NCBI RefSeq assembly: GCF_003691585.1
Contig: NZ_CP033169.1
Span: 3,100,001 to 3,164,000, forward strand
Origin: Biomaibacter acetigenes
Lineage (GTDB): Bacteria > Bacillota > Thermosediminibacteria > Thermosediminibacterales > Tepidanaerobacteraceae
Reading direction: 5' to 3'
DNA: 64,000 bases
A program made the translations under genes and the position numbers. The notes below the pieces were generated by a model, which searched no databases, had not been told where the DNA came from, and saw only the letters and a list, made by a program, of their open reading frames with translations. Positions 1-64,000 of this stretch are shown here, one piece after another (within the stretch, counting starts at the first letter, position 1; each line of letters starts with the position of its first letter).

Positions 1-164
1 AAAAACTCCTTCACACTTTGAACATCGGCTCTTTGATGCGGCGCCATGGGTAATTTTTCTACCCACTCCAGAATCCTATCCATGTTGTCCATGGGCCTTT
101 TTACTATAAATTTCAACCCCTGTTCAATAACCTTTTCCCCAAGGTATGTATGAGCCAGGTCCAT
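1..164 (-). CDS. N-terminus of an unassigned protein (truncated by window edge)
   Basis: Only the first 54 residues are visible. The ATG at 164-162 follows AAAGGAGG at good spacing, so the start is secure. The visible part (begins MDLAHTYLGEKVIEQ) looks like amphipathic helices, without signal peptide, membrane segment or cysteine motif. It loosely recalls the helical leader of some clostridial radical-SAM proteins, but the diagnostic CxxxCxxC would lie outside the window, so I do not assign a function. It has its own promoter (218-245) with a perfect palindrome just downstream, so it is probably controlled by a dimeric repressor. Confidence 0.7.
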   Translation of the reverse strand, partial: MDLAHTYLGEKVIEQGLKFIVKRPMDNMDRILEWVEKLPMAPHQRADVQSVKEF

Positions 165-186
165 TATAATAACCTCCTTTAATTAT

Positions 187-208
187 CGTATCGTCATATG
201 ACGATACG
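187..208. promoter_or_regulatory. 22-bp perfect palindrome, likely repressor operator
   Basis: The arms CGTATCGTCAT and ATGACGATACG form a perfect inverted repeat without spacer. It begins about 10 bp downstream of the -10 hexamer of the minus-strand promoter and ends 22 bp before the ATG of the edge gene. A dimeric repressor (TetR, MarR or ArsR type) bound here would block initiation. No regulator gene is visible beside it. Confidence 0.7.
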
Positions 209-217
209 TCTATTTAT

Positions 218-245
218 ATTATACTACTCGTACAATTTTTGTCAA
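218..245 (-). promoter_or_regulatory. sigma-A promoter of the edge gene
   Basis: On the minus strand TTGACA (245-240) and TATAAT (223-218) are separated by 16 bp, close to consensus. It reads into the gene starting at 164. Confidence 0.75.
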
Positions 246-339
246 ATTTATATATAATGGGGCATTTTGAGTGTAAGTTCCTTTGTTTAACATTATATGA
301 ACGGCTGTCTTTTTTTAGAAGTATCCGGTCAGTAATGTA

Positions 340-786
340 TCAATTCAGCAATAATTTTGCACCGATAGATAAAAACACGAGACCCAGGAACTTCAACCAT
401 GTGAAGGGGATCTTTTCGAGCCCAAAAAATCCAAAGTGGTCTACCAGACATGCCGTGAGCACCTGGCCCACGATGATGGCAGTAGTGGCCACTGCCACTC
501 CGAGTTTGGGAATGCTTACCACCACACCATAAGTGATCAGGACTCCGATAAAACCCCCCAGGTAATAATACCAGGGCACCTGGGAATAATTGCCCCAGTT
601 TCCATGACTGATACCCAGGATTAAAATAATCAGTATGACAACCGTAGCGGAAAAATGCACCACAAAAGTGGCTTCAGAAAGGCCTATAGCCTTGCTTAAC
701 GCAGAATTCATGGAGCCCTGGGTCGCCATGGCTACCCCTGCCATAAATGCTACCAAAAGAAAAAAAATGTCCTTCGTAATAGACAA
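340..786 (-). CDS. DMT-superfamily transporter, YdcZ/DUF606 type
   Basis: Small hydrophobic protein of about 148 residues with five predicted membrane helices, matching the YdcZ (DUF606) group of drug/metabolite transporters. These are half-size proteins that probably work as dimers; the substrate is unknown. The frame is open to a GTG at 795, but the Shine-Dalgarno GGGGTGAT sits between that GTG and a TTG at 786, so TTG is the likelier start and gives an N-terminus beginning SITKDIFFLLVAF. The gene stands alone, and the ftsH terminator lies between it and ftsH. Confidence 0.75.
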   Translation of the reverse strand: MSITKDIFFLLVAFMAGVAMATQGSMNSALSKAIGLSEATFVVHFSATVVILIILILGISHGNWGNYSQVPWYYYLGGFIGVLITYGVVVSIPKLGVAVATTAIIVGQVLTACLVDHFGFFGLEKIPFTWLKFLGLVFLSIGAKLLLN

Positions 787-851
787 TAATATCACCCCAT
801 ATTATGTTCTCTCATAATGTTATCTCATATACTTTGAGGCATTCCATAAAT

Positions 852-886
852 AAAAAAAGCTGCCGATGATTTCAGCAGCTTTTTCA
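852..886 (-). terminator. intrinsic terminator after ftsH
   Basis: Stem AAAAAGCTGC (854-863) pairs with GCAGCTTTTT (875-884) around an 11-nt loop. The A and T runs on either side would let it work in both directions. Confidence 0.7.
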
Positions 887-984
887 CCAGGTAGTATCTG
901 GCCGGCTATTTGGTTAACACAGTGGTTTTCCCGGCGAGCAACTTGTGCAGCACCGGTCATATACTGGATGTCATAGGTGAGAAA

Positions 985-1022
985 CTAAATCACACTTCAA
1001 ACCTCCCACCTCACACTTCCCA
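985..1022 (-). repeat. heptamer repeat element, single arm (locus A)
   Basis: Read on the minus strand, the bases after the ftsH stop codon TAA are tandem heptamers of the form NGARGTN (GGAAGTG, TGAGGTG, GGAGGTT, TGAAGTG). No central hairpin is seen here, so this is a partial copy of the family found between the tRNAs. Confidence 0.7.
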
Positions 1023-2828
1023 TTATGCGCTGGCGAATACTTCCAGAAACTCTTCTTCATCCAGCTTTTCGCGTTCCAGCAAGGCCTGGGCCACTTTGTG
1101 AAGTTTGTTAACATTTTCCGAAAGCAAAGTTTTTGCCTTAATGTAACATTTATCTATGATATTTCTTACTTCTTTGTCGATGGATGCGGCCACCTCTTCG
1201 CTGTAGTTTCTGCCGCGGGTGAGGTCCCGGCCCAGGAAAACCTCTTCCTGCTTGTGGCCCAGGGTCATGGGACCAAGATTTTCGCTCATACCGTATTCCA
1301 TGACCATCCTGCGGGCGATTTCCGTGGCCCTCTCCAGGTCATTCTGAGCCCCGGTGCTGACCTCATTGAGCACCAGTTCCTCCGAGGCCCTGCCTCCTAA
1401 CAGGTGGGTCACCTGGTCCATCAGTTCGCTCTTGCCCATAAAGAAGCGGTCCTCTTTGGGAAGGATCATGGTATACCCGCCTGCCCTTCCCCTGGGCACA
1501 ATGGAAACCTCATGCACCGGGTCCACGTGGGGCAAAAGCTGCGCCACCACCGCGTGCCCTGCCTCATGGTAAGCCACCAGCCTGCGCTCTCGGTCGGTCA
1601 TGATGCGGCTCTTCTTCTCGGGGCCGGCTATTACACGGGTAATGGCTTCTTCCAGCTCGGGCATATCTATCTTTTTCTTGTTGCGACGGGCCGAAAGCAG
1701 TGCCGCCTCATTCATAAGATTTTCAAGGTCAGCTCCCGTAAAACCCGGGGTCCTTCTGGCCAGCACCGAAAGATCGACGTTTTCGTTAAGAGGCTTATTC
1801 CGGGCGTGAACCTTGAGAATTTCCTCGCGCCCCTTGACATCGGGCCGGTCCACCACTACTTCCCGGTCAAACCTGCCGGGGCGCAGCAGCGCCGGGTCCA
1901 GGATGTCCGGCCTGTTGGTGGCGGCCAGAATTATAATTCCCTCATTTACTCCAAAACCATCCATTTCCACCAGCAGCTGGTTTAATGTTTGCTCCCTCTC
2001 ATCGTGCCCGCCTCCAAGGCCTGCTCCCCTCTGCCTGCCAACGGCATCTATCTCATCGATAAATACGATGCAGGGAGCGTTCTTTTTGGCCTGTTCAAAA
2101 AGATCTCTCACCCTGGCGGCCCCAACGCCTACAAACATTTCCACAAAGTCGGAACCGCTTATGCTGAAAAAGGGAACTCCGGCTTCACCGGCTACAGCCC
2201 TGGCCAGCAGGGTTTTCCCGGTGCCGGGAGGACCTATTAAAAGCACTCCTTTTGGTATTCTGGCCCCAATCTCTATGAATTTTTTGGGGTGTTTTAAAAA
2301 TTCCACAACCTCTTCCAGTTCCTCTTTTGCCTCATCCACTCCGGCCACATCCTTGAAAGTTACACGCCTCTTATCATCGGTGTGGAGTTTAGCCCGGCTG
2401 CGGCCGAAGGACATGACCCGGCTGCCTCCACCCTGACTCTGCTGCATGAAAAAATACCATACGACGATAAAAAGCAGCACCAGGAATACCGATGGCAGGA
2501 TTGAAGACCACCACGGCGTCTGAGGCCTTGGCTCGGCATCAAAGGTCAGTTCACCCTTATCCACCTTGGGCTGTATCTTTTCGATGAAAAGCGGCCCAGC
2601 CACTTCGGGAACATAGCTTACAAAGTTTCTTCCATCTTTCAAAGTGCCGCTTATATTATTATCGACCATTTTAATATTTTTGACCTGGTTTTTATCTATC
2701 AGCTGGATAAGTTCCGTATAGTTTATGCGCACCTGTGTGGTATCCTGGTTGGAATACCATTGCACCAGCGAAAGTATCAGGATAAATATCAATAGATAAA
2801 AACTTATGCTTCTAAAAAAATTGTTCAA
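1023..2828 (-). CDS. ftsH: ATP-dependent zinc metalloprotease FtsH
   Basis: Membrane-anchored AAA+ protease that degrades unneeded or misfolded membrane and regulatory proteins. With the TTG start at 2828 it is 601 residues. Order: TM helix (about 8-25), extracytoplasmic domain, second TM (about 111-128), AAA module with Walker A GPPGTGKT (199-206) and Walker [10 protein letters not shown], second region of homology, then zinc site HEAGH (421-425). A GTG at 2861 also opens the frame, but GGGAGG lies seven bases before the TTG. It is last in the hpt-ftsH block, as in Bacillus. The stop codon runs directly into a heptamer repeat. Confidence 0.97.
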
Positions 2829-2926
2829 AAATTTTCCTCCCTTCCAGGAATATATCCCCACGATATTTTAACATATATATATTCTTTTTACAATTTCAAA
2901 ATGCCCGTGGTTCATATGCTTTATAA

Positions 2927-3466
2927 TCATTGGTAAATCTCGGGTTTCAAAACGCAAATATACGGCAGATTCCTGTATTTCTCGCCGTAATCCAGGCCGT
3001 ATCCCACCACAAAATAGTCCGGAATTTCAAAGCCCAGGTAATCTACCTTAATATCTGCCTTTCGTCGGCTGGGTTTGTCCAGCAGCGTACATATTTTAAT
3101 GCTGGCAGGCTTGCGGGATTTGAGTATATTATACATGTAACTTAGAGTCAGCCCCGAGTCTATAATGTCCTCCACTATCAGAAGGTTTTTGCCTTCTACA
3201 TTCTCCTCCAGGTCCTTCAAAATCCTGACCACACCAGAAGATTCCGTAGAGGCTCCATAGCTGGATATGGCCATAAAGTCCACCTGCAGAGGCAGGTCTA
3301 TATGGCGGATAAGGTCTGACATGAATATAATGGCGCCCTTTAACACTCCCACCAGCAAAAAATTGTCCTTATCCCTGTAATCCTCGGTGATCCTTTTCCC
3401 CAGTTCTTTCAACCTGTTCCGGATTTGTTCTTCGGATATCAATATTTTTTCTATATCGTTTTGCAT
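2927..3466 (-). CDS. hpt: hypoxanthine phosphoribosyltransferase
   Basis: Purine salvage enzyme converting hypoxanthine or guanine plus PRPP to IMP or GMP. 179 residues, normal for the family. The PRPP-binding loop [14 protein letters not shown] is at about 95-108, and the purine-site region with [11 protein letters not shown] is near the C-terminus. Its ATG directly abuts the tilS stop, so the two genes are translationally linked in the conserved order tilS-hpt-ftsH. Confidence 0.96.
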
Positions 3467-4858
3467 TTAATCCTCCTGCCTCTCCATTTTTAATATTAAA
3501 ACGGTCCCGGTATCTTCGGTTATTTTAAACCTGTCATCGATTCTCATGCCTCCGACCCAGATTATATTCCCGCCTGCTGTTACCAGAGGCACTTTATCCC
3601 TCTCTTTTTTAGGCACCTTTTCATCGGTGAAAAAATCCTGAAGTTTTTTTAAATGGCCTCCAAGGGGAACAAAACGGTCGCCGGGACGGCGGTTTCTAAC
3701 AATTAAATTTCCTTTTATTTTATCATAATCCAATTGGGCTATCAAGGGATTGGTTCTTATTATCATCAACCCTCTCCGGGGCTTGACCCAGGCCTGGATG
3801 GAGACTTCCGCCTCTTTTATTTCCACCCGGCCGGGCACAAAAAGTTCATATAAATAATCCCCATTTTCCCTGAAGTTTTTCAATGATATATAAAAACAAT
3901 CATACTGCTTTTCTCCCTGAAGGTTTTTTGGCAGGTCTATGACACTGCCTGCCGTGGAATTTTTTATGAAATCTACCAGCATGGCGGTGTGCCTGAATTC
4001 AAAATCCTTGACATCTCCGGCCAGTTCCTCTACCGCTTTTCTTACCAGTCTCCGCTTTATGGCATCATGCATAGGCAGGAATTTTTTTAAATCAACTTTA
4101 ATCCTTCCCTGGCTGCAGGTGACCGCCTGCCGCCACGCCGCGGAGGTTTGCTCTTCCAGAAATGACAGGTCACATCTGGTAATTTCAGACAACCGCCTGA
4201 GGGACGCCCCAAAATGGGGGACATATTTCTGCTCTATCAGGGGTATGAGCTCCAGCCTGAGCCTGTTCCTGAAATAATCAGCCTTGAGGTTGGTGCTGTC
4301 AATCCTGTAATCAATGCTTTCCAGCTTCAAATACTCTTCGATCTCCCGCCTCGAAACCTCCAGTAAAGGCCTGATATAAAAATCCCGCACCGGCTCAATA
4401 CCCAGCAGGCCTTCTATGCCGGTCCCCCTCATTATATTCATCAAAACCGTTTCCTCATGGTCATTCCTGTTATGCCCCAGAGCCACCTTGTTTGCCCCGG
4501 TTTTTTCTCTTGCCCTTTCAAAAAACGCATACCTTGCGCGCCGGGCGGCATCTTCCGGCGAAAGGCCGGTCCTGCGGATATATTCAGGGACATCTACTTC
4601 CTCCCTGTAGAGGGGAACGTCCCATTCCCGGCATAAAGCCTCAACAAAAAGCGCATCCTCCCGGGATTCCCTGCCCCTGAACATGTGGTCAAGATGGGCT
4701 GCCGACAGCTTGATGCCAAGCTCTTCCCTGCACGCCCGCAAAAGGTGCAAAAGGCACACAGAATCGGGGCCGCCGGAAACCCCGGCCATTATTTCATCGC
4801 CTTTTTGAATCATATGGTATTTTGCGATGGTTTCGAGAAATTTTTGCTTAACATCCAT
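3467..4858 (-). CDS. tilS: tRNA(Ile)-lysidine synthetase
   Basis: Essential enzyme that makes lysidine at C34 of the CAU-anticodon tRNA-Ile so that it reads AUA. 463 residues. The N-terminal PP-loop ATPase has SGGPDS at 28-33, followed by the central substrate-binding domain and a C-terminal tRNA-binding domain (about 380-460). ATG start at 4858. Upstream lies a 120-bp spacer holding a copy of a dispersed repeat, then the end of the broken yabT gene. Confidence 0.95.
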   Translation of the reverse strand: MDVKQKFLETIAKYHMIQKGDEIMAGVSGGPDSVCLLHLLRACREELGIKLSAAHLDHMFRGRESREDALFVEALCREWDVPLYREEVDVPEYIRRTGLSPEDAARRARYAFFERAREKTGANKVALGHNRNDHEETVLMNIMRGTGIEGLLGIEPVRDFYIRPLLEVSRREIEEYLKLESIDYRIDSTNLKADYFRNRLRLELIPLIEQKYVPHFGASLRRLSEITRCDLSFLEEQTSAAWRQAVTCSQGRIKVDLKKFLPMHDAIKRRLVRKAVEELAGDVKDFEFRHTAMLVDFIKNSTAGSVIDLPKNLQGEKQYDCFYISLKNFRENGDYLYELFVPGRVEIKEAEVSIQAWVKPRRGLMIIRTNPLIAQLDYDKIKGNLIVRNRRPGDRFVPLGGHLKKLQDFFTDEKVPKKERDKVPLVTAGGNIIWVGGMRIDDRFKITEDTGTVLILKMERQED

Positions 4859-4884
4859 AAACCTATACCGCTTTCAAAAAAAAT

Positions 4885-4940
4885 CTTTAGCCGTCACCAA
4901 CCACCGAAAGCACTTTTTAAACCGGAATCAATCATAAATA
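4885..4940 (-). repeat. dispersed repeat family C, copy 1
   Basis: On the minus strand this reads GATTGATTCCGGTTTAAAAA followed by GTGCTTTCGGTGGTTGGTGA and CGG. It matches copies near 29110-29155, 29338-29390 and (first half only) 51015-51043. It lies in the tilS leader. Nature unknown. Confidence 0.6.
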
Positions 4941-4978
4941 ATCATAAGACTTTTTTAATAAAATTTCAATTAAAAAAA

Positions 4979-5844
4979 TTATCCTGCCGCCAGCAGGATG
5001 GTAAATATAAAAAACAAAACTGAACATACCAGCATGATATTTAAAATTGTATCTGCGCTTGGGGAAGGATTTTTATCCTTGATTTGTGCGGAATGACTTA
5101 TAAGATTCCGGTAAAAAACATCGAATTCAATACTGCCCTTCAGGGCGGAGTTTATCAAGTTAAAAAATCCCGGAGGATATTTCGAGCGGACCACTGATAA
5201 TAAACCGGATATGTGTGCGGCTTTTTTAAACTTTTGGGGTTCCAGCATCTCGATTATTATACAGGCCAGGGAAAACATGTTATAATTCCTGTCCGCAATC
5301 CGCGGGCCCATGTTCCAGGCCCCCCGGTCATAGTTTTTTGTAAATTCCCTTATACTGGCCCCTTCCCGCATGATTCCCGCGAGGTCCACCAGCTTTACGC
5401 TGCCATCGGAACATACAATGACGTTTTCCGGCTTTAAATCGCAGTATATAAGGCCTTTACGGTGGATTTTTTCTAAAATCCCTCCGAGTTTTATACCGAT
5501 ATCCAGAGCATTTTTTAAAGTGAGGGGCCCTTTTTTAATATTTGCCTGAGGGTGTTTCCCTTTATATATTCTATTGAAATATAATGCTTCATATCCCCAT
5601 CTTTAACTACATCGTCGATTTCATAGGGTTCCGGTGCGAAGCCATCGGGTGAAAACTCCTTCAGATAGCGGTATTCTCTAATAAGCCCTATCATATCCTT
5701 AGATATTTTCAATGCCACAGCCCTATCGCCACATCTGGCAAGGAACACGCTGCCGCTTCCGCCGCTTCCTATTTTGGATAAAATATGATACTGGCTGCCG
5801 TGGAATCTACCCCGGACTGTCCCCCGGAAAGGCTTATACCACAT
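4979..5844 (-). pseudogene. yabT: YabT-like serine/threonine protein kinase with a -1 frameshift
   Basis: The N-lobe (5844 to about 5515) has glycine loop IGSGGSGSVFLA and lysine motif VALKISK. The C-lobe, in the -1 frame, has YCDLKPENV (HRD-like), VDLAGI in place of DFG, and a C-terminal TM helix as in B. subtilis YabT, a sporulation kinase. The frames join within TTAAAAAAGGGCCCC near 5523-5537; the N frame stops four codons later at TAA. The heptamer A AAA AAG is in the correct phase for programmed -1 slippage, so the protein could still be made. Alternatives are a true mutation or a homopolymer error. The start ATG (5844) overlaps the yabS stop and follows GGGAGG. Confidence 0.8.
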
Positions 5845-6532
5845 ATTCACCCTCCCAGGCCAGGGATTCCTTTTCAAACAACCCTGCAGCATCTTTCAGT
5901 GCATAAGCTGTGGGTGTGGCTCCTCCCGCTGAAGGCTTCAATATCATGGTATTCAACTGCTTTTCATCATTTGTAAAATCTGATTCAAGACAGGTAAACC
6001 GACCGGATGGTCCGGGAAAGGTTACTACAGCCACCAGGCCGCCGGATTTGCGTACAGAAAGGGATTTAACAAGATTTACGGCGCTGTCCTTGGCAGCAGG
6101 GAGTTTTTCCGCCATGCTCCCGCTGGTGTCCAGCAGTATGAGGCATTTTAATGGGATGTCATCCTCCATCTTTTCTATGATTTTCACCACATCGTCCCTC
6201 TTTTCCGGAGCCAGATCTTGAAGGCCTTTTCCGAAACTTTTTTCCAATTCCCTGCTTACTAAGCTCCGGATGGTGTTCAGGGTGGATTTGTGGGTAACCA
6301 TCGTGACGCTTTCCGAAAGTTCTTGAAGCTCTACTATTTGAAATTCACCACCGCCGGCGCGGGCTATGCTTTCAACTTCCCGGGCTCCGGCGCTACCCTG
6401 TTTACAGATACCTATGGTATTCACTATGATTCCCCGTTCATGGCAAAAGGCTGCGGCGTTCGAAGGATCTCCCCCGACATTGGAACATCCGTCGGTGATA
6501 AGGATTATTTGCTTAAGATATGATTTCTTCAT
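5834..6532 (-). CDS. yabS: VWA-domain protein YabS
   Basis: 232-residue von Willebrand factor A domain protein. The N-terminus begins MKKSYLKQIILITDGCSN as in Bacillus YabS, so I use the ATG at 6532 behind GAGGAGG rather than the longer frame to 6616. A MIDAS-type DTSGS is at about 135-139, suggesting metal-dependent protein binding. It lies between spoIIE and the kinase gene and overlaps the latter by 11 bases. Its role in sporulation is inferred from conserved context; the exact partner is not known. Confidence 0.88.
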   Translation of the reverse strand: MKKSYLKQIILITDGCSNVGGDPSNAAAFCHERGIIVNTIGICKQGSAGAREVESIARAGGGEFQIVELQELSESVTMVTHKSTLNTIRSLVSRELEKSFGKGLQDLAPEKRDDVVKIIEKMEDDIPLKCLILLDTSGSMAEKLPAAKDSAVNLVKSLSVRKSGGLVAVVTFPGPSGRFTCLESDFTNDEKQLNTMILKPSAGGATPTAYALKDAAGLFEKESLAWEGEYVV

Positions 6533-6544
6533 AATAACCTCCTC

Positions 6545-6590
6545 AAAAAATAAAAAAATACTGGATATTACATTATCTCCAGTATTTGCC
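6545..6590 (-). terminator. terminator between spoIIE and yabS
   Basis: On the minus strand AAATACTGG (6587-6579) pairs with CCAGTATTT (6564-6556), followed by a T-rich tract. It would partly separate spoIIE from yabS transcription. Confidence 0.7.
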
Positions 6591-6612
6591 ATAAATATTC
6601 CGGGAACTTTAT

Positions 6613-8979
6613 TCATTTATCCCAAAGCCTCGCGGCCATTACAGTCATATCATCTCTGGCGGCGCTTCCCAGCCTTGCCTTTTTCAAAACCTCATCGACA
6701 ATTTCCTGGGGATTGGCGGTGCGGAGTCCCGAGAGCAGCTTTTTAAGCTGCTCCTCACCATCCTGGTGCCCTGAAAGAGCGTCAATTACGCCGTCGGTGA
6801 CCATCACCACTATGTCGCCAGATTTCAAATCTCTGTGAATTACCCTGGGGCAAACTTCGTCCATAATACCTACCGGCAGGCTTCCACCCTTAATAGTTTC
6901 AACCCGAAAGCCACGCTTGACAAAACCGGCAGCAGAACCGGCCTTTATGAAATCGGTCATGCCCGTATAAGTATCGATAACGGCCATATCCACCGTGGAA
7001 AAACTCTCATCGCCGTAAGATGCAGCCATGGCCGAATTCGTTATCTTCAAGGCGGCGTCGTAATCAAATCCCGCTTCCATCAGACGTTCCAGCAAAGTCA
7101 GGGTCCTCTCGCTGTGTTTTGCGGCTTTATCCCCAACTCCCATGCCATCGCTCAATGCCAGCAGGTATCTGCCGTCACTCAATTCCGAAAAGCAAAAGTC
7201 ATCACCTGACACTTCAAATCCCTCTTTTGCGGCTCCGGCCACTCCTACGGCGACGCCAAGCCCTTCCTCGGAAATGGCTTTAAGCCTGCACCAGGAACTG
7301 CCGCTTTTTAAAGGACAATCCAGAACCCTTATCGAGAACCTTTTACCCATGACCTCCGACAACCCCCGGGGTATCAATGCCTCGCACTGTCTTTCTCCTA
7401 TACAGGGGGATTTAACCATACTTATCTCATGTTTACAGTTATCTTTTTGGAAATGGATGCGTTCAAGGCGCACACCTAGGGATGAAAACTTTTCCGCAAG
7501 TTTTGCCTCAATGGGGGCATCCGTATAATCCTGAGGCATATCTTTAACCAGGTTCTTAACTATTCCGGCAGCTTCCTGGAAGCACGCCCTGATTTTTTCC
7601 CGGCTGTATTTTGCAATGTTGTTCATATGCCTCTCAAGATTATAGACACAACTAAATTCATCGATAATTTTCTTTATGTCACCGGTCTTACCGCACCGGA
7701 CCCTGAAAAGATGCGGGAGGCCCACCGAACGGTCTGCCTCACAGGCCTTGATAAGCCCGTAAAAAGACCTGACCGTGCGGGCAAGCTCCCTCTCCCAGCA
7801 AGTCCTGTTAAGTCCGCAGGAAGAGCATACCTTCTGCTGAGCCTCCTGGCAAACCCTATCCAGAAATTCTCCCTGGCATATGTCATTATTACGCCCGAGG
7901 GGCTCCACGAAAGCTTTTCCAAGCTCCTCCAGCAGGACGGCCATTTCATAAAGCCTGTCACCCGCAGATTTTATAATATCCGCTTGATTTTTTAGACTCT
8001 GCGCCGCTGTTTCATTCAGATATATGTCCAGCTTTTTCAAAAATCCGGCAGGCAGCATCAGCAAAATGCCGCAGGAAACCGCCAGCGCCGTCCAGGGAAT
8101 TAAACTCTCTCCCATGGAATTTACATACAGGTTGTATAGCACATAGCCAAGCACAAATCCCAGGATAACCCCCGGCTTTCCCATTTTATTGAAAGTCCCC
8201 GCCACAAGGCCCGAAAAGGCCAGGATCGCGACAAGCCATGGGGAGATGGCAAAGGAAAAACCGGTTATGCCTATGATTATGCCCGTTGTGGCACCGGCTC
8301 CGGGTCCCCCGGTAAGTGCCATTATCAAAACACCCAGCACGCTTATGATATTTTTTATATTTATACCATATATCTTAAAATTACCCACAATAGACAGACC
8401 GACGCCGGCCAGAATGGCAAGGCACACACTCTTTTCCGCTTCCTGAACCGGCACCTTAAAAAACCAGGATAAACCCCCGGGGATTATAAATGTCACTATA
8501 CATGCGAGGCCTGACTCCATGCCCAGCAGCAGCAAGTCATAAGGGGACATGCCCATTATGGATAAATACAAAAGCCCCGCCAGAGCATTGGATATGAAGA
8601 CAAGCAAACCCACCAGAAGCTCCCTGTGTTTCACTCTCGTTTTAAAGAAACTCACGCCCAGCGTAAATAAGGCCATAGCTCCCAGATAGCGAAGGGCAGC
8701 AGGGCTTTTCATGGCCAGCAAAATCCCAAGAAAGGAAAATATGGCCGTAGTGATGAATTTTTTTCTATGAAGAACTGCAGTAGCCAGGTACGATAGGCCG
8801 AAAGGATAAAGTCCGTTGATGGATGCCATACCGAAAAGGAAGGCAAACACATTGAACCATAACTGTTCCGATAGAAAAAACTTTGATTCTGAGAAAGGCA
8901 AGCTGCGGATTTTCCATTTTCCCCTTGCCCTTTCATAATTTTGCCATTGAATATGAGCTCTATTTATCAATATCTCCAC
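6613..8979 (-). CDS. spoIIE: stage II sporulation protein E (SpoIIE phosphatase)
   Basis: PP2C-type phosphatase that dephosphorylates SpoIIAA at the sporulation septum and so activates sigma-F. About 785 residues: a polytopic membrane region (about 45-310), a cysteine-containing central oligomerisation region, and a C-terminal PP2C domain with LALSDGMGVG near 590 and VMVTDGVIDAL near 740. The start is uncertain: GTG at 8979, or TTG at 8970 just after GGTGGAG. As in B. subtilis, Met and Glu tRNA genes lie upstream and yabS-yabT downstream. Confidence 0.95.
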   Translation of the reverse strand: MEILINRAHIQWQNYERARGKWKIRSLPFSESKFFLSEQLWFNVFAFLFGMASINGLYPFGLSYLATAVLHRKKFITTAIFSFLGILLAMKSPAALRYLGAMALFTLGVSFFKTRVKHRELLVGLLVFISNALAGLLYLSIMGMSPYDLLLLGMESGLACIVTFIIPGGLSWFFKVPVQEAEKSVCLAILAGVGLSIVGNFKIYGINIKNIISVLGVLIMALTGGPGAGATTGIIIGITGFSFAISPWLVAILAFSGLVAGTFNKMGKPGVILGFVLGYVLYNLYVNSMGESLIPWTALAVSCGILLMLPAGFLKKLDIYLNETAAQSLKNQADIIKSAGDRLYEMAVLLEELGKAFVEPLGRNNDICQGEFLDRVCQEAQQKVCSSCGLNRTCWERELARTVRSFYGLIKACEADRSVGLPHLFRVRCGKTGDIKKIIDEFSCVYNLERHMNNIAKYSREKIRACFQEAAGIVKNLVKDMPQDYTDAPIEAKLAEKFSSLGVRLERIHFQKDNCKHEISMVKSPCIGERQCEALIPRGLSEVMGKRFSIRVLDCPLKSGSSWCRLKAISEEGLGVAVGVAGAAKEGFEVSGDDFCFSELSDGRYLLALSDGMGVGDKAAKHSERTLTLLERLMEAGFDYDAALKITNSAMAASYGDESFSTVDMAVIDTYTGMTDFIKAGSAAGFVKRGFRVETIKGGSLPVGIMDEVCPRVIHRDLKSGDIVVMVTDGVIDALSGHQDGEEQLKKLLSGLRTANPQEIVDEVLKKARLGSAARDDMTVMAARLWDK

Positions 8980-9005
8980 CTACCCTGTTTGACCTGGTAG
9001 GTTTT

Positions 9006-9038
9006 ATTATAAGACAAGCTGCTTGTAAAAATTGTCAT
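9006..9038 (-). promoter_or_regulatory. possible Spo0A-type spoIIE promoter with long spacer
   Basis: On the minus strand ATGACA (9038-9033) and TATAAT (9011-9006) are separated by 21 bp. Over-long spacing is known for Spo0A-activated sigma-A promoters such as spoIIE and spoIIG of Bacillus. 0A-box-like TGTCATA lies upstream near 9066. Weak evidence by eye. Confidence 0.4.
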
Positions 9039-9147
9039 TTATGGAAGGTATATCTATAAAATTTTATGACAAAATCCTTTTTAATCCCACACTTTTTAAA
9101 AAAAATGTTAAATGGTGTCCGGGTTTTTTATATTGAGTTGTATAAAC

Positions 9148-9174
9148 AAAAAAAGCCGCTTTTTGCGACTTTGT
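9148..9174 (-). terminator. terminator of the tRNA fMet-Met-Glu transcript
   Basis: On the minus strand AAGTCGC, loop AAAAA, GCGGCTT, then seven T. It follows tRNA-Glu and precedes the spoIIE promoter. Confidence 0.8.
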
Positions 9175-9187
9175 GTTATCATAATAA

Positions 9188-9262
9188 TGGTGACCCCGGC
9201 GGGATTCGAACCCACGTTACCGCCGTGAAAGGGCGATGTCTTAACCACTTGACCACGGGGCC
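9188..9262 (-). tRNA. tRNA-Glu (TTC)
   Basis: Cloverleaf on the minus strand with acceptor GGCCCCG/CGGGGTC, anticodon loop CTTTCAC (anticodon TTC), TTCGAAT T-loop and encoded CCA. Confidence 0.95.
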
Positions 9263-9263
9263 A

Positions 9264-9366
9264 TATGTGATGTGAGAGGTGTGAGGTGTGATGTACGATT
9301 AAGTAGGAATTTGCCTTTCGGCAAATTCTTCTATTCCCACTTCCAACTTCTCACTTCGCATTTCAA
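9264..9366 (-). repeat. heptamer/hairpin element (locus B)
   Basis: Full-form copy between tRNA-Glu and tRNA-Met. The plus-strand left arm is GTGATGT GAGAGGT GTGAGGT GTGATGT. The centre holds AATTTGCC, TTTC, GGCAAATT (about 9309-9328). The right arm TTCCCACTTCCAACTTCTC pairs imperfectly with the left arm. Confidence 0.85.
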
Positions 9367-9370
9367 AATT

Positions 9371-9447
9371 TGGTAGCGGCGCAGGGATTTGAACCCCGGA
9401 CACTGCGGGTATGAACCGCATGCTCTAGCCACCTGAGCTACGCCGCC
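9371..9447 (-). tRNA. tRNA-Met (CAT, elongator)
   Basis: Minus-strand cloverleaf with GGCGGCG acceptor paired with CGCCGCT, anticodon loop TTCATAC (CAT) and encoded CCA. The sequence matches the Firmicute elongator Met type, unlike the initiator beside it. Confidence 0.92.
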
Positions 9448-9448
9448 C

Positions 9449-9560
9449 CATTGTGATGTGAGAGGTGGGAGGTGTGATGTGAGATTAAGTAGGAATCGCC
9501 CTTCGGCAAATTCTTATATTCCCACTTCCAACTTCTCACTTCGCACTTCGCACTTCTGAT
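9449..9560 (-). repeat. heptamer/hairpin element (locus C)
   Basis: Second full copy, between tRNA-Met and tRNA-fMet, about 85 percent like locus B by eye. The left arm is GTGATGT GAGAGGT GGGAGGT GTGATGT. The central hairpin is degraded to CGCCC TTC GGCAAATT. The right arm gains extra heptamers (CACTTCG repeated). Confidence 0.85.
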
Positions 9561-9561
9561 A

Positions 9562-9638
<77 letters not shown>

Positions 9639-9685
9639 TCGTTTTCGATGTTCCGCTTTTATTACCGTATTACCGGCACTTTTAT

Positions 9686-9714
9686 ATTGTATAATAAAAT
9701 TGCCGTTTCGTCAA
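9686..9714 (-). promoter_or_regulatory. tRNA operon promoter
   Basis: Minus-strand TTGACG (9714-9709), 17 bp, TACAAT (9691-9686), about 45 bp upstream of tRNA-fMet. Confidence 0.75.
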
Positions 9715-9784
9715 GGGCATGAAAGCTATTTTCATATCTCTGGCGAAACCTGCTTTAATTTTTTAAAATAATATGCATAGACAG

Positions 9785-10165
9785 TTAGTAAGGTTTCTTT
9801 ATTTTGATGTCCTTCATCGGAAAATGTTTTATATTAAGCGTTATCAATTCTGCATCAAGGTAATCAGCCGTCGCAGCGATTATTGCATCACCGATATTCA
9901 GGGCATGAGATTTAAAAAAGTCATGCATGTATCTTCCTGCTCTTTCCCCGATTTCGCGATTAACATCCTTTTCTTTATAAATCTCCAGTAAATATTCAAC
10001 ATCTTCGATTTCTTTTTCTCTAATACCTGCCAATAATTCGATTCTTGTTACTACTGAGTAATAAACTTCTCCGGCTTCTGATAAGCTTTTTAATGTTTTT
10101 TTTGCAGGTTCTTTTCCTTTTAAATGGTCAATAAATATATTTGTATCAATCAGATATTTCTTCAT
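9785..10165 (-). CDS. vapC: PIN-domain toxin, VapC family
   Basis: 126-residue PIN-domain ribonuclease, the toxin of a type II toxin-antitoxin pair. It begins MKKYLIDTNIFIDHLKG, with the first acidic residue in LIDTN; further conserved acids lie in the RIELLAG region and in GDAIIAATA. The longer frame to 10192 is not used, because the ATG at 10165 overlaps the antitoxin stop as ATGA, the usual coupling. The target RNA cannot be told from sequence. Confidence 0.9.
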   Translation of the reverse strand: MKKYLIDTNIFIDHLKGKEPAKKTLKSLSEAGEVYYSVVTRIELLAGIREKEIEDVEYLLEIYKEKDVNREIGERAGRYMHDFFKSHALNIGDAIIAATADYLDAELITLNIKHFPMKDIKIKKPY

Positions 10166-10413
10166 TCGCTTATCTCCAGTCTCTTGTTCCATGAACTTCG
10201 TATCTTTTCTATATAATCTGTTCCTATATCATCCCTATCTTTCCATAAGCCAAAGGTTTTTTCAATGATAATATCCTTATCCATTCTATCTTTTTCTACA
10301 TATTCGTTTATGGCTTCCCTTATACATTCAGCCATGGTCATATTATTCAATTTGGCCAAATTCTTTAGTTTTTCTTTTTGAACCTTTGTAAGGTAAATTT
10401 GAGTTCTTTCCAT
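10162..10413 (-). CDS. vapB: ribbon-helix-helix antitoxin of VapBC pair
   Basis: 83-residue CopG/ribbon-helix-helix type protein. The N-terminal strand is ERTQIYLTKVQKEKL, then helices with MTMAECIREAINEYV; the acidic C-terminal half probably wraps the toxin. The start ATG at 10413 follows AGAGGTGAG. It is first in the operon and probably represses it. Confidence 0.85.
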   Translation of the reverse strand: MERTQIYLTKVQKEKLKNLAKLNNMTMAECIREAINEYVEKDRMDKDIIIEKTFGLWKDRDDIGTDYIEKIRSSWNKRLEISE

Positions 10414-10535
10414 TATCTCACCTCTTATACATTATTATTATACATTTATGTTTATAAAAAGTAAATACTCTTTCTGCATACAACATGGTTGTATAAAAAC
10501 TCCCGAAAAAAATATATCACCGTAGAAGGATATAA

Positions 10536-10560
10536 ACAAAAAAGCGGCATTTGCCGCTAT
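10536..10560 (-). terminator. terminator after ycsI
   Basis: Minus-strand AGCGGC, AAAT, GCCGCT, TTTTTTG, immediately after the ycsI stop. Confidence 0.85.
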
Positions 10561-11361
10561 TTAAAAAACACTCAACTGTTCATCTTTTACATCTGTTATA
10601 AACATGTGACCCGGCGAATGGGTAATCATTATTTCGGGCTTGGATTTCATAGCCACCGCCTGGGGTGTGACACCGCAAGCCCAGAACATGGGAACTTCCC
10701 CATCCCTTATCTCAACAGCATCTCCAAAATCCGGCCTATCCAACGATTTGATACCAATCTTTGACGGCTCCCCTATATGGACAGGAGCGCCATGGACCGC
10801 CGGGAATCTGGATGTCACCTGGACTGCTCTTATAACCAGGTCCTGTGGAATGGGTCTCATGCTCACCACCATATTTCCGCGGAAGACTCCAGCGGGTCGG
10901 GTCTGAATGCTGGTTATATACATAGGCACATTCCTGCCCTGCTCTATATGTCTCACCGGTATGTCGTTTTCCAGCAGAGCCTTTTCAAAGGTGAAACTAC
11001 ACCCCAGAAGAAATGCCACAAAATCATCCCGCCAGTAGCTCGTTATATCATTTACTTCCAGTTCCAGTTGGCCTTTTCTATAAATTCGGTATTTCGGTAT
11101 ATCGGTGCGAAGATCCGCACCCGGCGCCACACCTCTGGGCTCATGGCTCCCTATATCGGTAACATCCAGGATGGGACAGGGCTTTGGATTGCGATAGGCG
11201 AAAAGCAGAAAATCATAGGCTAACTCTTTTGGGAGTATAACCAGATTTGCCTGGGTATATCCCAGGGCTAAGCCACAGGTAGGCCCTGACCATTTTCTTT
11301 CACGAATAAGCTTACGAGCATCATTTGCCCCTATTTTTGACAAATCATTTTTAACATCCAC
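10561..11361 (-). CDS. ycsI: YcsI/DUF1445 putative hydro-lyase or D-glutamate cyclase family
   Basis: 266 residues, full length for the DUF1445 family (annotated as putative hydro-lyase; some members are linked to D-glutamate/5-oxoproline chemistry). Features visible are an N-terminal helical part, then GPTCGLALGYTQANLVILP and FWACGVTPQ near the C-terminus, with conserved Cys. GTG start at 11361 after GGGGG. It is last of four genes pxpA-pxpB-pxpC-ycsI, the same partners as the B. subtilis ycsFGI-kip cluster, which supports a role in 5-oxoproline or related cyclic amino-acid metabolism. Confidence 0.85.
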   Translation of the reverse strand: MDVKNDLSKIGANDARKLIRERKWSGPTCGLALGYTQANLVILPKELAYDFLLFAYRNPKPCPILDVTDIGSHEPRGVAPGADLRTDIPKYRIYRKGQLELEVNDITSYWRDDFVAFLLGCSFTFEKALLENDIPVRHIEQGRNVPMYITSIQTRPAGVFRGNMVVSMRPIPQDLVIRAVQVTSRFPAVHGAPVHIGEPSKIGIKSLDRPDFGDAVEIRDGEVPMFWACGVTPQAVAMKSKPEIMITHSPGHMFITDVKDEQLSVF

Positions 11362-11373
11362 TACTGTTGCCCC

Positions 11374-12381
11374 CTATTTCAAAATATCAATGTTTACATT
11401 AAACACTCTACCATTAACAGTCACATCAAAATACCTCGACGGTACAAGTGTTTCTTTTATTTTATTTAAAACTTCTTCCTTTTCTTTCAACAATTGATGG
11501 GCTTCTTCAACACTGATAGCCCTGAACTTTATCCTATCTCCCGGTTTTAACTGGGCAAGTTTAGATAGGTCAATGGAAATTACTGTGGCGATTTTTGCAT
11601 AGCCGCCAGTGGTCTGGGCATCTTTGAGCATTATTATGGGCTTCCCATTGCCCGGTATCTGTACTGCTCCGGGCATGATACCGTCAGTAATTATGTCATG
11701 CTTTTCTTTCGCCTTTATTGCAGGACCATCAAGTCTGTAGCCCATCCTATCGGAGTCTTTTGTGATAGTATAGGTGGAATTCAAGAAAAGTTCAATGACC
11801 TCCCTGGAAAAATAATCGTGTTGAGGGCCCGGAACTATCCGTATTTCTTCTTCAGCAGAATAATGGGGAATATATTTTTCGTTTACTTTAAAAAAATGTG
11901 TAAAAAGTGTATGCCGCTTCAGCGATAATACATCCCCTTTTTCCAGCCGCCTCCCCTTTATGCCCCCAATGCTGCCCCTGGTATATGTAGAGACGCTCCC
12001 CATAACCACGTCACCATCAAATCCGCCCGAAACAGCCATGTACGCCCTGCAACCCGTTTTCACTGGAGCAAAAGAGAGGGTTTCACCCTTCCTCACAGGA
12101 AACGACGACCAACAGGGCCTTTCCACGCCATTTACCAGGGGATTTATCCATGCACCCGTTATCGCCACCGCCGTGTCCTGCAGGACTTCGAGGCTAGGAC
12201 CCATGAGGGTTATTTCCAGAACCGGGGCATTTTCGACATTTCCCACCAGTATGTTGGCCACCCGGAAGGCAAACTCATCCATGGCACCGGAAACCGGCAC
12301 TCCCTGGCTTTCATATCCGAACCTGCCCATGTCCTGTACGCTCGTAAAAAGTCCGGGATTTATAACTTTAAAACATTCCAT
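11374..12381 (-). CDS. pxpC: 5-oxoprolinase subunit C (KipA-like biotin-independent carboxylase domain)
   Basis: Subunit of the ATP-dependent prokaryotic 5-oxoprolinase PxpABC, which opens 5-oxo-L-proline to glutamate. About 335 residues, family pattern GLFTSVQDMGRFGYESQGVPVSGAMD at the N-terminus and MLKDAQTTGGYAKIATV in the C-terminal half. Two ATGs are possible (12387 and 12381); the second has GAGGGG six bases upstream. The Shine-Dalgarno overlaps the pxpB stop, so translation is coupled. Confidence 0.92.
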   Translation of the reverse strand: MECFKVINPGLFTSVQDMGRFGYESQGVPVSGAMDEFAFRVANILVGNVENAPVLEITLMGPSLEVLQDTAVAITGAWINPLVNGVERPCWSSFPVRKGETLSFAPVKTGCRAYMAVSGGFDGDVVMGSVSTYTRGSIGGIKGRRLEKGDVLSLKRHTLFTHFFKVNEKYIPHYSAEEEIRIVPGPQHDYFSREVIELFLNSTYTITKDSDRMGYRLDGPAIKAKEKHDIITDGIMPGAVQIPGNGKPIIMLKDAQTTGGYAKIATVISIDLSKLAQLKPGDRIKFRAISVEEAHQLLKEKEEVLNKIKETLVPSRYFDVTVNGRVFNVNIDILK

Positions 12382-12392
12382 TTTCATCCCCT

Positions 12393-13121
12393 CTACCCGT
12401 CATAATTATAGGTTTTCACTTCATAGGCGTTTCTGTTGACTTGCTGCTCTATCTCATGAAATTCATCTGGAGTTATCCTCACAAACTTTATGTAATTGCC
12501 GGCTTCCAGTAAAATGGGTTTTTCCCTGTGAGGGTCATAAAGTTTAACCGGCGTCTTACCTATGAGTCTCCACCCCCCGGGGCTCGTGACAGGATATATA
12601 CCGGTCTGACTACCCGCAATCCCCACCGAACCTGCCGGAATCTCAGTCCTGGGTTTTTCGAGGCGGGGTGTGGCTATTTTTTCCGACATGCCTCCAAGAT
12701 ATGCAAAACCCATGGTAAAGCCGAGCATATAGATCCTGTAGGCGCTCCCGGTATGGATTTTTATTACTTCTTCCGGAGTCATATTGTGATATTCCGCCAC
12801 AAATTCAAGGTCCGGCCCAAAATCGCCGCCATAGGCTACCGGAATCTCGATGACCTTTGGTTTGAATTCCTCCACGCTAGTGGACATGTCACTTTTGGCT
12901 ATCAATGCTGTCAGGTCATCGACCGTAAGTTTGAGTGGCTCGTATTTTATGAGAAGAGACCGATACGTAGGAATAATTGATGTAATACCTGTAACATCCT
13001 GTCTTTTCAGGGCGCTATAAAGGTTCAGCACCCTCTTATTGCATTCCTCGGATATCTCGTTCCCGTATTCCACCACTACGGCTTTGTCCCCGGCCGGCAG
13101 AATTCTCGGTATTTTATACAT
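12393..13121 (-). CDS. pxpB: 5-oxoprolinase subunit B (KipI-like)
   Basis: 242 residues. Works with PxpC to phosphorylate 5-oxoproline; in Bacillus the homologue KipI also inhibits sporulation kinase KinA. Motifs: PAGDKAVVVEYG at the N-terminus, TMGFAYLGGM and the PAGSVGIAGSQTGIYP stretch in the cyclophilin-like second half. ATG at 13121 behind GGAG. The gap of 76 bp to pxpA holds no obvious signal. Confidence 0.92.
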   Translation of the reverse strand: MYKIPRILPAGDKAVVVEYGNEISEECNKRVLNLYSALKRQDVTGITSIIPTYRSLLIKYEPLKLTVDDLTALIAKSDMSTSVEEFKPKVIEIPVAYGGDFGPDLEFVAEYHNMTPEEVIKIHTGSAYRIYMLGFTMGFAYLGGMSEKIATPRLEKPRTEIPAGSVGIAGSQTGIYPVTSPGGWRLIGKTPVKLYDPHREKPILLEAGNYIKFVRITPDEFHEIEQQVNRNAYEVKTYNYDG

Positions 13122-13197
13122 TCACCAACACTCCTCAAACAATTTACATCGAGTCTGTCGACATAATCCTACCTTCAGTGTATAGCGCCATAAAAAA

Positions 13198-13965
13198 TTA
13201 TAAGAAACTGGCCATTGGAGCAATTTTTACGCCATTTTCCTCCAGGACTTTTCTTAATCTTAGTGCAAATTCTACAGCCTGTGGGTTGTCTCCATGGACG
13301 CATATGGTGTCGGCCCTGACTTTTATATGGCTGCCATCCACCGCCTCCACCATACCCTCTTTTACCATTCTCAATACTCTCCTGCAGGCAAGGTCTTCGT
13401 CATGTATCATGGCATTGGGCAACTTTCTGGAAACCAGTGTCCCGTCGGGGTTGACATTCCTGTCGGCAAACACCTCGCAGGCAAACTTTAACCCCGCTTT
13501 CTCGGCCGCTTTCTGCATGGCGGTATTTGCCATAGCCACACATATGAGATTCTTATCCACCGAAGCTATAGCTTGAGCAATGGCATCGGCCAGCTTCTCG
13601 TCTGCGGCGGCCATGTTGTACAGAGCGCCGTGGGCTTTCACATGCTGCAATTTCATTCCATGACTTTCCGCAAAGGCTTTCAATGCGCCTATTTGATATA
13701 TTATGTAGCTTTTTATGTCCGATAGGGAAATGTCCATGTTCCTCCTGCCGAAACCCATGAGGTCTGGAAAACCGGGATGCGCTCCGACAGCCGCGCCGTT
13801 TTTTTCGCATAATCCCACAGTCCTTTCCATCACCACCGGGTCTCCCGCATGAAACCCGCAGGCTATGTTTGCGGATGAAACGTATTTTACAATTTCATCA
13901 TCCATGCCTATCCGGTACGCTCCAAAGCTTTCCCCTATATCGCTGTTCAAATCCACGACTGCCAT
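13198..13965 (-). CDS. pxpA: 5-oxoprolinase subunit A (LamB/YcsF family)
   Basis: 255 residues, usual length. Begins [20 protein letters not shown], followed by [13 protein letters not shown] and VKAHGALYN, all hallmarks of the family. It acts with PxpBC in 5-oxoproline hydrolysis. First gene of the minus-strand operon, ATG at 13965 after GGAGG. A near-consensus sigma-54 promoter lies 52-67 bp upstream, so expression should need the NtrC-type activator at 18756. Confidence 0.94.
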
Positions 13966-14016
13966 ATTATTACCTCCGTTTTAAAAATTTATAACTAAAA
14001 TTTTACCATATTTTTT

Positions 14017-14032
14017 TGCAATTTTTATGCCA
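14017..14032 (-). promoter_or_regulatory. sigma-54 promoter of pxpA operon
   Basis: On the minus strand TGGCATAAAAATTGCA: GG and GC are separated by exactly 10 bases, and the sequence matches the -24/-12 consensus TGGCAY-N5-TTGCA. It is located upstream of pxpA and below a palindromic site at 14108. Confidence 0.85.
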
Positions 14033-14107
14033 TAAAACAGAGTCTGACTGGAAGCCTTTATTGGTTTCACTGATAGAATTGCCCCGAAAAATTTTATCTA
14101 TACTTCT

Positions 14108-14121
14108 GTGCGATTTCGCAC
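14108..14121. promoter_or_regulatory. palindromic enhancer site upstream of pxpA sigma-54 promoter
   Basis: GTGCGA TT TCGCAC is a perfect inverted repeat about 77-90 bp upstream of the -24 element, a typical enhancer distance. The 11-mer CGATTTCGCAC within it recurs at 17146, upstream of the second sigma-54 promoter. Confidence 0.7.
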
Positions 14122-14216
14122 GTATAATATTACCTCTTCACTTTGCATCTCGCAAGGTGTATTATAATGCGTAGGAAAGCAAAGATATTCTTTATTATAT
14201 GGCTTTCCGTAACGCA

Positions 14217-14267
14217 TTTCAAAAAAGCTACCGCTATTATTGCTTATAATAAAAGCTTTTTTATTTT
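14217..14267 (+). promoter_or_regulatory. possible attenuator hairpin in the symporter leader
   Basis: AAAAAAGCT near 14221 can pair with AGCTTTTTT near 14255 across a long AT-rich loop, followed by T-rich sequence 25 bp before the symporter start. The rest of 13966-14292 holds the sigma-54 promoter and enhancer; no further gene is seen. Confidence 0.35.
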
Positions 14268-14292
14268 CTTAAAAAGCGCCGGGAGGATTTTT

Positions 14293-15759
14293 ATGAATCA
14301 ATCTGTGCTGTTCATGCTTTTCTTTCTTGTTTATACTTTTTTAATGATATATTCGGGAAGAAGCGGTTTTTACGACACATACAATGTAAGAGATTTCTTT
14401 GTGGCCGGCAATTCCCTGGGGGTTTTCCTGAGCACCGCCACTTTTGTGGCCACATGGTTCAGTGCAGCTTCGTTTCTCGGCCTCGGAAGCTCCCTGTATA
14501 TTTACGGCGTGTCATCAATAATTTACAGTATATTGCAGTGGTTTGCCGGAGCGATTTTTCTCTTTTTTCTTGCTTCCCGCATAAAGGATTATGACATTCT
14601 GACTTTTTCGGAGTTTTTCTATGTCAGGTTTAACTCCAGATTGATGCAGTTTTCAGTGGCATTTTTGATGATAGTATCCTATATCCTATATATAACCATG
14701 CAGATAAAAGGCTTCGGCCTGGTGACGGAAATGTTGCTGAACATCCCCTACGATGCTGCCATCCTTCTGGTGTATCTTTATATCCTCTATACCACCTTCG
14801 GCGGCCTGTATTCCGTTGTAAAAACCGATGCCGTAAATACGTTCATCATAGTTGCGGCTTCAATATCTTTCGGCCTTTTTATCATCCGGGCAAATCACGG
14901 TGTTGCAAACATCATTGCCGGTGCGGCAAATATTAATACTTTGCCCGTGTCGGGATGGGAAACCCCCACCCCCAGGGGCGGCCTTCTGGATATCTCCTGC
15001 GGCGGGCTGCAGCCTCCAATATACCTTTTTACCTCCTTTTTCGGCTGGGGCCTGGGCCTGGCCGCAAATCCTCAATACGCCATAAGAATGATATCGGCAA
15101 GGGATAAATCCGTGGCAAGAAAAATGGTCATATTTTCCATAGCCGTTCTTTCGGTAGTATATGCCTTTATTATCGCGGGTTCCATCGGTCTCAGAGTTTT
15201 GATTCCCACCGCCCCACATATAAACAATATAGACGAGATAATTCCATCGCTCTTTTCCGGCATTGCCCCCGGCTATTCCGTTGGGATTATATTAATAGGA
15301 ATCATAGCGGCGTCGGTCTCCACTGCCAATTCCGAGCTCCTGCTTATTGCCAACAGTTTTACAAACGACATATTCAAAAATTTGTATTTCGGACAACTGG
15401 ATGACGACAGAATGTTATTTTTAAACCGTGTGGTCATAGCCGCAGCCGGCACCGTATCCCTGATCCTTTCCTTTAACCCGCCGATTAAGGTAATAGAATT
15501 CGGCGGAAACATCTGGGGAGTTTTCGCCAGTTCGACCTTTATCCCCCTTTATGCCGGGGTATTCATGAAAAAAGCATCCGGACATGCTGTGGAAGCCGCT
15601 TTTTTCGCCGGGCTGACATCATATTTGCTCTTTCTTGCGACCATACCTTACCTCGCAAATTCGACGCCGAACAATATCCATCCGGGCCTGTTTGCCTTTG
15701 CGGTATCCGGCCTGGCGTTCATTATAGCGCAAAGGAGGTCAAATGATGCGAAGCATTGA
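14293..15759 (+). CDS. sodium/solute symporter (SSS/SLC5 family)
   Basis: 488-residue polytopic membrane protein, about 13 helices. Family motifs include the GGLYSVVKTDAVNTFIIV signature region and WGLGLAANPQYAIRM. The longer frame from 14143 is rejected, because GGGAGG precedes the ATG at 14293. The 3-prime end overlaps the histidine kinase gene by 17 bases. By context the likely cargo is 5-oxoproline or a related amino acid. The arrangement recalls CbrA of Pseudomonas, where an SSS domain is fused to a kinase. Substrate is inferred, not shown. Confidence 0.88.
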   Translation: MNQSVLFMLFFLVYTFLMIYSGRSGFYDTYNVRDFFVAGNSLGVFLSTATFVATWFSAASFLGLGSSLYIYGVSSIIYSILQWFAGAIFLFFLASRIKDYDILTFSEFFYVRFNSRLMQFSVAFLMIVSYILYITMQIKGFGLVTEMLLNIPYDAAILLVYLYILYTTFGGLYSVVKTDAVNTFIIVAASISFGLFIIRANHGVANIIAGAANINTLPVSGWETPTPRGGLLDISCGGLQPPIYLFTSFFGWGLGLAANPQYAIRMISARDKSVARKMVIFSIAVLSVVYAFIIAGSIGLRVLIPTAPHINNIDEIIPSLFSGIAPGYSVGIILIGIIAASVSTANSELLLIANSFTNDIFKNLYFGQLDDDRMLFLNRVVIAAAGTVSLILSFNPPIKVIEFGGNIWGVFASSTFIPLYAGVFMKKASGHAVEAAFFAGLTSYLLFLATIPYLANSTPNNIHPGLFAFAVSGLAFIIAQRRSNDAKH

Positions 15760-17191
15760 ACTTAAAATTCTCGTGCCCTTTCTTGCCATCATCATTATAT
15801 CGCTGGGCGTGGTCGGAAGCGTATCATATTACGGTTCCTATAAAATATTTGAATCGTTAATCAAACAGCCATTTTACGCAAATACCGGTATAAATGCTGA
15901 TTATATCTCAAACCAGCTTCTGGAACTTCAAAAGTACACAATTCTTGTGGCAATAATAGCCATAATCGCTGCCGCACAGCTCACCATCTTTTTTTCATAC
16001 AGTCTCGCAAGGCCTATAAAAAAGCTGGCTGCGGCATGCGATGAGGTGTCAAAGGGAAATTTTAATATAACCCTCGATTACTCTCGAAAAGATGAGATAG
16101 GGATATTGAAAGATGCATTTATTCGAATGACCGCAAAGCTACAAGAGCATATTGCAAAGGTCCTGGAGATAACTTCCCTCAACCAAAAAATCATAGATGG
16201 GGTAAATTACGGGATAGTAGTGTTCACTAGGGGCCGGAAAAAACTCCTGGTAAATCGTCTGGCTTCTCATGAATTCAATAACTATCCTATAATAAGAGAA
16301 TTTGTCGAAAACTTAATACAGGATTTCCTGTCAGGAAAAGCCCCCATATCATCCAGTTCAACAATGATAAATGATAAAAATGGGTCTTCAAAATTCGTGG
16401 AATACGACATCCAGCCCTCCGAGGATAACTTCATCTTATGCTTTTCGGATATTACCGAAAAAGAGCGGTTCAAGCAAAAAATGGAATATATCAACAGGCT
16501 TACATCGATAGGGGAAATGTCTGCGGCTCTTGCTCACGAAATAAGAAACCCTCTCCAGGGCATTAAATCCTGTCTTCAGGTGCTGGAAACCAGGTTTTTA
16601 AGTGCCGATGATACTTCTACCGCCCTTTTGAACCTTATATACGGGGAAATAAAACGCATAAACAACATCATTTCAGATTTGTTAAATTATGCAAGACCAT
16701 CTGAACCAAAACCAGAATATATAAACCTCAGACAAGAAATAGAGGATGTCCTGCCGCTGCTTGCTCATTTATACAATAAAAAACACATTTCCATAAAGAT
16801 TGACATAACTCCAGACTGTAACAACATTTTCATAGATAAATCCCACTTCAAACAAATCCTTATAAACCTGTTGTCAAATTCTATCCATGCAAGTCAAGAA
16901 AATACTGAAATTGTAATCTTCACCACCAAAAATAAGGATGAGATAGTATTAAGCATCAGGGACCAGGGAAAGGGAATTCCGGAGGAATACCTGGAAAAGG
17001 TGTTTATTCCCTTTTTCACCACCGAGGAAAATGGAACCGGCCTTGGACTCTCAGTAGTCCAGAGCCTTGTACTAAAAAATCACGGCCACATATGGATTCA
17101 GAGCAAAAGCGGCATCGGGACCACCATCAACTTTGCTTTTCCGTTCGATTTCGCACATTTCGTGCGCTATTACGATAAAGCCATTACTTGA
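15743..17191 (+). CDS. membrane sensor histidine kinase (NtrB/CbrA-like output)
   Basis: 482 residues. Two TM helices (about 7-29 and 66-88) flank a short external loop of about 35 residues; then HAMP (88-140), a PAS-like segment, HisKA with AHEIRNPLQG (phosphoacceptor His near 264), and an HATPase with DQGKGIPEEYLEKVFIPFF and GTGLGLSV. The small external loop suggests that it senses through the membrane or the symporter encoded by the overlapping upstream gene rather than binding a large ligand. Expected partner: the NtrC-type regulator at 18756. Start ATG (15743 or 15746) after AAAGGAGG. Confidence 0.92.
   Translation: MMRSIELKILVPFLAIIIISLGVVGSVSYYGSYKIFESLIKQPFYANTGINADYISNQLLELQKYTILVAIIAIIAAAQLTIFFSYSLARPIKKLAAACDEVSKGNFNITLDYSRKDEIGILKDAFIRMTAKLQEHIAKVLEITSLNQKIIDGVNYGIVVFTRGRKKLLVNRLASHEFNNYPIIREFVENLIQDFLSGKAPISSSSTMINDKNGSSKFVEYDIQPSEDNFILCFSDITEKERFKQKMEYINRLTSIGEMSAALAHEIRNPLQGIKSCLQVLETRFLSADDTSTALLNLIYGEIKRINNIISDLLNYARPSEPKPEYINLRQEIEDVLPLLAHLYNKKHISIKIDITPDCNNIFIDKSHFKQILINLLSNSIHASQENTEIVIFTTKNKDEIVLSIRDQGKGIPEEYLEKVFIPFFTTEENGTGLGLSVVQSLVLKNHGHIWIQSKSGIGTTINFAFPFDFAHFVRYYDKAIT
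17146..17166. promoter_or_regulatory. enhancer-like inverted repeat upstream of NRAMP gene
   Basis: CGATTTCGCAC (17146-17156) repeats the 11-mer of the pxpA enhancer. CGCAC and GTGCG form an inverted repeat with five bases between. It lies inside the last codons of the kinase gene, about 95-115 bp before the -24 element at 17261. Confidence 0.65.
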
Positions 17192-17230
17192 ATAGATTTT
17201 AAATGTACTTCATAACCAACTTTCATAATA

Positions 17231-17260
17231 GAAAGCCTCTCACCGAGAGGCTTTTTTATT
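17231..17260 (+). terminator. terminator after symporter-kinase operon
   Basis: AAGCCTCT, CACCG, AGAGGCTT and a T run. Confidence 0.85.
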
Positions 17261-17276
17261 TGGAATAAAATTTGCA
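17261..17276 (+). promoter_or_regulatory. sigma-54 promoter of NRAMP-like gene
   Basis: TGGAATAAAATTTGCA: GG and GC are 10 bases apart and the -12 element is TTTGCA. It begins directly after the terminator and about 40 bp before the start codon. Confidence 0.75.
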
Positions 17277-17314
17277 TATAAAATCGTAATCAAAAAACAA
17301 TAAGGGGTGAGTAT

Positions 17315-18538
17315 ATGACAACTTTAAAAACAAAGGAGGAGTTGAATTTGGAAAAAAAGCCGTATTCATTAAGTATGCTGGTAGGTGCAGCTTTTCTCAT
17401 GGCCACATCGGCCATAGGCCCGGGTTTTTTAACACAGACCGCCGTGTTTACTCAGAAATATCTGGCCAGCTTTAGTGCAATAATACTCATCACAATTATA
17501 GTAGACATTATAGTCCAGATAAACATATGGCGCATTATTGTGGCTGCGGGCAAGCGCGGTCAGGAAATAGCAAATGATGTCCTGCCGGGCCTCGGCTATT
17601 TCATATCGCTCATTGTCATGATAGGGGGAATTGCTTTCAATATAGGAAATATTGCCGGAACCGGCATGGGCTTGAATACCCTTTTCGGTATTGACGCCCG
17701 CGTAGGTGCCGCCATTTCCGGCATCATCTGCATACTAATATTCTTATCGAAAGAAATCGGAAACGCCATGGACAGGTTCGCCCAGATCCTGGGCGTTTTG
17801 ATGATCCTGCTGGCCGTTTATGTGGCCGCGGCAGCGCACCCTCCACTGGCTCAGGCGGCAGTTCAGACCTTTGCCCCGAGCAAATTTGAATTTCTGCCCA
17901 TGATAACGCTCATAGGTGGATCGGTGGGCGGGTACATCACATTTGCCGGGGGTCACAGGCTGATCGAAGGCAATATGAAAGGCGGCGCAGCGGTGGGAGA
18001 AGCCACCAAAAGCGCCACTCTGGGAATTCTGGTGGCGGGCATAATGAGATACGCACTCTTTTTTGGCGCTCTGGGAATAGCCTTGAAGGGTATTAAATTT
18101 GATCCGGTAAATCCGGCCGCAACACCCTTTTTAAATGTGGCAGGCACGGTGGGTTACAAGATTTTTGGCCTGGTGCTCTGGTCGGCTGCCGCCACCTCCG
18201 TCGTTGGCTGTTCTTTCACTTCCCTTTCTTTTATAAAAACCTTTTTCAAACCGGTAGAAGAACACTTTTCTAAATTCATTATAGGTTTTATAGTCTTTTG
18301 TACACTGTTCTTTATACTGGTAGGAAAACCTGTAACCCTCTTGATACTAGCAGGAGCCATAAACGGTTTAATCCTCCCGCTCACTCTGGGTTCCATGCTC
18401 CTGGCCTGCAGGAATAAAAAGATAGTGGGTGATTATCATCATCCAACACTGTTAATCGTCCTTGGTATACTGGTCTTCATACTGACGCTGTATGGCGGAA
18501 TCAGTTCGTTATCAGGTATCAATCAGCTCTTCAAATAG
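17315..18538 (+). CDS. ycsG: NRAMP-superfamily transporter, YcsG-like
   Basis: 407 residues, about 11 membrane helices. It aligns in style with NRAMP proteins and with Bacillus YcsG, the carrier of the ycsFGI-kip cluster. The metal-ligand motif of TM1 (DPGN in true NRAMP metal carriers) reads GPGF here, and the TM6 region shows GGSVGGYITFAGG rather than an MPH motif, so a metal substrate is unlikely. Its own sigma-54 promoter and the pxp neighbours suggest uptake of 5-oxoproline or a relative. ATG start after AGGGGTGAG. Specificity is inference. Confidence 0.85.
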   Translation: MTTLKTKEELNLEKKPYSLSMLVGAAFLMATSAIGPGFLTQTAVFTQKYLASFSAIILITIIVDIIVQINIWRIIVAAGKRGQEIANDVLPGLGYFISLIVMIGGIAFNIGNIAGTGMGLNTLFGIDARVGAAISGIICILIFLSKEIGNAMDRFAQILGVLMILLAVYVAAAAHPPLAQAAVQTFAPSKFEFLPMITLIGGSVGGYITFAGGHRLIEGNMKGGAAVGEATKSATLGILVAGIMRYALFFGALGIALKGIKFDPVNPAATPFLNVAGTVGYKIFGLVLWSAAATSVVGCSFTSLSFIKTFFKPVEEHFSKFIIGFIVFCTLFFILVGKPVTLLILAGAINGLILPLTLGSMLLACRNKKIVGDYHHPTLLIVLGILVFILTLYGGISSLSGINQLFK

Positions 18539-18577
18539 TTAAAAGTCTGGTGAAATTAAACTGGATAATTCGTAAAT

Positions 18578-18615
18578 GGGCTGACCTAAAATCATATTAG
18601 GTCAGCCTATTTTTT
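18578..18615 (+). terminator. terminator after ycsG
   Basis: GGCTGACCT (18579-18587) and AGGTCAGCC (18599-18607) form a 9-bp stem followed by TATTTTTTC. Confidence 0.88.
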
Positions 18616-18755
18616 CACATGTATTTTTAAAGAAAAGAAAAAGAGGGCCTTCCTCATAGAACATCCATTTTATAGCGTCTGTACTAATAATCACAAAATC
18701 TTGTAAAAAAGGATATAAGCTTTTTTCGTCGAATTATGATACTAAGGTGATTTTT

Positions 18756-20105
18756 ATGAGCTATAAAATTCTCATAATAGATGATGAGTCTACCATATGC
18801 AGCGCATTAAAGCTATCTCTGGAAATTGCAGGTTATAAGGTCAATATAGACTTTTCGGCAAAAGAAGGGCTTTCCCGACTTCGAACCTTTTTACCAGATG
18901 TAGTGGTGCTTGACCTCCGCCTTCCCGATATGGATGGTCTTGCCGTTCTTTCAGAAATAAAAGAATTCGATGAAAGCATCATAGTTATTATGATAACGGC
19001 TTTCGGGGAGACAAAAACAGCGGTGGAAGCCGTAAAGAGGGGTGCTGTAGACTATCTGGTAAAGCCTTTTGACACAAATGAACTTGAAATTTCAATAAAA
19101 AGGGCTTTAAAAGAGAGGTCCCTAAAACATGAAAACGAAATCCTCAGGCAAAGAAGTGAGAAAAGCGAATTTATAACAAAAGATCCCTCTATGCTTGATA
19201 TTCTTGCAAGACTTGACTCTATAGCTAGAGTAGACTCCAGCGTCCTCATTATCGGTGAAACAGGAACCGGCAAGGAACTCATCGCCGGTTTGATTCACAA
19301 AAAAAGTTCCAGGGCATCGGAACCATTTATCACCTTAAATTGCAGCGCTATACCATCCAACCTCTTTGAAAGCGAGCTTTTCGGTCATGAAAAAAATGCG
19401 TTCACCGGAGCGTCCGCAAGAAAAAAGGGGCTTCTGGAGCTGGCCGATAAGGGAACTTTTTTTCTTGACGAAATTGGCGAACTGCCTCCCGATCTCCAGG
19501 CGAAGCTGTTGAGATTCCTTGAGGATAGATCAATTCGACGCGTTGGAGGCCTTGTCAACATCCCCCTGGATGTCAGAATAATAGCCGCCACCAACAAAAA
19601 TCTCAAGGAAGAAATAGAAAAAAACAACTTCCGGAGCGACCTTTACTACAGGCTGAATGTGGTCCAAGTAAAAATACCTCCCTTAAGGGAAAGGCCGGAC
19701 GATATTCCACTGCTGCTGGATTATTACAGGCGGGTATATAACCGTCATTTTAACAAAAATATCTGCGGATTTTCCGAAAAGGCCCTCAAGCTGCTCACAA
19801 ATTACTCTTGGCCCGGCAATGTCCGGGAGCTTAAGAATATAGTGGAAAGGGCTTTTATTCTGGCCAGGGGTTTAAGGATAACAGAAAGAGAATTGCCCCA
19901 GGAATTGACTAAAGGAAAATATATAACACCTCAGATTCCCGATGAAATAGAAAGGTTCATTCCATTGGAAGAACTCGAAAAACAGTATATTGCCACAGCT
20001 CTTGACGCAACTCACTGGAATATATCAAAAGCCGCAGAACTGCTGGGGATTAGCCGATTTGCACTGCAGCGCCGGATAAAAAAATATTTTGAGAAATCCC
20101 TTTAA
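18756..20105 (+). CDS. NtrC-family sigma-54-dependent response regulator
   Basis: 449 residues. Receiver domain with phospho-acceptor D53 in VLDLRLPDMDG, and K103 in LVKPFD; AAA+ domain with GETGTGKE (167-174), the sigma-54 contact loop NAFTGA (214-219, first Gly of GAFTGA replaced by Asn), Walker B GTFFLDEIGEL; C-terminal Fis-type HTH ending NISKAAELLGISRFALQRRI. The start is ATG 18756 (AAGGTGA upstream), not the GTG three codons earlier. It is the evident activator of both sigma-54 promoters in the island, paired with the kinase at 15743. Confidence 0.95.
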   Translation: MSYKILIIDDESTICSALKLSLEIAGYKVNIDFSAKEGLSRLRTFLPDVVVLDLRLPDMDGLAVLSEIKEFDESIIVIMITAFGETKTAVEAVKRGAVDYLVKPFDTNELEISIKRALKERSLKHENEILRQRSEKSEFITKDPSMLDILARLDSIARVDSSVLIIGETGTGKELIAGLIHKKSSRASEPFITLNCSAIPSNLFESELFGHEKNAFTGASARKKGLLELADKGTFFLDEIGELPPDLQAKLLRFLEDRSIRRVGGLVNIPLDVRIIAATNKNLKEEIEKNNFRSDLYYRLNVVQVKIPPLRERPDDIPLLLDYYRRVYNRHFNKNICGFSEKALKLLTNYSWPGNVRELKNIVERAFILARGLRITERELPQELTKGKYITPQIPDEIERFIPLEELEKQYIATALDATHWNISKAAELLGISRFALQRRIKKYFEKSL

Positions 20106-20132
20106 TTCCACAAAAAACCATTCCGCCAGATT

Positions 20133-20155
20133 AAAAAAGGGCCCTTTTTGGTGTT
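20133..20155 (+). terminator. terminator of the response-regulator gene
   Basis: AAAAAAGGG directly facing CCCTTTTTGG. Confidence 0.65.
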
Positions 20156-20166
20156 TTTCAGACTTA

Positions 20167-20197
20167 ATAAAACACTCGGGGTAAATCCCGAGTGTTA
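20167..20197 (-). terminator. terminator of the rplKAJL operon
   Basis: Minus-strand CACTCGGG, ATTTA, CCCGAGTG, TTTTATT, directly after rplL. Transcription therefore ends here and does not continue into rpoB as in most bacteria. Confidence 0.88.
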
Positions 20198-20212
20198 GGA
20201 ATAAAGATTTTC

Positions 20213-20590
20213 TTATTTTACTTCTACAGTGGCGCCGACTTCGGTGAGCTTTGCTTTTATCTGCTCTGCCTCTTCCTTGCTGACCTTTTCCTTCACAGGC
20301 TTCGGAGCGCCGTCTACCAGGTCTTTGGCTTCCTTGAGGCCAAGGCCTGTAATTTCTCTTACGACCTTGATAACCTTGATCTTTTCTGCACCGGCAGCGG
20401 CCAGAATCACGTCAAATTCGGTCTGCTCGGGTGCGGCTTCGGCAGGAGCAGCACCGGCGGCCGGTCCCGCAGCTACGGCCACAGGAGCTGCGGCGGTAAC
20501 TCCGAATTTATCCTGAAGTTCCTTTACCAGATCGGCCAGTTCAAGTACTGTCATGTTCTCAATAGCGGAAATGATTTCTTCTTTTGTCAT
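20213..20590 (-). CDS. rplL: 50S ribosomal protein L7/L12
   Basis: 125 residues: N-terminal dimerisation helices ([13 protein letters not shown]), Ala/Pro-rich hinge about 35-55, and the C-terminal factor-binding domain with [19 protein letters not shown]. It forms the stalk that recruits EF-Tu and EF-G. Follows rplJ; last gene of its operon. Confidence 0.98.
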
Positions 20591-20665
20591 TTAAAAATTC
20601 CTCCTCATATTTTCTCATTTTGTTTCATTTTTGGTCGGGCAGCTATACCGCCCGCAACAGATATG

Positions 20666-21184
20666 TCATGACGCTTTTTTGTCCTGTATAGCCTGCAGGG
20701 TGTATACCAGATTGCGCAGCGGACCCTGCAGCACGCTCACAATGCCGTAAAGAGGCGCCTGGATGGAACCTACCGCTTTTGCCAGCAGTTCCTCCCTCGG
20801 CGGCATCTTGGCCAGGCTTTCCACCATATCCTTGTCGCCGACTTTACCCTCTACCAAACCGGCCTTGATTTCAAGTTCCTTGTGGGTCTTGGCAAAGTCT
20901 ACGATAACCTTTGCCGGCGCTACCGGATCTGCATAGCTGAAAGCCACAGCCGTGGGGCCTTCCAGGAATTCATCCAAATTATAATCAAAATCTTTTATGG
21001 CTATGCGGGTTAGAGTATTCTTTACAACTTTGAATTCCACACCCTGCTCCCGGAGCTTTTTACGCAGCTCCGTAATATCGGCTACATTCAAGCCCCTGTA
21101 ATCTGTCAAAATGGCAGCTTTGGAACGGCTGAACTTATCCCTTAATTCTTCTACAGCCTTAACTTTTTCCGGTTTTACAGCCAC
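20666..21184 (-). CDS. rplJ: 50S ribosomal protein L10
   Basis: 172 residues, stalk base protein binding 23S rRNA and L7/L12 dimers. GTG start at 21184 after GGGAGGTG; the upstream in-frame extension is the leader RNA. Sequence starts VAVKPEKVKAVEELRDKF, with ILTDYRGLNVADITELR. Expression is probably autoregulated through the leader. Confidence 0.97.
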   Translation of the reverse strand: MAVKPEKVKAVEELRDKFSRSKAAILTDYRGLNVADITELRKKLREQGVEFKVVKNTLTRIAIKDFDYNLDEFLEGPTAVAFSYADPVAPAKVIVDFAKTHKELEIKAGLVEGKVGDKDMVESLAKMPPREELLAKAVGSIQAPLYGIVSVLQGPLRNLVYTLQAIQDKKAS

Positions 21185-21186
21185 TA

Positions 21187-21385
21187 TTTCACCTCCCTTG
21201 AATCCAAATAAATGACAGGACCTCCCTGCAGTTTTACAGAAAGGTCCTGTTCTCAGCATTTTCAAGACACCAGTTTTAAGTCCATAAGCTCTTGCTTCGG
21301 CTAAAAACCTTACTTACCTTTCCGCCTCGGCAGGATATTAAGCCATCAGGCACCTGCTGTCTGCAGCGAATGTGTGTATGAAATT
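21187..21385 (-). promoter_or_regulatory. L10 leader RNA
   Basis: On the minus strand the rplA-rplJ spacer carries the L10-leader pattern: GCAGGTGCCTGATGGC, TTAATATCCTGCCGAGGC, then a strong late hairpin ACAGGACCT with AGGTCCTGT just before rplJ. In this RNA class the L10(L12)4 complex binds the first domain and represses its own operon. Confidence 0.82.
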
Positions 21386-21394
21386 AAGCAAAAT

Positions 21395-22096
21395 TTATTT
21401 TGTCTCCACCAGTTTTGCTGGATTTATCTTGATTCCCGGTCCCATGGTGCTGGATATAACCACGCTCTTTATATACTGGCCTTTGGCCGCAGCGGGCTTT
21501 GCCTTTATAATAGCCTCCATGAGGGTTCTGAAGTTATCCAGCAGTTTTTCGGGGCCGAAAGATTTTTTTCCTATGGGAGCATGAACAATACTTGTTTTAT
21601 CAACCCTGTATTCGATCTTTCCGGCTTTTATTTCTTTGACTGCTTTGCCCACATCAAAGGTAACCGTGCCTGCCTTGGGGTTTGGCATGAGGCCTTTGGG
21701 ACCCAGCACTCTTCCCAACTTACCTACGGCACCCATCATATCGGGAGTGGCCACAGCTACATCAAAATCCAGGAAACCGCCTTCTATTTTGGCAATCAAA
21801 TCTTCGGCGCCTACGTAATCGGCTCCGGCTTCCTCGGCCTCCTTCGCTTTGTCGGCTTTGGCGAACACCAGCACCCTTACCGTTTTACCTGTGCCGTGAG
21901 GAAGGGTCACAACGCCCCTGACCTGCTGGTCTGCATGTCTGGGGTCAACACCAAGGCGCACCGAAACTTCTATGGTTTCGTCGAATTTTTTGGTGGCTGT
22001 TTTTTCTACCAATTCTATGGCTTCTTTGGGATCATAAAGTTTAGTCCTGTCTACAAGCTTCGCAGCTTCAAGATAACTTTTACCATGTTTTGGCAT
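21395..22096 (-). CDS. rplA: 50S ribosomal protein L1
   Basis: 233 residues, two-domain L1 of the mobile stalk. Begins [23 protein letters not shown] and contains [13 protein letters not shown]. Follows rplK in the usual order. Confidence 0.98.
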
Positions 22097-22150
22097 AATA
22101 TTTTACCTCCTTGTGGTTTTAGCGGAAAAATCCTCCCACTTTTTAAAAAC

Positions 22151-22573
22151 TTATTCTACTGTAATGCCCATGCTGCGGGCAGTACCTTCAATCATCCTCA
22201 TGGCGGCTTCCAGGCTGTTGGCATTTAAATCCGCCATTTTAAGCTCGGCTATTTCCTTTATATCCTTTTTGGTAACTTTTGCTACCTTGTTTTTGTTGGG
22301 CTCACCGGAACCCTTTTCAATACCTGCAGCCTTTTTCAAGAGCACGGCTGCCGGCGGCGTCTTCAGCACAAAAGTAAAGGACCTGTCCTGATAAACGGTC
22401 AGTTCTACGGGAATGATAAGCCCTGCCTGAGAAGCGGTCTTTTCATTGAATTCCTTACAGAAATTCATTATATTTATCCCTGTGGGACCCAGAGCGGGAC
22501 CTACGGGAGGAGCTGGCGTCGCCTTGCCGGCCGGTATCTGCAGCTTTACCATAGAAATAACTTTTTTAGCCAT
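22151..22573 (-). CDS. rplK: 50S ribosomal protein L11
   Basis: 140 residues. N-terminal proline-rich [17 protein letters not shown] and C-terminal rRNA-binding domain. Part of the GTPase-associated centre. AGGAGG precedes the ATG. Confidence 0.98.
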
Positions 22574-22600
22574 TTTTACACCTCCTGTAACTTCTTAATG

Positions 22601-23128
22601 TTATAACTTTTCTATTTGGTTGAATTCAAGTTCAATGGGTGTTTCCCTGCCAAACATAGATATCAAAACCTTCACCTTTTGCCTCTCGGGATTGACTTCT
22701 ACCACCTTGCCGGCAAAGTTTTCGAAAGGCCCTGATGTAACCTTGACATTCTGGTTTACGGCAATATCTATCTTTGGCTTCGGTTCCTCTATGCCCATCT
22801 GCTTTAATATGTTCCTTGCTTCCGATTCCTGAAGGGGGATGGGTTTGGTTCCTGCCCCGACAAAGCCTGTTACTCCCGGCGTGTTTCTTACCACATACCA
22901 GGAATCATCGGTAACAATCATCTCTACCAGGACATAACCCGGAAACACCTTGCGCTGAGTAACTTTTTTCTTTCCATTTTTGATTTCCAGCTCTTCTTCC
23001 ATGGGGACCAGGACCCTGAATATCTTGTCCTGCATTCCCATGGACTCCACTCTCTTTTCCAGGTTAGCCTTTACTTTATTTTCATATCCGGAATACGTAT
23101 GGACTACATACCAGTTTTTCGATGACAT
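22601..23128 (-). CDS. nusG: transcription termination/antitermination factor NusG
   Basis: 175 residues. NGN domain (starts MSSKNWYVVHTYSGYENKVKANL) and C-terminal KOW domain with VKVTSGPFENFAGKV. Interacts with RNA polymerase and Rho or the ribosome. The upstream repeat (locus D) reaches almost to the start codon, so there is only a weak Shine-Dalgarno (GAGAAGAAG). Confidence 0.97.
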   Translation of the reverse strand: MSSKNWYVVHTYSGYENKVKANLEKRVESMGMQDKIFRVLVPMEEELEIKNGKKKVTQRKVFPGYVLVEMIVTDDSWYVVRNTPGVTGFVGAGTKPIPLQESEARNILKQMGIEEPKPKIDIAVNQNVKVTSGPFENFAGKVVEVNPERQKVKVLISMFGRETPIELEFNQIEKL

Positions 23129-23134
23129 ACTTCT

Positions 23135-23242
23135 TCTCGAGATTCGAAGTTCGAAGCTTAGAGGTTCGAATCAGAAGAAATTTTGCCGGGCAAAATTTCA
23201 ACTTAATCGAATTTCGAACGTCGAACTTCGAAACAACCTCCT
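23135..23242 (-). repeat. heptamer/hairpin element (locus D) inside the secE-nusG operon
   Basis: Heptamers of the TTC type (TTCGAAG, TTCGACG, TTCGAAA) begin a few bases after the secE stop. Centre: AAATTTTGCC, GGGCAAAATTT. The opposite arm ends a few bases before nusG. The element lies wholly within a co-transcribed interval. Confidence 0.85.
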
Positions 23243-23449
23243 TTATCGGAGAATTAATGATAGCAACTTATAAAGGATAGTATCAGCAATCCATATAATG
23301 CCGCTGACAATTACAACCGATACCAGAACCACAATAGTATATGTGGTAAGGTCATTTTTCGTGGGCCATGTAACTTTCTTGAGTTCGGACCTTACTTCTC
23401 TGAAAAACTTCTCGGTTTTTTTAATAAAGCTCTCTCCTGCAGCTACCAT
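23243..23449 (-). CDS. secE: preprotein translocase subunit SecE
   Basis: 68 residues, the short Gram-positive form: a cytoplasmic amphipathic part with FFREVRSELKKVTWPTKNDL and one TM helix. Part of SecYEG. ATG at 23449. It sits between rpmG and nusG as usual. Confidence 0.96.
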   Translation of the reverse strand: MVAAGESFIKKTEKFFREVRSELKKVTWPTKNDLTTYTIVVLVSVVIVSGIIWIADTILYKLLSLILR

Positions 23450-23473
23450 GTAAACCTCACATCCCCCTAAAGC

Positions 23474-23623
23474 TTATTTTGTCTCTTTGTGCAGTGTATG
23501 TTTTCCACAGTGTTTGCAGTATTTGTTCATTTCCAGACGGTCAGGGTCATTTTTCTTGTTCTTCTGGGTGAAATAGTTCCTCTGCTTGCATTCTGTACAT
23601 GCCAACACTATATTGACCCTCAT
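23474..23623 (-). CDS. rpmG: 50S ribosomal protein L33
   Basis: 49 residues read directly from the minus strand: begins [20 protein letters not shown] and ends [14 protein letters not shown]. The four cysteines (CTEC and CKHC) make it a zinc-binding paralogue of L33. ATG at 23623 with GGAGGTG upstream. First gene of the rpmG-secE-nusG-rplKAJL unit. Confidence 0.95.
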
Positions 23624-23687
23624 GTGCACACCTCCATACTTAATCTTCTATAAGTGCAAGGATTTTTCCTTTATAGTCACTTAAATC

Positions 23688-23716
23688 AATTTATCATAAT
23701 TCCTGTTTATTGTCAA
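23688..23716 (-). promoter_or_regulatory. promoter for rpmG-secE-nusG
   Basis: Minus-strand TTGACA (23716-23711), 17 bp, TAAATT (23693-23688), just after the tuf terminator. Confidence 0.7.
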
Positions 23717-23732
23717 TAAAGAGCATAAATTT

Positions 23733-23758
23733 AAGGGGAATCTTTCGATTCCCCTTCT
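23733..23758 (-). terminator. tuf terminator
   Basis: AAGGGGAATC, TTTC or GAAA loop, GATTCCCCTT: a 10-bp perfect stem a few bases after the tuf stop. Confidence 0.85.
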
Positions 23759-23763
23759 TTTCA

Positions 23764-24969
23764 CTATTTATCGATAATCTCCGTAACAACACCGGCTCCT
23801 ACTGTCCTGCCGCCTTCCCTGATGGCAAACCTCAGGCCTTCCTCTATGGCTATGGGTGAAATCAACTGGATGTCCATGACTATGTTGTCTCCGGGCATTA
23901 CCATCTCGGTGCCTTCAGGCAGGGTGATGACTCCGGTGACGTCGGTGGTCCTGAAGTAGAACTGGGGCCTGTAGCCGTTGAAGAAGGGTGTGTGCCTGCC
24001 GCCTTCTTCTTTCTTTAAGACGTATACCTGCCCTTTGAAGTGGGTGTGGGGATGGATGCTGCCGGGCTTGGATATGACCATGCCTCTTTCCACTTCGTCT
24101 CTGTCTATGCCGCGGAGCAGGGCTCCAATGTTGTCTCCCGCCACTGCTGAATCCAGTAGTTTCCTGAACATTTCTACGCCGGTGACTACGGTCTTTTTCT
24201 TTTCGGGGGCAAGACCTACTATTTCTACTTCGTCTCCTACTTTGAGTGTCCCTCTCTCTACTCTGCCGGTTACTACGGTGCCGCGGCCGGTGATGGTGAA
24301 TACGTCTTCTATGGGCATGAGGAACGGTTTTTCTGTGTCACGTTCGGGAGTGGGAATGTAGCTGTCTACTGCGTCCATGAGGTTCCATATCTTGCCGCAC
24401 CATTCGCATTCCCTCTTGCCGCAGCCGCATTCCAGTGCTTTTAATGCGGAGCCGGGCACGATGGGTATGTCGTCTCCCGGAAATTCGTAGGATGACAGAA
24501 GTTCTCTTATTTCCATTTCTACCAGTTCCAGGAGTTCTGGGTCATCTACCATGTCTATTTTGTTTAAAAATACTACGATGTAGGGCACGCCTACCTGTCT
24601 TGCCAGAAGGATGTGTTCTCTTGTCTGGGGCATGGGGCCGTCGGCGGCGGATACTACCAGTATGGCTCCGTCCATCTGGGCGGCTCCTGTTATCATGTTC
24701 TTTACGTAGTCGGCGTGGCCCGGGCAGTCTACGTGGGCGTAGTGCCTCTTTTCGGTCTGGTATTCTACGTGGGCTGTGGCTATGGTGATTCCGCGCTCCC
24801 TTTCTTCGGGGGCTTTGTCTATCTGGTCAAAGGGTACGAAGTCCGATAGCCCGCTGTTGGCCAGCACTTTTGTGATGGCTGCTGTGAGGGTGGTTTTGCC
24901 ATGGTCTACGTGACCTATGGTTCCAATGTTTACATGGGGTTTTGTCCTTTCATATTTTTGCTTTGCCAT
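23764..24969 (-). CDS. tuf: elongation factor Tu
   Basis: 401 residues. G1 GHVDHGKT, G3 DCPGH, G4 NKIDM, followed by domains 2 and 3 with [13 protein letters not shown] and [21 protein letters not shown]. The ATG at 24969 after AGGAGG is used; the longer frame reads back through tRNA-Thr. Unusual: residues 181-192 hold four cysteines in pattern C-x-C-x4-C-x2-C ([12 protein letters not shown]) after ALKALE, a potential zinc knuckle absent from most EF-Tu. The gene has its own promoter and lies directly after tRNA-Thr. Confidence 0.98.
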
Positions 24970-25018
24970 TTTTATCCTCCTTGATATGTAAAAATATAAA
25001 ACGTAATAACTCGTCCAT

Positions 25019-25047
25019 ATTATAACCAAATAAAATAAAATTTTCAA
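25019..25047 (-). promoter_or_regulatory. tuf promoter
   Basis: Minus-strand TTGAAA (25047-25042), 17 bp, TATAAT (25024-25019), between tRNA-Thr and tuf. Confidence 0.8.
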
Positions 25048-25065
25048 ATATCTCTGCTTTAAAAA

Positions 25066-25141
25066 TGGAGCCCACGACCGGGATTGAACCGGTGACCTCC
25101 GCCTTACCAAGGCGACGCTCTGCCAACTGAGCTACGTGGGC
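25066..25141 (-). tRNA. tRNA-Thr (GGT)
   Basis: Minus-strand cloverleaf GCCCACGTAGCTCAGTTGGC, anticodon loop TTGGTAA (GGT), acceptor closing CGTGGGC and encoded CCA. Confidence 0.93.
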
Positions 25142-25143
25142 AC

Positions 25144-25220
<77 letters not shown>

Positions 25221-25323
25221 TTGTTATGAAGTGTGATGTGTGAGGTTTGAGGTGTGACTAAGTAAATTTGCCGAAGGCAAATTTTTCACTTCCCACTACG
25301 CACATCTCACTTCGAACTTCTCA
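25221..25323 (-). repeat. heptamer/hairpin element (locus E)
   Basis: Between tRNA-fMet and tRNA-Gly. The plus-strand left arm GAAGTGTGATGTGTGAGGTT repeats with TG-type heptamers; centre AAATTTGCC GAA GGCAAATTT; right arm CACTTCCCACTACGCACATC. Confidence 0.85.
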
Positions 25324-25324
25324 A

Positions 25325-25401
25325 TGGAGCGGGAAACGGGATTCGAACCCGCGACATTCAGCTTGGAAGGCTGACGCTCTAGCCAGCTGAGCTATTCCCG
25401 C
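25325..25401 (-). tRNA. tRNA-Gly (TCC)
   Basis: Minus-strand GCGGGAATAGCTCAGCTGGC, anticodon loop CTTCCAA (TCC), acceptor closing TTCCCGC and encoded CCA. Confidence 0.93.
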
Positions 25402-25402
25402 A

Positions 25403-25510
25403 CATTGTGAGGTGTGATGTGGGAGGTTGGAGGTGTGATTCGCTGGAATTTACCGGAACCAAATTCTTTCTAATCCCACATCTCACACCGCACTTCTCAC
25501 ATCTCATTAG
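25403..25510 (-). repeat. heptamer/hairpin element (locus F)
   Basis: Between tRNA-Gly and tRNA-Tyr. Left arm GTGAGGT GTGATGT GGGAGGT TGGAGGT GTGATTC; weakened centre (AATTTACCGGAACCAAATT); right arm of TCTCACACCGCACTTCTCAC type. Confidence 0.85.
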
Positions 25511-25511
25511 T

Positions 25512-25597
25512 TGGTGGAGAGAGGTGGATTCGAACCACCGAAGGCATCGCCAGCAGATTTACAGTCTGCCCCCTTTGGCCAGCTCGGGAATCTCTCC
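25512..25597 (-). tRNA. tRNA-Tyr (GTA)
   Basis: Class II tRNA with a long variable arm on the minus strand: GGAGAGATTCCCGAGCTGGC, anticodon stem-loop CAGACTGTAAATCTG (GTA), encoded CCA. Confidence 0.94.
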
Positions 25598-25608
25598 ACA
25601 CCTTTTAT

Positions 25609-25637
25609 ATTATAAAGGGAAAAAAGGCTTTGGTCAA
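25609..25637 (-). promoter_or_regulatory. promoter of the Tyr-Gly-fMet-Thr tRNA operon
   Basis: Minus-strand TTGACC (25637-25632), 17 bp, TATAAT (25614-25609), 12 bp before tRNA-Tyr. Confidence 0.85.
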
Positions 25638-25657
25638 TAGCAAATTATGTTTTTATA

Positions 25658-26320
25658 TCAATTTACTTCTCTTACCTCCAGATATTTCTCAAGTTTTCTC
25701 TTTACCCTCTGCAGGGCGTTGTCTATGGATTTGACATGCCTTTTCAGGTCTTTTGCAATCTCTTGATAGGATTTGCCGCCGAGGTAAGACATCAAAACCT
25801 GCCACTCAAGCTTGCTCAGGATTTGCCCCATCTTGCCTTCGATATCCTCAAACTCCTCCCTGCTTATGATGAGCTCTTCGGGGTCCGAAATCTTGACTCC
25901 AGAAAGAATATCCAGCAGCGTTCTGTCGGAATCTTCGTCATATATGGGTTTATTCAAAGAAACATACGAATTTAATGGAATGTGCTTTTGACGGGTCGCG
26001 GTCTTTATGGCCGTTATTATCTGTCTGGTAATACACAATTCCGCAAAGGCCCTGAATGAGGAAAGTTTCTCGGGGTTAAAATCCCTTATTGCCTTGTACA
26101 GTCCTATCATGCCCTCCTGAATTATGTCTTCCCTGTCCGCACCAATCAAAAAATAAGACCTGGCTTTAGATTTTACAAAATTCTTATACTTGTTGATAAG
26201 ATATTCCAGCGCTTCATGACTGCCATTAATGGCTTCACATACCACCTCTTCGTCCAGCATGTCTTCGAAGCATGCAAAATCCTCTTTCGGAAGCCCGACA
26301 TTCAATACAATCGCCCCCAT
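25658..26320 (-). CDS. sigH: RNA polymerase sigma-H factor
   Basis: 220 residues. Early-sporulation/transition-state sigma factor. Region 2 has DREDIIQEGMIGLYKAIRDF and region 4 KSYQEIAKDLKRHVKSIDNALQR. ATG at 26320 lacks a clear Shine-Dalgarno, so the exact start is open. It precedes the tRNA-tuf-rpmG block, the usual Firmicute order. Confidence 0.96.
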   Translation of the reverse strand: MGAIVLNVGLPKEDFACFEDMLDEEVVCEAINGSHEALEYLINKYKNFVKSKARSYFLIGADREDIIQEGMIGLYKAIRDFNPEKLSSFRAFAELCITRQIITAIKTATRQKHIPLNSYVSLNKPIYDEDSDRTLLDILSGVKISDPEELIISREEFEDIEGKMGQILSKLEWQVLMSYLGGKSYQEIAKDLKRHVKSIDNALQRVKRKLEKYLEVREVN

Positions 26321-26426
26321 ATAATATTAAAAACCAACAAGAGCTCTTCACTAATTATATCTCATTATGCATTCCTCCGCCTACCCCATAGGAATACCCT
26401 TGAAAAGGAGGTGTGTCCCCTAACCT

Positions 26427-26456
26427 ATTATAGCTCATTATGCAAAATGTAGTCAA
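26427..26456 (-). promoter_or_regulatory. sigH promoter
   Basis: Minus-strand TTGACT (26456-26451), 18 bp, TATAAT (26432-26427). It lies just past the yacP stop, so sigH can be expressed apart from rlmB-yacP. A long leader (about 100 nt) follows. Confidence 0.7.
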
Positions 26457-26474
26457 GCTTGTGGTATTGCGATA

Positions 26475-26999
26475 TTACCCATTCTGCCTCATGTTTTTCT
26501 CTATAATTTCCCATATCCTGGGATCCACCCGGTCGCCAATGGTCTGTTTCTCGTTTTTGTCTTTTTTCTCCCTGGCCCGCCGTTTGTCGACAATATCCTT
26601 TACTTCTCTATACAAATCCCTGGCAGAGATGCGTATAGCACCCCGACCCATGACTATCTGTTGTTCAATCCAATCGGAGGTGGCCACCCTGACTTTTTCC
26701 TGCCGGCCCAGGAGATCTGCCATTTTCTCTATATAATGGTCTGCCGTTTCCCCCTCCTTTGTAAAAACCACCTGTACTCCATTTTTTACATATTGTACAC
26801 GCCGGCTTTTTTCAACCTGGTGGGCATCAAACACCACTATGACCTCAACACCCGTATGTCCGGCATAATCGGCCATTATATCCAGAAGCTTTTCCCTGGC
26901 GGCTTCGAGGCTGGTATTTTTTGCTTCGTCGAGTTCCGGCCACGCATTGATGATGTTATAACCATCAACCAGGAGGTATTCTTCATGATTTCCCGGCAT
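26475..26999 (-). CDS. yacP: NYN-domain nuclease-like protein YacP
   Basis: 174 residues, PIN-like NYN fold: LLVDGYNIINAWPEL with the first Asp, VIVVFDAH, and VRVATSDWIEQQIVMGRGA. Thought to be a ribonuclease (Rae1 in Bacillus, which cleaves mRNA in the ribosomal A-site). ATG at 26999 overlaps the rlmB stop by 17 bases. Confidence 0.93.
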   Translation of the reverse strand: MPGNHEEYLLVDGYNIINAWPELDEAKNTSLEAAREKLLDIMADYAGHTGVEVIVVFDAHQVEKSRRVQYVKNGVQVVFTKEGETADHYIEKMADLLGRQEKVRVATSDWIEQQIVMGRGAIRISARDLYREVKDIVDKRRAREKKDKNEKQTIGDRVDPRIWEIIEKNMRQNG

Positions 27000-27744
27000 T
27001 TTTTGATAACCTCTGTCTTATGATGTCATATCCCAGTATAGACGCGGCTACAGCGGCATTCAGCGAACCGATATGGCCTTTCATGGGTATGCGGATAAGC
27101 ATATCACACTTTTCCCGGATGAGTCTGCCCAGACCTTTATCCTCGCCGCCAATAACAAGAGCAATGGGCCCCGTCAAATCAACATCAAAGCAGTCTCTAC
27201 CCTCCGCATCGGCACCCATCACCCACAGACCCTTGTTTTTCAGGTCTTCAAGGGTAGAAGCGATATTAGTTACCCGTGCAATTTTCATGTATTCGGCTGC
27301 TCCTGCCGATACTTTAACCACGGAAGGGGTTATCCCGCAGGCCCTGTTTTTAGATATAATTATTCCATGGACCCCAAAGCAGTCAGCCGTGCGGATGATG
27401 CTGCCAAAGTTCTGAGGGTCAGTAAGCTCATTTAAAACCATTATAAAAGGGTCTTCCTTTAAACTGTCAGCATGATTTAAAATATCATCCACTTCCACAT
27501 ATTCTCTCGGCGAAACAGCGGCGCATATTCCCTGATGGCCTGAAGTCCTCACCATGGCATAAAAGGCATCAGCATCAACCTCCTGAAGCGGAATGCCCTT
27601 TTCCCTGGCCAGTTCCATTATCCTGAAAATGACGCCGTGTCGTTCCCCCTTTTTTAAATAAATTTTATATATGGGCCTTCCTGCAAGGATGGCTTCCATT
27701 ACGGCATTGCGGCCCTCAATCTGATCTTTTCGAATATGGATCAC
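26983..27744 (-). CDS. rlmB: 23S rRNA (guanosine-2'-O-)-methyltransferase RlmB (TrmH/SpoU family)
   Basis: About 253 residues. N-terminal L30e-like substrate-binding domain (IEGRNAVMEAI) and SPOUT domain with FIMVLNELTDPQNFGSIIRTA, IALVIGGEDKGLG and IPMKGHIGSLNAAVA (motifs 1-3). It uses SAM with a knotted fold. The start is uncertain: the GTG at 27744 overlaps the Shine-Dalgarno AAGGAG, so initiation at an ATT or ATC just downstream is possible. Confidence 0.94.
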   Translation of the reverse strand: MIHIRKDQIEGRNAVMEAILAGRPIYKIYLKKGERHGVIFRIMELAREKGIPLQEVDADAFYAMVRTSGHQGICAAVSPREYVEVDDILNHADSLKEDPFIMVLNELTDPQNFGSIIRTADCFGVHGIIISKNRACGITPSVVKVSAGAAEYMKIARVTNIASTLEDLKNKGLWVMGADAEGRDCFDVDLTGPIALVIGGEDKGLGRLIREKCDMLIRIPMKGHIGSLNAAVAASILGYDIIRQRLSKNAGKS

Positions 27745-27848
27745 TCCTTGAAATTTTTCATCACCTGCTATTAAACTTATGTTATAATCATAAAAAGAGT
27801 TTGTACCAATAATATTTTAATTTTCCAAAAAAGTCAAGGAGGTTCTCT

Positions 27849-29021
27849 ATGAAAGTAACTATTTTGACTCATACACCCGAACCGGAAAAAACCGTGGCGG
27901 CCGCTGCCCGCCTGTGTTATTCCAATATCAGCGCATCTGAAATTATGGAAAATCTTTCCGAAGAAAAAGCATCTTCTTTTATCAAAAAATTGATGGATAT
28001 GGGGCACATGTCTCCCACAGAACATGTAAGTTTTACCTTCGCTGTGGACGGAGTGAGCCGAACACTGCTCGCCCAGCTTACCCGCCACCGCATAGCCTCG
28101 TATTCGGTGCAAAGCCTCAGATATAACAACCCCTTCAAGAGCGAAATAGCCGACCCCCGGGAAGAGGAAGAAAATGAATCCCGCCATCTGGCATACCTTG
28201 AAGGTCTTGCTTTTGCCTGGAACTCCTGCGGTCAAAAAAGCAGATTCTTTACGGAGTCGATGGAAAAGCACAATATAAAGGGACTTTCCCTCGAAAAAAT
28301 CTCTAAAAACCTTCTTTCACCATATTTCCGTGGAATATTTGACGGCGCAGGAATTCTAGAAGAAGGTCCGGATTTATCAATAGCCTTCCCCAGAAATTTT
28401 GATGCCGTTTTAAACAAGTCCTCTTTTAATATTACTCCCGAAGCAGAAAAAATATTAATAAAAAATGAAGATGCGGTAAATTTTTGCCTTTTTATATATG
28501 AAAATCTGGATTTTGCCTCTCAAAACTTCTGTCGAGAAAAATTAACAGCTCTTTGTCAAAAATCCCGGGATTTTTATAAAGCCTTTCTTAAAGCAGCAGA
28601 AAGTTACATCGACGGCCGCTACTACTCCACCCTCCCTGAAAGCATTGCAAAAAATCCTGAAGCAGTCCTTACATACATAAATGGGCTGGAATCCTGCAAG
28701 AAAAATTATCTGGAGCTTGTTAAAATGGGTGTAGAGCAGGAAGATGCCAGGTATATCCTGCCCATGGGCACCCAGACCAGGCTGGTGATGACCATGAATG
28801 TACGGAGCCTCTATAATTTCTTTCACCTGCGCTGCTGCAGGAGAGCCCAGAGCGAGATAAGGCACCTGGCGAATCTCATGCTGGCGGAAGTTAAAAAAAT
28901 AGCCCCCGGCCTTTTTGAAAAGGCGGGAGCTCCCTGTGAAGCCACGGGCTTCTGCCCGGAGGGTAAATTTAGCTGCGGAAGGTATCCCGCTCAGCGGCCG
29001 GAGGCCAGAGGTCAGAGGTGA
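27849..29021 (+). CDS. thyX: flavin-dependent thymidylate synthase ThyX with a large insertion
   Basis: Makes dTMP from dUMP with methylene-THF and FAD. 390 residues against about 220-250 for most ThyX. Residues 1-92 carry the signature RHRIASYSVQSLRY (79-92), and 259-378 carry the C-terminal half (EDARYILPMGTQT, MNVRSLYNFFHLRCCRRAQSEIR, GAPCEATGFCPEGKFSCG). Between them about 165 extra residues are inserted in frame; residues 160-168 read FRGIFDGAG, resembling a LAGLIDADG-endonuclease helix. No intein splice residues are seen. The last residues (PEARGQR) come from a heptamer repeat that runs over the stop codon. ATG after AAGGAGG. Confidence 0.9.
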   Translation: MKVTILTHTPEPEKTVAAAARLCYSNISASEIMENLSEEKASSFIKKLMDMGHMSPTEHVSFTFAVDGVSRTLLAQLTRHRIASYSVQSLRYNNPFKSEIADPREEEENESRHLAYLEGLAFAWNSCGQKSRFFTESMEKHNIKGLSLEKISKNLLSPYFRGIFDGAGILEEGPDLSIAFPRNFDAVLNKSSFNITPEAEKILIKNEDAVNFCLFIYENLDFASQNFCREKLTALCQKSRDFYKAFLKAAESYIDGRYYSTLPESIAKNPEAVLTYINGLESCKKNYLELVKMGVEQEDARYILPMGTQTRLVMTMNVRSLYNFFHLRCCRRAQSEIRHLANLMLAEVKKIAPGLFEKAGAPCEATGFCPEGKFSCGRYPAQRPEARGQR

Positions 29022-29060
29022 GAGGTCGGGCATAAACTGAGGCCGCAAGTCGGAAATCGG
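28990..29060 (+). repeat. heptamer element (locus G) overlapping the thyX stop
   Basis: CGGAGGC CAGAGGT CAGAGGT GAGAGGT CGG supplies the end of the thyX coding sequence; further CG-type heptamers (AAGTCGGAAATCGGAG) follow. Confidence 0.75.
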
Positions 29061-29099
29061 AGATCATATCGCCAGGCCGGAAGTCACAAGTGGGAATTC

Positions 29100-29397
29100 A
29101 ACGAATTTAAGATTGGTTGTGGTGTAAAAACACGTCGATGGTGGTTCGTGACGGCCAAAGGCACCGTAGAGTGAAGCCAAAGACGTTCTTAAGCTCGAAA
29201 CGAGTGGAACAGGGCCGGCATGCACATTCGGAAGCCGGATATTGGAGGTCAGATTAAGTTGGATTTGCCGAAAAGGCAAATCCTTCAATTCCGACTTCCG
29301 ACTTCTGGCCTCCGACCTCTGAAAGGATCAGGTGCCAGGCCGTCACAACCACCGAAAGCGACTTTTTACGCCAGAATCAAGATTTGTAAATCCCTAC
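29100..29397. repeat. gene-free repeat region between thyX and mrnC
   Basis: No credible gene. 29110-29155 (plus) and 29338-29390 (minus) are inverted copies of dispersed family C (GGTGTAAAAACACGTCG and GGTGGTTCGTGACGGCC; GTAAAAAGTCGCTTTCGGTG). Between them, 29228-29330 is a full heptamer/hairpin element (locus H) with centre GGATTTGCC GAAAA GGCAAATCC. The stretch 29150-29225 (contains GCACCGTAGAGTGAAGCC and TTAAGCTCGAAACGAG) is unexplained and could be structured. Confidence 0.7.
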
Positions 29398-29841
29398 TTA
29401 ATCTGTTATCCGGCCTCCGGCATCTGATATGGGGGAAGACAAAAGTTTGAACGATGCCATCAGTATCTTATTGAGCCTTTCATTCTGACCTGTCAGGTAC
29501 AGGTACCCCAGCAGAGCCTCGAATCCGGTACTGTAGTGATAATCCATGATATCCGCATTTTTCGGCACCGTGTTCACTTTTGTATTGCGGGCAACTCTCA
29601 CGATATTTTTCTCTATGTCGGTAAGATACCCCTCTATCTTTCTCAATATATCTGCCTGAGCCGAGGCTTTCACAAACTTTATGGAATCCCGGTGGAGATC
29701 CCTCACCTTCTTGCCGCTGCCCACCAGCATAGTCCTCACAAACAGGTTGAATACTGCATCCCCCACAAAGGCCAGCGCCAGCGAGGAGAGAGAAGCCGCA
29801 TCGACAGGCTTGCTTCCGGGTATTTCACCATCATTATTCAT
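29398..29841 (-). CDS. mrnC: Mini-ribonuclease III
   Basis: 147 residues, RNase III catalytic domain without the dsRNA-binding domain; matures 23S rRNA ends in Bacillus. Motifs: LALAFVGDAVFNLFVRTMLV and STGFEALLGYLYLTG. Start ATG 29841 (GGAG ten bases upstream); the longer frame to 29958 reads through repeats. The C-terminus DAGGRITD and the stop TAA appear to be contributed by a heptamer-type sequence. Follows cysS in the conserved cluster. Confidence 0.92.
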   Translation of the reverse strand: MNNDGEIPGSKPVDAASLSSLALAFVGDAVFNLFVRTMLVGSGKKVRDLHRDSIKFVKASAQADILRKIEGYLTDIEKNIVRVARNTKVNTVPKNADIMDYHYSTGFEALLGYLYLTGQNERLNKILMASFKLLSSPISDAGGRITD

Positions 29842-29882
29842 CTTCAGTTCACTCCACTTAATTTCTATTTTTGTGTGATGAA

Positions 29883-29957
29883 TGGTGTGAGTCAGGTGAC
29901 GGTTCTCTGACTCACTTCCCATATGAGTCAGTTGACGGTTCTCTGACTCACTTCCCA
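29883..29957. repeat. tandem pair of GAGTCAG-type hairpin repeats
   Basis: Two adjacent copies of GTGAGTCAG, GTGACGGTT, CTCTGACTCAC. The arms GAGTCAG and CTGACTC pair around an ACGGTTCT-like loop. Related copies are at 46562, 56085 and, more diverged, 36050 and 50926. Confidence 0.75.
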
Positions 29958-30036
29958 AGGTTTCTATGATAGAAATTTGGCAGAGCCAAATTTCTACTTA
30001 ATCACACTTCTAACTTCCCACCTCTCACCTCTAATT
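29958..30036 (-). repeat. heptamer/hairpin element (locus I) after cysS
   Basis: Read on the minus strand: the cysS stop TAG opens the arm (TAGAGGTGAGAGGTGGGAAG), followed by AGAAATTTGGC, TCT, GCCAAATTTCT. Here the central hairpin has GGC/GCC orientation opposite to the other copies. Confidence 0.8.
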
Positions 30037-31437
30037 CTGGCGCTTCCAGCGCACCCCAGCCGGTGTATCCTCCAGTATGATACCCTTTTCCTTCAGTTCA
30101 TCCCTGATTTTGTCAGCCAGTGCGAAATTCCTGGCCTTCCGGGCCTGCTGCCTTTCTTCTATCTTCCGCTGTATCTCTTCATCCAGCAGTTCACCCTGCT
30201 TGAATTTGCCGAAGAATCCCAGAACCTTCCCCAGCTCTAACAAGAGCTCTATGGTTTTTATGATAACTTTGCGGGATGAGTTTTCATTTATGTTCACATT
30301 GAACTCCCGAACCATGTCAAAGAGGGCCGCTATAGCATCGGCGGTGTTGAAATCATCATCCATAGCTTCAATAAATTTTTCTTTGTTTTGCTGCTGTATC
30401 TTTAAATATTGTTCCTCTCCAGCAGTGGGCTCTTTATCGACCGCCGTCTTCTCCAGGTGTTCCATGGTATAAAGAGCATTATACAGGCGCTCCAGGGCGC
30501 TTCGAGCCTGCTGCATGAAGTCTTCGCTAAAGTTTATTGGGCTCCTGTAATGGGAAGACAGCATGAAAAACCTGAGCACTTCGGGGTCGTATTTTTTCAG
30601 GATATCCCTCACCGTGAAGAAATTGCCCAGGGATTTGGACATCTTCTGGTTGTTGATATTGAGATACCCCACATGCATGAAATATTTTGCAAAGGGCTTG
30701 CCCGTAGCCGCTTCGCTCTGGGCTATCTCATTTTCATGGTGGGGGAATATGAGGTCAGGCCCTCCCCCGTGGATGTCGATGGTCTCTCCCAGGTATTTCA
30801 TGGCCATCACCGAGCACTCGATATGCCAACCGGGCCTGCCTTCGCCCCAGGGGCTTTCCCATGCCGGTTCTCCCGGCTTTTTGGCCTTCCACAGGGCAAA
30901 ATCCATGGGGTCTTTCTTCTTCTCGCCGGGTTCTATCCTGGCACCGGCCTCCAGCTCATCCGGGTTTTGGTGGGAAAGCTTGCCGTAATCCCTGAACTTT
31001 CGGGCTTCATAATACACATCCCCATCCACCTCGTAGGCATAACCTTTATCCTCCAATATCTTGATGATATCTATAATATCCCCTATGTGTTCGGTGGCCC
31101 GAGGGTGGACATCGGCCCTCTTTATGCCCAGCGCATCGGCATCGGTAAAATACTCCTTTATAAACCGGTCTCCCAGTTCCCTGACAGTAATGCCCTCTTC
31201 GTTTGCCCTTTTTATCATTTTATCGTCAATATCGGTGAAATTCTGTACAAATTTCACATCATACCCCCGGAACTTGAGGTAATTTCTCACCATGTCAAAG
31301 GTGATGAAAACCCTGGCATTGCCCACATGGAAAAAATCATAGACTGTGGGGCCGCAGGTATAGATATTTACCTTATTTCCGGAGAGCGGGGCAAACTCCT
31401 CCTTTTTACGACTGAGGGTGTTGAATATTTTTATCAA
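30031..31437 (-). CDS. cysS: cysteinyl-tRNA synthetase
   Basis: 468 residues, class I synthetase charging tRNA-Cys. Zinc-ligand Cys in [15 protein letters not shown] (HVGN is the HIGH motif), KMSKSLGNF near 270, and C-terminal anticodon-binding domain. TTG start at 31437 overlaps the cysE stop as TTGA, with GGAGG upstream. Co-transcribed with cysE under a T-box. Confidence 0.96.
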
Positions 31438-32105
31438 ACCTGTTTTCCTCCTTCTAATTTTGAAATGCGCGTTTCCAGGTCCTCTATCTTTTTCTGCAAA
31501 CATCTCATCATGTCAGCCACCGGATCCGGCAGAAGATGGTGGTTTAAATCCACCCTGGTAAAGTCGGCTTCGCTGTAATCCACCTTTTCCCTGACCACCG
31601 CCTTGCCCGGAACTCCCACCACGGTGGAATTTGGCGGCACATCCTTTAAAACCACGGCTCCGGCGCCTATCTTTGCATTGTCGCCTATTTTCAGGGGACC
31701 CAGGATTTTTGCTCCGGACCCCACCACAATATTATTCCCCAGAGTAGGATGGCGCTTTCCCTTTTCCTTGCCGGTGCCTCCCAGGGTCACACCCTGGTAT
31801 AGAGTAACATTGTCCCCAATTTCTGTGGTTTCGCCGATGACCACCCCCATACCGTGGTCTATGAAAAATCCCTTGCCAATCCTGGCTCCCGGGTGGATCT
31901 CTATTCCGGTGATAAACCTGTTTATCTGGGATATTATCCTGGCAATAAGCAAAAGATTTCTTTTATAAAACCAATGGGCTATTCGGTGCATCACTATGGC
32001 ATGAAAGCCGGGATAACAGAGGATAACCTCTATTACGCTCTTTGCAGCAGGGTCCCGCTCGAAAACCACCTTAATATCCTCTTTAATAGTATTTAACATA
32101 TTCAT
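31434..32105 (-). CDS. cysE: serine O-acetyltransferase
   Basis: 223 residues; makes O-acetylserine, the precursor for cysteine. Helical N-terminal domain, then left-handed beta-helix hexapeptides ([32 protein letters not shown] with the active His region). ATG at 32105. First gene after the T-box leader, so its expression should rise when tRNA-Cys is uncharged. Confidence 0.95.
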
Positions 32106-32134
32106 TCCCCCTTTTACATTTTAGGATGCTTTCG

Positions 32135-32372
32135 TGCGGCAATTAAAAAGGCCTTTCACCTTTTCAGAGGCGAAAGGCCCGCGGTCCCACTCTGGTTTAT
32201 CGCTTTCCTGTTAACGGCAGTGCCGCAAAACCTCTACTTTATTCGAGGCCTGAGCTCCGGGGCGCAATTTCAGTCTCGTCTTCCTTAAAACCGCTTTCAG
32301 CCGGTGACGGTTTCTCTCTTAAAGGAGTGTCGAGCCTACTTTCCCCATCAACGCTTATTTCCTACTAAAATT
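32135..32372 (-). promoter_or_regulatory. T-box riboswitch, cysteine type
   Basis: The minus-strand leader carries a Stem I region with AGTAGG and AAGAGAG motifs, the T-box AGAGTGGGACCGCGG (32193-32179) and a terminator GCCTTTC/GAAAGGC with T run (about 32180-32143). A candidate specifier TGC (Cys) is at 32266-32264 within GAAATTGCGCC. It fits the cysE-cysS operon downstream. Together with the promoter it fills the gene-free interval 32106-32424. Confidence 0.9.
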
Positions 32373-32381
32373 ATTGATTTT

Positions 32382-32410
32382 ATTTTATTAAAATTTTTCT
32401 TCAAAGTCAA
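32382..32410 (-). promoter_or_regulatory. cysE-cysS promoter
   Basis: Minus-strand TTGACT (32410-32405), 17 bp, TAAAAT (32387-32382), just upstream of the T-box and just after the gltB-type operon stop. Confidence 0.75.
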
Positions 32411-32424
32411 GTCCCGGCAAGTCA

Positions 32425-33161
32425 CTAATATGCATACAGTTTTCCGTAAGGCCTGCTGCTCCTGGGTGAAAGCCTGACAAAGGGGGATGCCATGATATCG
32501 TCGATCCTGGTGATGCCGAAATGCCTGCAAAATTCCTCAACTTCTCCTTTGATTTCGGCCTTTTCCTCATCAGTAACCTCTTCCACCGCCACATCCTTAC
32601 CTATCTGGTTTTTGTTGACGCCCCCCCGGATATATATGACGCCGCCGTGCATGCCTGTGGCAATATACCTGCCGGCCACCGGATCTTTTTCCCTTTTAAA
32701 TATGCCCAGCAGTATGAGCTTTCCTCCAGCCATGTATTCTCCCAGGAAGTCCCCGGCCTTACCTCCCACCACCATGACCGGGCATTGATCCTGGTACGCC
32801 TTCATGTGGATGCCTGCCCGGTATCCTACGCTTCCTTTGATAAAATCTTACCGGTCCTCATGGAAAGCCCTACCACATTGCCCGCATCGCCATGGATGAC
32901 TATGCTGCCGCTGTTCATGGTGTTTCCTATATCATCCTGACCGCTGCCGAACACATTAATCTTCGGGCCGTCCATGAAGGCCCCCAGGTCGCTGCCGGGG
33001 GTGCCGTAGATATTGAGGGTAACCTCCCGGTCTAGCCCTGTGCCGATGTACCTCTGGCCCAGCACATTCACCAGATCTATTTCATCTACGCCCTTGGATA
33101 CCGCATCATGAATCCTCTCATTGAGCTCCCGGTAATTCAGTCCCTTGGCATCAATCTTCAT
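32425..33161 (-). pseudogene. glutamate synthase GXGXG subunit, frameshifted
   Basis: The first 111 residues (from ATG 33161, MKIDAKGLNYRELNERIHDA, with GTPGSDLGAFMDGPKINVFG) end at a premature TAG (32828-32826) after MRTGKILSKEA. Adding one T to the TTTT run (32845-32842) restores IFIKGSVGYRAGIH, which leads straight into the second frame (MKAYQDQCPVMVVGGKAGDFLGEYMAGG to 32425). Together they make one GXGXG glutamate synthase alpha-type domain of about 245 residues. The second part has no good ribosome site. The event is either a real one-base deletion or a homopolymer error. Confidence 0.85.
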
Positions 33162-33181
33162 TTTTATCTCCTCCCCATATA

Positions 33182-34684
33182 TTATCTTCCGGCGGGCTTT
33201 ATGCCTAATACATCCAAATACACCTCATCCAGATCAACACCCCTCAACCTTTCCCTGCTTCCCCTGAGGCTTTCGATGGAGTTTACCCCCAGCGCCCCAA
33301 GGATTTCCTTTATCTCCAGGTTCCATGCTTTTACCATATTAACAAGCCTTTTTGCGCCTTCTTCTACCTTGAGGCGCTTTACGAGTTCCGGCTTCTGGGT
33401 GGCTATGCCCCAGGCGCACAGGCCGGTGTGGCACTTCTGGCACAGGTGACACCCCATGGATATCAGCGCGGCGGTGCCTATAGCCACCGCATCGGCCCCC
33501 AGGGCTATGGCCTTCAACACATCGGCGCTCTGCCTTATGCCTCCGCTGGCAATGATGGAGGCCATGTGCCTTATGCCTTCCTTCCGGAGCTGTTCATCCA
33601 CCCGGGCCAGGGCCAGTTCAATGGGGATACCCACATGGTCCCGTATGACCTGGGGCGATGCGCCGGTGCCGCCCCTGAATCCATCTATGGTGAGGATATC
33701 GGCTCCGGCCCTCACCACGCCGCTAGCGATAGCCGCCACATTGTGCACCGCTGCTATTTTAACTCCTATAGGCTTTTTATATCTGGTGGCTTCCTTAAGG
33801 GCATATATGAGCTGGCGCAAATCCTCTATGGAATATATATCATGGTGGGGAGCAGGAGAAATGGCGTCGGTGCCCGACGGTATTCTGCGGGTCCTGGAAA
33901 TTTCCTCCGTGACCTTCTCCCCCGGCAGGTGGCCTCCTATGCCGGGCTTTGCCCCCTGGCCTATCTTAATCTCCACTGCGGCACAGGAATTGAGGTAAGA
34001 AAGATCAACCCCAAACCTCCCGGAGGCACACTGCACCACGATATTGTCCCTGTAATCGGCAAGTTCCTGCGGGAGTCCCCCCTCGCCGGTATTCATGATA
34101 GTTCCCAGCTCCCGGGCCGCCTTTGCCAGGATGAGCTGAACGTTGAGGCTCACTGCACCGTAAGACATTCCGGCGAATATTATGGGGGTTTCCAGTTTTA
34201 TCTGAGGTTCCATCACAGTGGTGAGCTTTATGTCTCCCTTCTTATCCTGCCAGAACTCCAGTTTATCCGGCTTTTTACCAATATAGGTACGGAGTTCCAT
34301 AGGCTCCCTCAGGGGGTCTATGGAAGGATTGGTCACCTGGCAGGCATCCAGAACCATGCGGTCCCAGAAAATGGGATATGGTTTGTCATTGCCAGCCCCC
34401 GTCAGTATCTTGGCTCCGGACTCCGCCTGTTTCCACAGGCCCTTGAGGATATCCTGTCCCCACAGGGCATTATCCTTGAAAGACATCGGGAATTTTTCCA
34501 CTTTAATTGCATAGGTGGGGCAAAAGGCCGTACAACGGTGACATGCCACGCATTTTTCATGGTCTGCCGTTACCCTATCATTTTCAAACTTAAGGGCTCC
34601 GAAGCTGCATTCATTGACACATCTCTTGCATTTGATACAGGTATCATCTATCTTCACTATGAATTCCGGCGGTATCATCCTCAT
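33182..34684 (-). CDS. glutamate synthase FMN-binding/ferredoxin-domain subunit
   Basis: About 500 residues. N-terminal two [4Fe-4S] cluster motifs (CIKCKRCVNEC and CVACHRCTAFCP), then the FMN-binding barrel of glutamate synthase with GEGGLPQELADYRDNIVVQ, KIGQGAKPGIGGHLPG, DGFRGGTGASPQ and CHLCQKCHTGLCAWGIAT (third cluster). This is the archaeal-type GltB central part, which transfers electrons and makes glutamate from 2-oxoglutarate and ammonia. ATG 34684 overlaps the previous stop as ATGA. Confidence 0.92.
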   Translation of the reverse strand: MRMIPPEFIVKIDDTCIKCKRCVNECSFGALKFENDRVTADHEKCVACHRCTAFCPTYAIKVEKFPMSFKDNALWGQDILKGLWKQAESGAKILTGAGNDKPYPIFWDRMVLDACQVTNPSIDPLREPMELRTYIGKKPDKLEFWQDKKGDIKLTTVMEPQIKLETPIIFAGMSYGAVSLNVQLILAKAARELGTIMNTGEGGLPQELADYRDNIVVQCASGRFGVDLSYLNSCAAVEIKIGQGAKPGIGGHLPGEKVTEEISRTRRIPSGTDAISPAPHHDIYSIEDLRQLIYALKEATRYKKPIGVKIAAVHNVAAIASGVVRAGADILTIDGFRGGTGASPQVIRDHVGIPIELALARVDEQLRKEGIRHMASIIASGGIRQSADVLKAIALGADAVAIGTAALISMGCHLCQKCHTGLCAWGIATQKPELVKRLKVEEGAKRLVNMVKAWNLEIKEILGALGVNSIESLRGSRERLRGVDLDEVYLDVLGIKPAGR

Positions 34685-35766
34685 GCTCTCTCCTCCAATC
34701 TGGCGTATACCGGTTCTCCGCCCTGCGGGCTCCACACCTCGTCAGGATCCTGGCAGACTTCACGGATGGCGGATTCCTCCGAAGACATGTAGACCGTGTC
34801 CTGTTTTCTCGCCACTACCAGGGGCCGAAGCATTATCCTGTCGGTCATGCCTATCATGGAATTGGAATTGGAAATGATAATGCTGAAAGGCCCGTTCAAG
34901 AGGGCGCTGCCGTAGACCATCCTCAGGGCGGTCATGGCTTCCTTTTTGTTTTTATCCATCTCGTCGATTTCCCTCCAGAAGGGAGGAGCCAGGGCTGTGA
35001 GGGCAATATCCTGCGGAAGGTTGTGTTTTCTCAAGAGCAGGTCCAGCATGTATACTATTACCTCGGTATCGGTCATAAGGGTGCACTCATAGCCGAACAT
35101 CTCCAGATAGCGCTTGTTGATTCCGTAGGAGGAAATCTCGCCATTGTGCACCACGGCCCAGTCCAGAAGCCCGAAGGGATGGGCGCCGCCCCACCAGCCG
35201 GGAGTGTTGGTGGGAAAGCGACCGTGGGCGGTCCAGAGATATGCTTCATATTCTTCCAGCCTGAAAAACCGGCTTACATCCTCGGGGTATCCCAGGCCCT
35301 TGAAAATCCCCATGTTCTTGCCGCTGGAAAAAACAAATGCCCCGTTAAAGCGGATATTTATCCTCATTACCACCGATACCACAAAATCTTCCTCAGAAAA
35401 TCCCGAGGGTATCTTGCTTTTGGGAACCTCAAGAAAATATCTCCACAGGATGGGAGTATTCATAAGGCTCATTTTTTTACGGATGGGTATGGCTTCGCTT
35501 TTCACCAGCACCATTTTATCCTGTAAGAAGGTCTCCACCTCATCCTTTACACTCTCATCCTCAAACATTATATGGAAGGCATAATAATCCTTGAATTCCG
35601 GATAAATGCCATAGGCTGCAAATCCTCCTCCCAGGCCGTTAGACCTCTCATGCATTACGGCTATAGCATTGGTGATGACATCGCCGCGGATGGTTTTCCC
35701 CTTTTCATTCATGATTCCAACTACGGCACAGCCAGAAATATCCTTTGATTCAGCTCTTTTGAACAC
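34681..35766 (-). CDS. glutamate synthase amidotransferase subunit (class II glutaminase)
   Basis: 361 residues. Class II glutamine amidotransferase fold; the presumed nucleophile Cys is at 13 in DISGCAVVGIM, so a short N-terminal stretch is retained or removed. TAHGRFPTNTPGWWGGAHPF and VVHNGEISSYGINKRYLE are diagnostic. It releases ammonia from glutamine for the FMN subunit. GTG start at 35766 after GGGGAGG. First gene of the operon behind the ykkC-type leader. Confidence 0.92.
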   Translation of the reverse strand: MFKRAESKDISGCAVVGIMNEKGKTIRGDVITNAIAVMHERSNGLGGGFAAYGIYPEFKDYYAFHIMFEDESVKDEVETFLQDKMVLVKSEAIPIRKKMSLMNTPILWRYFLEVPKSKIPSGFSEEDFVVSVVMRINIRFNGAFVFSSGKNMGIFKGLGYPEDVSRFFRLEEYEAYLWTAHGRFPTNTPGWWGGAHPFGLLDWAVVHNGEISSYGINKRYLEMFGYECTLMTDTEVIVYMLDLLLRKHNLPQDIALTALAPPFWREIDEMDKNKKEAMTALRMVYGSALLNGPFSIIISNSNSMIGMTDRIMLRPLVVARKQDTVYMSSEESAIREVCQDPDEVWSPQGGEPVYARLEERA

Positions 35767-35784
35767 TTTTTCTCCTCCCCGCTA

Positions 35785-35935
35785 ATTTCAGTTAAATTAA
35801 AAAACCTTCCGAAAGATTCTCCCCTGGAACCCTCCGAAAGGCTTTTATCCTCACGGTGTAACCGGCGGTGCCGGCCGGTGCCGCTTGGTCCAGTCACCTT
35901 ACGCCGGAACCCTAGGCACCCTTCCAACAGTTTTG
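35785..35935 (-). promoter_or_regulatory. ykkC-class riboswitch (likely subtype 2a, ppGpp)
   Basis: The minus-strand leader has the ykkC core GGTGCCTAGGGTTCCGGC, GGTGACTGGACCAAGCGGC and GGATAAAAGCC. It runs into a terminator whose stem CCTTTCGGAGGG pairs with TCTTTCGGAAGG before six T. Class assignment is from the core motifs. The ppGpp subtype is inferred from the glutamate synthase target, a known association for subtype 2a; guanidine and PRPP subtypes are alternatives. The remainder of 35767-36113 holds AT-rich promoter-like sequence and the rlpA terminator. Confidence 0.8.
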
Positions 35936-36085
35936 TATAATTGTATACATATGTTCAATGATTTTTTATAATTATACAATCACTCTAATATATATGTCAA
36001 GATTTATTGTAAGGTTTTATGTTAATTTTATGTAAACATATGTCTGTCTGGGCGGGACAGAGGATGTAACAGCGGACAAAATAAT

Positions 36086-36120
36086 CGGGACAGAGAATTA
36101 TCCTCTGCCCCGGTTATGGT
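36086..36120 (-). terminator. terminator after rlpA-like gene
   Basis: Minus-strand CGGGGCAGAG, GATAATT, CTCTGTCCCG, ATTATTTT. The stem sequence resembles a diverged GAGTCAG/GGGACAGAG repeat, so the repeat may have been recruited as terminator. Confidence 0.65.
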
Positions 36121-36578
36121 ATTACTTCCATTTTCACTTCCGCAACGCCCTGCTCAACCATATCCACCTGTTCTGCGGCAGCCCGGGAGAGGTCTAAATG
36201 CCTTCCCGCCACATAGGGCCCCCGATCATTGATGGTTACCAGGACGCTCTTGCCGTTGGAAAGGTTAGTTACCCTGACTTTTGTGCCAAAGGCCAATTCC
36301 CTGTGAGCGGCTGTCAGGGCACTCTGGTCAAAGACCTGGCCGCTGGCCGTAAGTCTGCCGTCAAATCCGGGCCCATACCATGAAGCCCTTCCCGTAAGCA
36401 CACCGGCGGTAGTAGTCTTGATATTTTGTTTCACGGGCAAATATTCTTCTGCCCTGTCGGCAAATCTACTGACATCCGGCTGGAAAACCTCTTCATGACT
36501 TTCAACCCCCTTTATAGGCCCTCCGATGCAAAAAAACACCAGAAGGGCAAAGACCAGCCCCGCTATCTTTTTGCCCAA
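36114..36578 (-). CDS. RlpA-like double-psi beta-barrel cell-wall protein
   Basis: 154 residues. N-terminal signal or anchor helix (KKIAGLVFALLVFFCIGG), linker, then an RlpA/DPBB domain with GRASWYGPGFDGRLTASGQVF, TAAHRELAFGTKVRVTN and VTINDRGPYVAGRHLDLS, including the conserved Asp. RlpA proteins act on peptidoglycan glycan strands. It is controlled by a c-di-AMP riboswitch, the classic arrangement for cell-wall enzymes of Firmicutes. Confidence 0.9.
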   Translation of the reverse strand: MGKKIAGLVFALLVFFCIGGPIKGVESHEEVFQPDVSRFADRAEEYLPVKQNIKTTTAGVLTGRASWYGPGFDGRLTASGQVFDQSALTAAHRELAFGTKVRVTNLSNGKSVLVTINDRGPYVAGRHLDLSRAAAEQVDMVEQGVAEVKMEVIP

Positions 36579-36579
36579 G

Positions 36580-36712
36580 GCAATCCCTCCTTTCTACACC
36601 TCCGGGGTTAGCTGACGGGTTAGGATTGAAAGGTAACCCTTCCCGGAAAACCGGGATTCACCCCAAAAAATGGTTCCCCCGTATCCTCTTTTTCAAAGGA
36701 ATTCGGCGTCTT
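36580..36712 (-). promoter_or_regulatory. c-di-AMP (ydaO-yuaA) riboswitch
   Basis: Minus-strand motifs in order: GACGCCGAATTCC, GGGGGAACC, TTTTTTGGGGTGAATCC, GGGTTACCTTTC, AACCCGTCAGCTAACCCCGG, then GGAGGTG and the coding region. These match the ydaO consensus. It is expected to reduce rlpA expression when c-di-AMP is high. Confidence 0.92.
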
Positions 36713-36717
36713 TTAAT

Positions 36718-36752
36718 TATGAATAAAAAAAGTGAGGTATTATCCTCACTAA
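36718..36752 (-). terminator. terminator of ispD-ispF operon
   Basis: Minus-strand AGTGAGG, ATAATA, CCTCACT, TTTTTTT. Confidence 0.85.
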
Positions 36753-36782
36753 AATTATGTCCACTATGTCCTTTTTTATTCC

Positions 36783-37256
36783 TCATATTTTTTTTATCAT
36801 ACAGATAGCCTGGGCGGATATGCCTTCACCGCGGCCCTCGTAGCCCATGCCTTCAGTAGTGGTGGCTTTGACACTCACCTTGTCCTCTGATATATTCAAA
36901 GTTTCGGCGATGTTTTGCCGCATCTTTTGTATGTATGGCGACAGCCTGGGCCTCTGAGCGCATACCACCGAGTCGATATTCACCACGCCGAAACCGGCTT
37001 GCTTCAAAAGTTCACCGACTCTTTTTAAAAGCAAAAGACTATTGATATCCTTATATTGCATGTCGGTATCCGGGAAGTGCATCCCTATATCGCCCAGAAC
37101 TGCTGCCCCCAGCAGAGCATCATTTATAGCATGCACCAGCACATCAGCATCCGAATGGCCTAAAAGACCCTTTTCAAAGGGTATGGTCACTCCTCCCAGC
37201 ACCAGTTTTCTGCCCTCCACAAGCCTGTGGGCATCAAAACCTATTCCGACCCTCAT
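36783..37256 (-). CDS. ispF: 2-C-methyl-D-erythritol 2,4-cyclodiphosphate synthase
   Basis: 157 residues. MEP isoprenoid pathway, forms MEcPP. Begins [22 protein letters not shown] with the metal-binding DxH (FDAH), then [21 protein letters not shown]. The ATG at 37256 is chosen; the longer frame overlaps ispD. Four bases separate it from ispD. Confidence 0.96.
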
Positions 37257-37260
37257 ACCT

Positions 37261-37962
37261 TTACCTCCTGAAGTCGCCGTAGCCCAGAGTGACCAGGGTT
37301 TCGGCAATCACTATGTCTTCGGGTGTGGTTATCTTGATGTTCTCATAAGCCCCTTCTATGACCCTCACCGGTAGCCCCATGCGCTCTACCAGTACCGTGT
37401 CATCGGTACCGTAAAACCCCTCTCTCCGGGCTCTTTCATGGGCTTCTAATATCAGGCGGTAATCAAAGCTCTGGGGAGTCTGCATGGCCCAGAGGGTTTT
37501 CCTGTCGGGGGTGTTTTCGATTATATTTCCTTTGCCTACCACCTTTATGGTATCCTTCACGGGTACCGCAACTCCGATGGCCTTATACTCCCGGGCAGCC
37601 TGTATGCTCTTTTCTATGATAGACCTTGTAATAAACGGTCTCACGCCGTCGTGAATAACAACAATATCGGTTTGAGGGGAAAGCTCCCTCAAACCGTTAT
37701 ATACCGAGTCCTGGCGTTCTGCGCCGCCTTCCACGATTTTCACTTTTTTAAACCGATACCTTTTTACAATCTCTTCCCGGGCATACTGAAGGTCGGCGCT
37801 TCCCACCACCAGTATAATCTCCCGGATTTGGTCGATAATTTCAAAGGTGCTCAGGGTATAGTATAGAATGGGATGACCCTTTATTATCAAAAACTGTTTG
37901 CTGATGCTGGCATTCATACGCTTTCCCCGGCCGCCGGCAGCTATGATGGCGCTTACATGCAT
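37261..37962 (-). CDS. ispD: 2-C-methyl-D-erythritol 4-phosphate cytidylyltransferase
   Basis: 233 residues. Third step of the MEP pathway. [22 protein letters not shown] nucleotide-binding motif at the N-terminus, [10 protein letters not shown] and the VKDTIK motif. ATG at 37962 (GAGGTGAAT upstream) preferred over the GTG at 37971, which lies inside the Shine-Dalgarno. Confidence 0.96.
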
Positions 37963-37972
37963 AATATTCACC

Positions 37973-39064
37973 TCAGGTTAGGGATTTTGGCCTTGCAAAA
38001 ATCATCCTTCCGGCAGCGGTCTGAAGCACGCTCGTAACCATAACGCCAATGGTTTCGCCGATATGCTTTTTGCCTCCGTCCACCACTATCATGGTGCCGT
38101 CGTCAAGGTAAGCCACTCCCTGACCGGTTTCCTTGCCATCCTTGATCACCTGGACCACCATCTCTTCTCCGGGTAGCACCACAGGCTTTACCGCATTAGA
38201 CAGTTCGTTGATATTCAAGACCTGGACATTCTGGAATTCGGCCACCTTGTTAAGATTGAAGTCATTGGTTATTATCTTGCCGTCCAATATTTGCGCCAGC
38301 TTTACCAGCTTGCTGTCCACTTCGGCAATATCGTCGAAGTTGCCTTCATAGATCTCCACATCCACATTGAGTTCTTTTTGTATCTTGTTGAGGATGTCAA
38401 GCCCTCTTCGGCCCCGGTTCCTCTTGAGGGCATCCGAAGAGTCGGCGATATGCCTGAGTTCCTCCAGCACAAAACCGGGTATCACAAGGGTACCCTCTAT
38501 AAAGCCCGTCTTACAGATATCCGCTATTCGGCCATCGATTATAACGCTGGTGTCCAGAATCTTGGGCTTAACCCAGTTCACTATGGTGGGGGCTGTATTT
38601 TTTTTCTGGTTCAGCAGGTTTGGCAAATTGATGATGCCCGAAAGCTCTTCTTTTTTCTTGAGAGCCACACTGGCCCCAAGGTAGCCCAGCACTATATTGG
38701 CGATTATGGGAAGGTAGCCTCCTATCCATGGGATGCTTACAAAAGCCCTGACAAAAAGATTGGCCACCACAAGACCCATCATTAGCCCCAGGAAACCGTA
38801 AAGTATATCTCTCATGGGGGTCTTTTGAAGCCTGTTTTCAATCCACTCCTTGGCCTTGACGCCATCCCTTATTAGCCCCGAACTCAAAATAAAAAATATG
38901 ATTGCGAAAATTAAACCTCCGGCCAGTTCGGTAATAAGCGCCGGAATAGAATCAGGATCAATCAATTTTATAATTTTATTAAAATACAACGCCAGAGCCA
39001 ACAGCTGGTAGCCCAGGAAAAAACCTATAATAGCTATGGCTACGCGAATAATTTTATTAATCAC
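37973..39064 (-). CDS. yacL: membrane PIN-TRAM domain protein YacL
   Basis: 363 residues. Four N-terminal TM helices (about 1-150), a PIN domain with ILDTSVIIDGRIADICKTGFIEG and IITNDFNLNKVAE, and a C-terminal TRAM RNA-binding domain. A putative membrane-anchored RNase. In Bacillus it follows disA; here its upstream neighbour is carD and disA is missing. Start ATG 39064 after GGAGGTG. Confidence 0.92.
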   Translation of the reverse strand: MINKIIRVAIAIIGFFLGYQLLALALYFNKIIKLIDPDSIPALITELAGGLIFAIIFFILSSGLIRDGVKAKEWIENRLQKTPMRDILYGFLGLMMGLVVANLFVRAFVSIPWIGGYLPIIANIVLGYLGASVALKKKEELSGIINLPNLLNQKKNTAPTIVNWVKPKILDTSVIIDGRIADICKTGFIEGTLVIPGFVLEELRHIADSSDALKRNRGRRGLDILNKIQKELNVDVEIYEGNFDDIAEVDSKLVKLAQILDGKIITNDFNLNKVAEFQNVQVLNINELSNAVKPVVLPGEEMVVQVIKDGKETGQGVAYLDDGTMIVVDGGKKHIGETIGVMVTSVLQTAAGRMIFARPKSLT

Positions 39065-39202
39065 AGCTTCACCTCCTGGTTTAAATTATTGCCATTTTTC
39101 TTTGGTATTTTCTTTACAATTTACATTATATAATAAAATTTTATTTAAATCCACCCTAAAAATAGTAAAATTTGGCACGATCCCCACTTAAAAAAAATGC
39201 CT

Positions 39203-39679
39203 TCAGTTGAATGTACTTTCAATCAACTGAAGAGCCTCCTCTTCCCCTATACACTTGCTCAACACTATCTCACTGATCAGGATGTGCTTTGCATTTTCCA
39301 GCATCTTGCGCTCTCCCGTGGAAAGGCCCTTTTCCTTTTCCCGAAGGGCTAGATTCCTCACAACTTCTGCCACCTGGAATATATTTCCGCTCTTTATTTT
39401 CTCCATGTTTGCCCTGTAACGGCGGTTCCAGTTGGAAGACATCTTGCTTTTTTCGCCCCGCAGGATATTGAATACCTCCTGTATCTCCTCATCGCCGGCT
39501 ACCTGGCGGACTCCTATCTCCTTTATACTGTTAATGGGAATCATGACCTTCATGTCCCCCATGGGCATCCTCATCACATAGTATTTCTGCCTTTCTCCGA
39601 GTATTTCCTTTTCTTCTATGGCCTCGATTATACCCGCACCGTGCATGGGATATACAATTTTATCCCCTATATTGAACAT
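39203..39679 (-). CDS. carD: CarD family transcriptional regulator
   Basis: 158 residues. N-terminal RNA-polymerase-interacting Tudor-like domain (MFNIGDKIVYPMHGAGIIEAIEE) and helical C-terminal DNA-binding domain with NWNRRYRANMEKIKSGN. CarD/CdnL stabilises open complexes, often at rRNA promoters. The ATG at 39679 after GGAGG is used. Strong promoter at 39753-39781; divergent from the gene at 39910. Confidence 0.93.
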   Translation of the reverse strand: MFNIGDKIVYPMHGAGIIEAIEEKEILGERQKYYVMRMPMGDMKVMIPINSIKEIGVRQVAGDEEIQEVFNILRGEKSKMSSNWNRRYRANMEKIKSGNIFQVAEVVRNLALREKEKGLSTGERKMLENAKHILISEIVLSKCIGEEEALQLIESTFN

Positions 39680-39752
39680 CAAAGTTTCCTCCTTGAAAGC
39701 TTTACTAGTAAAAAAATAACACATTTCGGGCCATTTGTCAAGTTAAATTTTA

Positions 39753-39781
39753 ATTATACTACAATGTCTATCATGTGTCAA
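39753..39781 (-). promoter_or_regulatory. carD promoter
   Basis: Minus-strand TTGACA (39781-39776), 17 bp, TATAAT (39758-39753): full consensus. Confidence 0.85.
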
Positions 39782-39846
39782 TTAGTTTTTCTATTTTTCC
39801 CCCGGTTTTTTATTAAACATTCTGTCCTATTTTATGCCCGAATCGT

Positions 39847-39876
39847 TTGACAAAATCTCCATATGGCGTCTATAAT
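39847..39876 (+). promoter_or_regulatory. promoter of the gene at 39910
   Basis: TTGACA (39847-39852), 18 bp, TATAAT (39871-39876), consensus, 33 bp before the start codon. Confidence 0.85.
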
Positions 39877-39909
39877 AGATTCAGATAGAAAAAACAAGGG
39901 GGAGTTAGC

Positions 39910-40305
39910 GTGAAAGACCTGATCTGCGACGAATTTCAAGACACCGTTTCCAACTGTCTTGTGAGGCACCGGAGTATAATAGATGTACTTACAAAGATTC
40001 AGGAAACATCGGCCAGGGTCAACAGGGCGGTGGCAAAATCCGTCACCGGCTGCGGCTGCCTGGAAATAAATGCAAAAAAGCAGCAAATCCCCGGAAAGAT
40101 CAAACTCCAGGAATTAAGCTCTTACATGGACACCCACTTGAAAGGTAAACTTTGTCCTTCTTGCAGAGAGGTTCTTGAGCAGGAACTGGGCAATCATCTT
40201 TTTTATATTGCAGCCCTTTGCAATCTTTTGGATTTAAATATATATGATATCTTACTTACCGAAACTGAAAAGCTTTCAACATTGGGGTTATACAATATGT
40301 CGTAA
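39910..40305 (+). CDS. conserved-looking protein of unknown function with CGC and CPSC motifs
   Basis: 131 residues, GTG start after GGGGGAG behind a consensus promoter, so it is surely expressed. No signal peptide or membrane helix. An N-terminal helical part (FQDTVSNCLVRHRSIIDVLTKIQET) is followed by SVTGCGCLEINAKKQ and KGKLCPSCREVLEQELG: four cysteines in two pairs that could bind zinc. I do not recognise the family with certainty. It stands between radA and carD-yacL, where disA is found in Bacillus, but it shares no cyclase motif and is on the opposite strand. Confidence 0.75.
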   Translation: MKDLICDEFQDTVSNCLVRHRSIIDVLTKIQETSARVNRAVAKSVTGCGCLEINAKKQQIPGKIKLQELSSYMDTHLKGKLCPSCREVLEQELGNHLFYIAALCNLLDLNIYDILLTETEKLSTLGLYNMS

Positions 40306-40311
40306 GTTTCG

Positions 40312-40358
40312 GAGTTCGAAGTTCGAGGTTCGAGATTCGAACCTCGAACCTCAAATTA
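40312..40358 (-). repeat. heptamer element (locus J) at the radA stop
   Basis: TTC-type heptamers only: GAGTTCGAAGTTCGAGGTTC facing GAACCTCGAACCTC, forming a clean hairpin. On the minus strand the radA stop TGA is the first base triplet of the arm (TGAGGTTCGAGG). No AAATTTGCC core. Confidence 0.8.
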
Positions 40359-41691
40359 AAGCTACTTCCACCGCCTCTTTTACAGTCCTTACCCCTTCAA
40401 TCTTTATTTTCAAACCTTCCAGTTCCGCGGCATTTTCATAGGGGATTATGGCTTCTGTGAAGCCCAGTTTTGCGGCTTCCTGTACCCGCTTTTCCATGAA
40501 GCTCACCGACCTCACCTCTCCGGCAAGGCCCACTTCCCCTATAATCACCACGTTTTCGCGAACCGGCCGGTTTTTAAAGCTGGAAGCCACCGCCACTTCT
40601 ACGGCAAGGTCTGCGGCCGGTTCTTCTATCTTTATTCCTCCTACTATATTTATATATACATCCTCGTGCCCCATGGCATATCCCAGCTTTTTCTCCAGCA
40701 CCGCGATGAGGAGCACAGCCCTGTTATAATCCACGCCGGAGGTCTGTCGGCGGGGAATGTTGAATCCGGAGTCCGACACCAGGGCCTGCACCTCTACCAG
40801 GAGGGGTCTGGTGCCCTCCAGGATGCATGCCACCGCTGAGCCTGCAGTTTCCCGGGGTTTCCCGGCAAGCAGATACTTAGACGGGCTTTCCACTTCCGAA
40901 AGCCCCCTGTCCCTCATCTCAAAAATGCCTATTTCGTTGGTGGAGCCAAACCTGTTTTTTACAGCCCTTAGAATCCTGTAGGAATGATACCGCTCCCCTT
41001 CAAAATACAGTACGCAGTCCACCATGTGTTCCAGCAGCTTGGGACCGGCCAGATTCCCCTCCTTGGTGACATGTCCCACTATAAAGATGGCAGGTCCGGC
41101 TTCTTTCGAAAGCCTCATCAATCTCACCGTGGATTCCCTTATCTGGCTAACGCTGCCTGGACCTGACTCCAGTTCAGGAGAATAAATGGTCTGAATAGAG
41201 TCAATCACTACTACCGGAGGCTTTAGTTCCCTGACAGCGGCTTCAATGTTATTTATATCGTTTTCAGCCAGTATGTATAATTGCCTTCCCGCTATTCCGA
41301 GCCGGCTAGCCCTGAGCTTCACCTGTTTTGCCGACTCTTCCCCGGACACGTAAAGCACTTTTTTGTCCCTGCTCAAAAAACCGCAGGCCTGGAGCATGAG
41401 GGTAGATTTGCCTATGCCCGGGTCACCCCCAAGGAGCACCAGACTGCCGGGGACTATACCGCCGCCGAGCACCCGGTCTAGTTCCTTTATGTATGTAGTT
41501 GTGCGCTCTTCTTCAGAATAAATTACCTCATCCATGAGCTGGGGTTTTTTGCTGCAGGAGGCGGTTTTTTCTACGGGGTGTATTATCTCCTCCACAATGC
41601 TGTTCCAGCTCCCGCACTCGGGGCATCGGCCCATCCATTTCAGTGCGACGGAACCGCACTGCTGACATACAAATCTCTTTTTTTCCTTCAA
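40351..41691 (-). CDS. radA: DNA repair protein RadA
   Basis: 446 residues. N-terminal zinc finger CQQCG-CPECG (9-26), RecA-like ATPase with GGDPGIGKST, the RadA signature VKNRFGSTNEIGIFEM, and a C-terminal Lon-like domain. Helps process recombination branches. TTG start at 41691 following GGGGAAGCC. It is separated from clpC by a repeat element and a terminator. Confidence 0.96.
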   Translation of the reverse strand: MKEKKRFVCQQCGSVALKWMGRCPECGSWNSIVEEIIHPVEKTASCSKKPQLMDEVIYSEEERTTTYIKELDRVLGGGIVPGSLVLLGGDPGIGKSTLMLQACGFLSRDKKVLYVSGEESAKQVKLRASRLGIAGRQLYILAENDINNIEAAVRELKPPVVVIDSIQTIYSPELESGPGSVSQIRESTVRLMRLSKEAGPAIFIVGHVTKEGNLAGPKLLEHMVDCVLYFEGERYHSYRILRAVKNRFGSTNEIGIFEMRDRGLSEVESPSKYLLAGKPRETAGSAVACILEGTRPLLVEVQALVSDSGFNIPRRQTSGVDYNRAVLLIAVLEKKLGYAMGHEDVYINIVGGIKIEEPAADLAVEVAVASSFKNRPVRENVVIIGEVGLAGEVRSVSFMEKRVQEAAKLGFTEAIIPYENAAELEGLKIKIEGVRTVKEAVEVALI

Positions 41692-41702
41692 GGCTTCCCC
41701 TC

Positions 41703-41775
41703 CCCGTTATATCGGAAGTCGAAGGTCAGAGGTCGGAAGTCGGATTTGCCTACAACGGCAAATTTGATGAGTACC
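41703..41775 (+). repeat. heptamer/hairpin element (locus K) upstream of radA
   Basis: CGGAAGT CGAAGGT CAGAGGT CGGAAGT CGGATTTGCC, TACAAC, GGCAAATTTG. The expected pyrimidine arm is lost; the following 41776-41850 is unrelated sequence. Confidence 0.75.
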
Positions 41776-41882
41776 GAATGCCGTATTTAGTCGCCCGGCA
41801 CCAAACGCTGCGACAACGTTTCTCTGCTCTCGGCTTCTGCTTTATTATTATACCATAATCCGCCAGTGAGGTTAAGGTTCAA

Positions 41883-41922
41883 AAAAATGGAGATAGGTTT
41901 TTAACCTATCTCCGACTTTCGA
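41883..41922 (-). terminator. clpC terminator fused to a heptamer arm
   Basis: On the minus strand the clpC stop TAG is followed by GTCGAAAGTC, then stem GGAGATAGGTT, AAA, AACCTATCTCC and ATTTTTTTG. The first part is a heptamer repeat arm. Confidence 0.8.
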
Positions 41923-41923
41923 C

Positions 41924-44368
41924 CTATGCTTTGCGGTTTGTCACCGAAAATTCTTTTCTTGTAAATGTAAGCTCGCCGTCCCTGGCATCGATGAGCACGG
42001 TGTCTCCGGCGGAAATATTGCCTTTCAACATTTCCTCGGACAACCTATCTTCGATCCTCTTCTGGATTACCCGTCTGAGCGGTCTTGCACCGTACATCGA
42101 GTCGAAACCTTCCTTTGCCAGCAGGTCCTTGGCCGCATCGGTGACCTCTATGGCTATATCGTTTTCTTTTAACCTCTCGTTTACCTCATTTACCATAAGG
42201 GTGACGATAGCCCTGATGTTTTCTTCAGTGAGGGCATGGAATACAATGATTTCATCCACCCTGTTTAAAAATTCCGGCCTGAAGGTGCGTTTTAATTCAT
42301 CGAGCACCCTGTCTTTCATGCTGGCATAAGTTTTTTCTTCTTCCTGCTCGGGGGCAAAGCCTAAAACCCTGGATTTCTGGATCAGGTTGGCTCCCACGTT
42401 GGATGTCATTATGAGGATGGTATTTTTGAAATCCACAGTCCTTCCCTTGGAATCGGTCAACCTTCCATCTTCCAGTATCTGCAGGAGGATGTTGAATACA
42501 TCGGGATGGGCTTTTTCTATTTCATCAAACAGCACCACGGAGTAAGGTTTCCTGCGCACCTTTTCGGTGAGTTCTCCGCCTTCTTCGTATCCTACATATC
42601 CCGGAGGAGCTCCCACCATCCTGGAAACGGCAAATTTCTCCATGTACTCGGACATATCGAGCCTTATCATGGCTTCCTCGTCTCCGAACATGGCTTCGGC
42701 CAGGGCTCTGGCCAGTTCCGTCTTGCCTACGCCGGTGGGCCCAAGGAATATGAAGGAACCTATGGGTCTTGACGGGTCTTTTAGCCCCGCCCGGGCCCGG
42801 CGAAGGGCTCTGGCTATGGCCCTTACCGCTTCATCCTGACCTATTACCCTCTTATGCAGGATTTCCTCCATCTTGAGCAGCCTTTCGGATTCTTCTTCGG
42901 CCAGGCGCTTCACCGGAATGCCCGTCCAACTAGATACAATCTGGGATATGTCCTCTTCCGTGACCATGGTTTTATCCAGTTTGTGTTCCTTCTGCCATTT
43001 TTCCTTGAGGCTGTCCACCTTTGCTTTTATTTCTTGCTCCTTATCCCTGAGTCTGGCAGCTTTTTCAAACTCCTGGGCTTTTATGGCCGCATCCTTTTCC
43101 TTCCTTACCGCATCCAGTTCATCCTCCAGCTCTTTTAACTCCGGAGGTGCCGTGAGGGTCTTGAGGCGCACCCGGGATGCGGCTTCATCGATTAAATCAA
43201 TGGCCTTGTCAGGCAGAAATCTATCGGTGATATACCTGTGGGAGAGCTTTGCCGCAGCTTCCAGGGCTTCGTCAGATATCTTCACCCGGTGATGGGCCTC
43301 ATACCGGTCCCGAAGACCCTGCAATATGCTGATGGTATCTTCTACCGTAGGTTCTTCCACTGTTATAGGTTGAAAGCGCCGCTCCAGCGCCGGGTCCTTT
43401 TCCACATGTTTCCTGTATTCGTCAAGGGTGGTGGCTCCGATGGTCTGGAGTTCTCCTCGGGCCAGCGCCGGCTTTAAGATATTCGAAGCGTCTATGGCGC
43501 CCTCGGCGGCTCCGGCTCCTATGATGGTATGCATCTCATCAATGAAAAGTATAACATTGCCTGCCTGTTTTATTTCATTTATTACTTTTTTCAATCTCTC
43601 TTCGAATTCGCCGCGGAATTTGGTGCCCGCCACCAGGGAGGCCATATCAAGGCTTACCACCCTTTTATCCTTTAATATCTCGGGTACATCCTGCTCTATG
43701 ATCCTCTGGGCCAGGCCTTCCACCACGGCAGTCTTGCCTACCCCCGGTTCTCCGATGAGACAGGGGTTGTTCTTGGTGCGACGGGTAAGAACCTGCAGCA
43801 CCCTCTCAATTTCCTTCTGGCGCCCTATGACGGGGTCCAGCTTGCCCTCGGCAGCCAGCTCCGTGAGGTCCCTGCCGAACTGGTTGAGGGTGGGAGTATT
43901 GGCGGGCTTTTTATACGTGGAAACAGCCTTGGGATCGGCTCCCAGAAGGTTTAAAACCTCTGCCTGAGCCTTTTCCATATTTATTCCCAGGTTTGTCAGG
44001 ACCTGGGCAGCTACTCCCTCGCCTTCCCGGATTAGACCTAACAGAATGTGCTCGGTACCCACATAATTATGCCCCAGCTTACGGGACTCATCCAGTGCCA
44101 GTTCCATCACTCTCTTGGCCCTGGGTGTATAACCTATGGGGCCCTGAATGGTAAATGGCCCCACGCCTATCATCATTTCCACCTGCTGCCGCACCTTTTG
44201 TATGTCGACACCCATGTTTTTCAAAGCCCTGGCGGCAACCCCTTCACCCTCCCGGATAAGCCCCAGGAGCAGATGCTCGGTCCCTATCACATTGTGGTTT
44301 AGACGGCGCGCCTCTTCCTGGGCGTATGCCACCACTTTCTGCGCTCTTTCCGTAAACTTTCCGTTCAT
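41924..44368 (-). CDS. clpC: ATP-dependent Clp protease ATP-binding subunit ClpC
   Basis: 814 residues. Clp N-domain repeats ([17 protein letters not shown]), first AAA with GEPGVGKT, middle coiled-coil M-domain with UVR-like [12 protein letters not shown], second AAA with [16 protein letters not shown]. Unfoldase for ClpP and partner of McsAB. ATG at 44368 (GAGGTGAAAT upstream) rather than the GTG at 44377. Last gene of the ctsR operon. Confidence 0.97.
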
Positions 44369-44378
44369 TAATTTCACC

Positions 44379-45431
44379 TCATTTCATCATTTTTTGCTTT
44401 ATAAATTCCGCCCTGCTCAGATCCCTTTCCATGGGTGAAAGGGTCTTGCCGGATACTTCCTGAATATAGGCTGGCCCTGTTATGATAAACAATTGATTCA
44501 CATCACCCGGTTTGATATTTTTTATGATGCCCATGTCAACGCCCAGCCTTACATCAGAGATATAGGCCAAGGCCTCCTCGGAACTTATGAGTCTGGCATG
44601 GGTCAGCAATCCGTAAGATCTCAAAATCTTGTCCTCTACGCGTATCCTTGCCTCACCCGACAGGTTCTGGCGGGCTTTGCGCTCGCTGGTTATTATCTGG
44701 CGGGCAACTCCTATGAGATTTTGTATGATGTCTTCTTCGGATTTGCCAAGGGTTATCTGGTTAGATATCTGGTACAGGTTGCCATTGGCCTGGGTTCCCT
44801 CCCCGTAGAGCCCCCGTACCACCAGGCCCAGTTGGGTTATGGTGGAAAAAATCTGCCCGATTTGATTCATCATGGTGAGCACGGGGAGATGCATCATCAC
44901 CGATGCCCTGATGCCGGTGCCTACATTGGTGGGACATGCCGTAAGGTACCCGATCTTTTCGTCAAAGGCAAAATCCAGTTTTTCTTCCAGCACATCATCC
45001 ACCTTGCTGGCCAGGTCATACGCTTTTTCGGGATCCAGCCCCGGAAACACCGTCTGTATCCTCAGGTGGTCTTCCTCATTTATCATTATACTGAGGGTTT
45101 TATCCTGGTTTATAATGGCGGCCCCTTTTTTTGAGGCTGAAAGGTCTGGACTGATAAGATGCATTTCCACCATCATTTTCCTTTGTTCCTGGGAAAGGTT
45201 ATCCAGGATATAAAGTTCGGCATTCCGGGAAAGTACCGGGTTGGCTCTGAAGGCATCATAAACTTCATTGATGATCTCCCTTGCCCTGGATTCCGAAAGG
45301 AGATGAGGAAAGGGAACATCCTTCAGGTTACGGGCAAGTCTGACCCTGCTGCTTATGACAATATCGCAGTCAGGGCCCGGGGAATTAATCCAGTTGATGC
45401 GGGAAGGGTCCATGAGTTCATTTATTCCCAT
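44379..45431 (-). CDS. mcsB: protein-arginine kinase McsB
   Basis: 350 residues, guanido-kinase fold. Phosphorylates arginines to mark proteins for ClpCP and to inactivate CtsR. Motifs: [39 protein letters not shown] (catalytic Cys) and [19 protein letters not shown]. Requires McsA, encoded just upstream. Confidence 0.96.
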
Positions 45432-45442
45432 TCCTCCACCTC

Positions 45443-45973
45443 CTATTCCTTATTTTTCTTTTGTTCTATTTCTTTTATTCTATCCCTGATCACGGCCGCC
45501 CTCTCATACTCCTCGGCATTGATGGCTTCCTGCAGCTCCCTTTTCAACCGGTTTATTTCATTTCTTAACCTTATCTCACTGCCGCTGCGGTGAGGCACCT
45601 TGCCCACATGGTAGGTCTTGCCATGGATTCTCCTGAGCATGGGGTCCAATTGCCCTTTAAAGGCATCATAGCAGTTGCTGCACCCGAAGCGCCCGGTCTC
45701 GGTGAACCTGGGGAAGGTCAAGCCGCAGCGGTCACACTTTAGCTCATCGGATTTTTGCCTGACCTGCTGAGGTTCTTCGAAAAAGCTGGATAAGAGTTTT
45801 CCCAGGGAAAATCCGGGAACATCGTCAAAATCAAAGGGATTCATACCCATGGAAAATCCAAGGTGTTTTTGCCTGGCACATTCCTCACAAAGATGCATCT
45901 GAGTTTTTTCGCCGTTCACTATTTTTGTGATATGGACGGTAGCGGGCCTCATATTACATTCCTGGCATATCAT
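45443..45973 (-). CDS. mcsA: McsA, activator of McsB with UVR motif
   Basis: 176 residues. Zinc-binding CxxC pairs: MICQECNM, CEECARQ, CDRCGLTFP and GCSNCYD. C-terminal UVR motif (LKRELQEAINAEEYERAAVIRDRIKEIE). The ATG touches the ctsR stop at 45973. Confidence 0.94.
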   Translation of the reverse strand: MICQECNMRPATVHITKIVNGEKTQMHLCEECARQKHLGFSMGMNPFDFDDVPGFSLGKLLSSFFEEPQQVRQKSDELKCDRCGLTFPRFTETGRFGCSNCYDAFKGQLDPMLRRIHGKTYHVGKVPHRSGSEIRLRNEINRLKRELQEAINAEEYERAAVIRDRIKEIEQKKNKE

Positions 45974-46458
45974 TATAATTCTCCCCCTTTCCTGGCTTCA
46001 AAATCCATAATCGCGGTAATTATAGCCTTTAATATCCTGGCCCTCAGCTTATCCCTCTCGGGAAGGGCAATAGCCAGATTATACCGGTTTATGGCCGCAT
46101 TGAGGATTTCCCTTTCCCGGTCGCTTATAATCCCCTCTTCTTTGAGTCTTGCTATGATAGCCCGGGCTTCCGAGCCCGAAATGGAGTCTCCTATATATTC
46201 TATGATTTCTTTTAAGAATTCATCTTCTCTTATTTTTAACTTTTTAATGCGGATGTATCCTCCCCCGCCCCGGCGGCTCTCCACAAAATATCCCCTTTCC
46301 ATGGTAAAGCGGGTGGTCAGCACATAATTTATCTGAGAGGGTGCGCACCGGAACCGGTTTGCCATCTCGTTTCTCTGTATCTCCAGTATGCCTCCGGGCA
46401 TTTCCCGGAACATGTCTTTTATAAAATCTTCGATGAGGTCTGCAAGATTGGGCATCAA
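45973..46458 (-). CDS. ctsR: heat-shock repressor CtsR
   Basis: 161 residues. Winged-helix DNA-binding N-domain (EIQRNEMANRFRCAPSQINYVL), glycine-rich wing with RRGGGGYIRI, helical C-domain. Represses clp genes and its own operon at low temperature. A CtsR-like box lies at 46478-46494. Confidence 0.95.
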   Translation of the reverse strand: MMPNLADLIEDFIKDMFREMPGGILEIQRNEMANRFRCAPSQINYVLTTRFTMERGYFVESRRGGGGYIRIKKLKIREDEFLKEIIEYIGDSISGSEARAIIARLKEEGIISDREREILNAAINRYNLAIALPERDKLRARILKAIITAIMDFEARKGGEL

Positions 46459-46477
46459 ATTCCCCCTCTCTTAATAA

Positions 46478-46494
46478 TTTGACTTTTCCTGACC
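46478..46494 (-). promoter_or_regulatory. CtsR operator
   Basis: Minus-strand GGTCAGG AAA AGTCAAA: two direct heptads like the consensus RGTCAAA-NAN-RGTCAAA with two mismatches. It lies between the -10 and the ctsR start. Confidence 0.7.
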
Positions 46495-46503
46495 TTTAAT
46501 TAT

Positions 46504-46532
46504 ATTATATTTTACTTTAGAAAATTTTGCAA
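46504..46532 (-). promoter_or_regulatory. ctsR operon promoter
   Basis: Minus-strand TTGCAA (46532-46527), 17 bp, TATAAT (46509-46504). Confidence 0.75.
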
Positions 46533-46561
46533 GGCCTTTCATAAATTTCTTTTGAGAAATT

Positions 46562-46597
46562 TGAGTCAGAGAACCGTCCCCTGACTCACTGACTCAA
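46562..46597. repeat. GAGTCAG-type hairpin repeat
   Basis: TGAGTCAGAGAACC, GTCCCCTGACTCA and an extra CTGACTCA. Same family as 29883-29957 and 56085. Confidence 0.75.
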
Positions 46598-46607
46598 CTG
46601 TAAAGTA

Positions 46608-46640
46608 AAATAAGAGGGAGGCGTGAGCTTCTCCCTCTGT
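46608..46640 (-). terminator. terminator after the small gene at 46647
   Basis: GAGGGAG (46614-46620) and CTCCCTC (46631-46637) form the stem; T-rich tract follows on the minus strand. Confidence 0.75.
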
Positions 46641-46646
46641 GAAAGT

Positions 46647-46895
46647 CTATTTTTTGCTGCCCTTCCTTTTTTCCCCGCCTGTGATTTCTTCCGAAATCTC
46701 AATGAGGCGGTTGGTCCTTTCTTCCTGTTCTTCGGAAGAGGTCCACCCCATAAGGCTGGGGATAATCTCGCCATACATGGTGTCATCCATCAATTCATCT
46801 TCTAGTAGGCTATCTACCTTCTTCTTGTGAATATCTTCCACCCGGTCCGGCGTATGACCCACCCGGATCTTCGGGGGTCTTGGAGCCTTTGCCAT
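46647..46895 (-). CDS. small hydrophilic protein of unknown function
   Basis: 82 residues from the ATG at 46895, which follows GGGAGG. Charged, no membrane segment: a basic proline-containing N-terminus (MAKAPRPPKIRVGHTPDRVE), acidic middle (SLLEDELMDD) and a basic tail (GGEKRKGSKK). I do not recognise the family. It lies between the EF-G paralogue and ctsR and has its own terminator. Confidence 0.65.
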   Translation of the reverse strand: MAKAPRPPKIRVGHTPDRVEDIHKKKVDSLLEDELMDDTMYGEIIPSLMGWTSSEEQEERTNRLIEISEEITGGEKRKGSKK

Positions 46896-47006
46896 AATAT
46901 GTCCTCCCTTTCGAATAATTTGCCCGCCCTTCAGGGTCATTCATATTTAGTTTTCTCCTAAAGTAAAGGCTTAATTACCGAAAGGGATAGGAACATTCTG
47001 GCAAAA

Positions 47007-49079
47007 TTAACCCGCAGCCTGGTTTGCTTCCTCTATTATTTTTTCCGCCAGCTGGGCTGGAACTTCCTCATAATGGCTGAACTTTGAGGTGAAGGAACCC
47101 CGGCCCTGGGTCATGGAGCGAAGGTCTGTGGCATAGCGGAACATTTCCGCCATGGGCGCCTGAGCCTTTATATGCTGCATGCCATCTTTGGGCTCCATGC
47201 CCATTATCCTGCCCCTGCGCTTGTTGAGGTCCCCTATGATGTCTCCCATGTAGCTCTCGGGCACCACCACCTCTATATCCATGATGGGCTCCAGCAGCAC
47301 CGGCTTTGCCTGGGAAGTACCTTTCTTGAAGGCCATGGAAGCCGCAATCTTGAAGGCCATTTCCGAGGAGTCCACCGGATGGAAGGAACCATCATAGAGG
47401 ATGGCCTTCACGCCCACCACAGGATAGCCTGCCAGTTCGCCTGCTTTAAGGGATTCTCTTATGCCCTTTTCCACAGCAGGAATATATTGCTTTGGCACGG
47501 CGCCGCCGAATATCTTGTCTTCAAACTCGAAACCATCTTCCGACTCCAGAGGTTGAAGCTCCAGCCACACATGCCCATACTGGCCGCGGCCACCACTCTG
47601 TTTCTTATGCTTGCCTTCCACCTTGACGGTGGCCCTTATGGTTTCCCGGTATGGAACCTTGGGTATATCCAGCAGGACTTCTGTGCCGAATTTATTGGCC
47701 AGTTTTCCTGCCAGCACCTCCAGGTGAATCTCGCCCATCCCGGAAACCAGAAGCTGGCCGGTTTCAGTGTTCTTGATAACTTCAAAGGTCCTGTCTTCTT
47801 CCATGAGCCTGGTTAAGCCTGCTGAGATTTTTTCCTCATCACCCTGGGACTTGGGCTGGACAGCCATCGAAAGTACGGGCCTGGGGAAGTCTATGCCCGA
47901 AAGCACCACAGGATGGTCCTTATCCGTCAGGGTATCGTTGGTGGAGGTATACTGGAGTTTAGCCACGGCGGCGATATCGCCGGCCACCACTTCTGCCACA
48001 TTTTCCTGTTTCTTGCCTTTCATGATATACAGCTGGCCGATTTTTTCGTTTTCGCCTTTGGTGGCATTATATACCGTAGAATCGGATTGCAGCTTTCCGG
48101 AAAATACTTTGAAAATGGTCAATTTACCCACATAGGGGTCCGCCATGGTTTTAAACACCAGGGCTGACAGCGGCGCATCCAACTTGCATTCCCTTATCTC
48201 TTCGCTGTTTGTAACAGGATTTACACCTTTTTCTACCGCCCTGTCCTGGGGAGAAGGCATATAATCGCAGATGGTGTCCATGAGAAGGCTGATACCTTTA
48301 TTCGTAAGGGCGGAACCACAGAGTATCGGGTAAATCTGGCCGCTCAGCACGCCTTTGCGGAGGCCTTTCTGTATCTCCTCCTCACTCAATTCCTCTCCTT
48401 CCAGGTATTTGGTCAAAAGGTCGTCATCGGTCTCGGCCACGGCTTCCACCAGCATGGAACGGTAATTTTCCATATCGGCCTTGAGTTCTTCGGGTATGGG
48501 GCACTCCTTAACACCCTTGCCCTCAAAGGTGTATGCTTTCTGGTGCACTATGTCCACCACGCCCTTGAAATTGGCCTCGGCTCCTATGGGCAGCTGGAAG
48601 GGCACGGCCTTCTGGCCGAAAAATTGCCGGATCTGGTCAAGCACCTTGTAGAAGTTGGCATTTTCACGATCCATTTTATTTATGAAAAAAATGTGGGGCA
48701 AACCTGCTTCACTGGCAAATTTTTGAACCTGCTCGGTACCGACTTCGACGCCCGATACCGCACATGTCACTATAATACCGCTTTCCACCACACGGATGGC
48801 GCTCTTTACTTCGCCTACAAAATCGAAGTAACCCGGAGTGTCCAGTATATTTATTTTATTATTCTTCCACTCACATGGGGCAAATGCCGTGGAAATGGAG
48901 ATCCTTCTTTTGATTTCTTCTGGATCGAAATCACAGGTAGTGTTCCCCTCATCTATTTTCCCAAGGCGGTCTATGGCTCCCGATGTGTAAAGCATGGCTT
49001 CGGCGAGGGATGTTTTTCCGGATCCACTGTGGGCAAGCAAGCCTACGTTTCTTATCATGTCACTTTTGTAGTTTTTCAA
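47007..49079 (-). CDS. elongation factor G-like GTPase (EF-G paralogue)
   Basis: 690 residues. G1 AHSGSGKT, G3 DTPGYFDFVGE, G4 NKMD, then the five EF-G domains, including domain IV with GRGQYGHVWLELQP. The G1 form with Ser (SGSGKT) and G3 DTPGYFDF are typical of the second EF-G-like subfamily, not of the str-operon FusA. Its role in translocation or recycling is uncertain. TTG start after AGGAGG. The 317-bp interval upstream (49080-49396) holds only AT-rich sequence and repeat locus L. Confidence 0.9.
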   Translation of the reverse strand: MKNYKSDMIRNVGLLAHSGSGKTSLAEAMLYTSGAIDRLGKIDEGNTTCDFDPEEIKRRISISTAFAPCEWKNNKINILDTPGYFDFVGEVKSAIRVVESGIIVTCAVSGVEVGTEQVQKFASEAGLPHIFFINKMDRENANFYKVLDQIRQFFGQKAVPFQLPIGAEANFKGVVDIVHQKAYTFEGKGVKECPIPEELKADMENYRSMLVEAVAETDDDLLTKYLEGEELSEEEIQKGLRKGVLSGQIYPILCGSALTNKGISLLMDTICDYMPSPQDRAVEKGVNPVTNSEEIRECKLDAPLSALVFKTMADPYVGKLTIFKVFSGKLQSDSTVYNATKGENEKIGQLYIMKGKKQENVAEVVAGDIAAVAKLQYTSTNDTLTDKDHPVVLSGIDFPRPVLSMAVQPKSQGDEEKISAGLTRLMEEDRTFEVIKNTETGQLLVSGMGEIHLEVLAGKLANKFGTEVLLDIPKVPYRETIRATVKVEGKHKKQSGGRGQYGHVWLELQPLESEDGFEFEDKIFGGAVPKQYIPAVEKGIRESLKAGELAGYPVVGVKAILYDGSFHPVDSSEMAFKIAASMAFKKGTSQAKPVLLEPIMDIEVVVPESYMGDIIGDLNKRRGRIMGMEPKDGMQHIKAQAPMAEMFRYATDLRSMTQGRGSFTSKFSHYEEVPAQLAEKIIEEANQAAG

Positions 49080-49304
49080 ACCTGATCTCCTCCTTATAGT
49101 TACTACGGAAATTTTTTTGAATTAATTTTATTATATTTATTCTACTTTGATTCTACTTTTTCCTGCTTAATTTTATTTACAAATATTATATTTATTGGCA
49201 CAAAAAGTCCTTTTCCTGGAATTAGTTTGCCATTTTTTTGTTTTTATATCCATGTAATTCAATGAGTTAAAACCTTTTCCGCTTTCGGGCCATTAAGGCC
49301 CTCG

Positions 49305-49396
49305 GTCTCAGATTCATGCTTCATGCTTCATATAATAAAAGGATTTGCCTTTTTCGGCAAATCCTTCTTAATCTGACTTCCGGCCTCTGACCTCCG

Positions 49397-49398
<2 letters not shown>
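49305..49398 (-). repeat. heptamer/hairpin element (locus L) at the guaB stop
   Basis: Minus strand: the guaB stop TAA then CGGAGGT CAGAGGC CGGAAGT CAGATTAAG, centre GGATTTGCC GAAAAA GGCAAATCC, then a diverged arm (ATTCATGCTTCATGCTTCAT on plus). Probably also serves as the guaB terminator. Confidence 0.85.
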
Positions 49399-50930
<1,532 letters not shown>

Positions 50931-50978
50931 CTGTGTCAGGGTTGAGTTCTCTTGACACATGTTTTGGTTGAAATATTC

Positions 50979-51006
50979 TTGTAAAAACCGGAAATTGTGC
51001 TATAAT
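50979..51006 (+). promoter_or_regulatory. promoter of the riboswitch-GDT1 transcript
   Basis: TTGTAA (50979-50984), 16 bp, TATAAT (51001-51006). The transcript would begin in the family-C repeat copy at 51015-51043. Confidence 0.7.
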
Positions 51007-51094
51007 ATACATAGTTGATTCCAGTATAAAAGTCGCTTTCTACCGGGATTTGGCCCGGCAGAGGAGTTATTTTATATCCTTGAATCAGTTAATT

Positions 51095-51260
51095 TACCAT
51101 GCGATAAAGGGGAGTAGTTCAGGGCTTTGAGCCTTCTGAAAGCTCAACATGCTGGCGGCTTAGCCTAAGTTTAGGGTGTGTCGCCTGGGCTTTCACCATA
51201 GTTTTTGGGAATGAGACCTTTATTCCGGTATTTTTTGTCGGAATGAAGGTCTTTTTATTA
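51095..51260 (+). promoter_or_regulatory. yybP-ykoY manganese riboswitch with terminator
   Basis: AAAGGGGAGTAG, TTTGAGCC, GGCGGCTTAGCC and TCGCCTGGGC follow the yybP-ykoY pattern. A terminator with stem GACCTTTATTCCG / CGGAATGAAGGTC and T run (about 51210-51255) comes next. Mn2+ binding should turn on the exporter gene at 51383. Between terminator and gene lies an 8-codon frame (51292-51318, TTG start, GGAGGG upstream). Confidence 0.88.
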
Positions 51261-51382
51261 TACATTTTTTCAAAGAAAGGAGGGCAGTTTATTGATAAGA
51301 AAACGGAAGGCACCATAACAGCGGTCCCGTTTTTAAACCATCTTAAGTTACATAAAAATTTTTTACTGGGGTGAAATTATAA

Positions 51383-51688
51383 ATGAGTTTTATGAAGTTG
51401 TTTTTCATGGCTTTCGGAATGCTTTTTCTGGCTGAAATGGGGGATAAGACCCAGCTGGCGGTATTTACACTAGTAACACAGTATAATAAGCCCCTCCCCA
51501 TTTTCCTGGGAGCATCACTGGCATTAGTAATGGTCACCCTCATCGGGGCTCTCTTTGGAAACCTGGTGGCAAGATATGTTCCAACCGCTCACCTCAAGCT
51601 TATAGCGGGCATATTGTTTGTGGGCATAGGAATTTTCGTACTCCTGGAGGCGGTACCGGACGTCTTGCGGCAGCTGGGCCGGGGATAG
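51383..51688 (+). CDS. half-size GDT1/UPF0016 cation exporter
   Basis: 101 residues with three membrane helices and one EMGDKTQ motif, the cation-binding signature of the UPF0016/GDT1/MneA family. Most family members have two such repeats; this protein has one and must dimerise or pair with another half. Its Mn riboswitch leader indicates manganese efflux. ATG after GGGGTGA. Confidence 0.9.
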   Translation: MSFMKLFFMAFGMLFLAEMGDKTQLAVFTLVTQYNKPLPIFLGASLALVMVTLIGALFGNLVARYVPTAHLKLIAGILFVGIGIFVLLEAVPDVLRQLGRG

Positions 51689-51691
51689 ATA

Positions 51692-51724
51692 AAAGCCCGA
51701 ACGTTAATCTCGTTCGGGCTTTTA
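51692..51724. terminator. bidirectional terminator between GDT1 and macB-like genes
   Basis: AAAAGCCCGAAC, GTTAATCTC, GTTCGGGCTTTT: long perfect stem with A and T tails, serving both converging genes. Confidence 0.9.
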
Positions 51725-51725
51725 T

Positions 51726-52907
51726 CTATTCGTAACGCAGCGCGTCGATAGGTTTTAAATTGCTCGCCTTGTTTGCGGGATAAATGCCGAAGAATACTCC
51801 CACCAGGAGAGAAAAGCTGAAGGCTATCAAAGAAACCGAATAAGTGGGTTTGACGCTTATGTTCATAAGCTTTTCCAGGCCCCAGCTCAAAAAATACCCC
51901 GCGGCGACTCCTATGATTCCGCCGGTGCTGCTCAAGACCAGAGACTCGATAAGAAATTGATTGAGAACATCTCTCTTTCTGGCTCCCAGCGCCTTCCTTA
52001 TGCCTATTTCCCGGGTGCGTTCGGTCACGGATACCAGCATGATGTTCATGATTCCTATGCCGCCCACCAGTAGGGAAATGGCGGCAATTCCCCCGAGCAT
52101 CATGGTCAATGTTTTGGAGGTCTCATTTATTGTATCCAGCATCGCACTTTGATCAAATATCCTGTAAGCATAATTTTCATCTTCGGAACTGACCCTGTAT
52201 ATTTTGCCGAGCTTTGAAGAAATCTCGGCCATCGCCGGAGAGACCGCATCTTTACTTGCGGCCTGTATGTATATAGTTCTCACGCCTCGGATTTGCAAAA
52301 TCCTTTCAGCCACTGTAATGGGGATAAAAACCTGCTCGTCGGTGGAACCCATCATTGAACTGCTTGACTTTAACACGCCGATAACCTTGAAATTGTATCC
52401 TTTGATCTTTATTTCCTGACCTATGGGATCTACAAATCCAAACAGGTCGCCGGCTATCTCTGACCCCAGGACAGCAACTTTCTGGCGCGTGGTCACATCC
52501 GTGGGAACAAAAAATCTGCCGCTTGATACGCCATAGTTTCTGACAGTCAATAAATCCGCATTGGTTCCCTGAAGCTGCACCTGACTATTTTTATTGCCGT
52601 GTTTTACCGTAACATTGTCGGAGATAATCGGCGCCACCCCGCTGATGTAAGGGCTGCTGGAAAATTCCATGGCCTGTTCGTAGCTGAGCGTTGTATTCGT
52701 CCCTCTTCCCATTATGTTTACCGTAAGCAGGTTGGACCCCATGCTCTGGATCTGTTCGGTCACCTTGGAAGTTGTCCCCTGACCGATGGAAACCAGGGCT
52801 ATGACCGATGTCACCCCGATGATAATGCCCAGCATGGTCAAAAAAGAGCGCAGCTTGTTGTCCAGTATGCTTCTGAAGGCAATTTTTATAGTCTGGAGTA
52901 TATCCAT
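51726..52907 (-). CDS. MacB-like ABC transporter permease (FtsX family)
   Basis: 393 residues. One N-terminal TM helix (FRSILDNKLRSFLTMLGIIIG), large extracytoplasmic MacB domain, three C-terminal TM helices with GIMNIMLVSVTERTREIGIRKALGA. Mechanotransmission-type exporter of peptides or drugs. ATG directly follows the ATPase stop. Confidence 0.92.
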   Translation of the reverse strand: MDILQTIKIAFRSILDNKLRSFLTMLGIIIGVTSVIALVSIGQGTTSKVTEQIQSMGSNLLTVNIMGRGTNTTLSYEQAMEFSSSPYISGVAPIISDNVTVKHGNKNSQVQLQGTNADLLTVRNYGVSSGRFFVPTDVTTRQKVAVLGSEIAGDLFGFVDPIGQEIKIKGYNFKVIGVLKSSSSMMGSTDEQVFIPITVAERILQIRGVRTIYIQAASKDAVSPAMAEISSKLGKIYRVSSEDENYAYRIFDQSAMLDTINETSKTLTMMLGGIAAISLLVGGIGIMNIMLVSVTERTREIGIRKALGARKRDVLNQFLIESLVLSSTGGIIGVAAGYFLSWGLEKLMNISVKPTYSVSLIAFSFSLLVGVFFGIYPANKASNLKPIDALRYE

Positions 52908-53591
52908 TTAATTACCCACCTTTTCATCTTTTACTATCTTTCCATCCTGTATGTGCACTTTTCTGTTGGCCTGATTGGCAATATTTATATCGTGCGTTAT
53001 CAGTATTATGGTTTTTCCATTTTGGTTCAATGCCTTCAGTATTTCCATGATTTCGCGGCCTGATCTGGTATCAAGATTCCCTGTCGGTTCATCGGCCAGG
53101 ATAATCGGCGGATCCGCCGACAGAGCCCGGGCTATGGCAACCCTTTGCTGCTGGCCTCCGGAAAGTTCGCTGGGTTTATGATGCAGTCTTTCGCCCAATC
53201 CTACAGCGTTTAGCACTTCTTTTGCCCGGTTTCTTCGATATGCAGTGTTTTTTCCCGCATACATAAGGGGTAGTTCAACATTCTCCAGGGCGGTCAGTTT
53301 GGGAAGCAGATTGAAATTCTGGAACACGAAACCTATACGAAGGTTCCTGATGGCTGCCAGCTCATTGTCGTTTAATTTGGAAACATCCTTCCCTTCAAAC
53401 TCATATTTGCCTTTAGTGGGTGTATCAAGGCACCCGAGAATATTCATGAGCGTGGATTTGCCCGAGCCGGAAGGACCGACAATGGCCACAAATTCGCCTT
53501 CGTCTATTGTCAATGTAACATCGTCAAGCGCATGTACAGCCGTATCTCCCATTTTATATATCTTAAAAACACCTTCCAAACCTATTACCAT
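52908..53591 (-). CDS. MacB-like ABC transporter ATPase
   Basis: 227 residues. Walker [10 protein letters not shown], signature [15 protein letters not shown], Walker [13 protein letters not shown], all as in the LolD/MacB ATPase group. ATG 53591 chosen; upstream residues overlap the fusion-protein gene. Five bases separate it from that gene. Confidence 0.94.
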
Positions 53592-53595
53592 TTCA

Positions 53596-55299
53596 TTACC
53601 TCCTCGGCTCTCCCCCCATCGGGATTGGACCCATAAAACCGTTCCGCCTGATGGAACTGCCGGAACTGGAACTTGCAGGCATAAGCACCATATCTCCCTC
53701 ATTCAACCCGCTCACAATTTCGATATATTCGTCATTGTTGATGCCGGTCTTAACTTCGATCATATTCATTGAAAAACGCCTGCTGCCGTTGTTATTGTTG
53801 TTGTTATTATTGCCGTTATTGCTGTAATTACCACTATTGCCGTTCTTATTATTTTTGCCTGTGTTGCCCTGGGCGCCTGAATTTTCACTTCTTACGGGGA
53901 TGACATAACTTTTGCCGTTTTGCTGCTGTATGGCCGCAATGGGCAGCATCAATACATTTTGCTTTTTGGCCACGGTAAGTTCCGCGTCCACCGTCATCCC
54001 TGCCTTAAGCTTTGGAGTCTTATCCATCGTTACAGTTACATCAAAAGTAGCAACATTGTTCTGACTTTTTCCCTCATCGGCAATATTTTCCACTTTTCCT
54101 TCAAAAACTTCTCCCGGCACCGCATCTGAAGTAATCTTGACGGGCATGCCCAATTCAACTTTATTTATATCAAGTTCATCGATAGACAGAACAACCTGCA
54201 TTTTAGAATAATCGACGATAACGGCCGCAGGCTCGCTGGAGGAGCTGCTGCCGGTCGACAGTTTTATAAGGTCGCCCTCCCTGACGTTCTGTTCTATTAT
54301 AGTTCCGTCAATTGGAGCATAAACCAAAAGATTTCCCTTGTCTTTCAATCTGGATTGCAGATCAAGCTCTGCCTGCTGCAATGCCAATTGCTGCTTCTCG
54401 ATATTGGAGTCTATATCTTCCTCATCCAGAGAAAAAAGTTTCTGACCTTTTTTAACCGTATCTCCTTCATCAATATACACTTCTTTAACCTTTGAAGATA
54501 TTTCGGGCTTGATTTCCACCGTGTCAAGGGGTTCAACGGGGACCTGCTCCAATCCCTGCTCTTTTCCGTCACCGGTAATTATGTAGACTTGAGTCAGCCT
54601 GTTTTCTCCTTCAACATAGTAGTTTCCATCCATCTCCACCGTTACATAGTAGTACCTTGCTCCGGTAACCGTAGGTGTTGCAACGCCGTCTACCTTGGTC
54701 ACCTTTCCTTCTACGGAATAAAGGGAATCCAAAAACAGGACTTCCGCTTTTTGTCCAGGCCTAATGTTTTTCAGCTGGGCGGAATTAAAGGGCGCCCGGA
54801 CTTTGGTTTTATTCTGGTTTAAAGTGGTGGCCAGCACGGTGTTCTGGTTTACGGAATCTCCCTGTTTCACATTTAGGGATTTTACAACACCGTCTTCAGG
54901 AGCGTAAATCACGCTTTTCCCTTTTTGTTTTAAAGCCTCGTCCAGATTAATTTTCGCCTGGGCTATCGCAAGCTGGGCTTTTTGCAGACTTATATCCAGC
55001 TGAGGGTCCTCGAGTTCATAAAGCAAATCTCCCTTTTTAACGGTGCTTCCCTCTTGAAAATACACTTTTTTCACGGTACCTTCCACTTTTAAGTTGATTG
55101 TGTCCTGATCCTTAGGCTCAAGTGTGCCGCTTCCCTTGAGCACAACTTCCAGGTCTCCCCTGATCACCCTGGCTATCGACGAAGTTTGTGCAAGAGTCTT
55201 GTTTGAAGAATTATTTCCGCTCCACCATTTGTAACCCGCAAAAATCACCGCAACGATTATAATAAAAACGAGTGCGGCTTTAAATACTTTTTTCTGCAA
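53596..55299 (-). CDS. membrane-fusion/periplasmic adaptor protein (MacA/HlyD-like)
   Basis: 567 residues. N-terminal TM anchor (VFKAALVFIIIVAVIFAGYKW), two lipoyl-like hairpins with helical coiled segments (QLAIAQAKINLDEALKQK and QQLALQQAELDLQSRLKDK), beta-barrel domains, and a C-terminal Asn/Gly-rich low-complexity linker (about 490-520) encoded by repeated AAC/AAT codons. TTG start after GGAGG. First gene of the MacAB-like operon. The doubled lipoyl region makes it longer than usual. Confidence 0.9.
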   Translation of the reverse strand: MQKKVFKAALVFIIIVAVIFAGYKWWSGNNSSNKTLAQTSSIARVIRGDLEVVLKGSGTLEPKDQDTINLKVEGTVKKVYFQEGSTVKKGDLLYELEDPQLDISLQKAQLAIAQAKINLDEALKQKGKSVIYAPEDGVVKSLNVKQGDSVNQNTVLATTLNQNKTKVRAPFNSAQLKNIRPGQKAEVLFLDSLYSVEGKVTKVDGVATPTVTGARYYYVTVEMDGNYYVEGENRLTQVYIITGDGKEQGLEQVPVEPLDTVEIKPEISSKVKEVYIDEGDTVKKGQKLFSLDEEDIDSNIEKQQLALQQAELDLQSRLKDKGNLLVYAPIDGTIIEQNVREGDLIKLSTGSSSSSEPAAVIVDYSKMQVVLSIDELDINKVELGMPVKITSDAVPGEVFEGKVENIADEGKSQNNVATFDVTVTMDKTPKLKAGMTVDAELTVAKKQNVLMLPIAAIQQQNGKSYVIPVRSENSGAQGNTGKNNKNGNSGNYSNNGNNNNNNNNGSRRFSMNMIEVKTGINNDEYIEIVSGLNEGDMVLMPASSSSGSSIRRNGFMGPIPMGGEPRR

Positions 55300-55386
55300 T
55301 GGCTTTAACCTCCATTCATTAAATCTTCAAAAATGACTTTAGTCTTATTTTAGTATACCATTTATTGGTGATAAATCGGTGAGAAA

Positions 55387-55409
55387 AATCTTAAGAATTT
55401 CTTAAGATT
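55387..55409. promoter_or_regulatory. 23-bp palindrome upstream of the MacAB-like operon
   Basis: Arms AATCTTAAGAA and TTCTTAAGATT around a single base, a perfect inverted repeat about 90 bp before the start codon. Candidate operator or response-regulator site. The rest of 55300-55544 shows only a weak -10-like TATACT at 55355-55360 (minus). Confidence 0.6.
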
Positions 55410-55541
55410 GATTTTTTTTAACCAAATCCTTTTACAGGAGGCTCTGTTGCTATTATCGCAGAAAGTATCTTAATATTCAATAAGTGATTGCTTGGCACCA
55501 TATTCCGATATTCGTTATAGTCATAGGCTGTGGTAGAAAAA

Positions 55542-55572
55542 AGCAAAAGTCCGGATTAGCCGGACTTTTAAT
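55542..55572 (-). terminator. terminator after the Rpn-like fragment
   Basis: AAAAGTCCGG, ATTA, CCGGACTTTT, symmetric stem with T tails. Confidence 0.85.
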
Positions 55573-55574
55573 TA

Positions 55575-55823
55575 TCATAAATACTTATCAATATCTTTTA
55601 TATCCTGTATTGTAAAAATGTTATCGATTATATTATCAAGTTTCTTTTCATCAAGAATCATTATCTTGTCTTCATAGTGTTTGGGGATTAAATTGAATTT
55701 TTTTCGTATTAACTTTACCAATGTTTCCGCTTTACCTTCTGCTTTGCCTTCTGCTTTACCTTCTTCTCTGCCAATTTCCTTAAAAACTTTGGCCAGATTG
55801 GTACTTTCCCATGATAATCCCAT
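55575..55823 (-). CDS. C-terminal tail-like fragment of Rpn/PD-(D/E)XK transposase-associated protein
   Basis: 82 residues from the ATG at 55823 (GGAGGGTGATAG upstream). EIGREEGK is followed by three EGKA units encoded by an almost perfect 12-nt tandem repeat, then a helical tail LVKLIRKKFNLIPKHYEDKI that is typical of the C-terminus of Rpn-family proteins. The nuclease core is absent, so this is probably a remnant or a small stand-alone tail. It overlaps the DUF4258-like fragment. Confidence 0.55.
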   Translation of the reverse strand: MGLSWESTNLAKVFKEIGREEGKAEGKAEGKAETLVKLIRKKFNLIPKHYEDKIMILDEKKLDNIIDNIFTIQDIKDIDKYL

Positions 55824-55993
55824 ACTATCACCCTCCTTCTGGTTTTTAAATCTTCCAACCATTCATTATTATCTGGATAGTAAGCGGTTATCATCCAAAC
55901 GTAATCTTGACCTAATGCGCAAACCACATGAATTGCTTTATCTGTATTTGAATAACCCAATATAAGACAACTTGGGAAAGGATAATCATCAAT
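55715..55993 (-). pseudogene. truncated DUF4258-like protein
   Basis: The open frame contains DDYPFPSCLILGYSNTDKAIHVVCALG then YVWMITAYYPDNNEWLEDLKTRRR, the C-terminal half of a DUF4258 (RelE-like) protein. The N-terminal half, expected to hold the HARxRM-type motif, is missing and a stop precedes the frame at 55994. The reading frame then runs on into the start of the next gene out of phase. Likely a dead toxin remnant. Confidence 0.65.
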
Positions 55994-56084
55994 CTATCTC
56001 CTGAAAAAAAGTCTATTTCCCTTTAATAATCATTATACCACAACAACTGCAAAATATATCAAAATCATTAATATATATTAAAGT

Positions 56085-56113
56085 AAGTCAGGGAACCGTC
56101 CCTTGACTCACTA
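56085..56113. repeat. GAGTCAG-type hairpin repeat
   Basis: AAGTCAGGGAACC, GTCCCTTGACTCA. Same family as 46562. It lies in the gene-free interval 55994-56440. Confidence 0.7.
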
Positions 56114-56162
56114 TACTTTGATATATTATATTGCAATTATTTCTCTCGGAGCAGATGACAAT

Positions 56163-56374
56163 GACAGAACAACCTGCATTTCAATCTGGATTCCAGATCA
56201 AGTTCCGCCTGCTGCAATGCCAACTACTGCTTCTCTATGTTGGAGTCTATATCTTCCTTATCCAGGGAAAAAAGTTTCTGACCTTTTTTAACCGTATCTC
56301 CTTCATCAATATACACTTGAGCAGAATTAAAAGGTACTCGAACTTTTGTTTTATTCTCATTTAAATGTGATAAT
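56163..56374 (-). pseudogene. mosaic remnant of a second MacA-like fusion-protein gene
   Basis: Three pieces match parts of the intact gene at 53596-55299: 56163-56178 like 54188, 56174-56318 like 54345-54482 (high identity), and 56319-56372 like 54777-54830. They keep order and orientation but with the intervening DNA deleted. It no longer codes for a useful protein. It shows that a duplicate efflux operon once existed here. Confidence 0.75.
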
Positions 56375-56440
56375 AATCACAGACTCAATTCATTTTATGA
56401 CACATAATATAATTGATAAAAATAAGGAGGATGAAATTGA

Positions 56441-56770
56441 ATGGATATTATCAATCTTGAAAAAAGCACAAATTTCTCGGCCGAAAAGTTTTCACCCAAC
56501 AGGCTTATCGAGAAAAAGGAAGTGCAGGTGGTATTGCTGGCCTTCGAGCCGGGACAGGGAGTGCCTGAGCACAAGACACCGGTGGACGTGTTCTTCCAGG
56601 TGGTGAAAGGCACCGTCGAGATCACTATAGGTGAAGAAACAAAAGAAGTTGCCGCCGGCAACATCGTCTTGAGCCCTGCAAACATCCCCCACGCCATTAA
56701 AAACAGTTCCGGCGATAGGGCCGCCGTTCTGGTGGTGAAGACTCCTAACCCCCAGAGTTTGAATCAATAA
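56441..56770 (+). CDS. single-domain cupin protein
   Basis: 109 residues. Small cupin barrel: VLLAFEPGQGVPEHKTPVDVFFQVVKGTVEI (first motif with His and Glu-like positions partly changed: EHKTPVD) and GNIVLSPANIPHAIKN (second motif His). Function unknown; such proteins bind small ligands or metals. ATG with GGAGGATG upstream. It converges on the TetR gene at 56802. Confidence 0.85.
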   Translation: MDIINLEKSTNFSAEKFSPNRLIEKKEVQVVLLAFEPGQGVPEHKTPVDVFFQVVKGTVEITIGEETKEVAAGNIVLSPANIPHAIKNSSGDRAAVLVVKTPNPQSLNQ

Positions 56771-56801
56771 CTAGCACAAACAATTATTAGCCCCGGTAAA
56801 T

Positions 56802-57422
56802 TCAGGATTCACCGGGGCTCTGAACCAAACCCTTTTCCAATAGATTTGACATTTCTTCTAGGGCTACATCAAAGATATCAGATATCTCACCGTTTTTATT
56901 TTCAAGAATAAACTTTGTCATCAAAGCTTCCACAGCACCGAATATAATCACCGAAAGAATTTCCGGGTTGCACTTTCTTATAAATCCTTTATCAACGCCT
57001 TCCTGTATAATATCTTTAATTTGAGCAGGAAGTTCCTCGAACTTTTTTATGTGAATCATTTTATCCTGTTCCGCAAAACCCCGCTCCCTCAGAAGGACCC
57101 TGGCCAGATTCGGATTTTTTTTCATCTCCGAAAAATGCATATTCATGATTTCCCGAATCTTTTCCACCGGACCTGTGTCCCTTTTTTTCAAATCTTCAAG
57201 AAAACTTACCCTTTTTTCATATTCTACCTGGAAAATGTAGTCAAGAATGTCTTCTTTTTTCTCAAAATAGTTGTATACGGTACCCACCGCTACCCCGGCC
57301 CTGGCGGCGATCCTGTCCACCGCGGCGTTGAAAAAACCGTTTTCCGCAATCACGTCTATGGCAGCTTTTCTGATCAATTCTTTTTTAATTTTAACCACCC
57401 CTTCCCGACAAATATTAATCAT
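56802..57422 (-). CDS. TetR/AcrR family regulator (second)
   Basis: About 200 residues. N-terminal HTH: LIRKAAIDVIAENGFFNAAVDRIAARAGVAVGTVYNYFEKKEDIL, then a helical ligand-binding domain of the FadR/TetR type. Start uncertain (ATG 57422 or GTG near 57398 next to GGGAAGGGG). It lies downstream of the ABC-2 operon with a 124-bp gap; no clear operator is seen by eye. Confidence 0.88.
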   Translation of the reverse strand: MINICREGVVKIKKELIRKAAIDVIAENGFFNAAVDRIAARAGVAVGTVYNYFEKKEDILDYIFQVEYEKRVSFLEDLKKRDTGPVEKIREIMNMHFSEMKKNPNLARVLLRERGFAEQDKMIHIKKFEELPAQIKDIIQEGVDKGFIRKCNPEILSVIIFGAVEALMTKFILENKNGEISDIFDVALEEMSNLLEKGLVQSPGES

Positions 57423-57546
57423 CCAATGAACGATTTTTACAGGTTTTCAACAGATTTAAAGCGGATTCTGTATCGATCCGCACAATTTCTTCCTTGCCCG
57501 GAATGTTTCCCGACTGCTTCTTCTTTTCTAACTTAACATCATTTTT

Positions 57547-58686
57547 CTACCCGATGCGCTTCTGGAATTTATTTGCAGCCAGCACCAGCAAACCCATTCC
57601 AAAGAGTGCCAAAATCATGGACTCGGTTAACAAATAGCGCAGGCCTATGCCTTTAAGTATTATGCCTCTGAGTACTTTCAAAAAGTATGTGAGAGGAATA
57701 AAATTGCTTATTATATATACAAATTTTGGCATGGCGTCCCGTGGAAACATAAAGCCGGATAGAAGTATATTTGGCATTATAAGGAACATCGAAAGCTGCA
57801 TGGCCTGGAGCTGTGTATGGGAAATGGTGGATATGAAAAGCCCTATTCCCAATGCTCCTAAAAGAAACATGACGGAAATACCAAAAAGCAGCAGGATATT
57901 GCCTTTTATTGGGACTTTAAACCAAAGGGTACCTAAGCCCACCGCCAATATGAGGTCTACAAAGCCGATGATAACATAGGGAATAATCTTGCCTACCATC
58001 AGCTCCATTCTGGTGATGGGTGTGACAATCAGCTGTTCAAGGGTGCCCCTTTCCCTTTCCCTTACCAGAGCAAACGATGTGAGCATAAGCGTGATGTTCT
58101 GGAGTATTATCCCTATTAGTCCAGGTATGTTGAACCAAACGCTGTCCATATCCGGGTTATACCATACCCTTGGTCTCAAGTCAAGCACCGCCGTCATCTT
58201 TCTACCCTGCGTCATCCGCATGATACGCTCTGACGCAATTTCCGTTGAAAACATCTGGGCCACGGAACCTGCGCTTGACAATATCACCTGGGCCGTGGTA
58301 GGGTCCGTGCCGTCCACCACCAGCTGTATTTGAGCAGTCCTGCCCTTGCTGATGTTCTCCGAATAGTCAGGTGGAATAATTATGCCCGCCTTTGCGCTTC
58401 CCCTGTCTACAAGCATTCTCACTTCATCTATGCTCTTTGCAAAATAGTTCAGATCGAAATATTGAGAGTTGGAGTATCTTTCCAGCAATTCTCTGCTCTG
58501 CCTGCCGATATCCAGGTTTAATACCGCTGTGGACACATGGTCTACATTGTTGGAGACCGCATAGCCGAAAAGCAAAAGCTGCATTATCGGCATTAGAAGT
58601 ATTAAGGCCACCGTCCTTGGGTCGCGCCGAATTTGGATGAATTCTTTGTTTATAATGGCCAGTATTCTTCTGGCATTGAGTTTCAT
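57547..58686 (-). CDS. ABC-2 type transporter permease
   Basis: 379 residues. One N-terminal TM (RTVALILLMPIMQLLLFGYAV), a large extracytoplasmic loop, then five C-terminal TMs with REREQ-like RERGTLEQLIVTPITRMELMVGK, a YbhR/YbhS hallmark. ATG 58686 behind AAGGGAG. Works with the two ATPases and the fusion protein upstream as a drug or small-molecule exporter. Confidence 0.92.
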   Translation of the reverse strand: MKLNARRILAIINKEFIQIRRDPRTVALILLMPIMQLLLFGYAVSNNVDHVSTAVLNLDIGRQSRELLERYSNSQYFDLNYFAKSIDEVRMLVDRGSAKAGIIIPPDYSENISKGRTAQIQLVVDGTDPTTAQVILSSAGSVAQMFSTEIASERIMRMTQGRKMTAVLDLRPRVWYNPDMDSVWFNIPGLIGIILQNITLMLTSFALVRERERGTLEQLIVTPITRMELMVGKIIPYVIIGFVDLILAVGLGTLWFKVPIKGNILLLFGISVMFLLGALGIGLFISTISHTQLQAMQLSMFLIMPNILLSGFMFPRDAMPKFVYIISNFIPLTYFLKVLRGIILKGIGLRYLLTESMILALFGMGLLVLAANKFQKRIG

Positions 58687-58710
58687 TCTAATACTCCCTT
58701 CCATGCGCTA

Positions 58711-59664
58711 TTATTTTATCTCTGTTGACACCTTATCCCGGCTCTTTTCCTCCACCAGAAAGACAAACACATCCTCCAATGAAGGTTTCACGTGTTTGGC
58801 GCTGTGCACATTTATCCCGGCGCCTTCCAGTAGCCGTCTTATATCCCCCAGATAACGCCCCGCGTCTTCCACCACCGTATGAAGCCCGGCACCGTATACG
58901 GCCGCATCAATTACAAACGGAACCGTCTTTAACAACTCAAGGGAATCCATAAGCCTGTCGCATTTTATCTCTACAATGTGGCCCCTCATCTTCTGTCTTT
59001 TCAGGTTGCCGGGTGTGTCCAGTGCCAGGAGATTGCCATAATGTATGAACCCTATGGTATTGCAGTGCTCCGCCTCGTCCATGTAGTGCGTTGTCACCAT
59101 AATTGTCACGCCCTTTTCCGACAATCTGTATATCAGGTCCCAGAACTGCCTCCTGGCCACGGGATCTACGCCTCCGGTGGGTTCGTCCAGGAATAAAAAT
59201 CTGGGGTTGTGGATAATGGCGCACCCGAGGGCCAGCCTCTGTTTCCAGCCTCCGGATAATGTGGAGGTTATGTAATCCTCCCTGCCCACCAGGTCCGCCA
59301 TTTCAAGGATTTCCTTTTTTCTTTGTCTCAAGACATCCTTCGGCACAAGATATACGCCGGCGTAAAAATCCAGGTTTTCTTCCACCGTCAATTCTTCATA
59401 GAGGCTGAATTTTTGGGACATGTAGCCTACGTTCAACCTTATTTTTTCCGATTCTTTCACAATGTCGTAGCCCAGCACCTTACCCGAACCCGAAGTGGGG
59501 GTAATCAAACCGATGAGCATCCTGATTACCGTCGTCTTGCCCGAGCCGTTAGGGCCCAGAAATCCGAAAATCTCGCCTTCCCTTATGTCAAAACTCACAT
59601 TGTTGACCGCCGTAAAATCCCCGAACTTTTTTGTGAGATTCCTTATTTCTACCGCATTAGTCAC
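58711..59664 (-). CDS. ABC transporter ATPase (YbhF C-half type)
   Basis: 317 residues. Walker A GPNGSGKTT, signature LSGGWKQRLALG, Walker B FLFLDEPTGGVDP, and a C-terminal regulatory extension. GTG start overlapping the preceding stop by 8 bases, after GGAGG. Tandem with a second ATPase, corresponding to the fused two-ATPase YbhF of E. coli. Confidence 0.94.
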   Translation of the reverse strand: MTNAVEIRNLTKKFGDFTAVNNVSFDIREGEIFGFLGPNGSGKTTVIRMLIGLITPTSGSGKVLGYDIVKESEKIRLNVGYMSQKFSLYEELTVEENLDFYAGVYLVPKDVLRQRKKEILEMADLVGREDYITSTLSGGWKQRLALGCAIIHNPRFLFLDEPTGGVDPVARRQFWDLIYRLSEKGVTIMVTTHYMDEAEHCNTIGFIHYGNLLALDTPGNLKRQKMRGHIVEIKCDRLMDSLELLKTVPFVIDAAVYGAGLHTVVEDAGRYLGDIRRLLEGAGINVHSAKHVKPSLEDVFVFLVEEKSRDKVSTEIK

Positions 59665-60607
59665 CCTGTTTTCCTCCTATGCCCTTTTTCATTTCTCTGA
59701 CACTTGTTATAAAAACGTCTTCGAGGCTAGGGCTAATCTTTTTTATGTCAAACGTTGTTATTTTTTTATCTTTAAAATCCAATACCAGTCTGTCTCTGGC
59801 GTACTTAAAATCGTCTGCAATAATGTGAAGTTCCTCGCCGTATATGTAAACATCTTCGACGTACGGCAGTTCCCCAGCATAGTCCCTGGCCTTAAAAATG
59901 TTGTCTACGGATACTGATAGCAATTCTCTTTCAAAACCCATTATCATGTTTTCGGGCTTATCCAGCCGCATTATGTTTCCGTTATACATGAGCCCCACCT
60001 CGTCGCACCTTTCCGCCTCGTCCATGTAAGGTGTACTCACAAATATGGTGGTGCCCTGATTTTTAAGGCCGAATAGGATTTTCCAGAACTCCCTCCGGGC
60101 CACCGGGTCTACCCCCGTCGTGGGTTCGTCCAGAAAAAGGTATGCGGGGGTGTGAATGAGGTTGCAGGAAAGCGCCAGTTTCTGCTTCATACCGCCTGAA
60201 AGCTGGTCCGCCAGTTTTCCGACATGCGCCGTCAAATTGCTGAAGGCGAGAAGTTTTTTTATCTTTTCCCTCCTCACCTGCCGCGGGACCTGGTATATTT
60301 CGGCGTAAAACTCCAGGTTTTCCATGACTGTAAGATCCCCGTACAGGCTGAAACGCTGGGGCATGTAGCCTATGTATTCTTTAAGCCGTTCCCCCTGCGC
60401 AACAGTATTGTATCCTCCTACAAAGGCTTCCCCTTCATCCGGTAAAAGGATTCCGCATAGCATCCTGATAGTGGTGGTCTTGCCCGCCCCATCCGGGCCT
60501 ACCAGCCCGAAAATGGTCCCTTTTTTTACCAAAAGGTCCAGGCCGTTAACCGCCGTGACGCTGCCAAAACGCTTCGTCAGCATAGAAGACCTTATGGCCT
60601 CTTCCAT
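59657..60607 (-). CDS. ABC transporter ATPase (YbhF N-half type)
   Basis: 316 residues. Walker A GPDGAGKTT (Asp in place of Asn), signature LSGGMKQKLALS, Walker B YLFLDEPTTGVDP. ATG at 60607 after GAGGTGAT. The GPDGAGKTT variant is typical of the first half of YbhF. Confidence 0.94.
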   Translation of the reverse strand: MEEAIRSSMLTKRFGSVTAVNGLDLLVKKGTIFGLVGPDGAGKTTTIRMLCGILLPDEGEAFVGGYNTVAQGERLKEYIGYMPQRFSLYGDLTVMENLEFYAEIYQVPRQVRREKIKKLLAFSNLTAHVGKLADQLSGGMKQKLALSCNLIHTPAYLFLDEPTTGVDPVARREFWKILFGLKNQGTTIFVSTPYMDEAERCDEVGLMYNGNIMRLDKPENMIMGFERELLSVSVDNIFKARDYAGELPYVEDVYIYGEELHIIADDFKYARDRLVLDFKDKKITTFDIKKISPSLEDVFITSVREMKKGIGGKQGD

Positions 60608-60616
60608 TCTATCACC

Positions 60617-61840
60617 TCAGTCTATCTTTATCTGCACATCTGCAGGCATCCCCGGCTTTATGACACCGGATGTGTCTGCTATTTTGATTGTAACTTTGAA
60701 CACTGTATTTACCCTTTCTTTTTTTGTCTGGATGTTTTTTGGTGTAAATTCGGCCCTGGAGCTTATTTCGATTACTTCCCCCTCAAAAACTTTGCCCGGA
60801 AAAGAGTCTATGAAAATCTTAGCTTTCTGATGGAGTTTGACAAGCCCTATGTCCGATTCCGCCACATATACGTCAAGGCGAGTATCGCTTGTATCGAGGA
60901 TTTCAACTACAGGCACCCCGATAGATGCCATTTCTCCTTCGTTCAGGGACTTTACATACACAATTCCGTCAACCGGGGATTTAATCACCGTTTTGCCCAG
61001 CTGGTCACTGGCCTGTTTCATGGCAGTCACTGCCTGCTCCAGCTGGGTTTTTGCCATCTCCAGTTCTTTCTCCTTTGCGTCCATCTGGGCCTCGGCGGAG
61101 GATACCGTAAGGTTGTAAGCTGCCTCTGCTTGAGCTGCCTGGCTTCTGGCTATTTCTATTTCTTGTTCAGATGCCCCTTCTTTAAGCAAGCTCAATTTTT
61201 CTTTTGCAGCTTCCATCTAAGCCTTTGCCGCATCATATGCAGTCTTTATCTCATCATATTTTTGTTTTGCTACGGCCCCTTCTTTAAGCAGAAATTCCAC
61301 CCTGCTCAGGTTTTCCTGAGCATTTTGGAAAGCTGATTCCGTCTGCGCCACCATATTCTCCGCCTGTCGGATCTCCTGAGGCCTCGGACCCAATTTTACC
61401 TTTTCATAATATGCCTTTGCTGCCATATAAGCATTATACGCCTGAGTTATCTGATTTTGATTTTGTATCTTAAGGTTTTCTAAAGCTACTTTTACTGAAT
61501 CCAATTTTGTTTCAGCCAGTTTTGCACCATCTTGAGCCTGTAAGAATTGTTTCTGAAGCAAAGTATCATCAATTTTTGCTATTTCCTGGCCTTTTACAAC
61601 TGTATCTCCTTCTTTAACATAAAGTTTTGCTATGTTGCCTGGAACCTCACTGCTGACCACCACAGTATTGTTTTCAATAATGCCCGATGCCTCGAGAAAC
61701 ACCCCATCTACGGTATGTTTAATGGATGTCTCTTTGCCGCCGAAAATATTTACATAAAGCAGAGAAAAAAACAAAACAAGAATAATTAATGGCATGATGA
61801 GATTTTTCATTTTTTTCGGCGCTTGATTAATCAATTTCAT
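60617..61840 (-). pseudogene. HlyD-family fusion protein with an in-frame TAG
   Basis: N part: anchor KNLIMPLIILVLFFSLLYVN, lipoyl motif GDTVVKGQEIAKIDD, coiled coil. A TAG at 61219-61217 follows YDAAKA; the same frame continues at once with an ATG (MEAAKEKLSLLKEGASEQEIE) through the second coiled-coil strand, lipoyl half (GIVYVKSLNEGEMASIGVPV) and barrel. So one base change split a YbhG-type protein of about 407 codons. The TAG-ATG junction could allow re-initiation and give two chains. The ATG at 61840 follows GGGAGG, and the TetR operator lies just upstream. Confidence 0.85.
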
Positions 61841-61855
61841 ATTTCTGCCTCCCTC

Positions 61856-61873
61856 TGAGTGAATGCTCATTCA
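61856..61873. promoter_or_regulatory. TetR operator of the ABC operon
   Basis: TGAGTGA ATGC TCATTCA, an inverted repeat with one mismatch, between the promoter and the start codon. Nearly the same as the tolC site at 63790. Confidence 0.8.
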
Positions 61874-61882
61874 TTCGTTATA

Positions 61883-61911
61883 ATTTTATATCGCCCCTCA
61901 CGTCTTGTCAA
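61883..61911 (-). promoter_or_regulatory. promoter of the fusion-protein/ABC operon
   Basis: Minus-strand TTGACA (61911-61906), 17 bp, TAAAAT (61888-61883), followed by the TetR operator. Confidence 0.85.
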
Positions 61912-61957
61912 GTAAAATATGAAATTAAAATAAATCAGCGAAAAAAATGAGCAGTTT

Positions 61958-62548
61958 TCATAACTGCTCATATCCATGGAGGAATATTTTGACTATCCTA
62001 TCTGAGACTTCTTCTATATCCAATTCTTTTTTGTGAAACACCTTTTCTTGAACTACAGAAATCATCATTCCAAAAAAACAATTTGCGGCAAGTTCTGCAT
62101 CTTTATAGCTTCGCATGCCCTTTTTTTCGGTTTTTTCAACGATTGTTTTTACAAGCAGGTCTGTTATTTTGTTTTTCCTGTCATACAACCATTTCAACAT
62201 GCTTTCATCAATCAAGCTGCGGTGGCTTTCTATCATCTTTAATACGTCGCTGTGATTTTCTAAAAAGGAAAAGCTGAATGTTACAATTTTTTTCAGAATT
62301 TGTTCAATCCCGATACAGCCCTTAATTTCGTTTTTAATGCCGATAGCGTATTGGTCGATACCTTCCTTTACAACCTGCTGAAAAAGGTGTTTTTTCCCTT
62401 TGAAATACTGATAAATGGTGCCCTTGCCTATTCCGGCCTTTGTCGCTATCTCCTGCATCCTGGCATTGGGATAGCCTTCACGCGAAAATACAGAAACTGC
62501 AGCCTCGAGGATTGACGAACGCTTTTCTAATTGTTTTTCTCTTTTCAA
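61958..62548 (-). CDS. TetR/AcrR family repressor of the efflux genes
   Basis: 196 residues. HTH: RSSILEAAVSVFSREGYPNARMQEIATKAGIGKGTIYQYFKGKKHLF, then a helical effector domain. TTG start after GGGGTGAAG, 27 bp behind tolC, so tolC and tetR form one operon. Matching palindromes before tolC and before the ABC operon make it the likely repressor of both. Confidence 0.9.
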   Translation of the reverse strand: MKREKQLEKRSSILEAAVSVFSREGYPNARMQEIATKAGIGKGTIYQYFKGKKHLFQQVVKEGIDQYAIGIKNEIKGCIGIEQILKKIVTFSFSFLENHSDVLKMIESHRSLIDESMLKWLYDRKNKITDLLVKTIVEKTEKKGMRSYKDAELAANCFFGMMISVVQEKVFHKKELDIEEVSDRIVKIFLHGYEQL

Positions 62549-62575
62549 AATGCTTCACCCCTGCAAAATGCAGGC

Positions 62576-63775
62576 CTATTCCAGGCCTTTGCCGGCCCAG
62601 TTGTCGAGCTGCGCCCTTGCCACATTGTAATCGAACACTGAGGCGGTGTATAAAAGTTCGGCCTGCCTCAAGTTTTCCATGGCCTGAAGCACTTCTGCCA
62701 TTGTGGCGACCTGTGATTTATACTTTAGATCTGTTATTCTGTAAACTTCCTGCGCCGTTTCTTTAGTTTTTTCCGCTGACTTTAGTTTTTCCGCAGCCTC
62801 TATCACAGCGTAATGCGCCGACCTTACGGCAAGGGAAATCTGATCCTCCGCTTCCTTCACTCCTAAAACGGCTTTTTCCAGGTCTATCTTCGCCTTTCGA
62901 TAAACGAAGGTGTTTTCCGCATAGTATTTCAGGGCGAGCTTGCAGTTCAGCTCCGCCACTTCCTTCGTTTCCCTTACGCTGATAACTTCCGGTCTGAGCG
63001 CCAGGGCGCTTTTTACCATTTCTTCAACATCGGGAATTTCAGCAGGTGTATAGGTGAAAGTAGTTGTGAGTTTCAGAGGAGCCGTAAGGTTGCGGCCCAT
63101 AATTTTATTGAGGTTCATCTTGGCAAGCTCCAGGTTTTTTTCAGCGGAAACCCTGTTGGCTTCAGCGCTGGCCACTGCAGATTCCACCGAAAGCATTGAA
63201 TCTTTTGCAATCATACCCTGTTTATAACTCACCTGAGCATTCTTCAATTGTTCCTGGACCCGCTGCAGTTGGACCTCTACATTTTTAAGGTTGTCCTGAG
63301 CTTTCAGCACATTGAAATAGGCTTTTTCCACCTCTATCCTCAGGTTCTGCTCATCAAGCGCAAGGTTCTTTTTAGCTATCAGCTCATTGGCTTCTTTCAG
63401 CCTGGGGGACAGGTCTTTGACCTGCGCTCCCTCAAAGCTGAAAGCTGTCGGTACATAGTCTCTAAGTATCTTGTCATCACGAATATCTGCAATCTGCTTT
63501 GACTCGTATTTTGCTTCTTCTCGTTCCACCTTTGCTTTTTCGTATTCCTGCCGTGAAATTTTTAAGCTTACATTGTTTTGAAGAGCGGTATTTACGCTTT
63601 CTTCAAGCGAAAAGCTTGTTTTTTCTTCAGCGTCAGGACTTCCGGACACACTGTTTGCGATTTCGGCGGTATCAGCGGAAACATCTCCCGTAGCTGTGGA
63701 TTCCGCAAAACCTGCAAGCGGCATTAAAAAACATACGACAGCCGCAAGGAATGATATAATTTTTTTATATTGCAC
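62576..63775 (-). CDS. TolC-family efflux protein
   Basis: 399 residues. Signal peptide (KKIISFLAAVVCFLMPLAGFAES), then the long alpha-helical repeats of the TolC/OEP family (VEKAYFNVLKAQDNLKNVEVQLQRVQEQLKNAQVSYKQGMIAKD and a second, similar half). In Gram-negatives such proteins form outer-membrane channels. In a Clostridia-like cell its location is unclear. GTG start after AGGAGG. Followed by tetR. Confidence 0.9.
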   Translation of the reverse strand: MQYKKIISFLAAVVCFLMPLAGFAESTATGDVSADTAEIANSVSGSPDAEEKTSFSLEESVNTALQNNVSLKISRQEYEKAKVEREEAKYESKQIADIRDDKILRDYVPTAFSFEGAQVKDLSPRLKEANELIAKKNLALDEQNLRIEVEKAYFNVLKAQDNLKNVEVQLQRVQEQLKNAQVSYKQGMIAKDSMLSVESAVASAEANRVSAEKNLELAKMNLNKIMGRNLTAPLKLTTTFTYTPAEIPDVEEMVKSALALRPEVISVRETKEVAELNCKLALKYYAENTFVYRKAKIDLEKAVLGVKEAEDQISLAVRSAHYAVIEAAEKLKSAEKTKETAQEVYRITDLKYKSQVATMAEVLQAMENLRQAELLYTASVFDYNVARAQLDNWAGKGLE

Positions 63776-63789
63776 TTTTCTTACCTCCT

Positions 63790-63809
63790 ATGAGTGAGTA
63801 TTCACTCAT
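63790..63809. promoter_or_regulatory. TetR operator of tolC
   Basis: ATGAGTGA GTAT TCACTCAT, perfect 8-bp arms, between promoter and start codon. Confidence 0.85.
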
Positions 63810-63825
63810 CTTTATATTTGTATTT

Positions 63826-63854
63826 ATTTTATATTGAGCCTTATATCATGTCAA
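63826..63854 (-). promoter_or_regulatory. tolC-tetR promoter
   Basis: Minus-strand TTGACA (63854-63849), 17 bp, TAAAAT (63831-63826). The -35 overlaps the stop codon of the RND gene. Confidence 0.85.
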
Positions 63855-64000
63855 GCATATTTTTTAATCTTTATTTTCATTACCACCCTTGCTGACAGGT
63901 CTTCAAATATCGAGTAAAGAACGGGCACAACCACGAGTGTCAAAAGGGTTGAGACTGTCAATCCTCCCAAAACGGTAACAGCAAGGGGTGCCTGGATTTC
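63851..64000 (-). CDS. C-terminus of an RND efflux pump (truncated by window edge)
   Basis: The last 49 residues are visible: EIQAPLAVTVLGGLTVSTLL then TLVVVPVLYSIFEDL and a basic tail, ending in TGA at 63853-63851. This is the final TM helix region of an AcrB/CzcA-type inner-membrane pump. Upstream parts lie outside the window. It precedes tolC, consistent with an RND-TolC partnership. Confidence 0.85.
   Translation of the reverse strand, partial: EIQAPLAVTVLGGLTVSTLLTLVVVPVLYSIFEDLSARVVMKIKIKKYA

Follow-up and report, generated by a model that had tools for sequence, protein, structure and literature searches.

The window analysed here (64,000 nucleotides of Biomaibacter acetigenes DNA, positions 3100001-3164000 of a 3.4 Mb genome in one contig) places 5-oxoprolinase genes beside a two-component system, which raises the question of what controls 5-oxoproline use at this locus. 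Leftward from 13965, the genes run pxpA, pxpB, pxpC and a D-glutamate cyclase, and rightward from 14290 a solute:sodium symporter (SSF), a HAMP-HisKA-HATPase kinase, an NRAMP-like transporter and an NtrC-type response regulator (Table 1). All three 5-oxoprolinase subunit genes occur together, although PxpC, at 276 bits, misses its equivalog cut-off of 500 bits. The response regulator combines the three domains of an NtrC-type protein and has full-length relatives with known structure (4l4u and 5m7n), and rpoN is present in 22 of the 22 genomes of the order. The symporter and kinase genes overlap by 17 bp and their adjacency is kept in relatives. The kinases of the orthologous loci L119 and L120 lack a stretch of about 100 residues that separates HAMP from HisKA in that of the window. 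A second pxpABC set is encoded elsewhere in the same genome (G000:C1:414911-415666; pxpA 69% identical). On sequence evidence, we consider it very likely that two dyads in this locus are enhancers of the regulator at 18747-20105 and drive sigma-54 promoters of pxpABC and of the transporter.

Table 1. Genes and predicted regulatory elements of the 5-oxoproline locus, in window coordinates
Feature	Position	Strand	Evidence or remark
D-glutamate cyclase / putative hydro-lyase, end of pxp operon	10561-11361	-	Pfam D-Glu_cyclase 6e-70
pxpC, 5-oxoprolinase subunit C	11374-12387	-	Pfam and NCBIfam
pxpB, 5-oxoprolinase subunit B	12393-13121	-	Pfam and NCBIfam
pxpA, 5-oxoprolinase subunit A	13198-13965	-	Pfam LamB_YcsF 1e-103; NCBIfam PxpA
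sigma-54 -24/-12 promoter of pxpA(BC), TGGCATAAAAATTGCA	14017-14032	-	GG-N10-GC; conserved in orthologous loci
Enhancer (UAS) dyad 1, predicted, GTGCGATTTCGCAC, perfect	14108-14121		75 bp to pxpA -24 box; 23.2 bits
Solute:sodium symporter (SSF/SLC5), possible co-sensor	14290-15759	+	Pfam SSF 5e-39
Membrane histidine kinase (HAMP-HisKA-HATPase)	15743-17191	+	Domain search
Enhancer (UAS) dyad 2, predicted, GTTCGATTTCGCAC, 1 mismatch	17143-17156		104 bp to transporter -24 box; 20.7 bits
Degenerate second dyad, GTGCGCTATTACGA	17162-17175		Only 0.2 bits in the window
Terminator-type hairpin and T-run, between dyad 2 and transporter -24 box	17230-17256	+	Fold -16.1 kcal/mol
sigma-54 -24/-12 promoter of NRAMP-like transporter, TGGAATAAAATTTGCA	17261-17276	+	GG-N10-GC
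NRAMP-like transporter (PxpG/YcsG/PxpT type), probable 5-oxoproline uptake	17315-18538	+	Pfam Nramp 2e-22; role via PMC13274462
NtrC-type response regulator, proposed activator	18747-20105	+	Receiver, sigma-54 AAA+ and Fis HTH domains

The initial annotation had read a sigma-54 box before pxpA and another before the transporter, and both were recovered at those places with GG and GC 10 bases apart. Against the consensus TGGYAYRNNNNTTGCW, the pxpA box is a full match and the transporter box deviates only at position 4 (A for Y). The transporter box is identical in the orthologous loci L114 and L118 and near-identical in L115, L116 and L120. Taken alone, the -24/-12 pattern is not significant in the window (48 matches with at most two mismatches vs 49 expected from shuffles). 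One such match, TGGCGTAAAAATTGCT (13219-13234, minus strand), differs from the consensus by one base and lies within the last pxpA codons, where it encodes GVKIA and hence may be coding only. On the symporter side of the divergent gap no correctly spaced box was found, and a symporter sigma-54 promoter was rejected; by eye, the spacing of TGGCTTTCCGTAACGCA at about 14201 is one base too long. The symporter leader (14166-14265) contains imperfect inverted repeats and a T-rich hairpin. A search for an RNA element there gave no Rfam match.

Upstream of the two boxes, the 11-mer CGATTTCGCAC occurs exactly at 14111-14121 and 17146-17156, as the initial annotation had noticed, and has no third copy in the 3.4 Mb genome. 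A frequency check in the genome, proposed with that claim, thus returned only the two promoter sites, but an order-2 Markov estimate gives about 0.7 exact copies per genome vs the two observed, so that the 11-mer, taken alone, is not rarer than expected by chance and is weak evidence. The case is carried by its two copies lying 3 kb apart before two -24/-12 boxes, and above all by conservation. The true common unit is a 14-bp dyad, GTKCGATTTCGCAC, and elsewhere in the genome it was never found with fewer than two mismatches. The half-sites had also been described as oppositely arranged (GTGCG-CGCAC vs CGCAC-GTGCG), which proved mistaken: the same dyad stands in the same arrangement at both promoters. 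The CGCAC-GTGCG reading at 17152-17166 joins the right half of dyad 2 to the left half of the degenerate dyad beside it, which is complete as a second dyad at the transporter promoter of L114, L116 and L118.

Searches with the kinase and the regulator identified orthologous clusters in seven further genomes from the order, giving eight loci with the window; L116 and L117 are identical across the promoter stretches and were counted as one. Dyad and -24/-12 box were found at the pxpA promoter in 8 of 8 orthologs despite differing spacing and flanks, the box taking the form TGGYAYRNNNNTTGC except in L120, which has GGGTAT at -24. Likewise, each of the eight transporter promoters pairs a GTTC/GTGC-type dyad with a box of the TGGAAY or TGGCAT type. 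The dyads lie 41-120 bp upstream of the boxes. With a scoring matrix built from the sites of the relatives only, the window excluded, the two window sites rank first and second (23.2 and 20.7 bits) and the next site in the 64 kb reaches 11.0 bits; no site in 3.4 Mb of simulated order-2 Markov sequence attains 20.7 bits. When the genus of the window was also left out of the matrix, the values were 22.8 and 20.4 bits, followed by 11.7. In eight distant syntenic clusters, in which the regulator is 45-51% identical and the gene order different, the best match of the whole locus falls, for six of them, in the regulator-pxp gap (P about 4e-11). The exceptions are L025, whose gap has no matrix dyad, and L026, where the gap dyad ranks second. 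This conservation points to predicted cognate dyadic UAS before the target promoters.

Across 26 whole genomes of the class, the combination of dyad and -24/-12 box occurs nine times, always in a pxp cluster, and the reversed control gave no match in these genomes. Since the combined pattern was drawn from these loci, its informative part is the absence of other matches. Contrast loci were found where pxpA occurs without the regulator (G007, G017 and the second copy in G000), and these have no dyad. Before pxpA of G017 and of the second G000 set there is neither dyad nor box. G007 (L207, about 9536-9760) has no symporter, kinase, transporter, regulator or dyad here, so that rplL abuts the pxpA promoter, and TGGCATAAAAATTGCA is nevertheless retained letter for letter as an orphan box. 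The locus is a regulon caught in decay, and a perfect box kept without regulator or dyad means that the box alone is no proof of control by the kinase-regulator pair. Two sigma-54 promoters with a common upstream enhancer, as first suggested for this locus, are nonetheless supported as a prediction by the rpoN distribution, the cognate kinase and regulator, co-conservation and the specificity of the pattern.

Dyad 2 sits in the final codons of the kinase gene. In the window and in L114 it falls within the last 17 codons in codon phase 2 (PFDFAHF...), and in L116, L117, L119 and L120, from other genera, the kinase-tail dyad is in codon phase 1 (PRSFSH..., PCAISH...). The transporters of L115 and L118 are encoded past the regulator, in opposite orientation; each has GTTCGATTTCGCAC intact upstream of it, and neither kinase tail contains an intact dyad. 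The change of phase and the movement of the dyad with the transporter argue that selection acts on the DNA and not on the peptide, which makes the kinase-tail enhancer a clear case of DNA-level constraint within coding sequence.

These observations bear on other explanations of the elements. Chance sharing of the 11-mer, the kinase-tail copy being held by protein coding constraint, would agree with the 0.7 exact copies expected and with the coding position of the second copy, but we give it almost no credence in view of the relatives' matrix, the codon phase change and the intact dyad accompanying the relocated transporter. It is also very improbable that the elements are real, the -24/-12 boxes chance readings, and transcription driven from sigma-70 promoters: -24/-12 matches alone are indeed as frequent as in shuffles, but the boxes are kept at 8 pxpA and 8 transporter promoters among the orthologs although the flanks have diverged, and the number of sigma-70-like matches in the region equals that in shuffles. 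A little more weight, while still unlikely, goes to the dyads being operators of another regulator, such as a GntR- or ArsR-type pxp repressor like PxpR of Corynebacterium. Symmetric dyads suit many dimeric regulators, and pxpTABC of C. glutamicum is under a GntR repressor (PMC13274462). However, 41-120 bp upstream of -24/-12 boxes is an unusual place for a repressor, presence and loss of the dyad track the NtrC-type regulator, and the cluster yielded no other DNA-binding gene.

With the dyads read as enhancers of the NtrC-type regulator, the kinase would sense 5-oxoproline or a related signal, perhaps jointly with the SSF symporter whose gene overlaps its own, and would phosphorylate the regulator. 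The part of the symporter in sensing is suggested by the gene overlap and by likeness to CbrA and CrbS. Following established NtrC biology, the phosphorylated regulator would bind the dyads as a higher oligomer and, through DNA looping, activate sigma-54 polymerase for open complex formation. The first promoter would then yield pxpABC and the D-glutamate cyclase, and the second the NRAMP-like 5-oxoproline transporter. The hairpin at 17230-17256, whose layout is by eye the same in L114, L119 and L120, probably ends the symporter-kinase transcript ahead of the transporter promoter. As the transporter enhancer lies upstream of this terminator, we propose that the transporter is read only under active sigma-54.

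In the distant relatives L025, L026, L027, L029 and L030 (more weakly in L024 and L057), GAGCG/GTGCG-type dyads overlap the hairpin and T-run that immediately follow the regulator gene (L029:10396-10430, L030:10391-10440 and L025:10371-10445, e.g. AAGAGTGCGAAAGCGCTCTTTTTTTT), as if enhancer and terminator shared sequence there. The HTH of the regulator reads RFALQRR in the order of the window and mostly RFALKR or RFSLKR in the distant relatives. This change parallels the drift of the dyad from GTGCG to GAGCG, a parallel that is suggestive only.

CbrB is an NtrC-type sigma-54 activator. The CbrA/CbrB and CrbS/CrbR systems (SLC5-STAC kinases) resemble the present one in coupling a solute:sodium symporter to a kinase and in having nutrient-use targets (PMC7096432, PMC5715377). 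They differ in that SSF and kinase are fused, whereas here they are separate overlapping genes (also separate in L024 and L057, with a stop between), and in their targets, here 5-oxoprolinase and a transporter. PxpR-pxpTABC of Corynebacterium glutamicum shares the enzyme, the NRAMP-like transporter and a single dedicated regulator, but PxpR binds 5-oxoproline and acts as a GntR-type repressor, in contrast to the two-component sigma-54 activator predicted here (PMC13274462). The sigma-54/EBP regulons of Clostridiales (Nie et al. 2019, PMC6615313) are alike, in the main text of that study, in having the EBP gene beside target operons, palindromic UAS and TTGGCATNNNNNTTGCT promoters. The same text gives response regulators as only about 10% of EBPs and makes no mention of oxoprolinase, LamB/YcsF or NRAMP. 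The same genes, including NRAMP-like PxpG/YcsG, are found in pxpAGBC of Clostridioides difficile and ycsFGI-kipIAR of Bacillus subtilis (PMC13274462, PMC10448178), the latter operon differing in being under AhrC, MntR and CcpA, with YcsG claimed as a Mn importer (PMC10448178). The accessible literature reports no sigma-54 control of these C. difficile and B. subtilis operons, and the main texts of PMC6615313, PMC12316311 and PMC7438776 do not mention such control of pxp genes.

As far as the readable literature goes, a conserved two-promoter sigma-54 regulon for 5-oxoproline use, as predicted from sequence comparison, would therefore be a new assignment, of an ordinary mechanism. It gives a regulator, a predicted binding site and a promoter class to the 5-oxoproline pathway, whose control in anaerobic Bacillota has received little study. 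A broader picture, taken as a whole, seems to us to have somewhat less than an even chance. It comprises a split transceptor (SSF symporter and separate kinase) running a dedicated 5-oxoproline sigma-54 regulon across several Bacillota lineages, a kinase C-terminal enhancer kept in different frames, a transporter exchanged in several genera for one of a different NRAMP subfamily while the promoter stayed the same, and an enhancer pair that in distant relatives doubles as the terminator hairpin of the regulator gene.

DPGN in helix 1 is the metal-binding motif of metal-transporting NRAMP proteins, and the transporter of the window has, by eye, AIGPGFLTQ at the expected place. Sequence comparison found no relative of this transporter with a solved structure. 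Its homologues PxpT and YcsG are needed for growth on 5-oxoproline (PMC13274462), and manganese import has also been reported for YcsG (PMC10448178). The gap between kinase and regulator in L116, L117, L119 and L120 is occupied by another NRAMP subfamily, nearer to MntH and only about 25% identical to the window's transporter (in L116 at 9632-10867), with the same type of sigma-54 promoter upstream. This is a non-orthologous displacement. Shared control with pxpABC and a second NRAMP type taking over the same promoter provide a regulatory argument on the disputed substrate of PxpG/YcsG (5-oxoproline vs manganese). A member of the other subfamily also adjoins pxpA in L208.
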